A stretch of 54,189 bases of DNA from Elusimicrobiota bacterium. Its GTDB lineage: Bacteria; Elusimicrobiota; Elusimicrobia; Elusimicrobiales; UBA9959. This document shows positions 1-54,189 of the stretch, in pieces. The position numbers were made by a program, and so were the translations under genes. Each line of letters begins with the position of its first letter. The first letter of the stretch is position 1. The DNA lies in NCBI GenBank assembly GCA_012517285.1, contig JAAYVG010000032.1:1-54189 (forward strand). The letters run 5' to 3'. Under the pieces are notes generated by a model. That model saw only the letters and a program-made list of their open reading frames with translations. It ran no database searches and was not told the DNA's origin.

Positions 1-108
1 AGAAAAATTATTGTTTCTCTTGATGAAAGGGAAAGAAAAATAAATGATGTTGAAATAATGCCAGTTTATGATTTTTTAGATAATCTCTGGTCCAATAAAA
101 TTTGGTAA
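1..108 (+). CDS. C-terminal end of an unidentified protein (5' truncated by the window)
   Basis: Frame 1 is open from the first base to a TAA at 106-108, giving 35 residues that end DFLDNLWSNKIW. The codon use (ATA, AGA, AAA, GAT) matches the native genes. The fragment is short, charged and ends in aromatic residues; no family can be recognised. It is followed by repeat-like DNA and then malQ on the same strand, so it is probably the last gene of an upstream unit. Confidence 0.5.
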   Translation, partial: RKIIVSLDERERKINDVEIMPVYDFLDNLWSNKIW

Positions 109-141
109 TCGATAATCATAACCGATCCATTTTTATCAGAT

Positions 142-183
142 GATTATCCGTTTACATCCTGATGATTACATCTCGATGATTAA
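142..183. repeat. Degenerate 21-bp repeat units (ATCCGTTTACATCCTGATGAT type)
   Basis: This stretch has about two units of the repeat that forms an array at 36065-36233 (core ATCCGTTTACATCCTGATGA, then TTACATCTCGATGATTAAA). It lies in the gap between the truncated first gene and malQ. A weaker related unit precedes it at about 113-140. Nothing else was recognised in the 109-286 gap except an AT-rich run with TATAAT at 207-212 that could be a -10 box without a good -35. Confidence 0.6.
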
Positions 184-286
184 AAAATATTGGTTTATTA
201 ATTTTATATAATAGGTTTAGAGTGAGAAATAAAGTTTTTTCGATTTGTAAAATGATTTTTGTTACTGTTTTAAATCTGGAGCGAAT

Positions 287-1867
287 ATGCATAAACTATT
301 GAATTCTAAACACTACGGAGTTCTTCTCCCACTTTTTTCTATGAGCAGCAAAAATGACTGGGGCTGCGGTGATTTCAATTCAATTGTTGAGTGGGCAAGC
401 TTTGTAAAGGATATTGGGCTTGATATAATTCAAATACTTCCGTTGAATGAGATGGAGCCACAGTCAAACTGTCCCTATACTGCAATAACTGCCTTTGCAA
501 TAGATCCAATTTATATATCTATTGCTGATATTGATAATCTTTCACCAGAGGTTAATAAGAAGATTAATTCAAGGGAGTTTAAGGAAAGAATAAAGGAGAT
601 AAAGAAAAAAGAATTTATAGATTATGCTGGTATAAAAAGGATAAAGTTTGAGGTTTTATGGGAGCAGTATAAGTATTTTTATGATAAGTTTTTGACATCT
701 GATACAATTGAAAAAAAGAGTTTTGATGATTATAAAAATAGAAACGATTACTGGCTCAAAGACTATTCAGTTTTTAGAAGATTGAAGGATGTTTATAATT
801 GGAAAAGCTGGACAGAGTGGGATGAGGAATTTAAAAATCCTCGCAGCCAAAAAATAGAGGAGTTTATAAGAACAAATTCTTTTGAGATAGATTTTTTTAA
901 TTATCTTCAGTGGGAGATTGAGAAGCAGTCAATAAGTGCAAAGGAAAAGTTGAATTCACTCGGCATACTGCTTTTGGGCGATCTTCCTTTTATGGTCAAT
1001 CAGGAGAGTGCTGATGTTTGGTCAAGGCAGTTTGATTTCAGTCTCGATTTAGAGTCAGGTGCTCCACCTGATGCTTTTAGCGATGAGGGGCAGAGGTGGG
1101 GGATACCTGCTCCAAACTGGCAGGTTCAGATGCAGAACAATTTTGAGTGGTGGAGGCTCAAGCTAAGAAAGTTTGAGGAGCTTTATGACATATTTAGGAT
1201 AGATCATATGGTTGGTTTTTTCAGAACTTGGGTTATACCGAAGGACAAAACAAAAAAGCCTGATTTCGATATACTCGATCCTTATCAGCAGGAGGAAAGG
1301 GGAAGGCTATTTTTGAAAACGGTTACTTCGTCAACAAAGATGCTTGCAATAGCTGAGGACCTGGGGGTTATACCTGATTATGTCAGGAAGGTTTTAAAAG
1401 AAGTTGAAGTATGTGGATATAAAATTATGAGATGGGAGAAGGGCAAGGATGGAAGGTATATTGATCCATCGAATTATGAGAGGCTTTCGCTTGCAACAAC
1501 TTCAACCCATGACACAGAGCCTATGAAGACGTGGTGGAGAATAATTGACAGGATTGAAAAAAAATCATTTTTAGAGATGATATACAATCGTCCTATTGAA
1601 AGGCTTCCAAAGAGATATTATGATATAAAGGATGATGTAAGCGATAAGCTTTTTAGAGCTAATTCTGCACTGGTAATATTAAATATCAGCGATATAATAG
1701 GAAGTGATGACAGGATAAACACACCGGGCACAACAGGCAATCATAACTGGAGCTTCAAGATAAAGTCAGACTCTAAAAAATTTTATGAGAAGTATATGAG
1801 CGATTTTGATTTCCTCAAAAAAAGGATAAAGGAGATAAGTGATGAAAAGAGCGATATCAGTAATTAG
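287..1867 (+). CDS. malQ: 4-alpha-glucanotransferase (amylomaltase, GH77)
   Basis: MalQ transfers alpha-1,4-glucan segments between malto-oligosaccharides in the cytoplasm (glycogen/maltodextrin metabolism). The 526 residues match the usual family size. Visible GH77 landmarks are the N-terminal GVLLPLFSM and GCGDF segments, GDLPFMV near residue 230, the nucleophile aspartate in FRIDHMVGF near 305, the acid/base glutamate in AEDLG near 357, the third carboxylate in STHDTE near 408, and NTPGTTGNHNW near the C-terminus. The start is an ATG after GGAGCGA. Its end overlaps the TatT-like gene by 26 bp, which suggests co-transcription with the transporter; whether the substrate is linked to glucan metabolism cannot be told. 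Confidence 0.95.
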   Translation: MHKLLNSKHYGVLLPLFSMSSKNDWGCGDFNSIVEWASFVKDIGLDIIQILPLNEMEPQSNCPYTAITAFAIDPIYISIADIDNLSPEVNKKINSREFKERIKEIKKKEFIDYAGIKRIKFEVLWEQYKYFYDKFLTSDTIEKKSFDDYKNRNDYWLKDYSVFRRLKDVYNWKSWTEWDEEFKNPRSQKIEEFIRTNSFEIDFFNYLQWEIEKQSISAKEKLNSLGILLLGDLPFMVNQESADVWSRQFDFSLDLESGAPPDAFSDEGQRWGIPAPNWQVQMQNNFEWWRLKLRKFEELYDIFRIDHMVGFFRTWVIPKDKTKKPDFDILDPYQQEERGRLFLKTVTSSTKMLAIAEDLGVIPDYVRKVLKEVEVCGYKIMRWEKGKDGRYIDPSNYERLSLATTSTHDTEPMKTWWRIIDRIEKKSFLEMIYNRPIERLPKRYYDIKDDVSDKLFRANSALVILNISDIIGSDDRINTPGTTGNHNWSFKIKSDSKKFYEKYMSDFDFLKKRIKEISDEKSDISN

Positions 1868-2654
1868 TATAACACTTTTTTTTGCCTCATGTTCTGTTAA
1901 CCATATAGCTGTAAAAAAAACAGCTGAGATAATAGATAACGGGACCCCTGAAATATTTTCTGATTCAAATCTCAAGTATATAAAGGCATCGCTTCCAGCA
2001 AATCTCAAGCTTATGGAGATACTCTATCAGACAGATAAGGATCCAAAGCTTGTGAAAAATATGGCGATGGGGTTCTGTGGATATGCGTTTGCTTTTTTAG
2101 ATGATGATAAGGACAACAGAAATGATTTTTATATAAGAGGGATAAGATACAGCGACGATTATATAAATAGTAAAAAATTGATGGAGAAAAAGGATGTAAA
2201 GGGAACGGATTTCGATATACTTTTTTGGAACACGTTTTGTAAGAGCTCGTATTTAGATATGAACAGGGATGATCTGGCTGCACTTAATTATTTAGGAGAG
2301 GTTGAAACGCAGTCAGAAAAGCTTTTTGAGATAAACCCTAACTATTTTTATAAATCACTCTACACAATACTTGGCTCAATATATGCTAGTAAACCAAAGA
2401 TGATAGGTGGTGATATTGATAAGGCAAAAAAATATTTTGATGAGGCCGTCAGTGGCACAGGATCAAAACTTCTTATCAACAGATATATATATGCAAGGAT
2501 ATATCCACAGTTAGCAGATGATGAGGCATTATTTGATAAAATAGTAGATGAGATATTAAACTATAAAAATGATGATGAGAGCATTGCCTTTTTTAATGAG
2601 GTTGCAAAGGAGAAGACAGCAAAATTAAAGGAGATGAAAAATGAAATATTTTAG
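1842..2654 (+). CDS. TRAP transporter T-component (TatT-like) lipoprotein
   Basis: The start is placed at the ATG at 1842, with GGAG at 1831-1834; an in-frame GTG at 1839 is less likely. The product (270 residues) starts with a short hydrophobic signal ending FFASC, a lipobox, so it should be an envelope lipoprotein. The body is helical and resembles the TatT family (PF16811), exemplified by Treponema pallidum Tp0956, a TPR-like trimer that docks to a TRAP solute-binding protein. The position immediately before dctP, dctQ and dctM supports this. It overlaps both malQ and the next gene. Ligand unknown; in the treponemal system a hydrophobic ligand was proposed. Confidence 0.85.
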   Translation: MKRAISVISITLFFASCSVNHIAVKKTAEIIDNGTPEIFSDSNLKYIKASLPANLKLMEILYQTDKDPKLVKNMAMGFCGYAFAFLDDDKDNRNDFYIRGIRYSDDYINSKKLMEKKDVKGTDFDILFWNTFCKSSYLDMNRDDLAALNYLGEVETQSEKLFEINPNYFYKSLYTILGSIYASKPKMIGGDIDKAKKYFDEAVSGTGSKLLINRYIYARIYPQLADDEALFDKIVDEILNYKNDDESIAFFNEVAKEKTAKLKEMKNEIF

Positions 2655-3660
2655 AATATTGATGGCGGCTTTTATAATTTCACTTTTTTCTTATAAGGGA
2701 TTGAATGCTCAGGCTGCAAAACCAAGTATTATAAAGTTTGCAACACTTGCTCCTGAGGGAACAAGCTGGGTTAAGGTTTTAAGGGAGTTTGCAAAGGATG
2801 TTGAAACTCAGACAAAGGGTGGAGTGAAGTTCAAGATTTATACAGGTGGTGTTCAGGGCGATGAGAAGGATATAATAAGAAAGATTAAAACAGCACAGCT
2901 TCACGCAAGCGGTTTTACCGGAGTTGGAATAGGCGAGATAGCAAAGGAGATGAGGGTTCTTGATGCACCATTTCTTTTTAAAAATACTGATGAGATAGAT
3001 TATGTATATTCAAAGTTTAATGATGAGTTTTCAAAGATTTTTGAGGACAATGGATTTATACTTTTAGGCTGGAGCGAGATAGGAGAGGTTTATGTGCTTT
3101 CAAAGAAAAGGATAAGCTCGCCTGCTGATTTTAAGGATATAAAGCTCTGGGTATGGGAGGGAGATCCGATAGCATTAAAAACATTTGAGACATTTGGCAC
3201 AAAGCCCATACCACTTTCAATATCCGATGTTATGACATCCATACAGACTGGTATGATAGATACTGTTTATGCTACCCCTGCAACAATAATACCGCTTGGC
3301 TGGCACTCAAAGATGAGTTATATACTTGATATGCCAATAACTTACGGAAGCGGGGCGGTTCTGATATCAAGGTCTATGTTTGATAAGCTTTCTGATGATA
3401 ACAAGAAGATTGTTATGGATCTCAGTAAAAAACATTTTTCAAATCTTAATAAAATAGGTAGAGAGGATAATAAAAAGGGGCTTAAACTTTTAAAATCAAA
3501 GCTTAAGGTTGTAAAACCTGATGATGTTCAAGCATTTGAAGCACTTGCTAAAAAAGCGAGAGAGGATTTAAAGCAAGTCTATGGAAACAAGCTTATAGAT
3601 GAGATAGAAAAGGCGATTGGCGAATACAGAGATGCTAAAGCAAAGAATAAAAAAATTTGA
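2641..3660 (+). CDS. dctP: TRAP transporter solute-binding protein (DctP/TatP family)
   Basis: This periplasmic substrate-binding subunit has 339 residues, the usual size. A Sec signal peptide spans residues 1-24 (FRILMAAFIISLFSYKGLNA). Family features follow: IKFATLAPEGTSWVKVL at the mature N-terminus, the EKDIIRKIKTAQLHA segment, FLFKNTDEIDYVY, and a central KLWVWEGDPIALKTFETFGTKP stretch where many family members place the carboxylate-binding arginine; here I see no arginine in that stretch, as expected if the ligand is not a simple carboxylate (inference). The start ATG overlaps tatT by 14 bp and the end overlaps dctQ by 29 bp, so translation is coupled. Confidence 0.92.
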   Translation: MKYFRILMAAFIISLFSYKGLNAQAAKPSIIKFATLAPEGTSWVKVLREFAKDVETQTKGGVKFKIYTGGVQGDEKDIIRKIKTAQLHASGFTGVGIGEIAKEMRVLDAPFLFKNTDEIDYVYSKFNDEFSKIFEDNGFILLGWSEIGEVYVLSKKRISSPADFKDIKLWVWEGDPIALKTFETFGTKPIPLSISDVMTSIQTGMIDTVYATPATIIPLGWHSKMSYILDMPITYGSGAVLISRSMFDKLSDDNKKIVMDLSKKHFSNLNKIGREDNKKGLKLLKSKLKVVKPDDVQAFEALAKKAREDLKQVYGNKLIDEIEKAIGEYRDAKAKNKKI

Positions 3661-4129
3661 TAATCTAATTCTCATTTTTGAGAAGTATATAGTCATAGCA
3701 TCTGTTCTTGCGATGCTTTTTCTTTCCTTTGCACAGGTTGTTTTAAGAATTTTTTTTAATTCCGGGATATCCTCGCTTGATACTTTTTTAAGATACCTTG
3801 TTATGATATCAGCGCTTTTTGGTTCATCAATGGCAAGCTATTATGTCCAACATTTTAGGATAGAGATATTCCAGAGATTAAGCAAAAAAGAGCAGATAAA
3901 TAAATTTTTAAATATATTTTCAGTTGTTGTTAGCATCGTTGCTGTTGGCATCATTTTTATTTATTCATTAAAATTCATACCTGTTGAGTTTGATTTAAAA
4001 GAGGTTTTTGAAAGCATAAAATCATTAAACTTCACCTCTGAATATATGATATTTTTTCTTCCACTGATTTTTTTTGATATGTTCTGTCATACATTTTTCT
4101 CACTTTTTAATGGCGAGGGAGATAAATGA
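3632..4129 (+). CDS. dctQ: TRAP transporter small permease subunit
   Basis: The product is about 165 residues with four predicted transmembrane helices (near residues 17-40, 50-72, 88-110 and 130-152), the DctQ topology. An upstream in-frame TTG at 3617 is possible, but the ATG at 3632 gives a normal N-terminus (MLKQRIKKFDNLILIFEKY). DctQ forms a complex with DctM in the inner membrane and receives the binding protein. The gene lies inside an overlapping operon: its start is within dctP and its TGA overlaps the ATG of dctM. Confidence 0.85.
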   Translation: MLKQRIKKFDNLILIFEKYIVIASVLAMLFLSFAQVVLRIFFNSGISSLDTFLRYLVMISALFGSSMASYYVQHFRIEIFQRLSKKEQINKFLNIFSVVVSIVAVGIIFIYSLKFIPVEFDLKEVFESIKSLNFTSEYMIFFLPLIFFDMFCHTFFSLFNGEGDK

Positions 4130-5361
4130 TAGCAGCATTTGCAGTCGCACTCATTCTGCTTCTTTTATCAACGCCTGTTTTTGCAGTGATAATAATTCTT
4201 ACAGCATGGCTTTACATCGGTGAGGGGATATCACTGACATCAATAATAATAGAGTTCCTGCGGCTTGGAAGCATGCCTTCGCTTATGGCAATACCGCTTT
4301 TTTCGCTTGCAGGTTTTATAATTGCATACTCAAAAGCACCGGATAGGTTGTTAAACCTTTTTTCTGCGCTTTTTGGCTGGATGAGGGGTGGAATTGTTTT
4401 GGGTGCAATTATATGTGCCTCAATATTTACAGCATTTAGCGGTGCATCAGGGGTTACAATAATAGCTGTTGGCGGATTGCTTATGCCAATGCTTGTAAAA
4501 TATGGTTATAAGGAAAAATTTTCATTGGGGATAGTTTCAACAACTGGAAGTTTAGGACTTTTATTCCCGCCATCACTGCCAATAATTCTCTACTCACTTG
4601 TTGCAAAGATTGATCTAAATATACTTTTCAAAAAATCGCTTGTTTATGGAGTGGTTATAATAATATTTCTTTATGTCTATTCATACATCGTTTCTACAAA
4701 GGAAGGGATTAAGACTGAGAAGTTTGATATGAAAAAGCTTAAAAGCTCAATAGCTGATGCAGGCTGGGAGATACCGCTGCCTTTTATAGTTGTTGGTGGA
4801 ATATACTCAGGGATTATAACCGCATCTGAGGCATCAAGCATAACATGCTTTTATGCATTTATTGTGGAGTGCTTCATAAAAAAAGAGATAAAAATAAAAG
4901 ATTTAGGTGAAATAATAACAAAGACAATGCTTTTAGTTGGTGCGATATTCATTGTTCTTGCAACCGCCCTTGCCTTTACGAACTACATCGTTGACATAGA
5001 ACTTCCTCAGAGACTTTTTGATCTCCTCTCAAAGTATGTATCGAGCAAGTATGTGTTTTTGATGATATTAAACATTGTCATACTTATGATAAATATGATC
5101 GAGATATTCTCTGCAATAATAATAGTCATACCAATAATAGTTCCGATAGCTGTCAGCTACGGAGTGGATCCGATACATTTAGCAATAATATTTCTTGTAA
5201 ACCTTGAGTTGGGTTATATGACTCCACCTTTTGGGATAAATCTGTTTCTCTCATCAATGAGATTTGAAAAACCGATAAAAGATGTTTATAAAGCTGTTAT
5301 GCCTGTATGGATAATACTTTTTATAACACTTTTGCTTGTTACATATTTCCCAATAGTGTAA
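4126..5361 (+). CDS. dctM: TRAP transporter large permease subunit
   Basis: DctM is the ion-coupled transport subunit of the TRAP system. The 411 residues contain about 11-12 hydrophobic helices. Family motifs seen are LMAIPLFSLAGFII, the AxSGASGVTIIAVGGLLMPML segment, the GSLGLLFPPSLPIILYS re-entrant loop, and LELGYMTPPFGINLFL near the end. ATGA overlap with dctQ and GAGGGAG just upstream support the start. This closes the operon; the following 187 bp hold a promoter for the next unit and no obvious hairpin terminator. Confidence 0.93.
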   Translation: MIAAFAVALILLLLSTPVFAVIIILTAWLYIGEGISLTSIIIEFLRLGSMPSLMAIPLFSLAGFIIAYSKAPDRLLNLFSALFGWMRGGIVLGAIICASIFTAFSGASGVTIIAVGGLLMPMLVKYGYKEKFSLGIVSTTGSLGLLFPPSLPIILYSLVAKIDLNILFKKSLVYGVVIIIFLYVYSYIVSTKEGIKTEKFDMKKLKSSIADAGWEIPLPFIVVGGIYSGIITASEASSITCFYAFIVECFIKKEIKIKDLGEIITKTMLLVGAIFIVLATALAFTNYIVDIELPQRLFDLLSKYVSSKYVFLMILNIVILMINMIEIFSAIIIVIPIIVPIAVSYGVDPIHLAIIFLVNLELGYMTPPFGINLFLSSMRFEKPIKDVYKAVMPVWIILFITLLLVTYFPIV

Positions 5362-5434
5362 TAGAATAGCGATTTAGCAATTTGAATATGTGGGGCTCTT
5401 AGTTGATTTTGTTAACTGTTGTGCAATAAAAGGG

Positions 5435-5462
5435 TTGACTTTTTATATATTTATGCTATAAC
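5435..5462 (+). promoter_or_regulatory. Putative sigma-70-type promoter
   Basis: TTGACT at 5435-5440 and TATAAC at 5457-5462 are separated by 16 bp. They lie in the gap after dctM and about 87 bp upstream of the next start codon, consistent with a new transcription unit for the envelope block. Confidence 0.5.
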
Positions 5463-5548
5463 ATAGTTATAGCCTCTTGAATGCTAAAAATGGTATTTTA
5501 AGAGTGGAAGTTTTTGTGTTTGGGATTTATAGAGTGTGAGGGTGCTTT

Positions 5549-6880
5549 ATGAATGAAGAAGAAGAGAAAAAGGATGAGAAAAAAGCAGCGGTTCCAAAGG
5601 ATTCTCTAACTAAAAAGGTTTTTAAATATAATATATTATTGCTTTTGTTGTTTTTCGTTGTGGCAGGGGTTTCTTCATATTTTTTGCTCAGCAGGGAAGC
5701 AACAAAGCTTGCAGGTGGTAGAATAAATAATCTTGAATCAAGTTTTAGCAAGGCTGGACGTTTCTCACTGATAAAAAGAATAAAGTATTTATTGACAAAT
5801 GATGAGTCAGTCCTTGATGAAAAAAAAGTTAACAGGGCAGCTGTTGATATTGCGGAAGATTTTTATGGTGATGAAGCAACAGATACATCAATTGGCTCAT
5901 CATCAAAATCTGGTGGCTCAAATTCAAAATCTAAAAATGGTGGAGGTAAGCCTTTCTCACCAAATGATAGGTTAGGGGCATCATTGGCATCGGTTAATAT
6001 GTCTGGCAGTGGTGGATCAAGCACATCTATCTCAAAATCGGGTTCATCAGCCAATTCCAAGTATGGTGTTTCTAAATTTAATGATAACAACAAGACTGAG
6101 GTAGAGATTAACGAGGAAAATAGAGCTAAGTATAACAAGCTTATGTCCAAAAAAACTGCTTCAGCAAGTGAATCCTTAAAAAACTCTTATGTGGCTTCAT
6201 TAAGCGGGGCTAAGGATGTTTCTAATGATACAGCAAGGGCATGGACGTCAAAGGCATTTGAGTCCGTTGGTGGTATGAATAAAAATATAAAGTATAATGA
6301 TAATGCAAACACAGCTCTTGATAAAATAGATCCAAACTCAATACCTGCTTATTTGAAGGATCAGGAGATAGATCCAAAATATAACTCGCTCAAGCCTTCA
6401 AGCGTTCCTGAGCCTGGTGCAACAAAGGATGATCAGGCAACAAAGGATGAAAAGCAGAACACTGAGAAGATGGCTCAGGATATGGCAAGCGGGGCGATTC
6501 AGTCAGCAGCCGGTGGAGAAACCGGTAGTGGTACAGACAGAAATAAACCCAATCAAAGTGATCAGTATGTAGAGAATCTGGGTCTGAGCCAGCTCTACAG
6601 CAACAAGGATGATTACGGCGACTATACCGTATACAAGGACAATAATGGCTTTATATTCCTTAAGGTTGCAAATGATAAATCAGGTCCTAATGGCACAGGA
6701 TTGCCTGATGGAGCTTTTCAAGTATTTGACCCAAAGACAAATCAGATTTCTTTCTGCAGTATCCCCGGTCAAGGTATATTAAACCCCGGACAGGGTTCCT
6801 GTGCCCCTGCTGATACAACGTGGCAGTGGGATGAAGGTTATGAAGGCTTTGCAAATTTTGTTCCAGCAGCGCAAAATTAA
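5549..6880 (+). CDS. Membrane-anchored Ser/Gly/Lys-rich low-complexity protein, function unknown
   Basis: No family was recognised. The 443 residues begin with a highly charged stretch (NEEEEKKDEKKA) followed by one transmembrane helix at about residues 30-48 (YNILLLLLFFVVAGVSSYF), so the bulk is probably periplasmic. Residues 110-175 are very rich in Ser, Gly and Lys with repeated SGGSxSKS motifs; residues 180-340 are charged and helix-prone. The last 100 residues are more ordered and aromatic, with two cysteines (FCSIPGQG and GSCAPADTTW) that could form a disulphide. The start ATG follows GAGGG. It is 11 bp upstream of the S41-like gene, so the two are probably co-transcribed. Confidence 0.75.
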   Translation: MNEEEEKKDEKKAAVPKDSLTKKVFKYNILLLLLFFVVAGVSSYFLLSREATKLAGGRINNLESSFSKAGRFSLIKRIKYLLTNDESVLDEKKVNRAAVDIAEDFYGDEATDTSIGSSSKSGGSNSKSKNGGGKPFSPNDRLGASLASVNMSGSGGSSTSISKSGSSANSKYGVSKFNDNNKTEVEINEENRAKYNKLMSKKTASASESLKNSYVASLSGAKDVSNDTARAWTSKAFESVGGMNKNIKYNDNANTALDKIDPNSIPAYLKDQEIDPKYNSLKPSSVPEPGATKDDQATKDEKQNTEKMAQDMASGAIQSAAGGETGSGTDRNKPNQSDQYVENLGLSQLYSNKDDYGDYTVYKDNNGFIFLKVANDKSGPNGTGLPDGAFQVFDPKTNQISFCSIPGQGILNPGQGSCAPADTTWQWDEGYEGFANFVPAAQN

Positions 6881-6891
6881 AAAGGTAAAAA

Positions 6892-8016
6892 ATGATTGAT
6901 AAAAAAGCATATATATATGTGATAGGTCTTATCTTTGTGTCTATTTTTTTGTTTTCCTGCTCCATAAAAAAAGATGATATCAATAAAAAGGTTATTGAAG
7001 TATTTCTTAATCACAGCTACTATAATTTAAGTGAAGATGATCTTAACCATTTGACAGCAAATGGTATTGAAAACCTGAAAACAGTTGATAAAAATTTTAA
7101 TATAGTAAATATCGGTGGTAGCAGAGCAAAGAGAGTCAATCGTGTGGAAAGGGGAAAGCTCTTTTATCCTTTTTTGATAAAAAAGGATAGTTCTGGATAC
7201 AGAATTATAAAAGTTTTTGATAATTCTTCTGCTTGGAAAAAAGGACTTAGGACTGGTGTGTTGAAAAGTATCAATGGCAGCGATATAAATTTAAAAAACC
7301 AGTATGATATTGAATACCTTCTTGAAGCAAGCGACAGCATATCTATAAATGTTCTTGGAACTGAGGGTGATATAAATTTAAGGGTTAAGAAGGAGATCCT
7401 CTTTTTCCCTTTTGTATGGGGTTTTGTTTTAAACGAAAAAACAGGATATGTTAGAATACTTGGGTTTTTAGAAAATTCTCATATACAGTTAAAAAACATT
7501 TTGAACAATTTTGTTCAGAATGGTGTTGGTAGTGTTGTGATTGATATGAGAGGTCTCATGGCTGGGAATTACGAAGAGGCAGCTAAGGTCGCTGGTTGTT
7601 TTGTAAAAAATGGCAGCATTGCTTATTATATTAAATCATCAAAGGATGTCTATAACAAAACATTTATTTCTGATGATGGGTCTTTTAATGAGCTGAGGAT
7701 TATAATCCTTGTTGATAAAAGGACTGCTTTTCTTGGTGAGGCGGTAGCACTGAGCTTGAAAGAAAACAATGGAGCTGTGATCATTGGTGAAAAAACTGCT
7801 GGACAGATGGAAGTGGTCAGGATGATTGCTCTCGATTGTAAAAAAATGTGCAATCTGACTGTTGCCAAGCTTTATCCGCCATCTGGCAGATATGTTGAAG
7901 GTATAACTCCTGATTATTACGTAAAGGTGGATGTTAACAGGGAGACATTTGGAATTAATTATATAGTTGATACGGATCCTTTTTTTAAAGAGATATTTAA
8001 CCTTGTTGGAAATTGA
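6892..8016 (+). CDS. S41 (C-terminal processing) peptidase-like lipoprotein lacking catalytic residues
   Basis: The 374-residue product has a hydrophobic leader ending FLFSCSI, a lipobox with Cys near residue 23. Next come a helical N-domain, a PDZ-like domain (about 100-170, with SSAWKKGLRTGVLKSINGSD) and an S41 protease core (about 175-350). Core signs are GYVRILGFLENS, VVIDMRGLMAGNYEEAA (where proteases have DLRxNxGG) and VIIGEKTAGQ. The region that normally holds the nucleophile (SASASE) reads RTAFLGEA near residue 275, with no serine, and the usual GKG lysine is Gln in KTAGQ. It is therefore likely a non-catalytic binding or scaffold protein (inference). Four AT-rich codons separate it from the previous gene. 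Confidence 0.8.
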   Translation: MIDKKAYIYVIGLIFVSIFLFSCSIKKDDINKKVIEVFLNHSYYNLSEDDLNHLTANGIENLKTVDKNFNIVNIGGSRAKRVNRVERGKLFYPFLIKKDSSGYRIIKVFDNSSAWKKGLRTGVLKSINGSDINLKNQYDIEYLLEASDSISINVLGTEGDINLRVKKEILFFPFVWGFVLNEKTGYVRILGFLENSHIQLKNILNNFVQNGVGSVVIDMRGLMAGNYEEAAKVAGCFVKNGSIAYYIKSSKDVYNKTFISDDGSFNELRIIILVDKRTAFLGEAVALSLKENNGAVIIGEKTAGQMEVVRMIALDCKKMCNLTVAKLYPPSGRYVEGITPDYYVKVDVNRETFGINYIVDTDPFFKEIFNLVGN

Positions 8017-8052
8017 TTTTATTAGAATTAATAATTTTAAAACTTTATAAAA

Positions 8053-8081
8053 TTAATTTGCTTGATTAAATGGGTTATAAT
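8053..8081 (+). promoter_or_regulatory. Possible promoter giving a very short or absent leader
   Basis: TATAAT at 8076-8081 with a weak TTAATT at 8053-8058 (17 bp spacer). The start codon at 8097 lies only 15 bp beyond the -10 box and has no Shine-Dalgarno sequence, so the mRNA leader would be under about 10 nt. Confidence 0.35.
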
Positions 8082-8096
8082 TAATAAAATTTAAAT

Positions 8097-8822
8097 ATGA
8101 CTTACAATATATGGAAAGATATATTTTTCTATTTTTATGTTTTTTTATTCTCTGCATCAGCAGTTGTCTTGATAAATTCTATAACAAAATTTGCTGCTGT
8201 TGTAAGGTCTAACAATAAAGATCAAAAGAGTGAATATGATGAGTTTAATGATGAGGCTCTTGATGAGGAAAAGGCAGAAGAACCGTCAGTAATAAGTGAT
8301 TCAGATGATGTAATGAATGTTTTTACACAAGAAAAGCTAAGCACTGTTGAGGAGACTGCGGAGAAAGTTCAGGTCATAAATGAAGAGTCTCAGGAAAATT
8401 TAGATTCTGAGGATGAGACTGCGGCTGATAAAGAAGATTTAGATTTTAAAAAAACACTTCTTGATTTGAACAATACGCTTGAGGAGATTGAAAAGAAGAT
8501 CTCCTATATGGAATCAAATAGCATCAATGTCCTTAACAATGTGGAAAAAAAGGTTTCAGATTTTGATGATAGGATAAATAAGCTGTCACATAACAACGAA
8601 CTGTCAGAGAAAATTTTAAATTTTGAAAAAACGCTTAAAGATTTAGAATCCTCTTTGAATAAGAAAAATGGGGAGAATATAAAAAATACACCCAAATACA
8701 TATACAAATATATAAGTGATATTGTTGATGATTACGATAACATTGATAAAGAGATGATAAGGAAGCGACTAAACCTTATTCTAAATGAACTCAAAGATCT
8801 AAACACTGAAGATGATGAATGA
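8097..8822 (+). CDS. Single-pass membrane protein with acidic linker and coiled coil, function unknown
   Basis: No family was recognised. The 241 residues start with one transmembrane helix (about 9-30, IFFYFYVFLFSASAVVLINSI). A very acidic stretch (about 42-120, rich in Asp and Glu) follows, then a coiled coil (about 118-190, with heptad-like LLDLNNTLEEIEKKISYMES and ILNFEKTLKDLESSLNKK). The basic-to-acidic polarity suggests a cytoplasmic C-terminal part, but orientation is not certain. The gene sits between the S41-like lipoprotein and the barrel fusion. It has no ribosome-binding site, only a nearby TATAAT. Confidence 0.7.
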   Translation: MTYNIWKDIFFYFYVFLFSASAVVLINSITKFAAVVRSNNKDQKSEYDEFNDEALDEEKAEEPSVISDSDDVMNVFTQEKLSTVEETAEKVQVINEESQENLDSEDETAADKEDLDFKKTLLDLNNTLEEIEKKISYMESNSINVLNNVEKKVSDFDDRINKLSHNNELSEKILNFEKTLKDLESSLNKKNGENIKNTPKYIYKYISDIVDDYDNIDKEMIRKRLNLILNELKDLNTEDDE

Positions 8823-8833
8823 AATGTCTATAA

Positions 8834-10207
8834 ATGTCTAAAAAAATCTTTTTCTTATTTTTTTTATTTTTTTCTGTATGTGATATATACGGAGAAATAA
8901 TTCCCCCAGGTGCTTTTTCATCATCTGCTCGTGGAAGCACGGCTCTTAATATACTTGAAAGTCCTGTTTCTCCTGAGTTTTTTTCGTTTGGGGGCGCAGG
9001 AAGTACAGTTTATTCTCATGACAGTATTTTTTATAATCCGGCAGGAGCAGGGACTGGCAGCAACAGCAGTTCAGTCTTTTTTGATTTTCAAACATTGAAC
9101 TCTGATGCAAGAAGATCTGATATAAGCTATCTGAAGAGAAATGATGATATTGTCAATGGTTTTTATATATCATATATTGATTATGGTGATTTTACAGAGG
9201 TTGATAGTAATGGTACTATAAAGGGTTCTTTTTCACCATATGATTACATACTAAATTATTCATTTTCAAAGGGGATAAAAAATAGATTTGGGGTAAATCT
9301 TAAGTATGTTTATTCAAATATGGTTTTTGAATCAGCAAAGACCTTGGCAGCTGATGTAGGTTTTATACTCAAAGGAAATAAGACTTATTATTCCTTTCTC
9401 GTGAGAAATTTTGGGGTTCCTGTAAAGATATATGGACGAAGCTATCCTTTGCCACTTGAAATTATAGCAGGTGTAAGATATGTTTATTCAAACAACCTCT
9501 CAGGTATTTTTGATTTAAAAATGCCTGTTAACAATACCCCTTATCCTGCTGCTGGTGTAGAATATAAAAAAGTTTTTGGTGACATATTGGTTCGATTTAG
9601 AGGTGGTATAAATCTGAACAACAGAAAGTATCTTGGCTGGGGTTCGGTGTTCTCAGGTGGTTTTGGTATAGATTTTGGAAGCTTTAATCTTGACTACGGA
9701 TTTATTCCGTATTCCAATGTTGATATGTCTCACAAGATTGCCCTCAGCATGAGATTTGGTGAATTGAAAAAAAATCAAAGCAAAATAAATAATAATTTTG
9801 TGGATTTTATGGCCGAAGAAACTGAGTCAAAAAGTAGAACAGTTGTTTTCGATTTTCAATCTGATGGGAGTGATAATGCCGCTGGCAGTGTGATCTCAGA
9901 TCTTATTGAACAGCGTTTGCTTGATAAAAAACATGTTCTAATAACAAGGCTTGATCCGCTCTATCTTTCCAATTTAAAAAGGGCTCCTAAGAATTTGAGT
10001 GATGTTAAAGAGCTTGCCAGAAATATTGATGCGGATTATGCTGTATGGGGGCAGATGAAAAAAGATCAGGGAAAAACTAATTTTAACCTTTTTATACTGG
10101 ATGTAAAAAACAATGATGTTCATCAGTTTGAGATGCTTGCCGATATAAGCAACATTAATGATGTGGCTTTCAGACTATCTGAAGAAGTATCAAAAAAAAT
10201 AAAATAG
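8834..10207 (+). CDS. PorV/PorQ-like outer-membrane barrel fused to a CsgG/TolB-N-like domain
   Basis: The product is 457 residues. A signal peptide covers about residues 1-20. Residues 25-315 look like a PorV/PorQ (FadL-like) barrel: small-residue-rich start, FFSFGGAGSTVYSHDSIFYNPAGAG (NPAG is a family hallmark) and regular alternating beta strands. After a short linker, residues 340-457 form a separate alpha/beta domain: TVVFDFQSDGSD, ISDLIEQRLLDKKHVLITRLD, ELARNIDADYAVWGQMKKD and a strand LFILDV. This order resembles the nucleotide-binding-like fold of CsgG, FlgO and TolB N-domains. The fusion suggests a barrel that recruits a periplasmic partner (inference). It begins 11 bp after the coiled-coil gene and lacks a Shine-Dalgarno. 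Confidence 0.75.
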   Translation: MSKKIFFLFFLFFSVCDIYGEIIPPGAFSSSARGSTALNILESPVSPEFFSFGGAGSTVYSHDSIFYNPAGAGTGSNSSSVFFDFQTLNSDARRSDISYLKRNDDIVNGFYISYIDYGDFTEVDSNGTIKGSFSPYDYILNYSFSKGIKNRFGVNLKYVYSNMVFESAKTLAADVGFILKGNKTYYSFLVRNFGVPVKIYGRSYPLPLEIIAGVRYVYSNNLSGIFDLKMPVNNTPYPAAGVEYKKVFGDILVRFRGGINLNNRKYLGWGSVFSGGFGIDFGSFNLDYGFIPYSNVDMSHKIALSMRFGELKKNQSKINNNFVDFMAEETESKSRTVVFDFQSDGSDNAAGSVISDLIEQRLLDKKHVLITRLDPLYLSNLKRAPKNLSDVKELARNIDADYAVWGQMKKDQGKTNFNLFILDVKNNDVHQFEMLADISNINDVAFRLSEEVSKKIK

Positions 10208-10232
10208 TTTTTATATGCTTGATAATTAAAAA

Positions 10233-10241
10233 TGATATAAT
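10233..10241 (+). promoter_or_regulatory. Extended -10 promoter element
   Basis: TGATATAAT (TGN plus TATAAT) lies 84 bp upstream of the DHS-like start codon. There is no good -35 at 17 bp, as is tolerated by extended -10 promoters. Confidence 0.45.
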
Positions 10242-10324
10242 TTATATTAATAATTAGTGATGAGTGAGTTGTGCCATAGATTATAAAACAGCACTCGCCA
10301 CTGATAGAATTTTTGGGAGGAGTT

Positions 10325-11389
10325 ATGAAAAAATCGGATTATTTAAAGGATGAGATAAAGCATATTGATATAAAAAAATATAATGGAGTTGTTGCTATGG
10401 TTGATGCTATGGGTGATATGGCATTTTCTGCAAGGGAGCTTTCAAGGGCTGCAAAAATATATGATATGATGATAAAGGATAAAAGTTGTTCAGTTATACT
10501 AACACTTGCTGGTTCAATATTTTCAGCAGGGCTAAAAAAGGTTGTGTATGATATGATTATGAACAATATGGTGGATGCCATAGTATCAACAGGGGCATTG
10601 ATAGTTGATCAGGATTTTTTTGAGGCACTTGGTTTTAAGCATTACAAGGGATGGTGGAACAATATCAATGATAATGAGCTAAGAGATCTTCATATAGATA
10701 GGATATATGATACTTTTATTGATGAGGATGAACTGAGGATATGTGATGAAACCGTGCACAAGATTGCAGATTCATTGGAGAAAAGACCATATTCTTCAAG
10801 GGAGTTCATAGAAGAGATGGGAAGGTATCTTGTCAAGAATGCAAAAAACAAAGAGTCAGTGGTTCTTGCAGCATATAAAAAAAGAGTTCCTATATTTGTC
10901 CCTGCCTTTTCTGATTGCTCTGCAGGTTTTGGACTTATAGAGCATCAGTGGAAAAATCCAGAGGAACATCTTTCACTGGATTCTGCAAAGGATTTTTTAG
11001 AGCTTACGAAGCTTAAGATAAAAGCAAAAGAGACTGGGATATTTATGGTGAGTGGTGGAGTGCCAAAGAACTTTACTCAAGATGTGGTTGTTGCAACTGA
11101 TGTTCTTGGATACGATCTACCGATGCACAAGTATGCTGTGCAGATAACTGTTGCTGATGTAAGGGATGGTGCTTTAAGCAGTTCCACACTAAAAGAGGCA
11201 TCAAGCTGGGGAAAGGTTGATACAAGCTTTGAGCAGATGGTTTACAGCGAGGCAACGCTTGCACTTCCACTGATTGCTGGATATGTATATCATAAGGGAA
11301 GCTGGAGAAATAGAAAGGAAAAAAAGTATTCTGACTGGCTTAACACAGATGCAAAAGATTTAAACGGTCTTGTTAAATCAACAAGATAA
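10325..11389 (+). CDS. Deoxyhypusine synthase-like protein (DHS family)
   Basis: The start is the ATG at 10325, preceded by GGGAGGAG (10315-10322); a longer frame from TTG would translate the ribosome-binding site. The 354 residues carry DHS-fold signs: VILTLAGSIFSAGLKKVVYDMI (NAD site), NMVDAIVSTGALI, VPIFVPAFSDCSAGFG, the conserved GGVPKNF with the lysine that forms the imine with spermidine in human DHS (near 247), then YAVQITVADVRDGALSS and SSWGKV. Bacteria have no eIF5A; characterised bacterial DHS-like proteins make polyamines such as homospermidine, so a polyamine aminobutyl- or aminopropyl-transfer role is likely (inference). The gene stands alone with its own promoter. Confidence 0.88.
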   Translation: MKKSDYLKDEIKHIDIKKYNGVVAMVDAMGDMAFSARELSRAAKIYDMMIKDKSCSVILTLAGSIFSAGLKKVVYDMIMNNMVDAIVSTGALIVDQDFFEALGFKHYKGWWNNINDNELRDLHIDRIYDTFIDEDELRICDETVHKIADSLEKRPYSSREFIEEMGRYLVKNAKNKESVVLAAYKKRVPIFVPAFSDCSAGFGLIEHQWKNPEEHLSLDSAKDFLELTKLKIKAKETGIFMVSGGVPKNFTQDVVVATDVLGYDLPMHKYAVQITVADVRDGALSSSTLKEASSWGKVDTSFEQMVYSEATLALPLIAGYVYHKGSWRNRKEKKYSDWLNTDAKDLNGLVKSTR

Positions 11390-11456
11390 TTATATTATAG
11401 GGAAATGCAAACTTATTAGATAGGTCATTTTTCAGTTATTTTTTATGGGAGGTAGT

Positions 11457-12320
11457 ATGAAAAAAATGAAGTTGTTTATATTAGGGTTGGGTATGATTGG
11501 ACTGTTTATTACGCCATCATTTGCTTTATTTGATGGTGGTATTAATTATATTACAGGGAAAAATGATTATAGCGGTACTGATGTTTATTTGTTATTTGGT
11601 AAGGATAATTGGTGGATAAAGCCAACATATTCTTCATGGAAAGCAGATAATATTGATAGAGTTAATATGTTTGGTGCAAGGGCTGGCTTTGAAAAAAGGC
11701 TTTATACGCTTGGAGTTGGTGCAAGTGTAACACCTGAGTCAAATGATTATAAGAGTTTTTCAATTGGTGGAGATATAACATTCTCGCTCAATCCCACATC
11801 AGACTCAAGAACAAGACTGGCTGGTCCTAATGCTGGTTTTGTTAAAAGAAGTGGTGAAGGGGTAACTCAGGTTGATTTGGGGGCAAGTGTTAATCTAACT
11901 GCTCATAATTACACTAAAACTGATAATGATTTGAAAGAGATAGATTTCTCTGTTTTTGCTGGTGCAAAGATATTTATAACAAATCTCTCAGCAAATTATA
12001 CCTTTTATACTTATGATGATTCCTCGCTTGCAAAAACGAAGGGATCAGCCAGTTTAAGACCCTATGGTATGTCAAGCTATATGCCTGCTTTCCCTGAGTC
12101 CAATTTAAACCTAAAACTTGATATTCCCGGCACTCCTATTGTAACTCCTTTCATCTCATACAATCATATAAATTTTAAGACTGATGACACACTCAATGTT
12201 TATAATCTTGGTGCTTATATAGATCTGAATATGGTTGGTGCAAATGTTAATTATGAGACATATAAAGAAGGTGGTGAGCGATATAACTTTTTATCCGTTT
12301 CAGGAGCATTAAGGTTTTAA
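11457..12320 (+). CDS. Outer-membrane beta-barrel protein, function unknown
   Basis: The ATG at 11457 follows GGGAGG at 11447-11452. The product is 287 residues. A clear signal peptide (FILGLGMIGLFITPSFA) is followed by a mature protein made of amphipathic, aromatic-rich strands and ends with a C-terminal FLSVSGALRF, the terminal-Phe signature of barrel proteins. Size suggests 10-12 strands. Similarity to a named porin family is not evident. It precedes dnaX by 17 bp, but its content has no relation to replication, so the two may only share transcription. Confidence 0.75.
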   Translation: MKKMKLFILGLGMIGLFITPSFALFDGGINYITGKNDYSGTDVYLLFGKDNWWIKPTYSSWKADNIDRVNMFGARAGFEKRLYTLGVGASVTPESNDYKSFSIGGDITFSLNPTSDSRTRLAGPNAGFVKRSGEGVTQVDLGASVNLTAHNYTKTDNDLKEIDFSVFAGAKIFITNLSANYTFYTYDDSSLAKTKGSASLRPYGMSSYMPAFPESNLNLKLDIPGTPIVTPFISYNHINFKTDDTLNVYNLGAYIDLNMVGANVNYETYKEGGERYNFLSVSGALRF

Positions 12321-12337
12321 TAAATTGAACCCTTCAT

Positions 12338-13900
12338 ATGGAAAGCATTGCATTAAAATACAGGCCTAAGGTCTTTGATGATCTGGTTGGTCAGGATACT
12401 ATATCAAAGACATTGAGCAATTCAATAAAATCAGGTAAGATATATCACTCATATCTTTTTTATGGACCAAGGGGTTGTGGAAAGACATCAACAGCAAGGA
12501 TTCTTGCAAAGGCATTAAATTGTCATTCACCTGTAAAGCAGGATCCGTGCAATAAGTGTATTTCATGCAAGGAGATATCCGCAGGCAATTCAATAGATGT
12601 TGTTGAGATAGATGCTGCGAGTTATACTCAGGTCCAGAACATCAGGGATGTTATCATTGATAATGTTAACTTATCACCATCAAGGGATAAATACAGGATA
12701 TATATACTTGATGAAGTCCATATGCTTTCCAACAATGCTTTTAATGCGTTGCTTAAAACCATAGAGGAACCACCTGATCATGCAGTTTTTATACTTGCAA
12801 CAACAGAAATAAACAAGGTTCCTCTCACAATAATTTCAAGGTGTCAAACATTCAGATTTAAACCGATACCTGATAGAATAATGCTTAAAAGGCTTGAAGA
12901 GATATGTGATAAAGAAAATATTAAATATGAGGGTAGAGCTCTTGAGCTTATAGTAAATTTTTCAGGTGGTGCTATGAGAGACTCACTTAGCATACTTGAA
13001 AAGATAGCCTCATTTTCTCAGAACAGAATAACACCTGCTAATGTGAGTGAGATATTGGGATACCCACCTAGTGAGATCATAGATAACCTTTCATCTGCAC
13101 TGCTTTCTAAAAATATCTCTGAGATCCACAGTATATTTAATAAAATAAATGATGAGGGGATAGATCCTGTTCTTGTTTTAAAGGAGTTGCGAAATTATTT
13201 TTCAAGGTGTTTTCTTGCTAAGAATGGGCTTGAAGAATTAAAAAATATTCCTGATCTCAATCCGTTTATATTTGTTAAACTATCAAGGAAGATAAACAGA
13301 ATAATAGAAGAAATAAAGTATTCTGATAACTTGTCGCTTATGGCTGAGACATTCCTTTATACGGTAATAGATACAACAGTAGATCTTGATGCAATAATAA
13401 AAAGGATTGATTCAATTAATTCAAAGGATGTTAATGAAGAGAATAATTTTCAAGGACAGTTAAAAAAAACTTCTGATAAGGCTGAACCGAACACAAGGGA
13501 TGATAGTTTTAAGGGTTTATGGAATAAGCTTCTGACCTCTATACTTAAGGATAGTTTCCCACTTTACAATGTTCTCCTCTCATCAGATATAAGCCTTGAT
13601 AATGATAAAATTATTATAAATGCTAACAATGAGTTTGAGAGCAGTATAGTATTAAAAAATTTGCCACTCATAGAAAAAAATCTTTCTAATAACTCATCAA
13701 AAAAATACGCTATAGAGATCGGCATTAAAAAAAAAATAAAAAATGAGGTTTTGAAAAATACTGATGTCGTAGAGAAAAATGATGATCTATCCAGTTTTAA
13801 GCTCAGGGATCTTAGAGATTTTGATGAGACATTTCCTGAGTATAATAAAATAAAAAAGATATTTGGTTCTGATATTGTTAAGTTTACAAGAGAAAAATGA
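12338..13900 (+). CDS. dnaX: DNA polymerase III subunit gamma/tau
   Basis: This is the clamp-loader ATPase. The 520 residues include Walker A GPRGCGKTS (about 43-51), the zinc-binding cysteines C-x8-C-x2-C-x2-C-like (ALNC ... CNKCISC, about 62-77), Walker B YILDEVHML (about 122-130), sensor 1 ILATTEINKVPLTI and the SRC arginine finger (ISRCQTFRF). AAA+ domains end near 230; the collar reaches about 350. The C-terminal part is Ser/Lys/Asn-rich and may be a tau-like region. No slippery frameshift site was identified. It overlaps recR by ATGA (13897-13900), the common dnaX-recR coupling. No Shine-Dalgarno is obvious at the start. Confidence 0.95.
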   Translation: MESIALKYRPKVFDDLVGQDTISKTLSNSIKSGKIYHSYLFYGPRGCGKTSTARILAKALNCHSPVKQDPCNKCISCKEISAGNSIDVVEIDAASYTQVQNIRDVIIDNVNLSPSRDKYRIYILDEVHMLSNNAFNALLKTIEEPPDHAVFILATTEINKVPLTIISRCQTFRFKPIPDRIMLKRLEEICDKENIKYEGRALELIVNFSGGAMRDSLSILEKIASFSQNRITPANVSEILGYPPSEIIDNLSSALLSKNISEIHSIFNKINDEGIDPVLVLKELRNYFSRCFLAKNGLEELKNIPDLNPFIFVKLSRKINRIIEEIKYSDNLSLMAETFLYTVIDTTVDLDAIIKRIDSINSKDVNEENNFQGQLKKTSDKAEPNTRDDSFKGLWNKLLTSILKDSFPLYNVLLSSDISLDNDKIIINANNEFESSIVLKNLPLIEKNLSNNSSKKYAIEIGIKKKIKNEVLKNTDVVEKNDDLSSFKLRDLRDFDETFPEYNKIKKIFGSDIVKFTREK

Positions 13901-14490
13901 ACACTGTGGAAAAACTTATAGAGGTTTTCAGGAGATTTCCATCCGTTGGCCCAAAGCAAGCCGAAAGATTTGCTATGTATGTGATGAGGTCAAATCCGAT
14001 TGAGATAAATGAACTCATAGAAGCTATAGTTGATACCAAAGCAAATGTAAAGCAGTGCAAAAAGTGTTTCAATTATACAGCTGATGATATCTGTGATATA
14101 TGCAGTGATGATAAAAGGGATAGAGGTTTGCTTTGTGTGATTGAAAATCCATTTGATCTTATTGCAATAGAAAAGACAAAAACTTACAATGGACTTTATT
14201 ACATACTTGGCTCATATCTTTTACCGCACCCTCATAAAAATGAGTTTGATGAGAGAGTGGAATTTTTAAAGAAGAGAATAATTGATGAGGGAATAAAAGA
14301 GGTCATAATAGCATTGAACACTACAACTGAAGGACAGGCTACATCAATTTATATAAAAGAAAGTATTTCAAACTTTGTTTCAAAGATATCAAGGATTGCA
14401 TTTGGTGTTCCACTTGGTGCTGATATAGATTATATTGATGAGTTCACTCTGGCATATGCTTTAAGGGGAAGGACTTCATTAGATAAATAG
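13897..14490 (+). CDS. recR: Recombination mediator RecR
   Basis: RecR acts with RecF/RecO to load RecA at gaps. The 197 residues match the family. They contain an N-terminal helix-hairpin-helix (FPSVGPKQAERFA), a C4 zinc finger with Cys 54, 57, 66 and 69, and a Toprim domain starting LLCVIENPFDLIAIEKT, with the later EVIIALNTTTEGQATS and AFGVPLGADIDYIDEFTLAYAL. The start overlaps dnaX by four bases, so translation is coupled. Confidence 0.96.
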   Translation: MNTVEKLIEVFRRFPSVGPKQAERFAMYVMRSNPIEINELIEAIVDTKANVKQCKKCFNYTADDICDICSDDKRDRGLLCVIENPFDLIAIEKTKTYNGLYYILGSYLLPHPHKNEFDERVEFLKKRIIDEGIKEVIIALNTTTEGQATSIYIKESISNFVSKISRIAFGVPLGADIDYIDEFTLAYALRGRTSLDK

Positions 14491-14498
14491 GAGGTTTT

Positions 14499-14825
14499 AT
14501 GAAAAGAAATAATTTAAAATCTAAGATTTTAAAGGTGTGTAACCTTGTAAATTATAGTGATAATTCTGTAGTAAGCTATACTCTTATCGATAATAATAAT
14601 GGAACAATAACATTGTTTGCTTTTGATAAGGGGCAGAGTTTAAGCGAGCATAAAGCTCCCTTTGATGCAGTTGCAGAGGTTATTGATGGTGAGGGAATAA
14701 TATCTATATCTGGTAAAGAATACAAGATTGCCTCTGGTGAACTTATAATAATGCCGGCTGGAAAACCTCATTCTGTTAAAGCCAGAAAGAGATTTAAGAT
14801 GATACTTACAATGATTCGTTCTTAA
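14499..14825 (+). CDS. Small cupin-domain protein
   Basis: The 108-residue product fits a single cupin barrel. Cupin motif 1 is degenerate: GQSLSEHKAPFDAVAEVIDGEG (one His, one Glu/Asp). Motif 2 is PAGKPHSVKA with its His. Residues resemble the small metal-binding cupins found in anaerobes that follow recR or stress genes. The start has AGGAGG six bases upstream. Substrate unknown; a metal site is plausible because a His, a Glu and the second His are present. Confidence 0.85.
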   Translation: MKRNNLKSKILKVCNLVNYSDNSVVSYTLIDNNNGTITLFAFDKGQSLSEHKAPFDAVAEVIDGEGIISISGKEYKIASGELIIMPAGKPHSVKARKRFKMILTMIRS

Positions 14826-14901
14826 TTAAATATTATCATTAGCCAATTTTTAATTGAATCCTGAATAATACTTATTTATTTTTAAATTCTCTGGATGAAT
14901 T

Positions 14902-16704
14902 ATGTTAAGCCGTTACAGAAGGCCTCTCTTTATATCCTTTGTGTTTTATGTATTGCTTATATACTTTTTAACGCCATTTATTTTGAATGATAAAAAGCCT
15001 GATGGTAGTATATTTTGTGGAAAGGTTTTATCATATCCTGCTGAGACAAAGAGGGATTCATTCTTCTATTTCAAATCTGATAATCAGAAATTTATTGTGA
15101 GGACAAAAAAAGGATCTGAACTTGATATATATGATAGTGTATGTTTCAAAGCAACATACAGGGAGCCAAAGAACTTTAATCCTGTCGGAAGCTTTGACTG
15201 GAAGAATTATTTAAAGTATAAAAATATTTTTTATGAGCTTGATATCAGCGATATAATACTTGTTAAGCCTGCAACCTTTCCATTTTCATATGCTTCTAAT
15301 GTTCGTGCAAGGATAAAAAATCTTTTTAAAGAACATTTTAAGGGTGATGATCTTTCAGTTGTGAGTGGAATTTTTCTCGGTGAGAAGCAGGAGCTATCAA
15401 AGGATTTAAGAAAAGCAATTATAGATTCTGGTGCTATGCATCTTCTTGTTGCCTCAGGATCTAACATATCATATATCGTCGGGATGATAATATTTTTTCT
15501 TTTAGCCATTAAGATAAATTCAAAGAGAGCAAAATTTATTGCTGTCATCATTTCATCAGTCTATGCCATACTTGTTGGACTTGATCCCCCGATAACAAGA
15601 GCATATATAATGCTTGTTATTGGATTTTTGGCTTACTCACTGAAACGAAATACAGATATGTTTCAGATACTTGTGTTGTGTGGTTTTTTAATAATAATCT
15701 TCAATCCATTTCTTATATATGACAAGGGTTTTGAGATGTCGTTTCTATCAGTGTATGGAATTATTACAGGATGTTCAAATTATTTTAAACATATAAATAT
15801 ATCAAATTTTTTTAATCTAAAAAGGTTTAAGAAATATCATAAACTGATAGATTTTTTAAACTCAGTGTTGTTTACAATAGCAGTAACATTCTTTGCACAG
15901 ATATCAATACTTCCACTGCTTATAACAATGTTTTATAAAATTTCAATGGTCTCGGTGATCTCAAACCTTGTTCTTATACCATTGTCTTTTATTATTATGG
16001 TTGCTGTAAGCATATGGTTTATTATAAATCCATTTGAATTTATAAATAAATTAGTTTATCTGGTTATATCTATTCTGGTAAAGCTTTTTATAAAGCTTTC
16101 ATATTTTTTCGCTTCTTTTAAATATTCGGTTATTTATTTTTCATTTCCTAACGAGATGATTCTTCTGTTCACAGCTATAACAATTCTTTTAATACTTCAT
16201 CTTCCTGTTATCAATATCAAAAGTGTATATACAAAATTTTTTGTTATGTTTATATTTACAGGAGCAGTGCTTTCAGCTGGTTGGAATAATAAAATAGATG
16301 AGAAGGATATCATTTTTACAAAGTGGAACAGAAATAGTTATATAACATTTAGAGATAACAGTGTTTATCTTATAGATCCTTTTGTAGAAAGCGATAAGAT
16401 AATAAATGCTATCTTTTATACCGGACATAGTAATATTGATTATATTATGATAACAGGGGTTTGGGGCTTTAATAAAGAGACAGTTGAAGAGCTTGAAGAT
16501 GTCTTTGATATAGGACAGATATACAGACCACTTTGGATCTGTGAGAATAAATCAAAAAATACCTGCGTATTTCCCGGCGAGAACTATGGGATTTTTTCTG
16601 TAAGATTTTCCAACAGATATGGATACTTTAACAGATACTCACGAATAGAATACTGTTTTAAAGACAAATGCTATCCTCAGATTATCAAACAGAAAAAACA
16701 TTAA
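14902..16704 (+). CDS. comEC: ComEC/Rec2-like DNA-uptake channel with degenerate C-terminal domain
   Basis: ComEC moves transforming single-stranded DNA across the inner membrane. The 600 residues contain an N-terminal OB-like soluble region (about 30-150), the Competence domain with about 8-10 helices (about 160-450; motif SGAMHLLVASGSN, GLDPPITRAYIM, YDKGFEMSFLSVYGI), and a 150-residue tail. Full-length ComEC (usually 700-800 residues) ends with a metallo-beta-lactamase-like domain with HxHxDH. Here the tail still resembles that fold (IIFTKWNRNSYITF, YLIDPF, IDYIMITGVWGFNKETVEELE), but the histidine cluster is gone and the domain is short. Channel function may remain; nuclease activity seems absent (inference). 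Confidence 0.85.
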   Translation: MLSRYRRPLFISFVFYVLLIYFLTPFILNDKKPDGSIFCGKVLSYPAETKRDSFFYFKSDNQKFIVRTKKGSELDIYDSVCFKATYREPKNFNPVGSFDWKNYLKYKNIFYELDISDIILVKPATFPFSYASNVRARIKNLFKEHFKGDDLSVVSGIFLGEKQELSKDLRKAIIDSGAMHLLVASGSNISYIVGMIIFFLLAIKINSKRAKFIAVIISSVYAILVGLDPPITRAYIMLVIGFLAYSLKRNTDMFQILVLCGFLIIIFNPFLIYDKGFEMSFLSVYGIITGCSNYFKHINISNFFNLKRFKKYHKLIDFLNSVLFTIAVTFFAQISILPLLITMFYKISMVSVISNLVLIPLSFIIMVAVSIWFIINPFEFINKLVYLVISILVKLFIKLSYFFASFKYSVIYFSFPNEMILLFTAITILLILHLPVINIKSVYTKFFVMFIFTGAVLSAGWNNKIDEKDIIFTKWNRNSYITFRDNSVYLIDPFVESDKIINAIFYTGHSNIDYIMITGVWGFNKETVEELEDVFDIGQIYRPLWICENKSKNTCVFPGENYGIFSVRFSNRYGYFNRYSRIEYCFKDKCYPQIIKQKKH

Positions 16705-16770
16705 CAGTGATGTCTAAGTTAAACTGATAAATTATCAATAAAATTATACTATGATTTGATTACCAAGACA

Positions 16771-17892
16771 TCAGTTCTCTAACTTAAAAAAGAAAACACC
16801 ACCCTTATAAAATGGGACTTCTGAAACCTTTGCTGGTAATCTCTTATCCCTTATCTCAACCTCGACTTCATCACCAATATTGAGGTTTGGTGGCATATAT
16901 CCCTCAGCTATGGATTTATTCAATGATGGAGAGTATGTGGCACTTGTCAGGACGCCTATTTCTTTTCCATCCTTAAAAACTTTATATCCAGGTCTTAAAA
17001 TCCCCTTTTCCATAACTATGCCTGTAAGTTTTCTTTTTATCCCTTCTGCCTTTTCTTTTTCATAAAGCTCTTTACCTATAAAATTTCCCTTTTTTAGCTT
17101 GACAACCCAACCATAGTTTGCCTCATAGCTTGAGTGTTCATCATCTATATCTGATCCATAAAGCAGATATCCTGACTCAAGCCTTAGACTGTCCCTTGCT
17201 CCAAGCCCGCATGGCTTTATATCATATTCTTTACCGAGATTCATCAGCTCTTCCCAGATTCTTACAATTATATCGTTCGGTGCTGTTATCTCAAATCCAT
17301 CCTCTCCGGTGTATCCTGTTCTTGATATATAGGAATGCTTCCCATAAATATCTGTTTCAACTATCCCAAACCTTGGATAGCGTAGTATCTCTGGAGCAAA
17401 CTTTTTCATCACTTCAACAGATTTTGGCCCTTGTATTGCTATCATAGAAAAGTCGCTTGATTTATTTGATATCTTAACATTAAAACCTTTAGAGTTTGAC
17501 AAAAGCCAGTTGTAATCTTTTTCTGTTGTGGTTGCATTTACAATAACAAGAAATCTTTCCTCATCAAGGCAGAAGTTTATCACATCATCAACTATTCCAC
17601 CCCTTCCGTTTGGGAGATGGGAATAGACCCCTTCACCCTTTTTAAGTTTTGCAACATTGTTTGCATTTACATAGTCTAAAAATTTTCTTGCATCAGGGCC
17701 ATCAACAAAAACCTGTCCCATATGGCTTACGTCAAAAAGCCCAACTCCGTTTCTTACAGTTAAATGTTCTTTTATTATACCTTCAAATTGAACAGGGAGC
17801 TCCCAACCATGAAAATCAACCATCTTTCCACCATATTTTCTCTCCACATCATTCAAATGTGTTCTCTTAACAGTTGTATTATTGAGTGCCAT
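16771..17892 (-). CDS. gcvT: Aminomethyltransferase (glycine cleavage T protein)
   Basis: GcvT transfers the methylene group from aminomethyl-lipoyl-H-protein to tetrahydrofolate. The 373 residues match the family. Motifs seen are KMVDFHGWELPVQF, GLFDVSHMGQ, GRGGIVDDVI, SRTGYTGEDGFEI (folate site), CGLGARDSLRLESGYLLYG, and the C-terminal barrel with KRKLTGIV and the SPSLNKSIAEGYM segment. The start has AGGAGG eight bases upstream. No gcvH, gcvP or lpd is in the window, and there is no room upstream (82 bp) for a glycine riboswitch. It is convergent with comEC and divergent from the oxidoreductase. Confidence 0.96.
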   Translation of the reverse strand: MALNNTTVKRTHLNDVERKYGGKMVDFHGWELPVQFEGIIKEHLTVRNGVGLFDVSHMGQVFVDGPDARKFLDYVNANNVAKLKKGEGVYSHLPNGRGGIVDDVINFCLDEERFLVIVNATTTEKDYNWLLSNSKGFNVKISNKSSDFSMIAIQGPKSVEVMKKFAPEILRYPRFGIVETDIYGKHSYISRTGYTGEDGFEITAPNDIIVRIWEELMNLGKEYDIKPCGLGARDSLRLESGYLLYGSDIDDEHSSYEANYGWVVKLKKGNFIGKELYEKEKAEGIKRKLTGIVMEKGILRPGYKVFKDGKEIGVLTSATYSPSLNKSIAEGYMPPNLNIGDEVEVEIRDKRLPAKVSEVPFYKGGVFFFKLEN

Positions 17893-17974
17893 ATATCCTC
17901 CTAAGTTTATTATATAAAAATAATATTTAAAATAGATATAAAAAATTGTAAAATTAAAATTAAAGAAGGTTTTT

Positions 17975-18970
17975 ATGAAAAAAATCGGTATAATAGGTTT
18001 TGGTGCTGTATGTGAAAATGCTCATGTCCCGGCAATGAAGAAACTGAGCAGTTTGATAAAGCCTGTCTGTGTTTTTGATCTTGATCAGGCTCGATGTGAA
18101 AGAGCAAGAGAGCTTCTTGGCGTTAATGCATATACAGGCATTGATGAGATGTTTGAAAAAGAGTCTTTGGATATGGTTGTGATAACAACTCCTCCATCAA
18201 CGCACAAGGATATAATAATAAAATCCCTTAAAAATGGAATGGATGTGCTGTCTGAAAAACCGCTGTGTGTAAGCTTGAAGGAGTTTGATGAGATCTCTGA
18301 TGCAGTGTATTCAACAGGAAGGATTGTATATACCGTTCATAACTGGCTTTATTCCGAGCATATGTTAAAGATTTTTTCACTTCTAAATGATATAGGTGAT
18401 ATAAAACATATATCATGGAAAACACTCAGAAAAAAACCATCTGTCAGCGCATCATCAAACTGGCGGGTTGACCCTAAGATAAGTGGTGGTGGAATAATCT
18501 TTGATCATGGATGGCATGTAATATATCTTATGAGTGAGATGTTGAAGAAAAAGTTTAAGTATGTTAACTCAGGTTTTTTATTCAATGAAAAGGCTGTTGA
18601 TGAGATAGCTGATATCCAGATAATATCTGAGAACTATGCAACGGTTGACATTCATCTCAGCTGGCACTCGCCTATAAGAAAGAATACTATGCTTATTTAC
18701 GGAATAAAAGGGGTGCTGCTTTTTGATGATGACAGAATAACCATTTCTTATGATTCGGAAAAGCAGTTTGAGTACATGTTCAATGAAAAACTTTCTGGTT
18801 CATCATCACATCCTGAGTGGACGGAGTATGTGTACAGTGATTTTTTAAATGCTATAATAGATAGAAGTAAGTTTGAAAAGAACTTTGAACAGTCGAGAGA
18901 GTGTCTTAAAATTATAACGTTAGCTTATAAAAACTATGAACAAAGAAAAAATAAGGTTTTATCTGATTGA
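17975..18970 (+). CDS. Gfo/Idh/MocA family NAD(P)-dependent oxidoreductase
   Basis: The 331 residues show the family architecture: an N-terminal Rossmann fold (KKIGIIGFGAVCENAHVPAM), the second-strand acidic VFDLDQ that suggests NAD preference, TTPPSTHKDIIIKSLKNGMDVLSEKPL with the catalytic EKP lysine, and a C-terminal alpha/beta domain with GGGIIFDHGWHVIYLM (His pair). Substrate is likely a sugar or inositol derivative but cannot be named. AAGAAGGT precedes the ATG. The membrane-protein gene that follows overlaps its end by 35 bp. Confidence 0.9.
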   Translation: MKKIGIIGFGAVCENAHVPAMKKLSSLIKPVCVFDLDQARCERARELLGVNAYTGIDEMFEKESLDMVVITTPPSTHKDIIIKSLKNGMDVLSEKPLCVSLKEFDEISDAVYSTGRIVYTVHNWLYSEHMLKIFSLLNDIGDIKHISWKTLRKKPSVSASSNWRVDPKISGGGIIFDHGWHVIYLMSEMLKKKFKYVNSGFLFNEKAVDEIADIQIISENYATVDIHLSWHSPIRKNTMLIYGIKGVLLFDDDRITISYDSEKQFEYMFNEKLSGSSSHPEWTEYVYSDFLNAIIDRSKFEKNFEQSRECLKIITLAYKNYEQRKNKVLSD

Positions 18971-19415
18971 GCTACTGAGGCTTGCAATAATTTTATTCTC
19001 AATATATATACTTGTTATGTTTTTATCATCATTGCCATATCTTTACAACATAAGTATATTTATTGATACCATATATATGCCTGATTTCTTGAAGTTTATA
19101 GGCCTTATGGTTTCGTGTATAATACTCTTTGAGTTTGCATCAAGGACAAGAAATATGCTGAATGATGTAAGGCTTATACCTGAACTCGGAAACCTTCACT
19201 CATACATAGTTTATATTATCATTATCATCGTTGCATATTTTTCAGGGCTTCAAATATTCCAGAAAAGTATTCTTGAGGACTGGTGGTGGAGTTATAACCT
19301 CGTGTTCATAGGTTTTTCAATATTTTATGCAGTAAAGATTTTTATTCTGATTTATAGAAACAGTCATAAAATAAGTGAAAACATATTTGAATTCACCAAA
19401 AGAATTACTCAATAA
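18936..19415 (+). CDS. Four-helix membrane protein, function unknown
   Basis: The 159 residues include about four transmembrane helices (about 12-32, 47-66, 88-108 and 122-143). Between helices 2 and 3 is a short loop SRTRNMLNDVRLIPELGN, and a tryptophan cluster EDWWWSYN precedes helix 4. No family was recognised. The ATG lies inside the oxidoreductase gene (35 bp overlap), so it is probably translated from the same mRNA. Alternative starts were not convincing. Confidence 0.75.
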   Translation: MNKEKIRFYLIELLRLAIILFSIYILVMFLSSLPYLYNISIFIDTIYMPDFLKFIGLMVSCIILFEFASRTRNMLNDVRLIPELGNLHSYIVYIIIIIVAYFSGLQIFQKSILEDWWWSYNLVFIGFSIFYAVKIFILIYRNSHKISENIFEFTKRITQ

Positions 19416-19430
19416 CAAAATAATTTTAGT

Positions 19431-20330
19431 ATGAAATTGATATCCTATTTATCTTTTGCTCTCTTGTTGGTCTCGGGTATGCTCTATGCTGATGATTTTA
19501 CTAAAACTTATTCTATAGAGCCGTACTCTGTTATAAGTGATACAAAAATGATATCAGAGGGATCCGCACTTCTTAAAAGTAAAAAGTATGATGCGATATG
19601 GACACTCAACGACTCTGGCAACAATCCTAACATATTTGCTTTTGATTTCAATGGAATGGTTATAAAGCCAGATTGGGTAAAAAAATACAGTGGTATAAGA
19701 ATTGTTGATGCTGTCAACATTGATTGGGAGGCTATCACAGAGGATGATGATGGCAATCTTATAATAGCTGATATTGGAAACAACTACAATTATAGAACAG
19801 ATCTTGCAGTATATAAAGTGGCAGAACCCAATCCATATTATTCAAATGAACAGGGAATAATCGCAAAGTATTTGATAAAATATCCTGATCAGACCGCTTT
19901 CCCTCCTGATTCGTCTCACCTTAACTATGATGCCGAGTCTGTTTTTTATTATCGTTCCAAACTCCATATAATATCAAAAAACAGAAGTACTCCTGTTGCA
20001 AATATTTATGTTTTTGATTCGCTTCTTCCTTGGACCGTTAATGTCCCACGTATTCTTACAAGCTTTGATTTTAAGTCAATGGTCACTGATGCTGCTCTGA
20101 GCCCTGATGGAAAATATCTTGCAGTTATTACATACAATCATATATGGCTTTTTGAAACAAAAGATAAAGAAAATCCATTTAACAATAATTATTATTTCAA
20201 AGAAATATCATTAGGTCAGTGTGAGGGAATAACATTTCTTGATAAAGAAAATTTGGTGATAAGCAATGAAAAGGGTTTTCTATTTAAGATAAACATATCT
20301 GAAATAAAAAAATCTCTTGTATTGCCTTAG
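19431..20330 (+). CDS. Secreted beta-propeller-like protein
   Basis: The 299 residues carry a signal peptide (LISYLSFALLLVSGMLYA). The mature part has propeller-type strands with the conserved phrases AIWTLNDSGNNPNIFAFD, NIDWEAITEDDDGNLIIADIGNN and YRTDLAVYKVAEP, typical of an uncharacterised extracytoplasmic propeller family (NDSGN / DWEAI / ADIGDN). Later ALSPDGKYLAVITYNHIWLFE is WD/TolB-like. No enzyme signature was seen; a binding or phosphodiesterase-like role is only a guess. It starts 15 bp after the membrane-protein gene without an obvious ribosome-binding site. Confidence 0.75.
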   Translation: MKLISYLSFALLLVSGMLYADDFTKTYSIEPYSVISDTKMISEGSALLKSKKYDAIWTLNDSGNNPNIFAFDFNGMVIKPDWVKKYSGIRIVDAVNIDWEAITEDDDGNLIIADIGNNYNYRTDLAVYKVAEPNPYYSNEQGIIAKYLIKYPDQTAFPPDSSHLNYDAESVFYYRSKLHIISKNRSTPVANIYVFDSLLPWTVNVPRILTSFDFKSMVTDAALSPDGKYLAVITYNHIWLFETKDKENPFNNNYYFKEISLGQCEGITFLDKENLVISNEKGFLFKINISEIKKSLVLP

Positions 20331-20365
20331 TCATAACCAAAATAACCGAAGTGAGTGCTTTGATT

Positions 20366-20383
20366 ATAGGCCTATTGGCCTAT
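20366..20383. promoter_or_regulatory. Inverted repeat, possible operator
   Basis: ATAGGCC (20366-20372) and GGCCTAT (20377-20383) form a perfect 7-bp inverted repeat around TATT. It lies 22 bp upstream of the -35 box of the protease promoter, an activator-like position. Confidence 0.4.
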
Positions 20384-20404
20384 TAGGTTCTATAACCTGA
20401 GGGC

Positions 20405-20433
20405 TTGACTTGTCAAATGGCTTATGATACAAT
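20405..20433 (+). promoter_or_regulatory. Sigma-70-type promoter of the clostripain-like gene
   Basis: TTGACT (20405-20410), a 17-bp spacer and TACAAT (20428-20433). The start codon is 35 bp downstream, giving a leader of about 28 nt with AGGAGG. Confidence 0.65.
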
Positions 20434-20468
20434 AGTAAAAGTGATTTAGGTATAACTGAGGAGGTTAT

Positions 20469-21902
20469 ATGAAAATGCTTAAGATTTTTGTGGCTTCTTT
20501 GATGTTCTTTTCTCTTAATTCGTTTGCTGATGAATTATCGGATATATCGGTTAAGAAATTAAGCAACAGTAACATATCCATTCCAACACCTTCAAAGGTA
20601 AAGGATACAAGTTTATCAAATCCTACAAATGCTTCCAAGGTTGTAAGTCAGTCTCCGAGGGCTGATAAAGCTAAGGAGCTTACGGTTATGGTGTTTATTA
20701 ATGCTAAAAACAATCTGGAAGGCGCAGGACTTTATAATGTCAATGATATGGAAAGGGTTGGTTCTACTGATAAGGTTAATATTATAGCAGAGTTTGGTAG
20801 GATGAATGGTCAGGATGGCGATGTTCATGATGATGGAGACTGGATTGGACTTAGAAGATATTATATAACAAAGGATACAGATACAAAAGTGGTTAAATCA
20901 TCTGTTGTATTCAAAAAGGAAGGAACTGGAGCATATGATATGGGTGATTTTAAGAGTGCAATAGATTTTGTAAAGTGGACAAAACAGAACTATCCTGCAA
21001 AAAGGTATATGCTTGTGCTCTGGGATCATGGAACAGGATGGCTTGATCCAAAAAGAGAGCAGGCTGCTGAGTCATCTACAACAAAGGGTATTTCCTTTGA
21101 TGATGAAACTGGCAACTATATAGCAACTGATGAGATTGGTAAGATTGTTAAAGAGGTTGGTGGTGTTGATATACTTGCTTATGATGCATGCCTAATGCAG
21201 ATGGCAGAGGTCCTAGATGAGGTTAAGGATTATACCAAGATTGTTATAGGCTCTGAGGAGACAGTTCCTGGAATAGGATATCCTTACTCTCTTTTCCTCG
21301 ATGCCATAACAAAAAATCCTACTATGTCAAATGAGGATATAGGAAGGGTTGTTGTATCATCATTCAAGCAGCTTTATACCTATGTAAAACAGCCTGCAAC
21401 ATTATCTGCTGTAAGATCGGACAAGGTCAAAAAGTTTAATTCTCTTATGTCTGATTTCGCAACAGCTGCGATGGCAGCTGATGAGATTGATGCACTTAAA
21501 AAGGCAAAGAATGATGTTATGAGGTTTGATATACTGGGTGAACAGACTGATCCTCAAAAGAAGTTGTCTTTTTTTGGTGATGTTTATAATTTTGCTGATA
21601 TTGTTTCGACCAGCATATCAAAGAATGATGAAAAATCGCTTAACCTCAGGATGAAGGCAGAGGCTTTAAAATCATTCATAAAGAAGGATCTTGTTATAGC
21701 AACTGGTAGCTATGGTAAGGACAGAGCTGGTAGATCTATGGATCTTTCTTATGGAGTGAGTGTTTACCTGCCTCCTGTTGATTCAAGATTAACACTTGAT
21801 AAGATAGATGGTATTTTACAAGAGCCTTACTCAAAGTTTAAGTTTAATGCTGATACAAAGTGGTTTGATTTTGTTAAGTATTTAAACGATAAAACAAAGT
21901 AA
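20469..21902 (+). CDS. Clostripain-family (C11) cysteine peptidase, secreted
   Basis: C11 peptidases cleave after basic residues. The 477 residues begin with a signal peptide (IFVASLMFFSLNSFA). A Ser/Lys-rich segment follows up to residue 65. The catalytic fold starts LTVMVFINAKNNLEGAGLYNVNDME; the catalytic His is in VLWDHGTGW (near 187) and the Cys in LAYDACLMQMAEV (near 241). Also seen: GSEETVPGIGYPYSLFL and the C-terminal SYGVSVYLP. The size fits. It is a single-gene unit with its own promoter, AGGAGG ribosome-binding site and a strong terminator. Autoprocessing sites cannot be told. Confidence 0.92.
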   Translation: MKMLKIFVASLMFFSLNSFADELSDISVKKLSNSNISIPTPSKVKDTSLSNPTNASKVVSQSPRADKAKELTVMVFINAKNNLEGAGLYNVNDMERVGSTDKVNIIAEFGRMNGQDGDVHDDGDWIGLRRYYITKDTDTKVVKSSVVFKKEGTGAYDMGDFKSAIDFVKWTKQNYPAKRYMLVLWDHGTGWLDPKREQAAESSTTKGISFDDETGNYIATDEIGKIVKEVGGVDILAYDACLMQMAEVLDEVKDYTKIVIGSEETVPGIGYPYSLFLDAITKNPTMSNEDIGRVVVSSFKQLYTYVKQPATLSAVRSDKVKKFNSLMSDFATAAMAADEIDALKKAKNDVMRFDILGEQTDPQKKLSFFGDVYNFADIVSTSISKNDEKSLNLRMKAEALKSFIKKDLVIATGSYGKDRAGRSMDLSYGVSVYLPPVDSRLTLDKIDGILQEPYSKFKFNADTKWFDFVKYLNDKTK

Positions 21903-21929
21903 AAAATAGTCATACATTGATTGGTTGTG

Positions 21930-21958
21930 AAAGGCGGGAGTTTCTCCCGCCTTTCTTA
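21930..21958 (+). terminator. Rho-independent terminator
   Basis: A perfect 11-bp GC-rich stem, AAAGGCGGGAG (21930-21940) with CTCCCGCCTTT (21944-21954), closes a TTT loop and is followed by T-rich CTTATTTTC. It lies 28 bp after the C11 stop codon and is the clearest terminator in the window. Confidence 0.92.
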
Positions 21959-21986
21959 TTTTCTAATAAAAAGCTAAAATTTATTT

Positions 21987-23369
21987 ATGATAATAAAATT
22001 TTGTGGAGCAGCAGGTGGAGAGGTCACAGGCTCAAAGCATCTCATAAAAACTGATAAAGGGAACATACTATTTGATTGTGGACTTTTTCAGGGAAGGAGA
22101 GCAGAGTCTGTTCAAAAAAATTTAAACTTTCTTTTTACTCCTGATGAGGTGGATGCTGTTGTGATATCACATGCACATATAGATCATATCGGGGTTCTTC
22201 CAGTTCTGGTCAAAAATGGTTATAAAAAAGATATTTATCTTACAGATGTGACCGATGAACTTTCAAGGATAATGCTCCTTGATTCTGCAAGGCTTCAGGT
22301 TGAGGATGCAAAGTTTTTTAACAAGATACATCAGAAGGATGGGCTTGTGATAGAACCGCTCTATGATGAGGATGATGCAACAAAGGCTTTCGGATTTTTT
22401 AAAAAGGTTAAAAGATATGAAAGTTTTTATCCTGTTGAAAGCGTTGAGGTAAAATTTTTTAATGCTGGACATGTTTTAGGTTCATCTACAGTTTCTATTA
22501 AAATTGATGGAACAAAAATTTTGTACACCGGTGACATAGGAAGAAGGAATCAGCTTATATTGAAAAGACCTGAGTTTGATAAGGATGTGGATTATCTTAT
22601 AATTGAAACCACATACGGTGACAGAGAACATACTGATGTGAGTGGTGTTAAAGAGGTTTTTGCTGATATAATAAATAAGGCAGTTAAAAACAAAGGAAAG
22701 ATAATAATACCAAGCTTTTCACTTGAAAGAACTCAGGAGATAATTTATCTTCTTGATTCATTGAGGCATGAAAAGGATGTTTTTCCAATACCTGTTTATG
22801 TCGATAGCCCTATGAGTGTTAGGGTAACCAATATTTTTAACAAGCATATAGAAGAGGTTGATTTTAATAATGATTTTACGACATATTCTCGCGATGACAA
22901 GGATCCATTCGGTTATGAATATATAAAATATATATCAAACAAGGAAGAATCGCAGGCTCTTAATGATATGTCAGGGCCGATGATAATAATATCTGCATCA
23001 GGAATGTGTGAGGGTGGGAGAATTCTGCATCATCTTAGAAATTCTATAGATGATGATAGAAACATTGTTTTGCTTGTCGGTTATATGGCAGAGAATACAC
23101 TCGGAAGAAGACTCAAGGATGGTGCTAAAAAGGTTAAGATATTCGGGCTTGAGCATGAGGTATATTCTGAGGTAAGATCCATGGATTTTTTTTCAGCTCA
23201 TGCAGGACAGAGCGATCTCATTGAATATGTGAAGGAGATAAATCCTAAAAAAGGAATATTGCTTGTTCATGGTGAGAACAAGAGCAGAGCGGGATTTAAA
23301 AAAGTTTTAATGGATAATGGATTTAAAAATATTTTTATGCCTGATTATGGCGAGGAAGTTGAAATATGA
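21987..23369 (+). CDS. Metallo-beta-lactamase/beta-CASP ribonuclease
   Basis: This is an RNA-processing exo/endonuclease of the CPSF73/RNase J-like bacterial YSH1 group. In the 460 residues, the metal site is SHAHIDH (His62, His64, Asp66, His67), followed by AGHVLGSS and YTGDIGRR. The beta-CASP part has ETTYGDREH, IPSFSLERTQEIIYLL, VYVDSPMS, ISASGMCEGGRILHHL and, at the end, FSAHAGQ and LVHGE. All expected ligands are present. The ATG is only 6 bp after a TAAAAT box and has no Shine-Dalgarno, so a leaderless mRNA is possible. It overlaps the next gene by ATGA, coupling a nuclease with an RNA methyltransferase. Confidence 0.93.
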   Translation: MIIKFCGAAGGEVTGSKHLIKTDKGNILFDCGLFQGRRAESVQKNLNFLFTPDEVDAVVISHAHIDHIGVLPVLVKNGYKKDIYLTDVTDELSRIMLLDSARLQVEDAKFFNKIHQKDGLVIEPLYDEDDATKAFGFFKKVKRYESFYPVESVEVKFFNAGHVLGSSTVSIKIDGTKILYTGDIGRRNQLILKRPEFDKDVDYLIIETTYGDREHTDVSGVKEVFADIINKAVKNKGKIIIPSFSLERTQEIIYLLDSLRHEKDVFPIPVYVDSPMSVRVTNIFNKHIEEVDFNNDFTTYSRDDKDPFGYEYIKYISNKEESQALNDMSGPMIIISASGMCEGGRILHHLRNSIDDDRNIVLLVGYMAENTLGRRLKDGAKKVKIFGLEHEVYSEVRSMDFFSAHAGQSDLIEYVKEINPKKGILLVHGENKSRAGFKKVLMDNGFKNIFMPDYGEEVEI

Positions 23370-24640
23370 AAGAATTAGAGGTTGATTTTGAAAAGATTGT
23401 TGGTGAGGGAAAAGCTCTCGGACGCAAGGATGGCAAGGTTATATTTGCATATGGGGTTCTCCCAGGAGAGAGAGCCATAGTAAGAAGCATTATAGAAAAG
23501 AAAAATTATATTGAGGCTGAGGTCGTTGAGATCAAGACTAAAAGTGAGTGGAGGGTTGAGCCTCGTGAGAATCATTTTCTTTCATGCTCGCCTTGGCAGA
23601 TAATTAATTATGATAAGCAGTGTGAGTTTAAAAAAAAGCTTATAGAGGAGAGCCTCTTCCAAACATCAAAAGAAAACATACGGGTTGACAGATTTTATCC
23701 TTCGGATGAGAGCTTTGGATATAGAACAAAGATAGAATACAGTTTTTCTGAAGAGAATGGTAAGATTTTTCTAGCGTTTCACAAGAGGGGAGATTATTCA
23801 AGAAAGGTTGTGCTTGATAAAGGATGTGCTCTTATAGGTGATGATGTAAACAAAATAGCATTGGACATACTTGAGCTTATAAATAAAAGTGGTATAAAAT
23901 CAAATTTGTTGAAGACTCTTATAATAAGAAGGGCAAGAAATACATCAGATATAGTTGCCTCACTCTTTGTTAAGGATGAAGGCATAAGATTTGATTTTTC
24001 TGATAAGAGGTTAAAGGGCTTCAATCTGGTATATTCAAATCCTCTTTCATCAGTATCAAATGTTGATAAAATAATTTCTAAAACTGGCAGTGATTTTCTG
24101 GTTGAAAAAATTTTTAATAAGAGTTTTTCATATGGTTTTGATTGTTTTTTTCAGAATAATATAACTCTCTTTGATAGTGCAATATCAGAAATAAAAAAGT
24201 TTGTTTCAGGAGCAAAAAAAGTTCTAGATCTCTATTGTGGGGTCGGAGTTATAGGACTTTCACTTTCTGATTCTGTGGGTGCTGTTGAACTTGTGGAATC
24301 AAACAAATCAAGCTATGATTATGCAGTTAAGAATATAGAGAGCAACTCAATCAAAAATGCCAATGCTTATTGTTCAATTGATTCAAAGCTGGCTGAGAGC
24401 TTTTACGATTCAGATGCGTTGATACTTGATCCTCCAAGAGCAGGACTTCATAAAAATGTTATTAAAAATATTATGAAAACACTGCCAGCAAAAATTGCTT
24501 ATCTCTCTTGCAATCCTATGACTCAGGGTCGTGACCTCACTTTTCTGCTTGAAAAATATGTCATAGAAAATGTTGCAGGCTTTGATTTTTATCCAAATAC
24601 ACCCCATATTGAAAATCTTATAACACTTAAAAAGAAGTAA
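23366..24640 (+). CDS. TrmA/RlmD-type RNA (uracil-C5) methyltransferase
   Basis: The 424 residues contain an N-terminal TRAM-like beta domain (EVDFEKIVGEGKALGRKDGKVIF; about 1-55), a central domain and a C-terminal Rossmann methyltransferase: VLDLYCGVGVIGLSL (SAM site), LILDPPRAGLHKNVI and the nucleophile Cys in LSCNPMTQGRDL near 381. FFQNN precedes the SAM site, as in the family. The usual 4Fe-4S cluster cysteines (CxxxxxCGGC) are not kept; the corresponding stretch reads HFLSCSPWQIINYDKQCEFKKKL. Target is 23S rRNA or tRNA; not resolvable by eye. Translation is coupled to the beta-CASP gene. Confidence 0.9.
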   Translation: MKELEVDFEKIVGEGKALGRKDGKVIFAYGVLPGERAIVRSIIEKKNYIEAEVVEIKTKSEWRVEPRENHFLSCSPWQIINYDKQCEFKKKLIEESLFQTSKENIRVDRFYPSDESFGYRTKIEYSFSEENGKIFLAFHKRGDYSRKVVLDKGCALIGDDVNKIALDILELINKSGIKSNLLKTLIIRRARNTSDIVASLFVKDEGIRFDFSDKRLKGFNLVYSNPLSSVSNVDKIISKTGSDFLVEKIFNKSFSYGFDCFFQNNITLFDSAISEIKKFVSGAKKVLDLYCGVGVIGLSLSDSVGAVELVESNKSSYDYAVKNIESNSIKNANAYCSIDSKLAESFYDSDALILDPPRAGLHKNVIKNIMKTLPAKIAYLSCNPMTQGRDLTFLLEKYVIENVAGFDFYPNTPHIENLITLKKK

Positions 24641-24742
24641 TTTTTTGTTCTTTTTTATGATTTGAGTTTTAGTAACAGTGGCATATGGATCCTAAATGAT
24701 TTAAACAATACTGCCATTTATAATTTTTTGTTGGAGGTTTAA

Positions 24743-26086
24743 ATGATAGTTGAAAAAACTGCAAGATATTTAGAAAACATAAAGAAATCTGATGATAAAA
24801 TAAAAGCCTTTATAGAGGTGTGGGAATATGATGCTATGGAAAGGGCTAAAAGGTTAGAGATTGAGGTTAAAAATGGAAGGACACCAGGAAGGTTGTATGG
24901 ATATGTCGTTGCCATAAAGGATAATATGCTTTATAAAGGGAAAAGCATAACAGCAGCTTCTAAGATCCTTGAAAACCATATCTCTGCATACACTGCAACA
25001 GCTATAGAAAGGCTTTTAAAGGATGATGCAGTAATAATAGGAAGGACCAACATGGATGAGTTTGCTATGGGTTCATCAACTGAGAACTCATCATATTTTT
25101 CGACAAAAAATCCAGTGAATACCAATTATGTTCCCGGTGGCTCATCTGGTGGCTCGGCTGCTGCTGTTGCTGCGGATTTTTCAGATGTAGCATTGGGTTC
25201 TGATACAGGTGGTTCAATAAGACAGCCTGCATCGTTCTGTGGAGTTTATGGATTGAAGCCAACATATGGGACAGTTTCAAGATACGGACTTATGGCATTT
25301 TCTTCAAGCCTTGACCAGATAGGACCATTTGCTAAAAGCATTGATGATATAAAGGCAGTTTATGATGTAATAAAAGGCTATGATCCAAAGGATTCTACCA
25401 CATATAAAACAATTCCTGATGTCCAGGAGAAAAAATATAGTGAGCTTAAAATAGGAATCGTTGACTTTGATACAAATGCTATGGATAAAGGGGTGCAGAG
25501 CAATTTTGAGAAAGCTATTGAAACAATATCAAAGATTTCAAAGACTAAAAGAATAAAACTACCGCATCTGAAGTATGCTATAAGCACATATTACATAATA
25601 TCATCAAGCGAGGCATCATCAAACCTCTCAAGATTTGATGGCATCAGATATGGAAGATATGTTGAGGGTGCTGATATAAATGAGTCCTACGGAAAGACAA
25701 GGGGTGAAGGATTTGGATCTGAGGTTAAAAGAAGGATAATACTCGGGACATATTCACTGAGTGCTGGATATTATGATGCATATTATCTTAAAGCTCAGAA
25801 GGCAAGAAGAATAATAAAAAATGATTTTGTTGAAGCGTTTAAGGATGTGGATGTGATAATGCTTCCGACAACCCCAACACCAGCTTTTAAGATAGGTGAA
25901 AAAATCAACGATCCCCTTTCAATGTATCTCAATGATATTTTTACAGTTCCTGTAAATCTTGCAGGAATATGCGCTATGAATGTGCCATATGGAAAATCAT
26001 ATGATGGACTGCCATATGGCATTCAGTTTATATCAAACAACTTCTGTGAAAGCTATCTCTTTGAGGCGGCTAAATGCCTATTATAA
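24743..26086 (+). CDS. gatA: Aspartyl/glutamyl-tRNA amidotransferase subunit A
   Basis: GatA is the glutaminase of GatCAB, which converts Glu-tRNA(Gln) or Asp-tRNA(Asn) to the amidated form. The 447 residues are slightly shorter than usual (about 480). The amidase-signature triad is present: Lys in VAIKDNM (near 58), the cis-Ser and nucleophile Ser in PGGSSGGSAAAVA and GSDTGGSIRQPA. GLKPTYGTVSRYGL follows. GGAGG precedes the ATG. The C-terminal end overlaps the Nudix gene by 13 bp. Presence of GatCAB implies that GlnRS and/or AsnRS may be missing. Confidence 0.96.
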   Translation: MIVEKTARYLENIKKSDDKIKAFIEVWEYDAMERAKRLEIEVKNGRTPGRLYGYVVAIKDNMLYKGKSITAASKILENHISAYTATAIERLLKDDAVIIGRTNMDEFAMGSSTENSSYFSTKNPVNTNYVPGGSSGGSAAAVAADFSDVALGSDTGGSIRQPASFCGVYGLKPTYGTVSRYGLMAFSSSLDQIGPFAKSIDDIKAVYDVIKGYDPKDSTTYKTIPDVQEKKYSELKIGIVDFDTNAMDKGVQSNFEKAIETISKISKTKRIKLPHLKYAISTYYIISSSEASSNLSRFDGIRYGRYVEGADINESYGKTRGEGFGSEVKRRIILGTYSLSAGYYDAYYLKAQKARRIIKNDFVEAFKDVDVIMLPTTPTPAFKIGEKINDPLSMYLNDIFTVPVNLAGICAMNVPYGKSYDGLPYGIQFISNNFCESYLFEAAKCLL

Positions 26087-26499
26087 AAGAATTTTCAAGT
26101 GGAGGGATAGTCATAAGGGATGATGAGATACTTTTAATACTTATGAAGACGATCACAGGAGAAAAGGTATGGACATTTCCAAAGGGACATATAGAAAATG
26201 GAGAAACGCAAAGGGAAGCAGCCCTGAGAGAAGTATTTGAGGAAACAGGTGTTATATGTGAAATTATAGATGAAAAAGAATTTTATATCTCACATTATTT
26301 TTTTTATAGAAATAAGAAAAAGATAGAGAAAAAGGTTTTCTGGTATCTTATGAAACCTGTTAAAGATACAGGTGAGATACAGACGCCGCAAGAGATAGAG
26401 GATGTGAAATGGGTAAGCATTAAGGAGTCATTAGGACTTTTAAAATATGATAGTGATAAAGAGATGGTGGCTAAGTTGAAGGAGTGGAAGAGCAGATGA
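26074..26499 (+). CDS. Nudix hydrolase
   Basis: The 141-residue protein has a full Nudix box GHIENGETQREAALREVFEETG at residues 38-59 (Gx5Ex7REUxEExGU). The N-terminal SSGGIVIRDDEILLI strand and the WTFPKGHIE approach resemble the diadenosine-tetraphosphate/MutT-like group. Substrate unknown. It begins inside gatA and is placed between gatA and gatB, an unusual insertion into the amidotransferase pair; the 65 bp before gatB contain a separate Shine-Dalgarno for gatB. Confidence 0.93.
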   Translation: MPIIKEFSSGGIVIRDDEILLILMKTITGEKVWTFPKGHIENGETQREAALREVFEETGVICEIIDEKEFYISHYFFYRNKKKIEKKVFWYLMKPVKDTGEIQTPQEIEDVKWVSIKESLGLLKYDSDKEMVAKLKEWKSR

Positions 26500-26564
26500 T
26501 TGTAAGGGATGTTTTTAATATATTATACATTTAAATATTGATAAAATCTGTTCTTGGAGGCATT

Positions 26565-28004
26565 ATGGAATTTGAACCAGTAATAGGACTTGAGATACAT
26601 ACACAGCTTAAAACTAAAACAAAGATGTTTTGCAGATGTGAGATAGTGGATTCAAATTCACCTGCAAACTCGTCCATATGTCCAATATGTTCTGCTCAGC
26701 CAGGTGTTCTACCATTGTTAAATAAAAAAGCTGTTGAGATGGCGGTTAAGATAGGACTTGCTATTAATGCCAAGATAAACAGGTTTTCTGTGTTTGCGAG
26801 GAAAAATTATTTTTATCCTGATCTTCCAAAGGGATATCAGATATCACAGTATGAAAGGCCTGTCTGTGAGGATGGTTACATAATGCTAACTGATAAAAAG
26901 ATAAGGATAAAAAGGGCTCATATTGAGGAGGATGCGGGGAAATCACTTCATTCCATAGGATCAGAACAGCTTGATTTCACACTTATAGATCTGAACAGAT
27001 GTGGTGTTCCGCTTGTTGAGATAGTAACAGAGCCTGATATATCATCGCCTGATGAGGCATATGAGTTTTTAACAGAGCTGAAAAAATTATTAAGATGGCT
27101 TGAGATTTCTAACTGTGATATGGAGAAGGGTGAGCTGAGATGTGATGTAAACATATCGTTGAGGGAGAATGGCAGCAAAAAACTTGGCAGGAAGGTTGAG
27201 ATAAAAAACCTTAACTCATTTAAGGCCGTAAAGGATTCACTCAAATATGAGATAAAAAGGCAGTCTGAGATGATAAAGGATAACAAAAAAATAGAACAGG
27301 ATACAAGAACATGGAATGCTCAAAAGGGTGAAACTATTTCAATGAGAAGCAAGGAGATGGCAAATGATTATAGATACTTTCCAGAGCCTGATCTGGTGCC
27401 ATTAAACCTTGAACAAAGGCTTATTGATGAGATAAAACAATCGATAGGAAAGCTTCCTTCGCAGATAAGGGATGAGTATATTAAAAAATATTCTTTAAAA
27501 GCGGATGATATAGAGGTTATAACATCAAACAAGTATATTAACTCTTATTTTGAGAAGATAACAAATTTTACTGATGATAAAAATGTTATAAAAAATGCAA
27601 TAAATATTATAAACGGCCAGTTATTAGCATATATAAATGAGAACAAAATAAATGATGAGGATTTCTTGACCAAATCTCCGGATCCTGAGCATATATATCA
27701 GATAGCAGATATGATATCAAAAAATGAGATATCAAGTGCAGGAGCAAAAAAACTATTCGAACAATCACTGTCAATGAAAAAGAGTCCAAAAATACTTGTT
27801 GATGAGCTTGGGCTCAAGCAGATAAGCAATACTGATGAGATAGAGGGTTGGGTTAAGGAGGCTGTTGAAATAAACAAAAAGGCATTTGACGATTTTAAGA
27901 GTGGTAATGAAAAAGCTACCGGCCCAATCGTAGGATATGTTATGAAAAAATCTAAGGGTAAGGCAAATCCAGTGATAGTTATTGATATACTCAAAAAGCT
28001 TTAA
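26565..28004 (+). CDS. gatB: Aspartyl/glutamyl-tRNA amidotransferase subunit B
   Basis: GatB binds tRNA and catalyses the kinase and transamidation steps. The start ATG at 26565 follows GGAGG; the longer TTG frame from 26538 would translate that site. The 479 residues match the family: FEPVIGLEIHTQLKTKTKMFC, FCRCE and SICPICSAQPGVLP (zinc-type cysteines), YFYPDLPKGYQISQYE, the AHIEEDAGKS motif, LVEIVTEPDI and EMRCDVN-like GELRCDVNISL. The C-terminal helical YqeY-like tail ends GKANPVIVIDILKKL. The stop is followed within 6 bp by an inverted-repeat element. Confidence 0.97.
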   Translation: MEFEPVIGLEIHTQLKTKTKMFCRCEIVDSNSPANSSICPICSAQPGVLPLLNKKAVEMAVKIGLAINAKINRFSVFARKNYFYPDLPKGYQISQYERPVCEDGYIMLTDKKIRIKRAHIEEDAGKSLHSIGSEQLDFTLIDLNRCGVPLVEIVTEPDISSPDEAYEFLTELKKLLRWLEISNCDMEKGELRCDVNISLRENGSKKLGRKVEIKNLNSFKAVKDSLKYEIKRQSEMIKDNKKIEQDTRTWNAQKGETISMRSKEMANDYRYFPEPDLVPLNLEQRLIDEIKQSIGKLPSQIRDEYIKKYSLKADDIEVITSNKYINSYFEKITNFTDDKNVIKNAINIINGQLLAYINENKINDEDFLTKSPDPEHIYQIADMISKNEISSAGAKKLFEQSLSMKKSPKILVDELGLKQISNTDEIEGWVKEAVEINKKAFDDFKSGNEKATGPIVGYVMKKSKGKANPVIVIDILKKL

Positions 28005-28331
28005 ATGATTTACTGAAAAAGTCTACCAGTGAAGATTTATGACAATAAAAATTGCTATTCAAACCACTTAAAGTTCACATTATAACTAAAGGTTAAGGTT
28101 AAGATTGAAGTTAAAAAAAACGACAAATCCCTATCTAAATAGTGATCAGTGCCTGCCCGCCCATTGCAATGTGTTAAGGACTTGTAAACCAGTATTAATT
28201 TAACACATATAATCCGCCATAGTTCCTGTAGGTAGGCGGGGTCAGAAGATAGAGCCAGCATGGCGAAGCCGCTTCGGCGTAGGCAGGGACAGATGTCAGA
28301 TTTTAAAGAAACTCCCCGCCTGCTCTAAGTA

Positions 28332-28640
28332 GGGGGCACTGAAAAAGCCTAACGGTGGAGATTTTATAAATGAGAAACTGTATAAAAAGTTTAAAAATTT
28401 CTATCAAAACTGCAAGGTTTTTGATCCTAATGTTAAAAAAGCGTGCATTTTTTACCACCTTTTGGCTTTAAATTGCCAATTTTTGGCTACGACTTCGTCG
28501 CTCGTCGTTTACAGACCTTATTCAGGTATGCTCACTCCTCGCTCCTCGTCTCGCCCGCCTGCCTGCCGAAGCTGTTTCAGCGTAGGCAGGCTTAAAAAAT
28601 TGGCTAATTTATTGCTCAAATAGACTTTTTCAGTGCCCCC
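28332..28640. mobile_element. Inner MITE-like element (309 bp)
   Basis: Terminal inverted repeats GGGGGCACTGAAAAAGCCTA (28332-28351) and TAGACTTTTTCAGTGCCCCC (28621-28640) match at 19 of 20 positions. Both sides are flanked by TAAGTA, at least TA, fitting a TA target duplication. The first 140 bp are repeated at 54052-54189. The core includes an RNA-like GC-rich part (about 28480-28591) and no open frame. Size and lack of a gene indicate a non-autonomous element. Confidence 0.75.
28558..28591. repeat. GC-rich hairpin repeat (copy 1)
   Basis: CCTGCCTGCCGAAGCTG, then TTT, then CAGCGTAGGCAGG. It is an imperfect hairpin related to the copy at 51776-51810 and to the interrupted copy at 28151-28290. 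The high GC stands out in this AT-rich genome. Confidence 0.65.
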
Positions 28641-28896
28641 TAAGTAAAGGTAACTAATCGTATCTGTTAAATCGTTACCTACAACAGACATAATATCTTA
28701 CTCAAGGCTGGCAGGCTTATTTATCTGATTTCTGTTTACATCTTGATTATATCAGTTTTCATCTCGATGATTAGACTTTTTCAGTGAACCCTATTTATCT
28801 AAAAACTTACATAAAATAAAGATTTGTATCAATAGGATGATGAAACTATTTTGCCCACCAGCGCATCTAATTATATTAAAGAGAACGGAGGAAGTA

Positions 28897-30264
28897 ATGA
28901 TAAGAAGAATATTAGCTGCTATTTTAGTTTTTTCAGTGCTACACCTTCAGACTTATGCAGCTGGCTTGACACTATTAGAAGCTGTGGACAAAGGCTTGAA
29001 GGAAGACAACACTCTTAAAGAGCTTTCAGCAGGTGTTATGATTGCAGAAGCTGGACTTTTGCAGGCTAAGATGTCTCGTTTTGGTTTGTTAAAGATTAAT
29101 GCTATGTATACTGATGGAAACGATCCAGTATATGCTTTTTCGACATCCATGAAACAAGGAACCTTTTCTATGGCTTCGATGTCAACTATAAATAACCCCG
29201 AGACTGTTCACAACTATATGGCAGGAATAGAGGCTGGAATACCGATATTTACTGGCTCAGCGATTTCCAATGGGATAAAGACTGCCAAGCTTAGTGAAGA
29301 AGCTGCAAGAAACAGCTATCAAAGGGCAAAGGCAGGTTCTATATTCAAGATAAGCTCCCAATGGCTCACCGTTCTGCTGATGACAAAGCTCGTTGAAATA
29401 GCTGAGGTATCCGTCTCTTCCGCAGAAACGGAATTAAAGATGGCACAAATGCTGAAAGACAAAGGTATGGTGCTAGGCTCAGATTATTACGGCGCTGAAG
29501 CTATACTTTCTTTAATGAAAGGTTATAGGCTTAACTGGCAAAAAAGTCTTGACTTAGAAAAGCAAAAACTGGCTATCATGTTGGGACTTTCATCTTCAGA
29601 ATTACCGGAAATTGTCGGGACACTTTCTGAAATTTCTTATCCAGAAAAAGACATCGCAGCTGTGTCTGCATCCATAGGAACGGATAGACTGGACATAAAA
29701 GCTATGAAGAATATGGTTGAAATCTACAAAATAAAGCAAGACACCCAAAAAAACTCTATCTTGCCAGTTATTGAGACATTTGGTATCTGGGAGACCAATT
29801 CTAAAAGCCTTTCCGATTTTAATTCTAGTCGTATAGTTGGTTTGAGGATGACCATATCTCTTGGTGATCCAGCTTATTTTGCAAAAAAAGAAGCTGCAGA
29901 AGCAGAGACATATATGAGCGAAATCAGGTTGCAAGAAGCCAAAAAACAGGCTATTATAGAAGCAACTGAAGCAGGGAATAATTATATGACTGCTATGGAG
30001 AATATAGAGATAGCTAAAGAAACGCTTAAAAAGGCAAGACAATCTCTGGAGATTTTTCTTCCTCTTTACCGCCAGGGAAGACAAAGCGTGTTGGAAGTTT
30101 TGCGTGCCAAGGCTTCGGTGCTTCAGGCAGAAGCCTCATATTACGAAAGTATCTACAAACTTCATCTTTTTCACGCTAAGCTTTTGTTGGCAGAGGAAAA
30201 ACTTAATGAACAAGCTGTAGAGGAGATGTCGTTAAAACTTTCCTATGTCAGCGATGGGAGATAA
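28897..30264 (+). CDS. TolC-family outer-membrane efflux channel
   Basis: The start is the ATG at 28897 after GGAGGAAG; upstream in-frame codons would add 20 residues without a ribosome-binding site. The 455 residues have a signal peptide (ILAAILVFSVLHLQTYA), two long helical hairpins with TolC-type heptads, AGIEAGIPIFTG, the repeat-related GLRMTISLGDPAYFAKKEAAEA, and the QGRQSVLEVLRAKASVLQAEASYYES end. It forms the outer-membrane exit duct for the RND pump encoded 5 bp downstream. Codon use includes CGT/CGC more often than native genes, consistent with acquisition. No adaptor gene is present between the two. Confidence 0.9.
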   Translation: MIRRILAAILVFSVLHLQTYAAGLTLLEAVDKGLKEDNTLKELSAGVMIAEAGLLQAKMSRFGLLKINAMYTDGNDPVYAFSTSMKQGTFSMASMSTINNPETVHNYMAGIEAGIPIFTGSAISNGIKTAKLSEEAARNSYQRAKAGSIFKISSQWLTVLLMTKLVEIAEVSVSSAETELKMAQMLKDKGMVLGSDYYGAEAILSLMKGYRLNWQKSLDLEKQKLAIMLGLSSSELPEIVGTLSEISYPEKDIAAVSASIGTDRLDIKAMKNMVEIYKIKQDTQKNSILPVIETFGIWETNSKSLSDFNSSRIVGLRMTISLGDPAYFAKKEAAEAETYMSEIRLQEAKKQAIIEATEAGNNYMTAMENIEIAKETLKKARQSLEIFLPLYRQGRQSVLEVLRAKASVLQAEASYYESIYKLHLFHAKLLLAEEKLNEQAVEEMSLKLSYVSDGR

Positions 30265-30269
30265 AAAAT

Positions 30270-33200
30270 ATGCATAACAAGAACGAAAATACTTACGGAT
30301 TAGCAGGGCGTATAGCCTCATCATTTGTGAATTCACGGCTCACGCCTATACTCATAATAACCTTTATACTTCTTGGGGTATTCTCTACTTTAAAAATTCC
30401 TAGGGAGGAAGAACCGCAAATAAACGTGCCGATGTTTGACATAATGGTTCCTTTTTATGGTGCTTCACCTAAAGAAATAGAAAAGCACTTGATGGAAGTT
30501 GGTGAAAGAAAGCTTTGGGAAATACCTGGAGTAGAATACATTTACTCTACTGCTCAACCTAATTTTGCTATGTTTACGGTGCAATTCAAGGTGGGGACAT
30601 CTCCGGAAGAGGCTGCCAACCTTATCTATACAAAAACCTTTGACAACAAAGATTTTATGCCACGTGGTGCAGGAGAACCTCTTATAAAGTTTAGGTCCAT
30701 AGATGATGTCCCAATCTTGGCCTTAACATTCTGGGGAGAGGGTAAGGATGATTACTATCTGCGACGGGTTGCTGCGCGGGTACAGACCGAAATAAATGCT
30801 GTGCAAAACGTCTCTGAGACTAAAATAATAGGCGGACATAAAAGGCAGTTTATAGTGCACTTTGAACCAGAACTATTGGCTATTCATAGGCTTACTCCTC
30901 AATCTTTAGCTGGGATAATAAAGATGTCTAATGCTCGACTTCCTTCTGGTCATTACAATAAGGGGGAATTAAAGTTTCTTGCAGAAACTGATGCCTTTAT
31001 TCGCAGTGCCGACGATCTTAAAAACATAATTGTTGGTGTTTACAACGGGCATCCAGTAAAGCTTTCTGATGTAGCTAAAGTTAATGATGGATCGGACGAA
31101 GAAGAACTTTCAGTTAATATGTTTCATGGAGCAGCTTCTTCTGTGAAAGATTCTGGCCCCAAGCCGGCTGTAACACTATCTGTTGCCAAACGTCGCGGAG
31201 CCAATGCTACTGAAGTCTCGCGTGCTGTTCTTTCTAAAATAAATAAGATGAAAGGTCGGGATATTCCTGATGGAGTCAATGTGACTGTCACCCGCAACTA
31301 CGGAGAGACTGCGAAGGCGAAATCTGACGAGCTCATATATCACATGCTTCTGGCCACACTTTCTGTTACTCTGCTTATATTTTTAACCCTTGGGATCAGG
31401 GAGGCGGCTGTAGTCCTTGTGGCTATACCGGTGACACTGGCACTTACTATGATAATTTATTATCTATACGGATATACACTCAATCGCATAACACTCTTTG
31501 CCCTAATTTTTTCCATAGGCATACTGGTAGATGACGCGATAGTGGTTGTGGAAAACATAAACAGGCATTGCTTGATTAACTATAAAAATTCTTTTTTTAG
31601 GAACATTCTCAACGCGGTCAACGAAGTTGGAAATCCAACAATACTGGCTACTTGGACTGTTATAGCTTCCATACTGCCGATGGCTTTTGTTAGCGGTATG
31701 ATGGGACCATACATGCGACCCATACCTATAGGTGCTTCGGTAGCCATGCTCTTTTCTCTTTTTGTTGCTTTTGCCTTTACTCCTTATCTTTATTTTGTTA
31801 TCGTAAAACGCTGGCCTAAGAAACATTGCGAGAATGTTAATGAAAGTAGAATTGACAGATTATATCGCAAGATAATGAAGAAGCTCATTTATAATACCGC
31901 AGCAGGTAAAAAGTTCATTATCTTTACTGCAGTACTGTTAATTGCTGTTATCGCAATGCTGTCTTTTAGGTTAGTAATATTCAAAACCTTGCCCTTCGAT
32001 AATAAGAATGAGTTCCAAGTTGTAATAAACATGCCTGAAAGTTCATCGCTGAAAAGAACTCAGGAGGCATTGAAAAAAATGGCGGAATACCTTATTTCAG
32101 TGCCAGAAGTTCGTGATTTGCAGACCTATGCAGGGACCAGCGCTCCTTATAATTTCAACGGGTTAGTACGCCATTACTTTCTTCGCAGTGAATCTTACCA
32201 AGGTGACATACAGGTCAATCTGTCTGATAAGTCCAAAAGAAAGCGGCAGAGCCATGAGATAGCTGCTTCGGTGCGGGGGCCGCTAAAAGAAATAGCCGAC
32301 TCTTACAAAGCGCGTTTGCAGATAGCAGAAGTTCCGCCCGGTCCACCAGTGATGGCGACGTTAATGATCGAAGTCTATGATCCTAACCCTGAGAATCAGC
32401 GACAGTTGGCTGAAGAAATAAAAAATCTTTTGAAAAAGACTAAGGGGATAGTAGATGTGGACTCCTACATCCCCGATCCTCAGCCCATAATACGGTTTCT
32501 TGTCGATAGACAGAAAGCCACTTTGAACGGAATAGCAGCCTCCGATATAGTTCAGACAGCAGCTATTTCACTTTCCGGTTACAACATAGACTCGGCTCAC
32601 GTCGAGGATGAAAACGAACCTGTGGATATACGACTGAGACTTTCCCCTGAAAAACGTAGTAATTTTTCAACTCTAAAAGAGATAAAATTTTTCTCTCCAA
32701 ACGGAACAGCCATTCCTATGGCTAGTCTTGTCCGACAGGAGATCGGCATAGAAAATCAGCCAGTGTATCATAAGAATCTCCAGAGAGTGATATATGTTAC
32801 AGCCGACATAGCGGGGGGAAGCGAAAGCCCTGTATATGCTGTCATGGACCTCAAAAAGGAAATAGAATCGCTTTCTAAAACACGCGGCTTGGAAATAAAG
32901 CAATATTTTATTCACCAGCCCTACAGTTCATCTGAAACAGCAATAAAATGGGATGGGGAATGGCACATAACTTATGAGGTTTTTAGAGACCTAGGGCTTG
33001 CGTTTATTATGGTATTGATACTGATATATATACTTTTAGTAGCATGGTTTGAGGATTTTCTTACACCTTTCATAATAATGGCGGCTATACCTATGGCGTT
33101 GATAGGAATAATACCAGCCCACTGGGGTATGGGAGCATTTTTTACAGCCACATCTATGATCGGCTTTATCGCTTCGGCAGGCATAGTGGTTAGGAATTCT

Positions 33201-33497
33201 ATAATACTTGTAGATTTCATAAATATGAAGGTACGTGAGGGCATGGAACTAAAGGAAGCTGTCATAGAAGCAGGAGTAGTACGTTTCAGGCCTATGCTTT
33301 TAACAGCTCTTGCAGTGATAGTTGGTGCTGGTGTTATACTGTTTGACCCAATATTCCAAGGGCTGGCTATATCTCTTATTTCTGGACAAATAGCGGCTAC
33401 GCTTCTGTCTAGGATGGCGGTGCCGGTACTTTATTATCTGGCCTTTAAAGGAAAAGAACACAAGCTCCGACTGACTGCGGTTGAAAAGGGAGAATAA
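30270..33497 (+). CDS. RND efflux transporter, permease subunit (AcrB-like)
   Basis: The 1075 residues fit a 12-helix RND pump: N-terminal helix (LTPILIITFILLGVFSTL), a large periplasmic loop, TM4 proton-relay aspartates in IGILVDDAIVVVENINRH, TM7 and a second loop, then the C-terminal helices with VLILIYILLVAWFEDFLTP and GIVVRNSIILVDFIN. It drives drugs or hydrophobic compounds outward using the proton gradient; substrate class is not clear from sequence. Arginine codons CGC, CGT and CGG are frequent, unlike neighbouring native genes. Operon order is TolC, RND, DUF2892, without a membrane-fusion protein. Confidence 0.93.
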   Translation: MHNKNENTYGLAGRIASSFVNSRLTPILIITFILLGVFSTLKIPREEEPQINVPMFDIMVPFYGASPKEIEKHLMEVGERKLWEIPGVEYIYSTAQPNFAMFTVQFKVGTSPEEAANLIYTKTFDNKDFMPRGAGEPLIKFRSIDDVPILALTFWGEGKDDYYLRRVAARVQTEINAVQNVSETKIIGGHKRQFIVHFEPELLAIHRLTPQSLAGIIKMSNARLPSGHYNKGELKFLAETDAFIRSADDLKNIIVGVYNGHPVKLSDVAKVNDGSDEEELSVNMFHGAASSVKDSGPKPAVTLSVAKRRGANATEVSRAVLSKINKMKGRDIPDGVNVTVTRNYGETAKAKSDELIYHMLLATLSVTLLIFLTLGIREAAVVLVAIPVTLALTMIIYYLYGYTLNRITLFALIFSIGILVDDAIVVVENINRHCLINYKNSFFRNILNAVNEVGNPTILATWTVIASILPMAFVSGMMGPYMRPIPIGASVAMLFSLFVAFAFTPYLYFVIVKRWPKKHCENVNESRIDRLYRKIMKKLIYNTAAGKKFIIFTAVLLIAVIAMLSFRLVIFKTLPFDNKNEFQVVINMPESSSLKRTQEALKKMAEYLISVPEVRDLQTYAGTSAPYNFNGLVRHYFLRSESYQGDIQVNLSDKSKRKRQSHEIAASVRGPLKEIADSYKARLQIAEVPPGPPVMATLMIEVYDPNPENQRQLAEEIKNLLKKTKGIVDVDSYIPDPQPIIRFLVDRQKATLNGIAASDIVQTAAISLSGYNIDSAHVEDENEPVDIRLRLSPEKRSNFSTLKEIKFFSPNGTAIPMASLVRQEIGIENQPVYHKNLQRVIYVTADIAGGSESPVYAVMDLKKEIESLSKTRGLEIKQYFIHQPYSSSETAIKWDGEWHITYEVFRDLGLAFIMVLILIYILLVAWFEDFLTPFIIMAAIPMALIGIIPAHWGMGAFFTATSMIGFIASAGIVVRNSIILVDFINMKVREGMELKEAVIEAGVVRFRPMLLTALAVIVGAGVILFDPIFQGLAISLISGQIAATLLSRMAVPVLYYLAFKGKEHKLRLTAVEKGE

Positions 33498-33499
33498 TC

Positions 33500-33688
33500 A
33501 TGAAACTAAACGATGCTTTAAGACTGCTGGCTGGATTTATGGTACTGCTGGGAATATTACTTACACTGATTGTCGATGACAAGTTTATCTGGCTGCTTGT
33601 TTTTGTAGGAGTCAATCTATTGCAATCGGCTTTTACAAAATGGTGCCCAGCCATGTGGATTTTCAAAAAAATTGGACTAAAAGATTAA
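33500..33688 (+). CDS. DUF2892 (YgaP-type) small membrane protein
   Basis: The 62 residues form two transmembrane helices: LRLLAGFMVLLGILLTLIV and FIWLLVFVGVNLLQSAFTKW. The CPAMWIFKKIGLK tail with its single Cys is typical of the inner-membrane DUF2892 family, often seen beside RND or rhodanese genes. GGAG precedes the ATG by 8 bp and the gene starts 2 bp after the RND stop. Its role in the pump is unknown. The 239 bp after it contain no recognised signal before the convergent sigma gene. Confidence 0.85.
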   Translation: MKLNDALRLLAGFMVLLGILLTLIVDDKFIWLLVFVGVNLLQSAFTKWCPAMWIFKKIGLKD

Positions 33689-33927
33689 AAATTTAACCTA
33701 AATTTTAAGAACTAGCTATATTATTTTATAGTTTATATAAAAATAATAGGCATTTTCGGTTTGAATGTTAATCTGATTTTTTGGATTAAAAACTATTCCA
33801 GCTGTTGTGGTGTAGTCATCACCATCTCATCCAGAGAAGTCGTTAGCATTATCATAAAAAAGTTGCCATTCATATATTCTAAAAAACAAATTTTATAATT
33901 TTTCAACGTAGAGAATGAAATGAAAAT

Positions 33928-34470
33928 TTAGCGGAGATCATTGAGCTGTTTCTTTAGCATATTCCTAGCCCTGTGTAACCTAGTCTTGAAGGCTCCAAGG
34001 GAAAGACCCATCTTCTTGGCTGCCTCAAAATCTGAAAGCCCTTCTATATCACTCAATACAATCGCCATGCTGTAATTAACTGGCAGCTTTTCCAAAGCAC
34101 CAATTACGACGCGGGAAAGTTCCTTTTTTATAGCGTTTTCTTCGGTGCAAAAACGTGAAGGATGTCCTTTTTTGGTTTCGTCGGGCATATCCGAACGGTT
34201 TTCTGTCTTTGCTTTCCTAAATCTCTGCCAACATTTATTGGCGGCTATGCGGTAAAGCCAAGTGCCGAAGGCGGAGTTGGTTTTAAAAGAACCGATGTTT
34301 TCAAAAGCCGAAATAAGCGTTTCTTGTGCCACGTCCTGTGTTTCAGAAGGCATACGAGAACAAACGCTAAAAGCTATTCTGTAAAGACGGTTCTTATAGT
34401 TCATGACTAAGGTTTCAAAAGCCTTGGTATCCCCGTTTTGTGCAAGTTTTATAAGTTCTTTTTCTTTCAT
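33928..34470 (-). CDS. ECF-type sigma-70 factor
   Basis: The 180-residue product contains region 2 (ETLVMNYKNRLYRIAFSV, then ETQDVAQETLISAFENI and FGTWLYRIAANKCWQRF) and region 4 (ALEKLPVNYSMAIVLSDIEG, SDFEAAKKMGLSLGAFKTRLHRAR). The start is set at the ATG at 34470 because the TTG at 34479 has no support; no clear Shine-Dalgarno exists for either. No anti-sigma gene adjoins it, so control is unclear. It is convergent with the efflux operon and shows the same CGN-rich codon use, so the two may have arrived together (inference). Confidence 0.9.
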   Translation of the reverse strand: MKEKELIKLAQNGDTKAFETLVMNYKNRLYRIAFSVCSRMPSETQDVAQETLISAFENIGSFKTNSAFGTWLYRIAANKCWQRFRKAKTENRSDMPDETKKGHPSRFCTEENAIKKELSRVVIGALEKLPVNYSMAIVLSDIEGLSDFEAAKKMGLSLGAFKTRLHRARNMLKKQLNDLR

Positions 34471-34786
34471 AGTTAACAAGTTTATATGTGGTTATTTCCT
34501 AACGACCGCAAAATCATCCCTCATAAAATCTCTGGTATGTTGTAATAAAACCTGACTACTAATTTAATAACTTTCAAAGAAAGCTTTATCTTAAAATTTT
34601 ACATCTTTTTATGCCATACTGGCAAAAAATATAAGATTTCATGACATATTAAAATTTAATGAACTGCTTTATAAATCACCTTTGTTTCACCTTTAGTAAG
34701 TGAGGATATTTAAAATGCTTGTTTTACATCTGTTCGTCTTTTCTCAAAATCTCATCTCTTAGCGTAAACAGGCTTTTTCAAAAAAC
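34471..34786. other. Gene-free gap upstream of the sigma gene
   Basis: These 316 bp lie between the ECF sigma start and the end of the Cache protein gene, both on the minus strand. The DNA is AT-rich. No RNA gene, hairpin or clear promoter was recognised; it should hold the sigma factor promoter. Confidence 0.5.
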
Positions 34787-35680
34787 CTAAATATCACGTT
34801 TTCTTATATAAAATTTTTCCATTATAAGAACCGATATATAACTAAATACAAATATTAAAATAATACCAGAATAGACAACCCTTTTTGCCCAGTCTCTAAG
34901 ATTGTTATTGACTATTTTCTCATAATCCATTATGCCGTATATCCACCACTTAGTTGTTTCAACATTATATATTGATACGAGGGATTTCTTGCCATTTATG
35001 TTTATAATCCCTTTGTAGCTAAATATATTTTTTGATATAAGAGTTGATATCAGTTCTGATATTTCTTTATGTGGTTTTACATTGTAGTTAAAGATATAAT
35101 CATAGTTTGAATCAAATATTATATTTTCATCACCATCAAATAAATAAAGATTTACATATAACTTCTTTGACATCTTTAAAAGCAGTCCATTTAGATATCC
35201 TAAATCAGTTATGCTTACAACCAGTCTGTCAGATATATACTCAGCTGTTAAAAGCTCAGGAGGAGCATCCTTGGGGTATATCACCTGACCAATAGGTAAC
35301 TGTAAGCGTTTTGCATTTTCTAATAAGGCTGTATCAATGTTTTTGGGAGCGGTATTTTTATCCGTAGAAAATTCAAGATTTTTACCGTTGTATAATGATA
35401 TGTTTTTTACTATTATGCTGCTATCTTTTATTTCTTTTAATTTTTTTATGAGTTTTTCTTTATCGTATCTTTTGTTCCTGATATCTCTTAGTACATCATA
35501 GTTTTGAACAAGCATATCCGATAGCTGATATGAGAGTGAACTCATTGACATATCAAGCCTTAAAAGTGTGTTGTTTATGTTTATTTCATCAACAGTATTG
35601 ATAAAATGGTTGGAAAGTATCAGAAAAGGCATTATAAAAAGCACAAATATCAGAAGAGTGTATAATAATCTTTTTTTCAT
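34787..35680 (-). CDS. Membrane-anchored Cache-type sensor protein without output domain
   Basis: The ATG at 35680 follows AGGGGGT. The 297 residues comprise TM1 (about 5-25), an extracytoplasmic alpha/beta domain of about 230 residues (long helix DMSMSSLSYQLSDMLVQNYDVLRDI, strands IVKNISLYNG and DRLVVSITDLGYLNGLLL, YLFDGDENIIFDSN, then KSLVSIYNVETTKWWIYGIMDY), and TM2 (about 268-290). This is the layout of double-Cache sensor modules in chemoreceptors and kinases, but the protein ends five residues after TM2 (IRKRDI). No HAMP, kinase or methyl-accepting domain is encoded next. It may signal through a partner or be a truncated sensor. Confidence 0.7.
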   Translation of the reverse strand: MKKRLLYTLLIFVLFIMPFLILSNHFINTVDEININNTLLRLDMSMSSLSYQLSDMLVQNYDVLRDIRNKRYDKEKLIKKLKEIKDSSIIVKNISLYNGKNLEFSTDKNTAPKNIDTALLENAKRLQLPIGQVIYPKDAPPELLTAEYISDRLVVSITDLGYLNGLLLKMSKKLYVNLYLFDGDENIIFDSNYDYIFNYNVKPHKEISELISTLISKNIFSYKGIININGKKSLVSIYNVETTKWWIYGIMDYEKIVNNNLRDWAKRVVYSGIILIFVFSYISVLIMEKFYIRKRDI

Positions 35681-35758
35681 AGAACCCCCTGCCAAAAATT
35701 AATAAACAAAATTTAAAAATGTTCATTTCCTACCAAACTATAATGCCATTATAGTGTA

Positions 35759-36028
35759 TTATATAACTTTTTTTACCTTTATAAAATCATATTCCCTATT
35801 TGGAAAGTTGTTTATTATATCCCTCGTATTATCAAATTTTTCAGGGATGTCATCATAGTAATTGTTTTCCATCTCAGTTATTGAAAAAATAGGTTTTATA
35901 TTTTCAGTATCAAGCTCATTCAGTTCATTTATCCAGTTTATTATACTGTCAAGTTGTTTTGAAAAAAGATTTTTTTCATCCTCTTTAAGTTCAATCTTAG
36001 CCAGTTTTATAACCTCATCTATATTCAT
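35759..36028 (-). CDS. gatC: Aspartyl/glutamyl-tRNA amidotransferase subunit C
   Basis: GatC is the small subunit that stabilises GatA and GatB. The ATG at 36028 follows GGAGG; an in-frame TTG at 36040 would translate that site. The 89 residues match the family: NIDEVIKLAKIELKEDE, the LDSIINWINELNELDTENIKP helix and a C-terminal tail with the conserved hydrophobic FIKVKKVI. It lies about 8 kb from gatA and gatB on the opposite strand, so the complex is made from separate transcription units here. Confidence 0.9.
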   Translation of the reverse strand: MNIDEVIKLAKIELKEDEKNLFSKQLDSIINWINELNELDTENIKPIFSITEMENNYYDDIPEKFDNTRDIINNFPNREYDFIKVKKVI

Positions 36029-36064
36029 AAAAACCTCCAAACCAGTTAACTAAACAACTAACTT

Positions 36065-36233
36065 ATCCGTTTTAATCTTGATTGAATCTGTTTACATCTC
36101 GATGATTATCTGTATAAATCTTGATTACATCTGTTTTCATCCTGATGATATCCGTTTACATCCTGATGATATCCGTTTACATCCTGATGATATCCGTTTA
36201 CATCTTGATGAATCTGTTTTCATCTCGATGATT
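36065..36233. repeat. Tandem array of a degenerate 21-bp repeat
   Basis: About eight direct units of 20-22 bp follow one another, consensus ATCCGTTTACATCCTGATGA with changes at C/T and A/T positions; three successive units near 36148-36200 are nearly identical. There are no spacers, so it is not a CRISPR array. It fills the gap between gatC and the helicase stop. The same unit occurs singly at 142-183, 28715-28772, 50340-50480 (opposite strand) and 53870-54000. Confidence 0.85.
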
Positions 36234-36239
36234 AAATAA

Positions 36240-39200
36240 CTAAATTATCTCTATCGGAGCAAATTTAAGCATAAAAGTGTGAACCGAGCCGCTATTAAAT
36301 TTTATCTTAATCTTTGCAAACTCACCACTGCCAATTATCTCAAGTATAACTCCCTGACCAAAAACTGGGTGTATGACCCTTCTCCCAGATTTTGGCTCTG
36401 GTTTTGAAAGCGAATATCCTTCTATTACTTTTATATCATCATACTTTCTGTTCTTTGGATAAGTTACCACATTTGATTCTATTATAAACCTTGACATCAT
36501 ATTGGGATACATTTTACCAAAGATTCTTCTTGTCTGTGCCCAGCTCAAAAAGAGCTTTTTCTTTGCTCTTGTCATACCGACATACATAAGTCTTCTTTCT
36601 TCTTCCATATCATCTTCGCTTGAATCTGCTGCATTTATTGGAAAAAGTCCCTCTTCAAGCCCTGTAATAAATACCGTTTCAAACTCAAGTCCTTTGGCCA
36701 GATGAAGTGTCATAAGGGTTACAGTGTTTAGATCCTCTGAAAAGTCATCTAGATCACTCTGGAGGGATATCTCCTCCAAATATCTGTTTATTGTGGCAGG
36801 CATACCTGCTGATTCCGATTCGTCCTCAAACTGCTTTATAGCATTAACAAGTTCCTGAAGGTTTGAAAGTCTCATAAGAGCGTTTTCCTTGTCCTTTTCT
36901 GCATCTGCTTCTATCATATCCCAGTATCCTGATTTTATAAGAAGTTTCTCAAGCAGTGAGTGTGGAGGTTCGGATGCGGTTAAAGCCCTGAACTCTTTTA
37001 TAATCTCTATAAAATTTTTAACTGATGTCTTTGTGCCATCTGATAATGGCAGATCATCGAGCAAGAGTGTATCAAAAAGCGGAAGTCCTCTCGCCTTAGA
37101 AAGCTCCTGAATCTTATCAATTGTTTTATCGCCAAGCCCTCTCGCTGGTGTATTTATAATCCTTAAAAGGCTCACAGTATCAAGTGGATTTACAATAATT
37201 CTGAGGTATGCTATAGCATCCTTGATCTCTTTTCTTTCATAAAACCTTACACTGCCTATGAGTTTATATGGTATCCTATATTTTCTAAATGCCTCTTCAA
37301 AGTTTCTGCTCTGTGAGTTGGTTCTGTAAAAAACAGCTATGTTGGAGTATTTCTCGCCAGCTGCAATTTGTTTTATCTTTGAAGCTATCTGGTTTGCTTC
37401 CTCAATTTCATTTGCAACCTCTATTAGCTCAATTTTTTCTCCGTTTATATTATCTGTCCAAAGATTTTTTTCCTTTCTTTGCTTGTTGTGCTTTATAACC
37501 CTATTAGCAGCGTCAAGTATAACTGAGGTGGATCGATAGTTCTGTTCAAGTGCTATTATTTTTGCACCCTTAAAGTCTGCTTCAAACTGAAGAATATTTC
37601 TTATGTCAGCTCCTCTCCATCCATAAATCGAATTATGCACCAGAACCCCACCAGCTGAAAAATTTCTCAGATTAGGCACAGAGATATCATAAACATCTCC
37701 ATTATAATCAAAAATTTTCACTGATTTTATTCTATCTTCTTTTATCTGTCCGTTTTCCATAACAGGAACAGTCATGCCTTCGCGCAGATGTGAAGTGGGC
37801 ATAAAATAAAAAGGTTTATTGCTTGATATCTTTGCCCTTGAAACTATATCAAGCAGATCCATATCCGCTATTTTGTTTGCCAGTTTAAGCCCTTCTTCAT
37901 AAGATTTTATGGAAGTTTCTATCCTCCATGTTCCATTGTTCCCGTTTCTCACATTGAAATTTTTAAAGGCTTTAGTTTTGAGAGTGTCATCAGAAGTAAC
38001 CAGCTGTATCCTGTGATAGTGTTCACCAGAGCTTGTTTTTCGGCTATCACCAAAAACCGTGAACCAGACAAGTTTCCTGCTAAAATTTCCTCTTGTCACA
38101 GCGTAAGGCCTGTGATGCGGAAAATCAGGATTAAGCAAAAGATCTTCCATGAGTTTTTCCCCAGCCGTTACTGTGTTTATTTCTTTATAGAGTTGGTCTA
38201 TAAGTTCTTGTGTAACAGCCATTCTCCTACCGCAAACATGAAACACCATAGTAGGTATCCCGTAAGTTACTGAAAAATACTGCTCATAATATTCGGCTTC
38301 ACCGCGTGAGCGACAGGCTTTAAGTATCCAGATAGCGTCAGCTATTTCCTGATTGGTCCTGACCATTACACCGTTTATGAGAGCTTTGTCTTTTGAAGAA
38401 CGTACTCCAGAAGTAATTCCTATCCTATAACCCTTATCTTTGCGATACATCAGATAGACATAATACATATCTTTAACTGGATCCAACCTTGCGAAACATA
38501 TATGATTAGGCGTGGCTGAAAAAACCTTCCCACTTTCAGTTTTTATTTCTATCATTTTACCCGAATACTTTTTGACAAATATTTTATTTACAATAGTTGG
38601 AACGCATTCATCCCAACCAGAACCGGAAATGACTTTATCACCGTTTTTTAAATCTTTGATTTTCCTTGTCCCTCCTGGAATATCTACTGAAGTATTCGGG
38701 TGTAGGCACTGATCAGGATCTCCAACCACACATATGTTTTGATTTTTTTGAGAAAGAGTTTTTATCAGCATATACTGTGCTCTGTTTGTGTCCTGATACT
38801 CATCAACGAGTATATAATCAAAATAGTTTTGGTAGTATTCACAAAGCTCTTTATTGTTTTTAAGTATATTAACAGGCATTGATATAAGATCACCGAAATC
38901 AACTGCATTAGATTCTGCTAATTTTTTCTGATACTCAAAATAGATCTGTGCAGCCTTTATCCTTTCAGCGTTGCCGCCTATTCTTGCATTTAAAAGATAA
39001 GACTCACAATCCATCAGATCATCCTTTGCTCTTGATATGATCGAAAGATAAACTGATGCCTTATTCTTTTCCTTATCAAAACCCAACTCTTTCATAATAA
39101 GCGAGATAACCTTTTTTTGATCATCCTCATCATATATGACGAAATCCTTGTTGAGTCCTGCAGCCTTAGCATTCATCCTCAAAAACTTTACCCCAAACGA

Positions 39201-39488
39201 ATGAAATGTAGAGCACCATAATCCATAGGCATCAGGCACAAGGTCAGTAACCCTTCTCTTCATTTCACCGGCGGCCTTATTGGTAAATGTTATTGCCAAA
39301 ATCCTTGATGCAGGAATTCCGCTATGCACAAGCACTGCTAACTTTGATATAAGGGTTTTTGTCTTTCCAGTACCAGCACCTGCAATGATAAGAAGTGGTG
39401 AGTTAAAATAAATAGCAGCCTCTAACTGCCTTTCATTGAGGTTTAATCTTTTGATAAAGTCGTGATCAAAATTTATGTTTGGTTCCAC
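36240..39488 (-). CDS. pcrA: UvrD/PcrA-type ATP-dependent DNA helicase containing an intein
   Basis: The 1082-residue precursor is a superfamily 1A helicase (3'-5' unwinding in repair and replication) split by a 359-residue intein (residues 261-619); the spliced host protein would be about 723 residues, normal for PcrA/UvrD. Host motifs: Q-motif LNERQLEAAI, Walker A GAGTGKT (37-43), motif Ia ITFTNKAAGEMKRRV, Walker B YILVDEYQDTNRAQY, GDPDQ interrupted before SIYGWRGAD, LEQNYRST, VAVFYRTNSQSR-like, ARGLGDKTI, TLHLAKGLEFE and RRLMYVGMTRAKKKL. A C-terminal SH3-like region binds RNA polymerase in relatives. The start is GTG at 39488; upstream in-frame codons reach a stop quickly. Confidence 0.95.
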   Translation of the reverse strand: MEPNINFDHDFIKRLNLNERQLEAAIYFNSPLLIIAGAGTGKTKTLISKLAVLVHSGIPASRILAITFTNKAAGEMKRRVTDLVPDAYGLWCSTFHSFGVKFLRMNAKAAGLNKDFVIYDEDDQKKVISLIMKELGFDKEKNKASVYLSIISRAKDDLMDCESYLLNARIGGNAERIKAAQIYFEYQKKLAESNAVDFGDLISMPVNILKNNKELCEYYQNYFDYILVDEYQDTNRAQYMLIKTLSQKNQNICVVGDPDQCLHPNTSVDIPGGTRKIKDLKNGDKVISGSGWDECVPTIVNKIFVKKYSGKMIEIKTESGKVFSATPNHICFARLDPVKDMYYVYLMYRKDKGYRIGITSGVRSSKDKALINGVMVRTNQEIADAIWILKACRSRGEAEYYEQYFSVTYGIPTMVFHVCGRRMAVTQELIDQLYKEINTVTAGEKLMEDLLLNPDFPHHRPYAVTRGNFSRKLVWFTVFGDSRKTSSGEHYHRIQLVTSDDTLKTKAFKNFNVRNGNNGTWRIETSIKSYEEGLKLANKIADMDLLDIVSRAKISSNKPFYFMPTSHLREGMTVPVMENGQIKEDRIKSVKIFDYNGDVYDISVPNLRNFSAGGVLVHNSIYGWRGADIRNILQFEADFKGAKIIALEQNYRSTSVILDAANRVIKHNKQRKEKNLWTDNINGEKIELIEVANEIEEANQIASKIKQIAAGEKYSNIAVFYRTNSQSRNFEEAFRKYRIPYKLIGSVRFYERKEIKDAIAYLRIIVNPLDTVSLLRIINTPARGLGDKTIDKIQELSKARGLPLFDTLLLDDLPLSDGTKTSVKNFIEIIKEFRALTASEPPHSLLEKLLIKSGYWDMIEADAEKDKENALMRLSNLQELVNAIKQFEDESESAGMPATINRYLEEISLQSDLDDFSEDLNTVTLMTLHLAKGLEFETVFITGLEEGLFPINAADSSEDDMEEERRLMYVGMTRAKKKLFLSWAQTRRIFGKMYPNMMSRFIIESNVVTYPKNRKYDDIKVIEGYSLSKPEPKSGRRVIHPVFGQGVILEIIGSGEFAKIKIKFNSGSVHTFMLKFAPIEII
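37632..38708 (-). other. Intein inserted in the helicase GDPDQ/S site
   Basis: Intein residues 1-359 start with Cys (CLHPNTSVDIPGG, block A) and end VLVHN before the +1 Ser, so the Cys1, His-Asn and Ser+1 chemistry for splicing is complete. Block B is FSATPNHICF; block F is GDVYDISVPNLRNFSAGG. The central part (about 80-250) lacks LAGLIDADG and HNH motifs. It contains YYVYLMYRKDKGYRIGIT (82-99), Arg103 and GEAEYYEQYF (136-145), which resemble a GIY-YIG nuclease core with Y-to-R in the YIG. Arginine codons CGC, CGG and CGT are enriched compared with the host gene, consistent with recent acquisition. Confidence 0.92.
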
Positions 39489-39581
39489 ATAATCATTTTA
39501 CAAAAAAACTACCATATAATTGAAATAGGTCCTAAGACTCTTGCAAATATGTATGAAATACATTATAAAATAAAAGAAGAT

Positions 39582-40517
39582 ATGAGATTTATATTAACAA
39601 TTGCCTTAATGTTGAGCACTATAAGTTTAAAATCAGATGATTCTGTCGAAAAGATAGCTGGTTATGATTTTGAAAAGAGTTTTTCATCCTTTACCGATGA
39701 TATTACGGTTCCTAGTGTTTATGGGTTTAAGTTGGAAGTGTCAACTACTGCTGATGAAAATAAATATTTTAATGGTTATTTAATTAAAGCTGTTAAAGAG
39801 ATAGAAAGCAAATATCTACTTAAGGGCTATAATATCCATGCTGCCTTAACCCATGATATAAACTTTAATAATCAGGGATTTATAAAGGCATTGAAACCGC
39901 CATATACTATGTGCGTTGCAGCCCAGCTTGAGCTGATATTGACAGCTTATGATATATACTCAAAAGAAACTGGTGATTATTCCGTTTATTCTTATCTCCC
40001 AAAGTCAAGCTATGAAAATTTAGGTGCAGGGGATCTCAGAGGTCATATATGGGTTAATCATGATTTTAATTCCTATGGGACAGCTGATGCCCTTATAAAC
40101 TTTGGTATGGGTGAGAGAGTTGTGTTTGAGAAATTGAAGCCGGGAGCATTTATAAACATCAATAGGAAAAATGGTACTGGTCATGCTGTTATGTTTCTTG
40201 GTTATATAGATAAGAGTGGAAATCTTTTTTATGATTACAATTCAAATGTTATAGGTTTTAGGTATTTTTCATCACAGGGCACAAATGATGATGGTGGTTT
40301 TGATTATAGAAACGCTATATTTTCACAGTATGGATGTCCCGAGATGAATTTTAAGAGGGATTGTGACGTAATATATTCAACAGATCAGAGATATTTAAAC
40401 ACCGGTATGATGCTGCTTCCAAAGTTTTGGAAGCTTCCAAAACCTTCATGGAGTTTGAACCTTCCTCCAACAGTACTTGATGAAAAGTATTTCAATGGTG
40501 AAGTCACAGACAAATAA
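39582..40517 (+). CDS. Putative secreted cysteine-peptidase-like protein
   Basis: The start is set at the ATG at 39582, which gives a signal-like N-terminus (FILTIALMLSTISLKS); an earlier ATG at 39549 and a longer frame starting at 39462 inside the helicase region lack support. The mature part of about 290 residues has KPPYTMCVAAQLELIL with a Cys at a helix start, and KNGTGHAVMFLGYIDKSGNLFYDYNSN with a His followed by a polar strand, the order Cys, His, Asp/Asn of papain-like or NlpC/P60-like enzymes. No named family could be assigned. It is divergent from the helicase (94 bp between the starts) and is followed by an inverted-repeat element. Confidence 0.65.
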   Translation: MRFILTIALMLSTISLKSDDSVEKIAGYDFEKSFSSFTDDITVPSVYGFKLEVSTTADENKYFNGYLIKAVKEIESKYLLKGYNIHAALTHDINFNNQGFIKALKPPYTMCVAAQLELILTAYDIYSKETGDYSVYSYLPKSSYENLGAGDLRGHIWVNHDFNSYGTADALINFGMGERVVFEKLKPGAFININRKNGTGHAVMFLGYIDKSGNLFYDYNSNVIGFRYFSSQGTNDDGGFDYRNAIFSQYGCPEMNFKRDCDVIYSTDQRYLNTGMMLLPKFWKLPKPSWSLNLPPTVLDEKYFNGEVTDK

Positions 40518-40522
40518 TTTTT

Positions 40523-40744
40523 GGGCAGAGAAAAAGTTACCTATATAGTTGTTTGGTTATTTAGTCATTATTTGGTTGTTTAGGAATAACAAAAAGCCTG
40601 AAACAGGATTTAAGAAGTCAGAAAACAGAATTTAAGGAAATTTCCTATTTGTCTGTCCTCTGTCTTCTGTTCTCTGACTTCTGTATTCTGATTTCTGAAA
40701 TTTTATTGTCATAAATCTTTACTGTTAGGTTTTTTTCGGTGCCC
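40523..40744. mobile_element. MITE-like element with degraded ends
   Basis: GGGCAGAGAAAAAG (40523-40536) and TTTTTTTCGGTGCCC (40730-40744) are imperfect inverted ends of the CACTGAAAAAG family. The element starts 6 bp after a stop codon. Its core has CAGAAG-type microrepeats (about 40600-40690) and a 46-bp right part (40699-40744) that matches the shared unit at 28010 and 51942. No gene is inside. Confidence 0.55.
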
Positions 40745-41124
40745 ATTAGTTTATCAGAAGGGTAGGGACTGAATTTTGGGGTTATAAAGTAATATATTTT
40801 GTAATAATTGAAAATAAGATGAGTGCAGCATTAAAGACTATAAAAACTTTTAAAAAATCCAGCGCCACATAGCTTTGGGGGGTTAGGGACTATGTTTTGG
40901 GGTTTGGGATTAGGGGGGTGCATATGTAACGCTGGATTAAATCCATTAAATCTTATTACCCGAATGTTTCAGTTAAAGCCAAACTATACTGTTAAAATAA
41001 AATTAACTTAGTTGACATGTTCATCAGCAACTGAACATTCCAATATATTTAGAGAACTTCTTATAATAATATCTTATATAAAACTGTTCAAATAATATTC
41101 AATTCTTTTTCAAAGATTTTTTGT
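40745..41124. other. Gene-free gap with direct and inverted repeats
   Basis: A direct repeat of about 20 bp (TAGGGACTGAATTTTGGGGT at 40763-40782, nearly repeated at 40884-40903) and a 9-bp perfect inverted repeat (AATCCAGCG at 40856-40864 with CGCTGGATT at 40930-40938) lie here. The second direct-repeat copy sits inside the inverted-repeat loop. No coding frame, RNA or ATPase domain for the following kinase gene was seen. Confidence 0.55.
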
Positions 41125-42597
41125 CTATTTGTTTATGGCGGTAATAGCTGATTTCCTGAACTGTTTTGTTACAGAGCTTATCTTGTTAACTGATTTCTTT
41201 ATCATCTTTATTTCTTTCAACATATCCTTATTTTTTAAAATTTCTTCTTCTATCAATGAGCTATATCCTGAGATGATTGAAAGTATATTGTTTACATCAT
41301 GGGCAAATTTGCCGGTGAGTTCAGAGATGTTTTCTCCTGCTTTCATCAATGCCATTTTTCTCTCAAGCTTTCTTAGCCTTGTTATATCTCTTGCTATACC
41401 AAGAATATATTTTGTATTTCCATCACTTCCCTTTATTGGAACCTTTATTGTATTAAATATATGTCTGTTCCCATTTATATCAACTTCAGAGGTGTGTGTA
41501 ATTGTTTTTCCTGACTTTATTTCACTGTCTGTTTTGATTATTTCGTTTATGACTTCGCCGGTAAAAAAATCTCTGTCATTCTTCCCTATTATTTTATCAG
41601 TTGTAATTTTTAATGTTTCAAGAAATGTTTTGTTTACATTGATATAGTTGCCACTCAGATCTTTTATGAATATCATATCCTTTGCTGAGTCAAATATCTT
41701 TTTTAAAATCTCGTTTGACTCTTCAAGACGTCTTCTTATATTTCTCTCCTCAGTAACATCCCTTATAACACCAACTATCTTTGCAGGCTTGCCATTCTCA
41801 AATATAACCTCAGATTTTTGATCAGCCTCGTAAAAACTTCCATCCTTTTTTAATATTCTATGGCTAAGGGTTTTTAAAGTTTTACCAGTTTCCATAGCAT
41901 TTTTGAAGGCTTTCTCTACAAATTCTCTATCATCAGGATGTGTAAAGTTAAATGTAAGCTTTCCTTCAATATCCTCTTTCTTATAACCATAGTCTTTAAC
42001 ACGTGAATTGATATACTCTATTATTCCATTTCTGTTGATAACATATATTGTATCCCTTGAATTTTCAATCACCTGGCTTATCATATTGGTGTAGTTTTCT
42101 CTTTCTTTTACCCTGATGAGATGATATACTATGACTGCATATATGTTTGCAAGATTTTCAATGTTTTCAATATCTTCACCTGTGTATTCTTCTTTCTTAT
42201 TTGCCACGGCTAACATCCCAACAACATTGTTCCTGATTATTGCAGGTGATGCTAAAAATCTTTCTATTTTTATATGTCCATCAGGAAGCCCGTGACTTCT
42301 TGGATCTGTTGTTACAGCGTTTGATATAACCGTCTTTTTGTTCTTTATTCCCCAGCCAAAGAGATTGTTAAAGTTTTCAAACACATTTACCCTGTTTATT
42401 ATTTTGCAATCCTTTGATACTTTTTTGCTGAATGTTGGCACCACGAGCTTGCCGGTTTTCAAATCCATATATCCGACAAATCCATATCTGCTTCTGGTTT
42501 CCTTTTTTATAATCTTTAATATATTGTTTGAAATCTTTTCAAAATCAGGATTCTTGTTCAAAAGATAGCTTCTTAAAATCTTATCATATGTTTTCAT
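41125..42597 (-). CDS. GAF-PAS-PAS-HisKA protein lacking the histidine-kinase ATPase domain
   Basis: The 490 residues show a GAF domain (about 20-165; LFGWGIKNKKTVISNAV, NNVVGMLAVANK), PAS 1 (about 175-285; HPDDREF and VGVIRDVTEERNI), PAS 2 (about 292-412; LGIARDITRLRKLERKM) and a HisKA dimerisation helix with the H-box GKFAHDVNNILSIISGY (His433). It ends 57 residues after that His; no N, G1 or G2 box of HATPase_c exists here or in the next 600 bp. No transmembrane segment is seen, so it is cytosolic. The ATG is 2 bp after the response-regulator stop, so the pair forms an operon. It could be a phosphotransfer partner or need a separate ATPase. Confidence 0.85.
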   Translation of the reverse strand: MKTYDKILRSYLLNKNPDFEKISNNILKIIKKETRSRYGFVGYMDLKTGKLVVPTFSKKVSKDCKIINRVNVFENFNNLFGWGIKNKKTVISNAVTTDPRSHGLPDGHIKIERFLASPAIIRNNVVGMLAVANKKEEYTGEDIENIENLANIYAVIVYHLIRVKERENYTNMISQVIENSRDTIYVINRNGIIEYINSRVKDYGYKKEDIEGKLTFNFTHPDDREFVEKAFKNAMETGKTLKTLSHRILKKDGSFYEADQKSEVIFENGKPAKIVGVIRDVTEERNIRRRLEESNEILKKIFDSAKDMIFIKDLSGNYINVNKTFLETLKITTDKIIGKNDRDFFTGEVINEIIKTDSEIKSGKTITHTSEVDINGNRHIFNTIKVPIKGSDGNTKYILGIARDITRLRKLERKMALMKAGENISELTGKFAHDVNNILSIISGYSSLIEEEILKNKDMLKEIKMIKKSVNKISSVTKQFRKSAITAINK

Positions 42598-42599
42598 TT

Positions 42600-43286
42600 T
42601 TATTCCTCAAATTTATAACCGTATCCCGGAACATTTTCTATTTTTTTTGATATATTTTTCCCTAATTTTTTTCTAAGGCTTGATATGTGAGTCTCAACCG
42701 TGTGAGGGTTGTCATATCCCTTTGATCCGTACCCCCAGATCTGATCAAGTATCTGCTGCGGCGAAAAGACTCTGTTTTTATTTTTGGCAAGAAGCAGCAA
42801 AAGCTCATATTCTTTTTTTGTAAGCTGAACTTCTTTTTTACCAATGATAACTTCTTTTGAAACCTCGCTTATAATTAAATCACCTATTTTTATATCATTC
42901 TCTCCACATATATGTCTGTTTTTTAGTATTGCCTTTATTTTTGATAGCATAAGTGGAAATGAAAATGGCTTTATTATATAATCGTCGCTTCCCTTCTCAT
43001 ATCCTTCAATCATGTCTATCTCTGTTATCTTCTTTCCTGACATCAGTATGAATGGTATCTGAGAGTATTTTTTTGATTCTCTTACTGTTTTAAGAAAATC
43101 ATATCCGTCAATGCCAGGCATCTCCACATCACTTATTATAAGACTTATTTTTTTTTGTGAAAGCATTTTAAGTGCTGATTTTACATTTAAAGCAGTATAA
43201 ACTAAAAAATTATTGTTTTTCAGGTATCGTGATAGAAGATCTAAAAAATCTTTATCATCATCAACAATCAAAACATTACATTCCAT
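42600..43286 (-). CDS. OmpR/PhoB-family response regulator
   Basis: The 228 residues consist of a receiver domain (about 1-120) with the acidic pair Asp9-Asp10, phospho-acceptor Asp53 (ISDVEMPG), Ser83 and Lys106 (IIKPF), and a winged-helix DNA-binding domain (about 130-228; LTKKEYELLLLLAKNKNRVFS, HTVETHISSLRKKLG, NVPGYGYKF). AAGGGG precedes the ATG. The first gene of a two-gene unit with the kinase-like protein; target promoters are unknown. Divergent from nrdJ across a 227-bp gap. Confidence 0.95.
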   Translation of the reverse strand: MECNVLIVDDDKDFLDLLSRYLKNNNFLVYTALNVKSALKMLSQKKISLIISDVEMPGIDGYDFLKTVRESKKYSQIPFILMSGKKITEIDMIEGYEKGSDDYIIKPFSFPLMLSKIKAILKNRHICGENDIKIGDLIISEVSKEVIIGKKEVQLTKKEYELLLLLAKNKNRVFSPQQILDQIWGYGSKGYDNPHTVETHISSLRKKLGKNISKKIENVPGYGYKFEE

Positions 43287-43428
43287 AACATAGCCCCTTT
43301 ATAACTTAATTCTAATAAATATAAAATTAAAAAGCAAATTTTTAAAAGTAAATATTAATATCAATGTAAAAAGCATATAGATGATAGTTTTTAAGTGTTT
43401 TAATTATCTCAGTTTATACAATAGAAAT

Positions 43429-43458
43429 TTGACAAAGCAAAAAGATTTTTCTTATCAT
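43429..43458 (+). promoter_or_regulatory. Sigma-70-type promoter of nrdJ
   Basis: TTGACA (43429-43434), 18-bp spacer, TATCAT (43453-43458), 56 bp before the start codon. No NrdR box or cobalamin riboswitch was recognised in the short leader. Confidence 0.55.
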
Positions 43459-43513
43459 TTAATTATCCCCAGAGATTGGGCAGTTTTTTAAAATCAATAA
43501 AAAAGGAGAAAGG

Positions 43514-45994
43514 ATGAATCCTATGACATTAGAAAAAATTTTTTTGACGCCTAACCAAGAAAAGGTTATAAAGGATAAATATCTTAGAGGTGATAAATCT
43601 GTTGAGGAACTTTTTAACAGAGTTTCTTTTAATATTGCTCTTGCAGAGATAATATTTTCAAAGAAGGCTTGTGAATATGGGATATTTGATGATGTTAATC
43701 ACGAGATAGTAAAATACAATTACAACGGGACTGAGTCAGCTCTGCTTTTGCTGCACAAAAATCTTTTTGAGTCTTCAAAGAGGGAAGAAAACTTTCAGAA
43801 ATTTATCAAAAATATAATAAAAGTTTATGAAACAAACCCTCAGGCAAAAACTCTTGTGGATAACTGGACTGATGAGTTTTACAGTATGATATCAAGGTTT
43901 GAGTTTTTGCCAAACTCTCCAACACTTATGAATGCCGGAAGAGATCTCCAGCAGCTCTCCGCATGCTATGTCATTCCTGTTGATGACTCTATGGAGGGGA
44001 TATCAAAGGCACTCTCTGCTCAGAGCATGATACAGAAATCGGGTGGTGGAACAGGATTTTCTTTTGGCAGGCTCAGACCGAAGGGGGATCTTGTTAAAAA
44101 AACGAATGGTGTTGCATCAGGTGCTTTGTCGTTTATGCAGCTCTTTGATAAGATGACCGATGTCGTAAAACAGGGCGGTACAAGAAGGGGTGCTAATATG
44201 GGAATCCTTCCTTACTGGCATCCTGAAATAGAGGATTTTATAACCCTTAAATCAAAGCCTGGGGTTATGGAAAATTTTAATCTTTCAGTAGCAATAGATG
44301 ATAAATTTATGAAAGCAGTTGAAGAAAATCAGGATATTGACCTTTTAAATCCACGAACAAAGGAGCCTGTTTCAAAGATAAATGCAAAGAAACTTTTTAA
44401 TAAAATAGTTGATTCTGCATGGGCAACAGGAGATCCTGGAATAATATTTATAGACAGGGTCAATAGTACAAACTCTAACCCAACCCCGCATATAGGAGAG
44501 ATAGAAGCAACAAATCCCTGTGGGGAACAGCCACTTTTAGGTTGGGAGGCATGCAATCTCGGTTCAATAAATCTTTCAAGGTTTGTTACCGGAGAGATCA
44601 CAAAGGGAAGGATGGACTGGGAGAGGCTCGGTAAGGCTGTCAGCGTTGCTGTGAGGTTCCTTGACAATGTGATAGAGATAAACAATTATCCATTGCCTGA
44701 GATTGAAAATATGGCAAAATCAAACAGAAAAATAGGGCTTGGAGTTATGGGCTGGGCTGAGACATGTGTAAGACTCGGCGTAAGATATGACTCTGATGAG
44801 GGAATAAAGAAAGCCCGTGAAGTTATGAAGTTTGTGCAGGAAAAAGCATTTGAATCATCTGAAAAATTAGCTGAGGAGAGAGGATGCTTTTTTAACTGGA
44901 AGGGTTCAATATATGATAGTGGTTCAAAGTATTTCAGGGGTAAGTCAGGGTTTATAAGAAATGCTTCAAGAACAACAATAGCTCCAACAGGAACCATATC
45001 AATAGCTGCAGGGCTTCAGGGAAGTGGTATAGAACCATTTTTTGCTGTTGTTTACACTAGGTATACTGCTAAGGCTCTTGAAGCCATGAAGAATGGGAAG
45101 GTTCCTGATTCAAAGGATTCATTCTATGAGGTAAATCCACTCTTTAAGGAGATAGCAGAGGAAAATAATTATTTTGGTCTTACAAAGGAGTCTCTGTGGA
45201 AAAAGATTGATGAAAACCATAAAGCTGTTAGGGGAATAGCTGAGATACCTAAAAAGATACAGGATCTATTTCCTACTGCTCACGATATAAGCTATGAGTA
45301 TCATATAAAAACTCAGGCAGCTTTTCAGGAATACATAGACAATGCTGTGTCAAAAACAATAAATCTTTCTAACTCCGCAAAACCTGAGGATATAAAAAAT
45401 TCTTATCTTCTTTCTTATAAATTAGGCTGCAAGGGAATAACGGTTTACAGGGATGGCTGTAAGGAATTTCAGGTTTTAAATATAAGCTCAAAGGAAAAGA
45501 CAAAGAAAAAGAAACAGACATACGGTGCACTCTCTGAATACTATGAGATACAGACTGGTTATGGCCCGCTTCATATACATATAAATTTTACTGAGGAAAA
45601 TGGGCCGTTTCAGATCTTTACCAACCTGCCACCCCTTGGCACAGAGCTTAGTGGACTTACTGCACTTGTTGGGATACTTCTTTCAAAGTATCTTGAAAAT
45701 GGAGGGGATCCTGTAAGAATACTAAAACATCTCAACTCAATAAAGGGTGATAAGCCTTTTGGGTTTGGTGAAAACAGGGTTAACTCAATCCCCCATGCTA
45801 TAGCTATTGCTTTAAGGGATCACCTTAAAAAAAGAAAAATGATTCCTGAAAGTGGAACTGATACAAACAAGCTTCAGCTCTGGGATGCAACAAAGACTCA
45901 GTACTGTCCAAAGTGTTATTCATCAAACATAAGTTTTGAAAGTGGATGTTCAGGCCCGACCTGTCATGATTGTGGATATTCTGAATGTTCCTGA
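43514..45994 (+). CDS. nrdJ: Adenosylcobalamin-dependent (class II) ribonucleotide reductase
   Basis: NrdJ makes deoxyribonucleotides with or without oxygen using coenzyme B12. The 826 residues contain the reductase core: NSPTLMNAGRDLQQLSACYV (first active-site Cys), GGGTGFSFGRLRPKGD, RRGANMGIL, FNLSVAI, the ATNPCGEQPLLGWEACNLGS loop (Asn, radical Cys and Glu near 333-336), and APTGTISIAAG. The C-terminal part has TIYRDGCK-like TVYRDGCK and a cysteine cluster (CPKCYSS, CSGPTCHDCGYSEC) that donates reducing equivalents or binds zinc. AAAGG precedes the ATG. No nrdA/nrdB/nrdD genes are in the window. Confidence 0.96.
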   Translation: MNPMTLEKIFLTPNQEKVIKDKYLRGDKSVEELFNRVSFNIALAEIIFSKKACEYGIFDDVNHEIVKYNYNGTESALLLLHKNLFESSKREENFQKFIKNIIKVYETNPQAKTLVDNWTDEFYSMISRFEFLPNSPTLMNAGRDLQQLSACYVIPVDDSMEGISKALSAQSMIQKSGGGTGFSFGRLRPKGDLVKKTNGVASGALSFMQLFDKMTDVVKQGGTRRGANMGILPYWHPEIEDFITLKSKPGVMENFNLSVAIDDKFMKAVEENQDIDLLNPRTKEPVSKINAKKLFNKIVDSAWATGDPGIIFIDRVNSTNSNPTPHIGEIEATNPCGEQPLLGWEACNLGSINLSRFVTGEITKGRMDWERLGKAVSVAVRFLDNVIEINNYPLPEIENMAKSNRKIGLGVMGWAETCVRLGVRYDSDEGIKKAREVMKFVQEKAFESSEKLAEERGCFFNWKGSIYDSGSKYFRGKSGFIRNASRTTIAPTGTISIAAGLQGSGIEPFFAVVYTRYTAKALEAMKNGKVPDSKDSFYEVNPLFKEIAEENNYFGLTKESLWKKIDENHKAVRGIAEIPKKIQDLFPTAHDISYEYHIKTQAAFQEYIDNAVSKTINLSNSAKPEDIKNSYLLSYKLGCKGITVYRDGCKEFQVLNISSKEKTKKKKQTYGALSEYYEIQTGYGPLHIHINFTEENGPFQIFTNLPPLGTELSGLTALVGILLSKYLENGGDPVRILKHLNSIKGDKPFGFGENRVNSIPHAIAIALRDHLKKRKMIPESGTDTNKLQLWDATKTQYCPKCYSSNISFESGCSGPTCHDCGYSECS

Positions 45995-46000
45995 TAAATA

Positions 46001-46028
46001 TTGAAAAAAAAATTATATAATATATAAA
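46001..46028 (+). promoter_or_regulatory. Putative promoter of the rpmI operon
   Basis: TTGAAA (46001-46006), 16-bp spacer, TATAAA (46023-46028), starting just after the nrdJ stop and 38 bp before rpmI. An overlapping TATAAT at 46016-46021 is too close to the -35. Confidence 0.45.
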
Positions 46029-46066
46029 TAGTGTTTTTTTATGTTTAATGATGGTAAGGAGATTTT

Positions 46067-46270
46067 ATGCCTAAGATGAAAAACCATGCTGGTGCTAAAA
46101 AAAGAATAAAGATTACCAAGAATGGTAAGATAAAATGGAAGAGGGTTGGTTTGAAACACCTTTTAACACCGATGTCTGCCAAGAAAGGGAGAGCCTTGAA
46201 AAAAGCCAAGGTTATAGGTCCAGAGACAACAACTGCAAAACTTATTAAAACATATTTACCATACAAGTAA
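46067..46270 (+). CDS. rpmI: 50S ribosomal protein L35
   Basis: The 67-residue basic protein is a clear L35: KMKNHAGAKKRIKITKNGKIK, then GLKHLLTPMSAKKGRALKK and a short hydrophobic end. AAGGAG precedes the ATG. It is normally preceded by infC; here nrdJ lies upstream and infC is not in the window. Confidence 0.97.
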   Translation: MPKMKNHAGAKKRIKITKNGKIKWKRVGLKHLLTPMSAKKGRALKKAKVIGPETTTAKLIKTYLPYK

Positions 46271-46285
46271 ATTATCTGATAAATG

Positions 46286-46320
46286 GTTCAGAATATTCTT
46301 TAAGAAGGGAAAAGCTGAAC
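46286..46320 (+). promoter_or_regulatory. Leader hairpin between rpmI and rplT
   Basis: GTTCAG (46286-46291) and CTGAAC (46315-46320) pair around an inner TTCTT/AAGAA stem. The hairpin ends 18 bp before the rplT start. L20 represses this operon in other bacteria through structured leader RNA, so this may be such a site; only the pairing is seen directly. Confidence 0.35.
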
Positions 46321-46338
46321 TGATAAGAAGGAGTTAAT

Positions 46339-46701
46339 ATGAGAATAAAATATTCTGTAGCAAGAAATAAAAGAAAAAAGAAAATATTAAAGCTTGCAAA
46401 GGGTTATTACGGAGATAAATCAAGAAGACTTAGAATGGCTACCCAGCAGGTAAAAAAATCTTTGACAACAGCATATGTATCAAGGAAGAATAAGAAAAGA
46501 GATATGAGATCACTGTGGGTTATCAGGCTCAATGCAGCTGTGAGAGAGCATGGTATGAGCTATAGCAAATTTATGTGTGGTCTTAAAAAAGCTGATATAG
46601 AGCTTAACAGGAAAATGCTTTCTGAGATGGCCATAAAGGACCCTGCATCGTTTAAAACACTTGTAGATATAGCCAAAAAAAATATTTCTACTGCAAATTA
46701 A
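46339..46701 (+). CDS. rplT: 50S ribosomal protein L20
   Basis: The 120 residues match L20, which binds 23S rRNA early in assembly: an arginine/lysine-rich N-terminal extension (RNKRKKKILKLAKGYYGDKSRRLRMA) and a globular part with LWVIRLNAAVREHGMSYSKFM and the final ALKTLVD-like SFKTLVDIAKK. AAGGAG lies 7 bp before the ATG. It is followed after 4 bp by pheS. Confidence 0.97.
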   Translation: MRIKYSVARNKRKKKILKLAKGYYGDKSRRLRMATQQVKKSLTTAYVSRKNKKRDMRSLWVIRLNAAVREHGMSYSKFMCGLKKADIELNRKMLSEMAIKDPASFKTLVDIAKKNISTAN

Positions 46702-46705
46702 AAAA

Positions 46706-47746
46706 ATGGACAGCAATGAGTGGATTAAAAAGCTTGGCGATATAGCTGAGGCTTTTAAGTCTTTTTCAGAGAGTAATGTTGATATCACTTTTTTGGAAGA
46801 AAGGTTTGTTGGAAAAAGGGGCGAACTCACACTTCTTTTAAGAGAGTTGGGCTCATTTAAGCCAGAGGAAAAAAAGCTTCTTGGTGCTAAGGGGAATGAG
46901 CTTAAAAATAAAATTGTTTCTTTCTGTGAGTCTAAAAAAAATCTTTTTTCTGGATTTAAAGAATATCACTATGATATTGATATAACCCTTCCATCAAAAA
47001 AATACAATCAATCCAATCTTCATCCGATAACAATAACCTTGAACAGAATAATAGATATATTTCAAAAGTTAGGGTTTTCAATAGAGTGGGGGCCGCTTGT
47101 TGAAGAGGATTATTATAACTTTGAAGCACTTAATTTTTCGCCTGATCACCCAGCAAGGGATATGCAGGATACGTTTTATTTAGATTTGAAGGATGATAAA
47201 AATAAAAACTATCTTTTGAGGACACACACATCACCTGTTCAGATAAGATCAATGCTCAAATACAAACCACCGTTAAGAATAATTTCACCGGGTAAGGTTT
47301 TTAGGTCTGAGGCAATAGATTCAACACACTCATTTGTTTTTAATCAGATAGAGGGTTTTTATGTTGATAAAAACGTTTCTATGGCTGATCTCAAGTGGAC
47401 GCTTGAAAGCTTTATGAAAGATTTTTTTGGTAGTTCTGCAAAGATAAGGTTTTCTCCATCATACTTTCCATTTGTTGAACCGGGTGCTCAGGCAGAGGTC
47501 AGCTGTGTCTTCTGCGGTGGAACTGATAAAAGCTGCAGGGTATGTCATGGCTCTGGTTGGATTGAGATGTTAGGAGCAGGTGTTATGCATCCAAATGTCT
47601 TAAAAAACTGTGGATATGACCCGAATGAGTTTTCTGGTTTTGCTTTTGGTGCAGGTATTGAAAGATTTGCAATGCTTTTGTTAGGTATAGATGATCTAAG
47701 GGTTCTTTATGAAAATGATCTAAGGGTTCTGCGTCAGATTTTTTAA
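46706..47746 (+). CDS. pheS: Phenylalanine--tRNA ligase alpha subunit
   Basis: PheS is the catalytic class II subunit of PheRS. The 346 residues have an N-terminal helical arm (about 1-85), motif 1 region (HPITITLNRIIDIFQKLGFSI), motif 2 (GKVFRSEAIDSTHSFVFNQIEG), the FxPSYFPFVEPGAQ phenylalanine site and motif 3 (GFAFGAGIERFAMLLLGIDD). A CxxC...CxxC insertion (SCVFCGGTDKSCRVCHGSGW) may bind zinc. It is normally adjacent to pheT; here 103 bp of repeat DNA separate them. Confidence 0.97.
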   Translation: MDSNEWIKKLGDIAEAFKSFSESNVDITFLEERFVGKRGELTLLLRELGSFKPEEKKLLGAKGNELKNKIVSFCESKKNLFSGFKEYHYDIDITLPSKKYNQSNLHPITITLNRIIDIFQKLGFSIEWGPLVEEDYYNFEALNFSPDHPARDMQDTFYLDLKDDKNKNYLLRTHTSPVQIRSMLKYKPPLRIISPGKVFRSEAIDSTHSFVFNQIEGFYVDKNVSMADLKWTLESFMKDFFGSSAKIRFSPSYFPFVEPGAQAEVSCVFCGGTDKSCRVCHGSGWIEMLGAGVMHPNVLKNCGYDPNEFSGFAFGAGIERFAMLLLGIDDLRVLYENDLRVLRQIF

Positions 47747-47826
47747 ACAGTGATCAGTATTCAGTGATAAGTGAGCAGAAATAAGAAAAATCCTTAATTA
47801 ACTAATAACTGTCCACTGATCACTGT
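47747..47826. repeat. Inverted-repeat insertion between pheS and pheT
   Basis: ACAGTGATCAGT (47747-47758) and ACTGATCACTGT (47815-47826) are a perfect 12-bp inverted pair. Internal copies (CAGTGATAAGTGAGCAG, CTGTCCACTGATC) show microrepeat growth. It begins at the pheS stop, ends before the pheT ribosome-binding site and could fold in the mRNA. Confidence 0.65.
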
Positions 47827-47849
47827 CCACTATTTGATTGGAGGCATTA

Positions 47850-50210
47850 ATGCGAGTTTTGTATTCATGGCTTTGTGACTATCTTGATGAAAAGTTAGAT
47901 TTTAAAACTGTAACCTCAAACCTTTCAAGAATTGGGTTTTCAATAGATGATGTTAAAATTATTGGTGCAGATGTTGATGATGTATATGTGGCTGAGGTGT
48001 TGAGTGTTAAGAAACACCCCAATGCCGATAGACTATCACTCTGTGAGGTAAGCGATGGCAAGAAGATTTATAATGTTGTATGCGGTGCACCTAATGTGAG
48101 AGCAGAACAGAAGGTCCCATTTGCAGTTGTTGGGGCAAGGCTCGGTAATGAAGTACTGAAAAAGGCAAAGATAAGGGGAGTGGAATCAGAGGGGATGATA
48201 TGCTCTGAGTCTGAGTTAGGGCTTGCTGATAAATCTGATGGAATAATGGTGCTTGATGATAAACTTGAGCTTGGCAAAAGTATCAAGGAATTATTCCCTC
48301 CTGATTATTCATTTGAGCTTGAGATAACACCTAACTTAGGATACTGTCTTTCACACTACTCACTTGCTCGTGAGCTTTCAATATTTTACGGATATAAGCT
48401 AAAAGAGTTCAAGCCTTCAAAACTTTCAACACCAACAGGAAGATTTGATATAGAGATAAAAACAGATGATTGCCTAAGGTATCAGGGAATAGTCATTAAA
48501 AACATTAAAAATAAAACAACACCAACTTATATATATGACAGATTAAAAAAGATTGGACTCAATCCAAAAAACAATATGCTCATAGATGTTTCCAACTATC
48601 TTATGTTTGAGTTAGGTCAGCCAACACATTTTTTTGATCTCAGAAATATATCTGAGAAGATAGTTGTAAGAAAAGCTTTTAAGGATGAAAAAATAAAGAC
48701 ACTTGATGGAAAAGATAATGCCCTTGATGAGAATATAATGGTTATTGCTGATAGTAAAAAACCACTTGCGGTTGCTGGTGTAATGGGTGGGTATTTCAGC
48801 TCAATAAATGATGATACAAGTGATATACTTGTTGAGATAGCACATTTTGTTCCAGCCGCTGTTAGAAGATCATCAAAAATTTTGGGTATAAAAACTGATT
48901 CATCATACAGATATGAAAGGGGGGTTGATGTTAAGCTTTCAGAGCTTGCTGCTTCAAGAATATGTGAGATAATAAAAACAACAAACCAAGACTCTGAGAT
49001 CTATTCCATAACAGATGTAAAAAATTATGAGGAAAAAGAAGATATCATAGATATAGATCACTCAAGAATAAACAGAATTCTTGGTACAGCGATCTCAGAT
49101 GAAAAAATGGATGAGGTGTTAAGAAGGCTCGATGGATTATATGATGGGCATAGCTTTCATATCCCATCATACAGAGCTGATATAAAGAGTATATGGGATA
49201 TAAGTGAGGAGGTCGCAAGATATATTGGTTATGATGTTATAGAGTCAAAGACATCAATGCCGGTTTTAAAATCAAAGGATGATCCTTTCTATGAACTCAA
49301 AAAGAATATATCATCAAAATTTTCTGTTTTTGGATTCAATGAGTGTGTTAACTATGATCTTGTTTGTGAGGATGAGATAAAAAAATTAGGCTATGATATC
49401 AACGGTGTTTTAAAACTTTCAAATCCTCTCTCAAAAGAGTTTGAATACTTGAGGCCATCCATTCTTCTTTCGCTTTTAAAGAATTTGAGATATAATTCAA
49501 ATCGTGGAATAAAGAGCACTAAGATATATGAGTATGGTTCAGTATTTGGTATAGCGGAAAAGAAGCCAGTTGAAAAAAGAGTTTTATCTGCAATTCTATC
49601 CGGTAGTATTGATGAAACCATATGGTGGAAAAAACAGACTGAAGAGATTGATTTTTTCTACACCAAAAGCGTTGTTGAATATTTGCTTTCTAATTTTAGC
49701 GGGATAAGATATACTCAGGGATGCAAAGAAAAATTTATGGTTTCTGATATGTCAGCTGATATATGGCTTGGAGATAAAAAAATTGGGTTTTATGGGCTTT
49801 TAAACCCTGATATATCTGATATGTTTGATCTCAAGTCAGAGAAAATTTTTTATTTTGAGGTTTTGCTTGAAGAATTTGTCAAAAAATACAGCCTTGATTT
49901 TGCGTCACTTGTAAAAAAACCAAAAAAGGTTTCAGACCTGCAGTATGGCATAAGGGATTTGTCAATACTGGTTGACAAAAAATACAGATATGAAGATATA
50001 TATCGTGTTGTATCAAAGGCAGAGGATCTGATTGAAGTTACACTTATTGATTTCTATGACGGCAAAAACATTCCTGAGGATAAGAAAAGCTTTACATTCA
50101 GATTTGTTTTTTCATCCGAGAGTAAAACTTTTACTGATGAGGAGCTAAATATTAAAATAGAGGAGATTCTGAAGAAGCTTGAAAATAGTTTTGGTGCAAG
50201 GCTAAGATGA
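47850..50210 (+). CDS. pheT: Phenylalanine--tRNA ligase beta subunit
   Basis: PheT completes the heterotetramer and edits misacylated tRNA. The start ATG at 47850 follows GGAGG; the longer TTG frame would translate that site. The 786 residues match the family: N-terminal RVLYSWLCDYLD, the EMAP/OB-like tRNA-binding domain (about 38-150; VLSVKKHPNADRLSLCEV, VVCGAPNVRAEQKVPFA), B3/B4 editing domain (THFFDLRNI, VAGVMGGYFSS), B5 (RINRILGTAIS, HIPSYRADIKSIWDISEEVARYIGYD), and the C-terminal anticodon-binding fold (KVSDLQYGIRDLSILVDKKYRYEDIY, VTLIDFYDGKNIPEDKKSFTFRF). Confidence 0.97.
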   Translation: MRVLYSWLCDYLDEKLDFKTVTSNLSRIGFSIDDVKIIGADVDDVYVAEVLSVKKHPNADRLSLCEVSDGKKIYNVVCGAPNVRAEQKVPFAVVGARLGNEVLKKAKIRGVESEGMICSESELGLADKSDGIMVLDDKLELGKSIKELFPPDYSFELEITPNLGYCLSHYSLARELSIFYGYKLKEFKPSKLSTPTGRFDIEIKTDDCLRYQGIVIKNIKNKTTPTYIYDRLKKIGLNPKNNMLIDVSNYLMFELGQPTHFFDLRNISEKIVVRKAFKDEKIKTLDGKDNALDENIMVIADSKKPLAVAGVMGGYFSSINDDTSDILVEIAHFVPAAVRRSSKILGIKTDSSYRYERGVDVKLSELAASRICEIIKTTNQDSEIYSITDVKNYEEKEDIIDIDHSRINRILGTAISDEKMDEVLRRLDGLYDGHSFHIPSYRADIKSIWDISEEVARYIGYDVIESKTSMPVLKSKDDPFYELKKNISSKFSVFGFNECVNYDLVCEDEIKKLGYDINGVLKLSNPLSKEFEYLRPSILLSLLKNLRYNSNRGIKSTKIYEYGSVFGIAEKKPVEKRVLSAILSGSIDETIWWKKQTEEIDFFYTKSVVEYLLSNFSGIRYTQGCKEKFMVSDMSADIWLGDKKIGFYGLLNPDISDMFDLKSEKIFYFEVLLEEFVKKYSLDFASLVKKPKKVSDLQYGIRDLSILVDKKYRYEDIYRVVSKAEDLIEVTLIDFYDGKNIPEDKKSFTFRFVFSSESKTFTDEELNIKIEEILKKLENSFGARLR

Positions 50211-50247
50211 AGTTCAAGAAAGAGCTTTACCTCTGGCATAATAAGTA

Positions 50248-50624
50248 GGGGCAGTGAAAAAGTTATTCATGTAGTTATCTAATCATCGAGATGAAAACGG
50301 ATGTCAGAAGACAGATGACAGAAGTCAGATAACAGAAGACAGAAAAGCAAATTAGTTATTTAATCATCAAGATGTAAACAGATTCATCAGGATTTAAGCA
50401 GATGGAGAAAGATTAAAACGGATAAAAATCAGATGAAGACAAATATCATCAAGATGAAGACAGATAAAGTCAGGATGAAAACAGATATCAGATAAATAAG
50501 GAATTCCTTTAAAATCTGACATCTGTCTTCTGACTTCTGTCCTCTGTTCGCTATTTCGATGGGGATTTGTCGTTTTCTTCTTAACCTCAATCTTAACCTT
50601 AACCTGCAGTTTTTCAGTGGTTCC
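50248..50624. mobile_element. MITE-like element after pheT (377 bp)
   Basis: Left end GGGGCAGTGAAAAAG (50248-50262) and right end TTTTTCAGTGGTTCC (50610-50624) are inverted, with TA on both outer sides. It starts 38 bp after the pheT stop. The core carries 21-bp repeat units in reverse orientation (about 50340-50480, with GATGAAAACGGAT-type units), CAGAAGACAGA microrepeats, and a 49-bp part (50558-50606) shared with 51942-52066. No gene inside. Confidence 0.65.
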
Positions 50625-50640
50625 TAATTAAGGCTAATTT

Positions 50641-50670
50641 TTAATCTTGTGTTTTAAATTTTGTTATAAT
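50641..50670 (+). promoter_or_regulatory. Possible promoter of argF
   Basis: A consensus TATAAT (50665-50670) with a weak TTAATC (50641-50646) at 18 bp lies 88 bp before the start. No ARG-box-like palindrome was clear. Confidence 0.4.
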
Positions 50671-50757
50671 ATCCTTATGTAGTTTCATGTTAATGTAAGT
50701 GATTTAAGATTGAGCTTTAATCACTGCTCAACGACTATTATTTAAAGGGAGGAAGTT

Positions 50758-51762
50758 ATGCCAGTAAATCTTAAGAACAGGAATTTTTTAAAGGAGTTGG
50801 ATTTTACAAAGGAAGAATTATTGTTTTTAATCCAGTTAGCAAAGGATTTAAAAACTGCAAAATACGCCCGAACCGAGCAGCAGAGGATGAAGGGAAAAAA
50901 CATTGCCCTTATATTTGAAAAGACTTCAACAAGGACAAGATGTGCTTTTGAGGTTGCAGCTCATGACCAAGGTGCTTCCGTGACATATCTTGAACCATCA
51001 GGCAGTCAGTTGGGACACAAGGAAACTGCAAAGGATACTGCAAGAGTTTTAGGAAGGATGTATGACGGGATAGAATATCGCGGATTTGGACAAGAGATAG
51101 TTGAAGAACTTGCAAAATATGCTGGTGTTCCTGTTTGGAACGGACTCACAAATGAGTGGCATCCGACACAGATGCTTGCTGATGTTATGACAATGATTGA
51201 GCATTCAAGAAAACCGATTGAAGAAATCTCTTATGCTTATGTTGGTGACGCAAGATTTAATATGGGAAGGTCACTTTTAACAATAGGTTCAATATTGGGT
51301 ATGGATGTAAGAATTGGGGCTCCAAAAGATTTACAGCCTCCAGCTGATCTTATAAACACCTGTAAAAAAATAGCAGAGGATTCTGGAGCAAGGATAACAA
51401 TTACAGATGACCCTGCTAAAGCGGTTAATGGTGTCGATTACATTCACACCGATGTCTGGGTTTCTATGGGCGAGCCAAAGGAAGTCTGGGCTGAGAGAAT
51501 AAAACTTTTGATGCCATATCAGGTTAACAAGGATCTTATTAAAAAAAGTGGTAACAGTAATGTAAAATTTATGCACTGTTTGCCTTCATTTCACAATGCA
51601 GGAACAAAGGTTGGAAGGGATGTCTCTGAAAACTTTGGACTTAAGGATGGGATAGAAGTTACGGAGGATGTGTTTGAGTCAAAGGCATCAATAGTATTTG
51701 ATCAGGCTGAAAACAGAATGCACACAATAAAAGCTGTTATGGTTGCAACCATAGGCGACTGA
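50758..51762 (+). CDS. argF: Ornithine carbamoyltransferase
   Basis: The enzyme makes citrulline from ornithine and carbamoyl phosphate (arginine biosynthesis, or the reverse in the deiminase pathway; other genes of either pathway are absent here, so argF versus arcB is undecided). The 334 residues include the carbamoyl-phosphate loop STRTR (about 56-60), [15 protein letters not shown], the HPTQ motif (about 134-137), [12 protein letters not shown], and the ornithine-site HCLPSFH (about 271-277). GGGAGG precedes the ATG. The transcript is monocistronic and is followed by hairpin repeats rather than a U-tract terminator. Confidence 0.95.
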
Positions 51763-51775
51763 AACAGTGGTCAGT

Positions 51776-51810
51776 GCCTGCCCGCCGAAGCCGCTTCGGC
51801 ATAGGCAGGG
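51776..51810. repeat. GC-rich hairpin repeat (copy 2)
   Basis: GCCTGCCCGCCGAAGC, then C, then GCTTCGGCATAGGCAGGG. The inner GCCGAAGC/GCTTCGGC stem is perfect and the outer CCTGCC/GGCAGG pairs as well. It lies 14 bp after argF and could act as a 3'-end hairpin. Related copies at 28151-28290 and 28558-28591. Confidence 0.7.
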
Positions 51811-51892
51811 TCAGTGGTTAGCAAAACCAAAACAGTGGACAGAAGACAGATGGCCAATTAGTCATTTAGTTATCTAGTGATTTAGGAATAAG

Positions 51893-51925
51893 AACCCGAA
51901 GTAACCGCGTAGGTTACTTCGGGTT
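51893..51925. repeat. Perfect 14-bp hairpin
   Basis: AACCCGAAGTAACC (51893-51906) and GGTTACTTCGGGTT (51912-51925) form a perfect stem around GCGTA. No T-run follows on either strand, so it is not a standard terminator. A related 11-bp hairpin, AAAAGTAACCG/CGGTTACTTTT, is at 53534-53558. Confidence 0.6.
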
Positions 51926-51941
51926 AATGGGGTTTGGGTTA

Positions 51942-52066
51942 GATGGGGATTTGTCATTTTCTTTTTAACCTCAATCTTAACCTTATAGTTACAATGGGAA
52001 CTTTAAGTGGTTTAAATAGGAATTTTTTATTGTCCTGAATCTTTACTGTTAGGCTTTTTTAGTAAA
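51942..52066. repeat. 125-bp dispersed repeat (inverted copy of 28010-28136)
   Basis: Read on the minus strand it starts TTTACTAAAAAAGCCTAACA and ends GACAAATCCCCATCT, aligning along its length with the copy after gatB. Partial copies occur at 40699-40744 and 50558-50606. It is likely a fragment or half of the element family with CACTGAAAAAG ends. Confidence 0.7.
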
Positions 52067-52160
52067 CCATGTTTTAAAATTGTTAAATTGTAGTGTATAA
52101 AATTGTTGGCAAGTCAGGTATATAACCATTTGGTGGTGTAGAGGATGAGTTTGGGTGTCT

Positions 52161-53521
52161 AAATGCGGAAGTCGGGAGATTATTTTATGATATTTTTTAG
52201 TTCATACCATGGGAGTATTTTAAGATTATTGGTTGCAAATTTATCCTTTCCAAGATATAACAGGTAGAAATCAGCATCTTTTATACCTATACGCTTTGAA
52301 TAATTTAATAACTTGTTGTTAAGGGTTTTAGTTGATTTTATTTCAATCACTTTTTTATAACTTCCAAAATCTAATATTAAATCTGCTTCATTCCCGTTGG
52401 AGTCTCTATAAAAAAACATTTGCATATTTATATTTTCATTAAATTTTTTCTTTAATACCTCAATAATGATAAGATTTTCAAAAATAGATCCTGCTATGGG
52501 GGAGGATATAAGAGTATTTGCATCTTTAAATCCAAGAAGATAAGAAAGTAATCCGGTATCGGTGAAATAAAGTTTTGGTGTTTTTATAAATCTTTTGGAA
52601 ATATTCCCTGAAAATGGTCTGAGCAGGTATATTATTCTTGCACTCTCAAGCAGTGAAAACCATTGCCTTGCAGTTATATAAGTTATTCCGCAGTCAGAAG
52701 CAACCTGATTAAGGTTTAACAGCGAACCGACCCTTGTTGCAAGCACTCTGATAAAGTTATAAAAGACACTCATATCCTCTATAGAACGCATATGCCTTAA
52801 ATCTTTTTCAAGATATGTTGAGGTATAACTTGAGTAAAATAAATTAATATTAATCCTTTTATTTATTTCTATGCGAGGATAAAAACCTTTTATAATTCTA
52901 TCGAATACTTTTTTAGGAGTATCAGGGGAATTGTTAAGTTCTTCAAATGATAATGGGAGCAATTCAAAAAGAGCAGCCCTTCCGGCAAGACTTTCCGAAA
53001 CCCCTTTCATAAGTGGAAATATCTGCGAACCTGTGAGAATAAATAAACCATTTTTGCCTGGATTTTTGTCTATAATAATTTTTATATAAGGAATAATTTC
53101 ACAAACATACTGTACCTCATCAAATACAACTGGAAGTTTTAAGTTCTCTATAAAGATTTCTGGATCTTTTTTAGCAATAGTTAAGGTATTAGGATTATCA
53201 AATGTAATAGAAGAATATTCCTTAAACAGATGATTTAGCAGGGTTGATTTGCCTGTTTGACGCGGTCCTGTCAAAACAACAGCAGGGAAATTGGATACAG
53301 CACTTTTTATTAATTTTTCAATACTCCTATGGATATATTTCATAATTAGATTTTAATATATATTTTATGTAAAATCAATAGTCAACTATATGTTTTACAT
53401 AATTATAAAAAATTAATCTAAAATGAGATTAGTTTTTTTTCTATAATTTTACGGTCTTTCGTAATTATTGTGGATATAGCCTTGGATTTAATAGTCCACA
53501 ATCATTGCGACTTTCGCATTT
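52161..53521. mobile_element. Possible cassette: ATPase gene between inverted AAATGCGNAAGTCG ends
   Basis: AAATGCGGAAGTCG (52161-52174) stands 5 bp from the ATPase stop, and CGACTTTCGCATTT (53508-53521) lies upstream of its start; they match inverted at 13 of 14 positions. The right arm also pairs with a second copy at 53654-53670. This is a possible gene-carrying cassette, but may be coincidental placement of a dispersed repeat. Confidence 0.4.
52180..53343 (-). CDS. AAA-family ATPase with DUF4143 domain
   Basis: The 387 residues show an N-terminal AAA_14-type P-loop domain (Walker A GPRQTGKST at 26-34, Walker B LPVVFDEVQYV, sensor-like LFILTGSQIFPL, arginine-rich LAGRAALFELLPLSF) and a C-terminal DUF4143 region (about 200-370) with winged-helix-like LNLNQVASDCGITYITARQWF and a nuclease-like strand set FYRDSNGNEADLILDFG ... 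KVIEIKSTKT. The EADLIL and EIKSTKT motifs resemble the PD-(D/E)XK core often found in this family. Such genes are scattered as poorly characterised accessory ATPases. It is bracketed by inverted repeats. Confidence 0.85.
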   Translation of the reverse strand: MKYIHRSIEKLIKSAVSNFPAVVLTGPRQTGKSTLLNHLFKEYSSITFDNPNTLTIAKKDPEIFIENLKLPVVFDEVQYVCEIIPYIKIIIDKNPGKNGLFILTGSQIFPLMKGVSESLAGRAALFELLPLSFEELNNSPDTPKKVFDRIIKGFYPRIEINKRININLFYSSYTSTYLEKDLRHMRSIEDMSVFYNFIRVLATRVGSLLNLNQVASDCGITYITARQWFSLLESARIIYLLRPFSGNISKRFIKTPKLYFTDTGLLSYLLGFKDANTLISSPIAGSIFENLIIIEVLKKKFNENINMQMFFYRDSNGNEADLILDFGSYKKVIEIKSTKTLNNKLLNYSKRIGIKDADFYLLYLGKDKFATNNLKILPWYELKNIIK

Positions 53522-53670
53522 TTTAACCTAACCAAAAGTAACCGCTTCGGTTACTTTTACCAACCGACCACGGTTACAGTTTTTTTGTTCTTCCTAAACA
53601 ACCAAACAACGAGATGACTAAACAACTAATCAGTCCGTCTTCATCCTGATGATAAAAAATGCGAAAGTCG
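53508..53670. repeat. 163-bp element with perfect 17-bp inverted ends
   Basis: CGACTTTCGCATTTTTT (53508-53524) and AAAAAATGCGAAAGTCG (53654-53670) are exact reverse complements. The inside holds the AAAAGTAACCG hairpin (53534-53558) and 21-bp-type fragments; no gene. Confidence 0.6.
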
Positions 53671-53791
53671 GGAATAAAAGCGTTATAACCTGTCCAACTT
53701 ACGAAGTTGGCCAGAGGTTCTTCTGTCAACTATTTAACTAATAAAATTCATTCATGTTTTTTTAATATTTTAATCTTGTTATATTGTAATC

Positions 53792-53829
53792 TTATTATTC
53801 TCTAATTCTGCAGAATTAGAGAATAATAA
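53792..53829. repeat. Perfect 38-bp palindrome
   Basis: Two 19-bp arms meet at CTGCAG (left arm TTATTATTCTCTAATTCTG). There is no loop and no T-run beyond the arms, so it is not a typical terminator. It could be a binding site or a cruciform-prone end of an element. Confidence 0.7.
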
Positions 53830-53869
53830 AAACGATATGGTTATATGATAACATCTGATTTTTATCCGT

Positions 53870-54000
53870 TTTAGTCTTGATTGAATCTGTTTTCATCTGA
53901 TGTCTTATCCGTTTACATCTCGATGAATCTGTTTACATCTCGATGATTAAATAACTAATTTGCTTTTCTGTCTTCTGACATCCGTTTTCATCTCGATGAT
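53870..54000. repeat. Degenerate 21-bp repeat units
   Basis: Units related to the 36065 array (ATCTGTTTACATCTCGATGA and variants) alternate with TCTGTCTTCTGACATCCG microrepeats. No gene was recognised in 53344-54189 as a whole. Confidence 0.65.
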
Positions 54001-54051
54001 TCTTCTTCCTAAACAACCAAACAAATAGATAACCAAATAACTATATAAGTA

Positions 54052-54189
54052 GGGGTCACTGAATAAGTCTAACGGTAGAGATTTTGTAAATGAAAAACTA
54101 TATAAAAAGTTTAAAAATTTATATCAAAAACTGCACGGTTTTTGATATATAATGTTAAAAAAGTGTGCAGTTTTTATCACCTTTTGGCT
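54052..54189 (+). mobile_element. MITE-like element, left part (continues beyond window)
   Basis: After TAAGTA the DNA reads GGGGTCACTGAATAAGTCTA and then follows the sequence of 28332-28475 closely, ending at the window border. The right end is not in view. Confidence 0.7.

Follow-up and report, generated by a model that had tools for sequence, protein, structure and literature searches.

In the window, i. e. the complete stretch of 54,189 nucleotides of Elusimicrobiota DNA that was analysed here, an open reading frame on the reverse strand (36240-39488, (-)) encodes a UvrD/PcrA helicase, as judged from matches to the Pfam families UvrD_C (E=2.8e-86) and UvrD-helicase (E=1.3e-77). This reading frame is split in frame by an insert of 359 amino acids at exactly 37632-38708 (-): The N-extein (38709..39488, (-)), defined by the UvrD-helicase match and the junction, ends with VVGDPDQ, and the C-extein (36240..37631, (-), stop codon included), which carries the UvrD_C match, starts with SIYGWRG, placing the insertion point at VVGDPDQ^SIYGW. 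We can confirm that the insert, located at the GDPDQ^S site of the helicase, is a complete class 1 intein, and a genome search identified a single copy of such an intein in this genome. The helicase gene is adjoined by an open reading frame of 351 amino acids (39462-40517) that has no Pfam match at E<=0.001.

The splicing part of the intein is a Hint domain with an N-terminal portion (residues 1-75; 38484..38708, (-)) and a C-terminal portion (residues 299-359 with D341, H358 and N359; 37632..37814, (-)). The splicing ends had been called intact in an earlier sequence-only reading, and the residues in question are all in place: Cys1, the pair His358-Asn359, and Ser+1 following GDPDQ, to which T66 and H69 of the block B TxxH motif can be added. 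C1, H69 and N359 are invariant across 36 inteins of the family. The Pfam family Intein_splicing matches the insert with E=8.3e-14, and the NCBIfam models intein_Nterm and intein_Cterm both score above their own cut-offs. In the AlphaFold2 model of the whole intein, obtained with the 36-member alignment as input, the mean pLDDT is 93.6, and VIA-align superimposes the splicing part on Hint and intein structures with Z scores of 15-22. Since the Hint domain holds all class 1 splicing residues, the intein should excise itself and thus restore the helicase; with these residues and the predicted Hint fold it belongs to class 1, and its splicing competence is well supported by prediction. Outside the window, the same genome contains an unusual open reading frame of about 863 amino acids (G000:C29, loci L002-L004) with several tandem Hint or BIL-like domains that are set apart by KG(GG) stretches.

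Between the two halves of the Hint domain, residues 76-160 (38229..38483, (-)) form a GIY-YIG-like nuclease domain according to the predicted fold, profile matches and structure matches. The search with the whole intein was filled by Hint matches, and the insert was therefore folded separately. In the model of the whole intein, this region consists of strand 82-89, strand 93-100, helix 113-120, strand 125-132 and helix 135-149, which is the order of elements in GIY-YIG proteins, and the same order was obtained for the insert alone (pLDDT 91.1). The VIA-align matches that span residues 76-160 are GIY-YIG proteins only, with modest Z scores (4.2-5.1): UPF0213/BH0048 (Z 5.1) and the PD-T4-3 endonuclease (Z 4.5-4.6), both of which we take to be GIY-YIG proteins, as well as Slx1 (Z 4.2). 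Other matches, which merely start near model residue 76-79, cover the accessory half instead. In a library of viral structures, helicase and methylase relatives came first, followed by group I intron endonucleases and GIY-YIG proteins. Based on these models, we predict with high confidence that residues 76-160 adopt the GIY-YIG nuclease fold.

Searches of Pfam, NCBIfam, PHROGs and the PDB sequences gave no match above cut-off for the insert sequence itself, and the evidence was therefore drawn from family profiles and structure. When the core of the family was compared by hhalign with 29 GIY-YIG sequences of the same phylum, the probability was 92-93% (P 3.5-4.9e-7, 65 columns); reversed and shuffled profiles reached about 4% at most, and the best of the unrelated helicase profiles used as decoys reached 32% (P 5e-4), with decoy P values of 4e-4 or above. 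The probability was still 92% for a family subset without the close kin of the window intein. This profile evidence is independent of the structure models. Among all 24,736 Pfam models, GIY-YIG is the only one matched by the 80-residue core of the window intein (core residues 3-67 on profile positions 1-68), at 9.8 bits and thus below the curated PF01541 cut-off of 22.6 bits. Pfam GIY-YIG is matched by six of 30 family members (best E=0.0027), and every other family by one member at most. T5orf172 as the closest relative is not supported, the hhalign probability being 0.3%. The likeness to GIY-YIG nucleases proposed in the sequence-only reading has thus stood up both in the predicted fold and in the profiles.

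A comparison of 36 inteins that are 24-65% identical to the window intein revealed eight invariant positions in the insert: Y85, L86, M87, R95, G97, R117, W127 and E142. The motifs quoted previously are present, among them GEAEYYEQYF (136-145), together with YYVYLM (82-87) and GYRIGIT (93-99). Y85 (38454..38456, (-)) would be the counterpart of the GIY tyrosine and is the proposed general base. The replacement of the YIG tyrosine by arginine, already suspected for the window copy, turned out to be a property of the whole family: R95 (38424..38426, (-)) occupies this place as Arg in 36/36 inteins, and a scan in which the position was left free returned arginine at 57 of 57 places; G97 is the YIG glycine. 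For the catalytic arginine of helix 1, the earlier suggestion of Arg103 has to be given up, as this residue is kept in only 24 of the 36 members. Instead, the invariant R117 (38358..38360, (-)), which lies within the predicted helix 113-120, is the proposed counterpart of R27 of I-TevI. Four residues further, where many GIY-YIG proteins have a histidine, the family has E121 (38346..38348, (-); Glu in 33/36). Finally, E142 (38283..38285, (-); 36/36) is aligned by hhalign with the GIY-YIG glutamate and is the proposed metal-binding catalytic residue that corresponds to E75 of I-TevI. The predicted fold, the profile similarity and the putative equivalents of the GIY tyrosine, the helix-1 arginine and the helix-3 glutamate point to membership in the GIY-YIG superfamily. 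Two traits of the canonical PF01541 family are absent, i. e. the YIG tyrosine and the His/Tyr four residues past the helix-1 arginine, and we file the family as a divergent branch of the superfamily rather than as a canonical PF01541 member.

Since the YIG tyrosine and the helix-1 histidine are replaced, nuclease activity cannot be assumed. These two substitutions would argue for regarding the domain as a catalytically dead relic the fold of which is kept as a splicing aid, with mobility being a matter of the past or of ordinary recombination; moreover, many intein endonucleases decay. However, decay would not leave every one of the proposed catalytic residues unchanged across 36 diverse inteins, as is observed here. 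In addition, the YIG tyrosine is not a strict requirement in the superfamily: T5orf172 proteins have a lysine at this position in 15 of 15 fetched examples, and one T5orf172 protein is known to be an active nuclease (PMC8263062). Together with the evidence for selection and transfer described below, this makes a dead relic an unlikely, though the most serious, alternative.

The nuclease-like domain is followed by linker helices and an accessory domain (residues 161-298; 37815..38228, (-)), which in the AlphaFold2 model comprise two helices and one ferredoxin-like strand-helix-strand-strand-helix-strand unit. With a pI of 9.5 this region is basic, and it may have a role in DNA recognition. The C-terminal half of the insert could not be assigned to a known DNA-binding fold, its ferredoxin-like matches, i. 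e. BMC shell proteins and LAGLIDADG, all being weak. Short relatives of 280-300 amino acids (SPO1-like and methylase inteins) lack the accessory domain. In VMA inteins, accessory domains of unclear function have been described (PMC8966425). The accessory part also bears on the idea that the insert is a degenerate LAGLIDADG endonuclease with residues 205-292 as its remnant and a GIY-YIG likeness that arose by chance. LAGLIDADG enzymes are the usual endonucleases of inteins, and they occupy the top PDB positions when the insert is searched with Foldseek (I-LtrI, E=0.05; I-PanMI, prob 0.60). Yet these matches are weak, and the fold in question is one strand-helix-strand-strand-helix-strand unit. 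Moreover, the invariant residues of the insert all lie within 85-142 and outside of 205-292, and neither LAGLIDADG nor HNH is among the Pfam families listed for the 36 members at E<=10, in agreement with what had been read from the window sequence. We regard a LAGLIDADG origin as highly improbable.

Relatives of the intein occur in at least six bacterial phyla (Elusimicrobiota, Myxococcota, Rokubacteria, Bacillota, Chloroflexota and Cyanobacteria) and in phages, including Justusliebigvirus, SPO1, methylases of Streptococcus phages and IMG/VR contigs. A scan of IMG/VR with the single window sequence gave no match, and the scan with the family alignment gave 14 loci. The family inteins occupy several sites in UvrD-like helicases and are also present in DNA methylases: One phage helicase reading frame from IMG/VR (L059, 2185 amino acids) carries three of them at three conserved helicase motifs and L049 carries two, and the same nuclease-like insert is found in methylase inteins at the HEP^C site (L024, L025, L060) in Streptococcus phages and a Providencia plasmid. 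In 346 genomes, the domain was not found as a free-standing copy. One further candidate copy (L175) showed a weak match (E=3.9e-4) and three internal stops; after inspection of its sequence we dismissed it as a false positive.

Several observations suggest that the element is mobile. First, its presence is sporadic: The intein was found in 4 of 101 relatives and in 10 of 341 genomes of the phylum, and the exact site is uninterrupted in all 20 intein-less relatives in which it could be read. Second, presence and absence of the intein on the helicase tree need five changes, with close empty relatives for each intein-containing helicase within the family. The helicase genes of L028 and L155 are even about 95% identical in DNA, and only one of them contains the intein. 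Third, the histories of intein and helicase do not agree in two Rokubacteria pairs: For L032/L035, the dS of the intein is 0.03-0.08 as compared to 0.31 for the helicase, and the reverse is the case for L039/L040. The most plausible reading of these conflicts is that the intein was recently transferred and that alleles were replaced. Finally, close pairs give a dN/dS of about 0.05-0.11 for the nuclease core, comparable to that of the Hint domain or lower, indicating that the core is under purifying selection. Both a dN/dS of about 0.1 and the recent transfer in Rokubacteria speak against a dead relic, whereas the lack of any sign of recent transfer of the window copy would be in line with it.

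For the window copy, the trees of intein and helicase show no conflict, and recent movement is therefore not indicated; an intein tree that unites the Elusimicrobiota in one clade is not rejected (p-AU 0.27). It had been proposed that enriched CGN codons reflect a recent spread of this intein. The enrichment is real in comparison to the host gene (6 of 21 versus 1 of 37 arginine codons, p=0.007) but not to the other genes of the window (74 of 438, p=0.23), and the GC content is 0.380 versus 0.369. Thus, neither codon usage nor GC content marks the intein as foreign, and a recent arrival is not supported. A compositional outlier of the window is the gene for an AcrB-type RND efflux pump (30270-33497), in which 32 of 52 arginine codons are CGN (about 10% in other genes of the window) with a GC content of 0.417; this gene has perhaps been acquired.

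The host genes of the family, DNA-repair helicases and methylases, could also suggest that a GIY-YIG nuclease has been domesticated here for a task other than homing, e. g. the cutting of branched DNA or the regulation of the helicase. Indeed, branched DNA is cut by Slx1 and other GIY-YIG enzymes. However, the sporadic presence, the empty sister alleles and the conflicting dS values of intein and helicase are what would be expected of a selfish homing element, and domestication seems quite improbable to us. With a probability of roughly 0.75, we favor the interpretation that the intein is an active or recently active homing endonuclease that represents a divergent, intein-specific branch of the GIY-YIG superfamily. 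Cleavage by this protein would presumably proceed as in known GIY-YIG enzymes (PMC10287932; PMC3943268): Tyr85 would deprotonate water, Glu142 would hold one divalent metal, and R117 and R95 may contact the phosphate. Target recognition might fall to the basic ferredoxin-like region (161-298) and the surface of the Hint domain, the target presumably being the GDPDQ^S coding sequence of another, intein-less uvrD/pcrA allele. Repair of the break in the empty allele from the intein-bearing copy would then spread the element. On balance, we also lean towards the broader idea of an overlooked further type of homing-intein nuclease, i. e. an intein-specific GIY-YIG branch that is marked by an invariable RIG signature (Tyr replaced by Arg) and an Arg-xxx-Glu helix 1, and the members of which would be active in homing in the helicases of bacteria and phages and in phage methylases.

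If so, intein biology would gain a nuclease type, represented by a family found in at least six phyla and in many phages. The family would also be a source of new site-specific cutters and a test case for whether the second tyrosine is dispensable in a GIY-YIG enzyme, and the near-identical helicases of L028 and L155, with and without intein, are a natural pair that makes homing directly testable. In 2006, it was stated that GIY-YIG nucleases are found in group I introns, not in inteins (PMC1564403), and none of the open-access papers found by full-text search reports a GIY-YIG nuclease nested in an intein; for the open literature, calling such domains rarely reported in inteins, as the sequence-only reading did, is if anything an understatement. 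In the split intein AceL NrdHF, which is also associated with a GIY-YIG homing endonuclease, the nuclease is encoded by a separate gene between the split halves rather than nested in the intein (PMC7891396). The UvrD inteins of SPO1 (gp34.33) and Justusliebigvirus (E. coli phage JohannJBalmer/Bas62) contain the same domain and conserved residues, with the SPO1 form being shorter and devoid of the accessory domain; they are already annotated as inteins, and the annotation as shown gives no nuclease type. With the enzymes of the I-TevI and SegA type, encoded by group I introns or free-standing phage genes, the family has the three-strand core, the GIY tyrosine, the helix-1 arginine, the helix-3 glutamate and the proposed homing role in common. 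In contrast to these enzymes, the domain studied here is nested in a protein intein, has Arg and Glu in place of the YIG tyrosine and the helper histidine, and is combined with a ferredoxin-like accessory part rather than with NUMOD or zinc-finger domains. T5orf172 and MUG113 (PF10544, PF13455) belong to the same superfamily, and T5orf172 likewise has a basic residue in place of the YIG tyrosine; they differ in that their profiles do not match the intein family and that the fetched examples reside in free-standing reading frames. Finally, the LAGLIDADG/HNH homing inteins such as PI-SceI and TliVMA share the class 1 Hint domain, the nested endonuclease with an accessory domain and the proposed life cycle, but their nuclease belongs to an unrelated superfamily.
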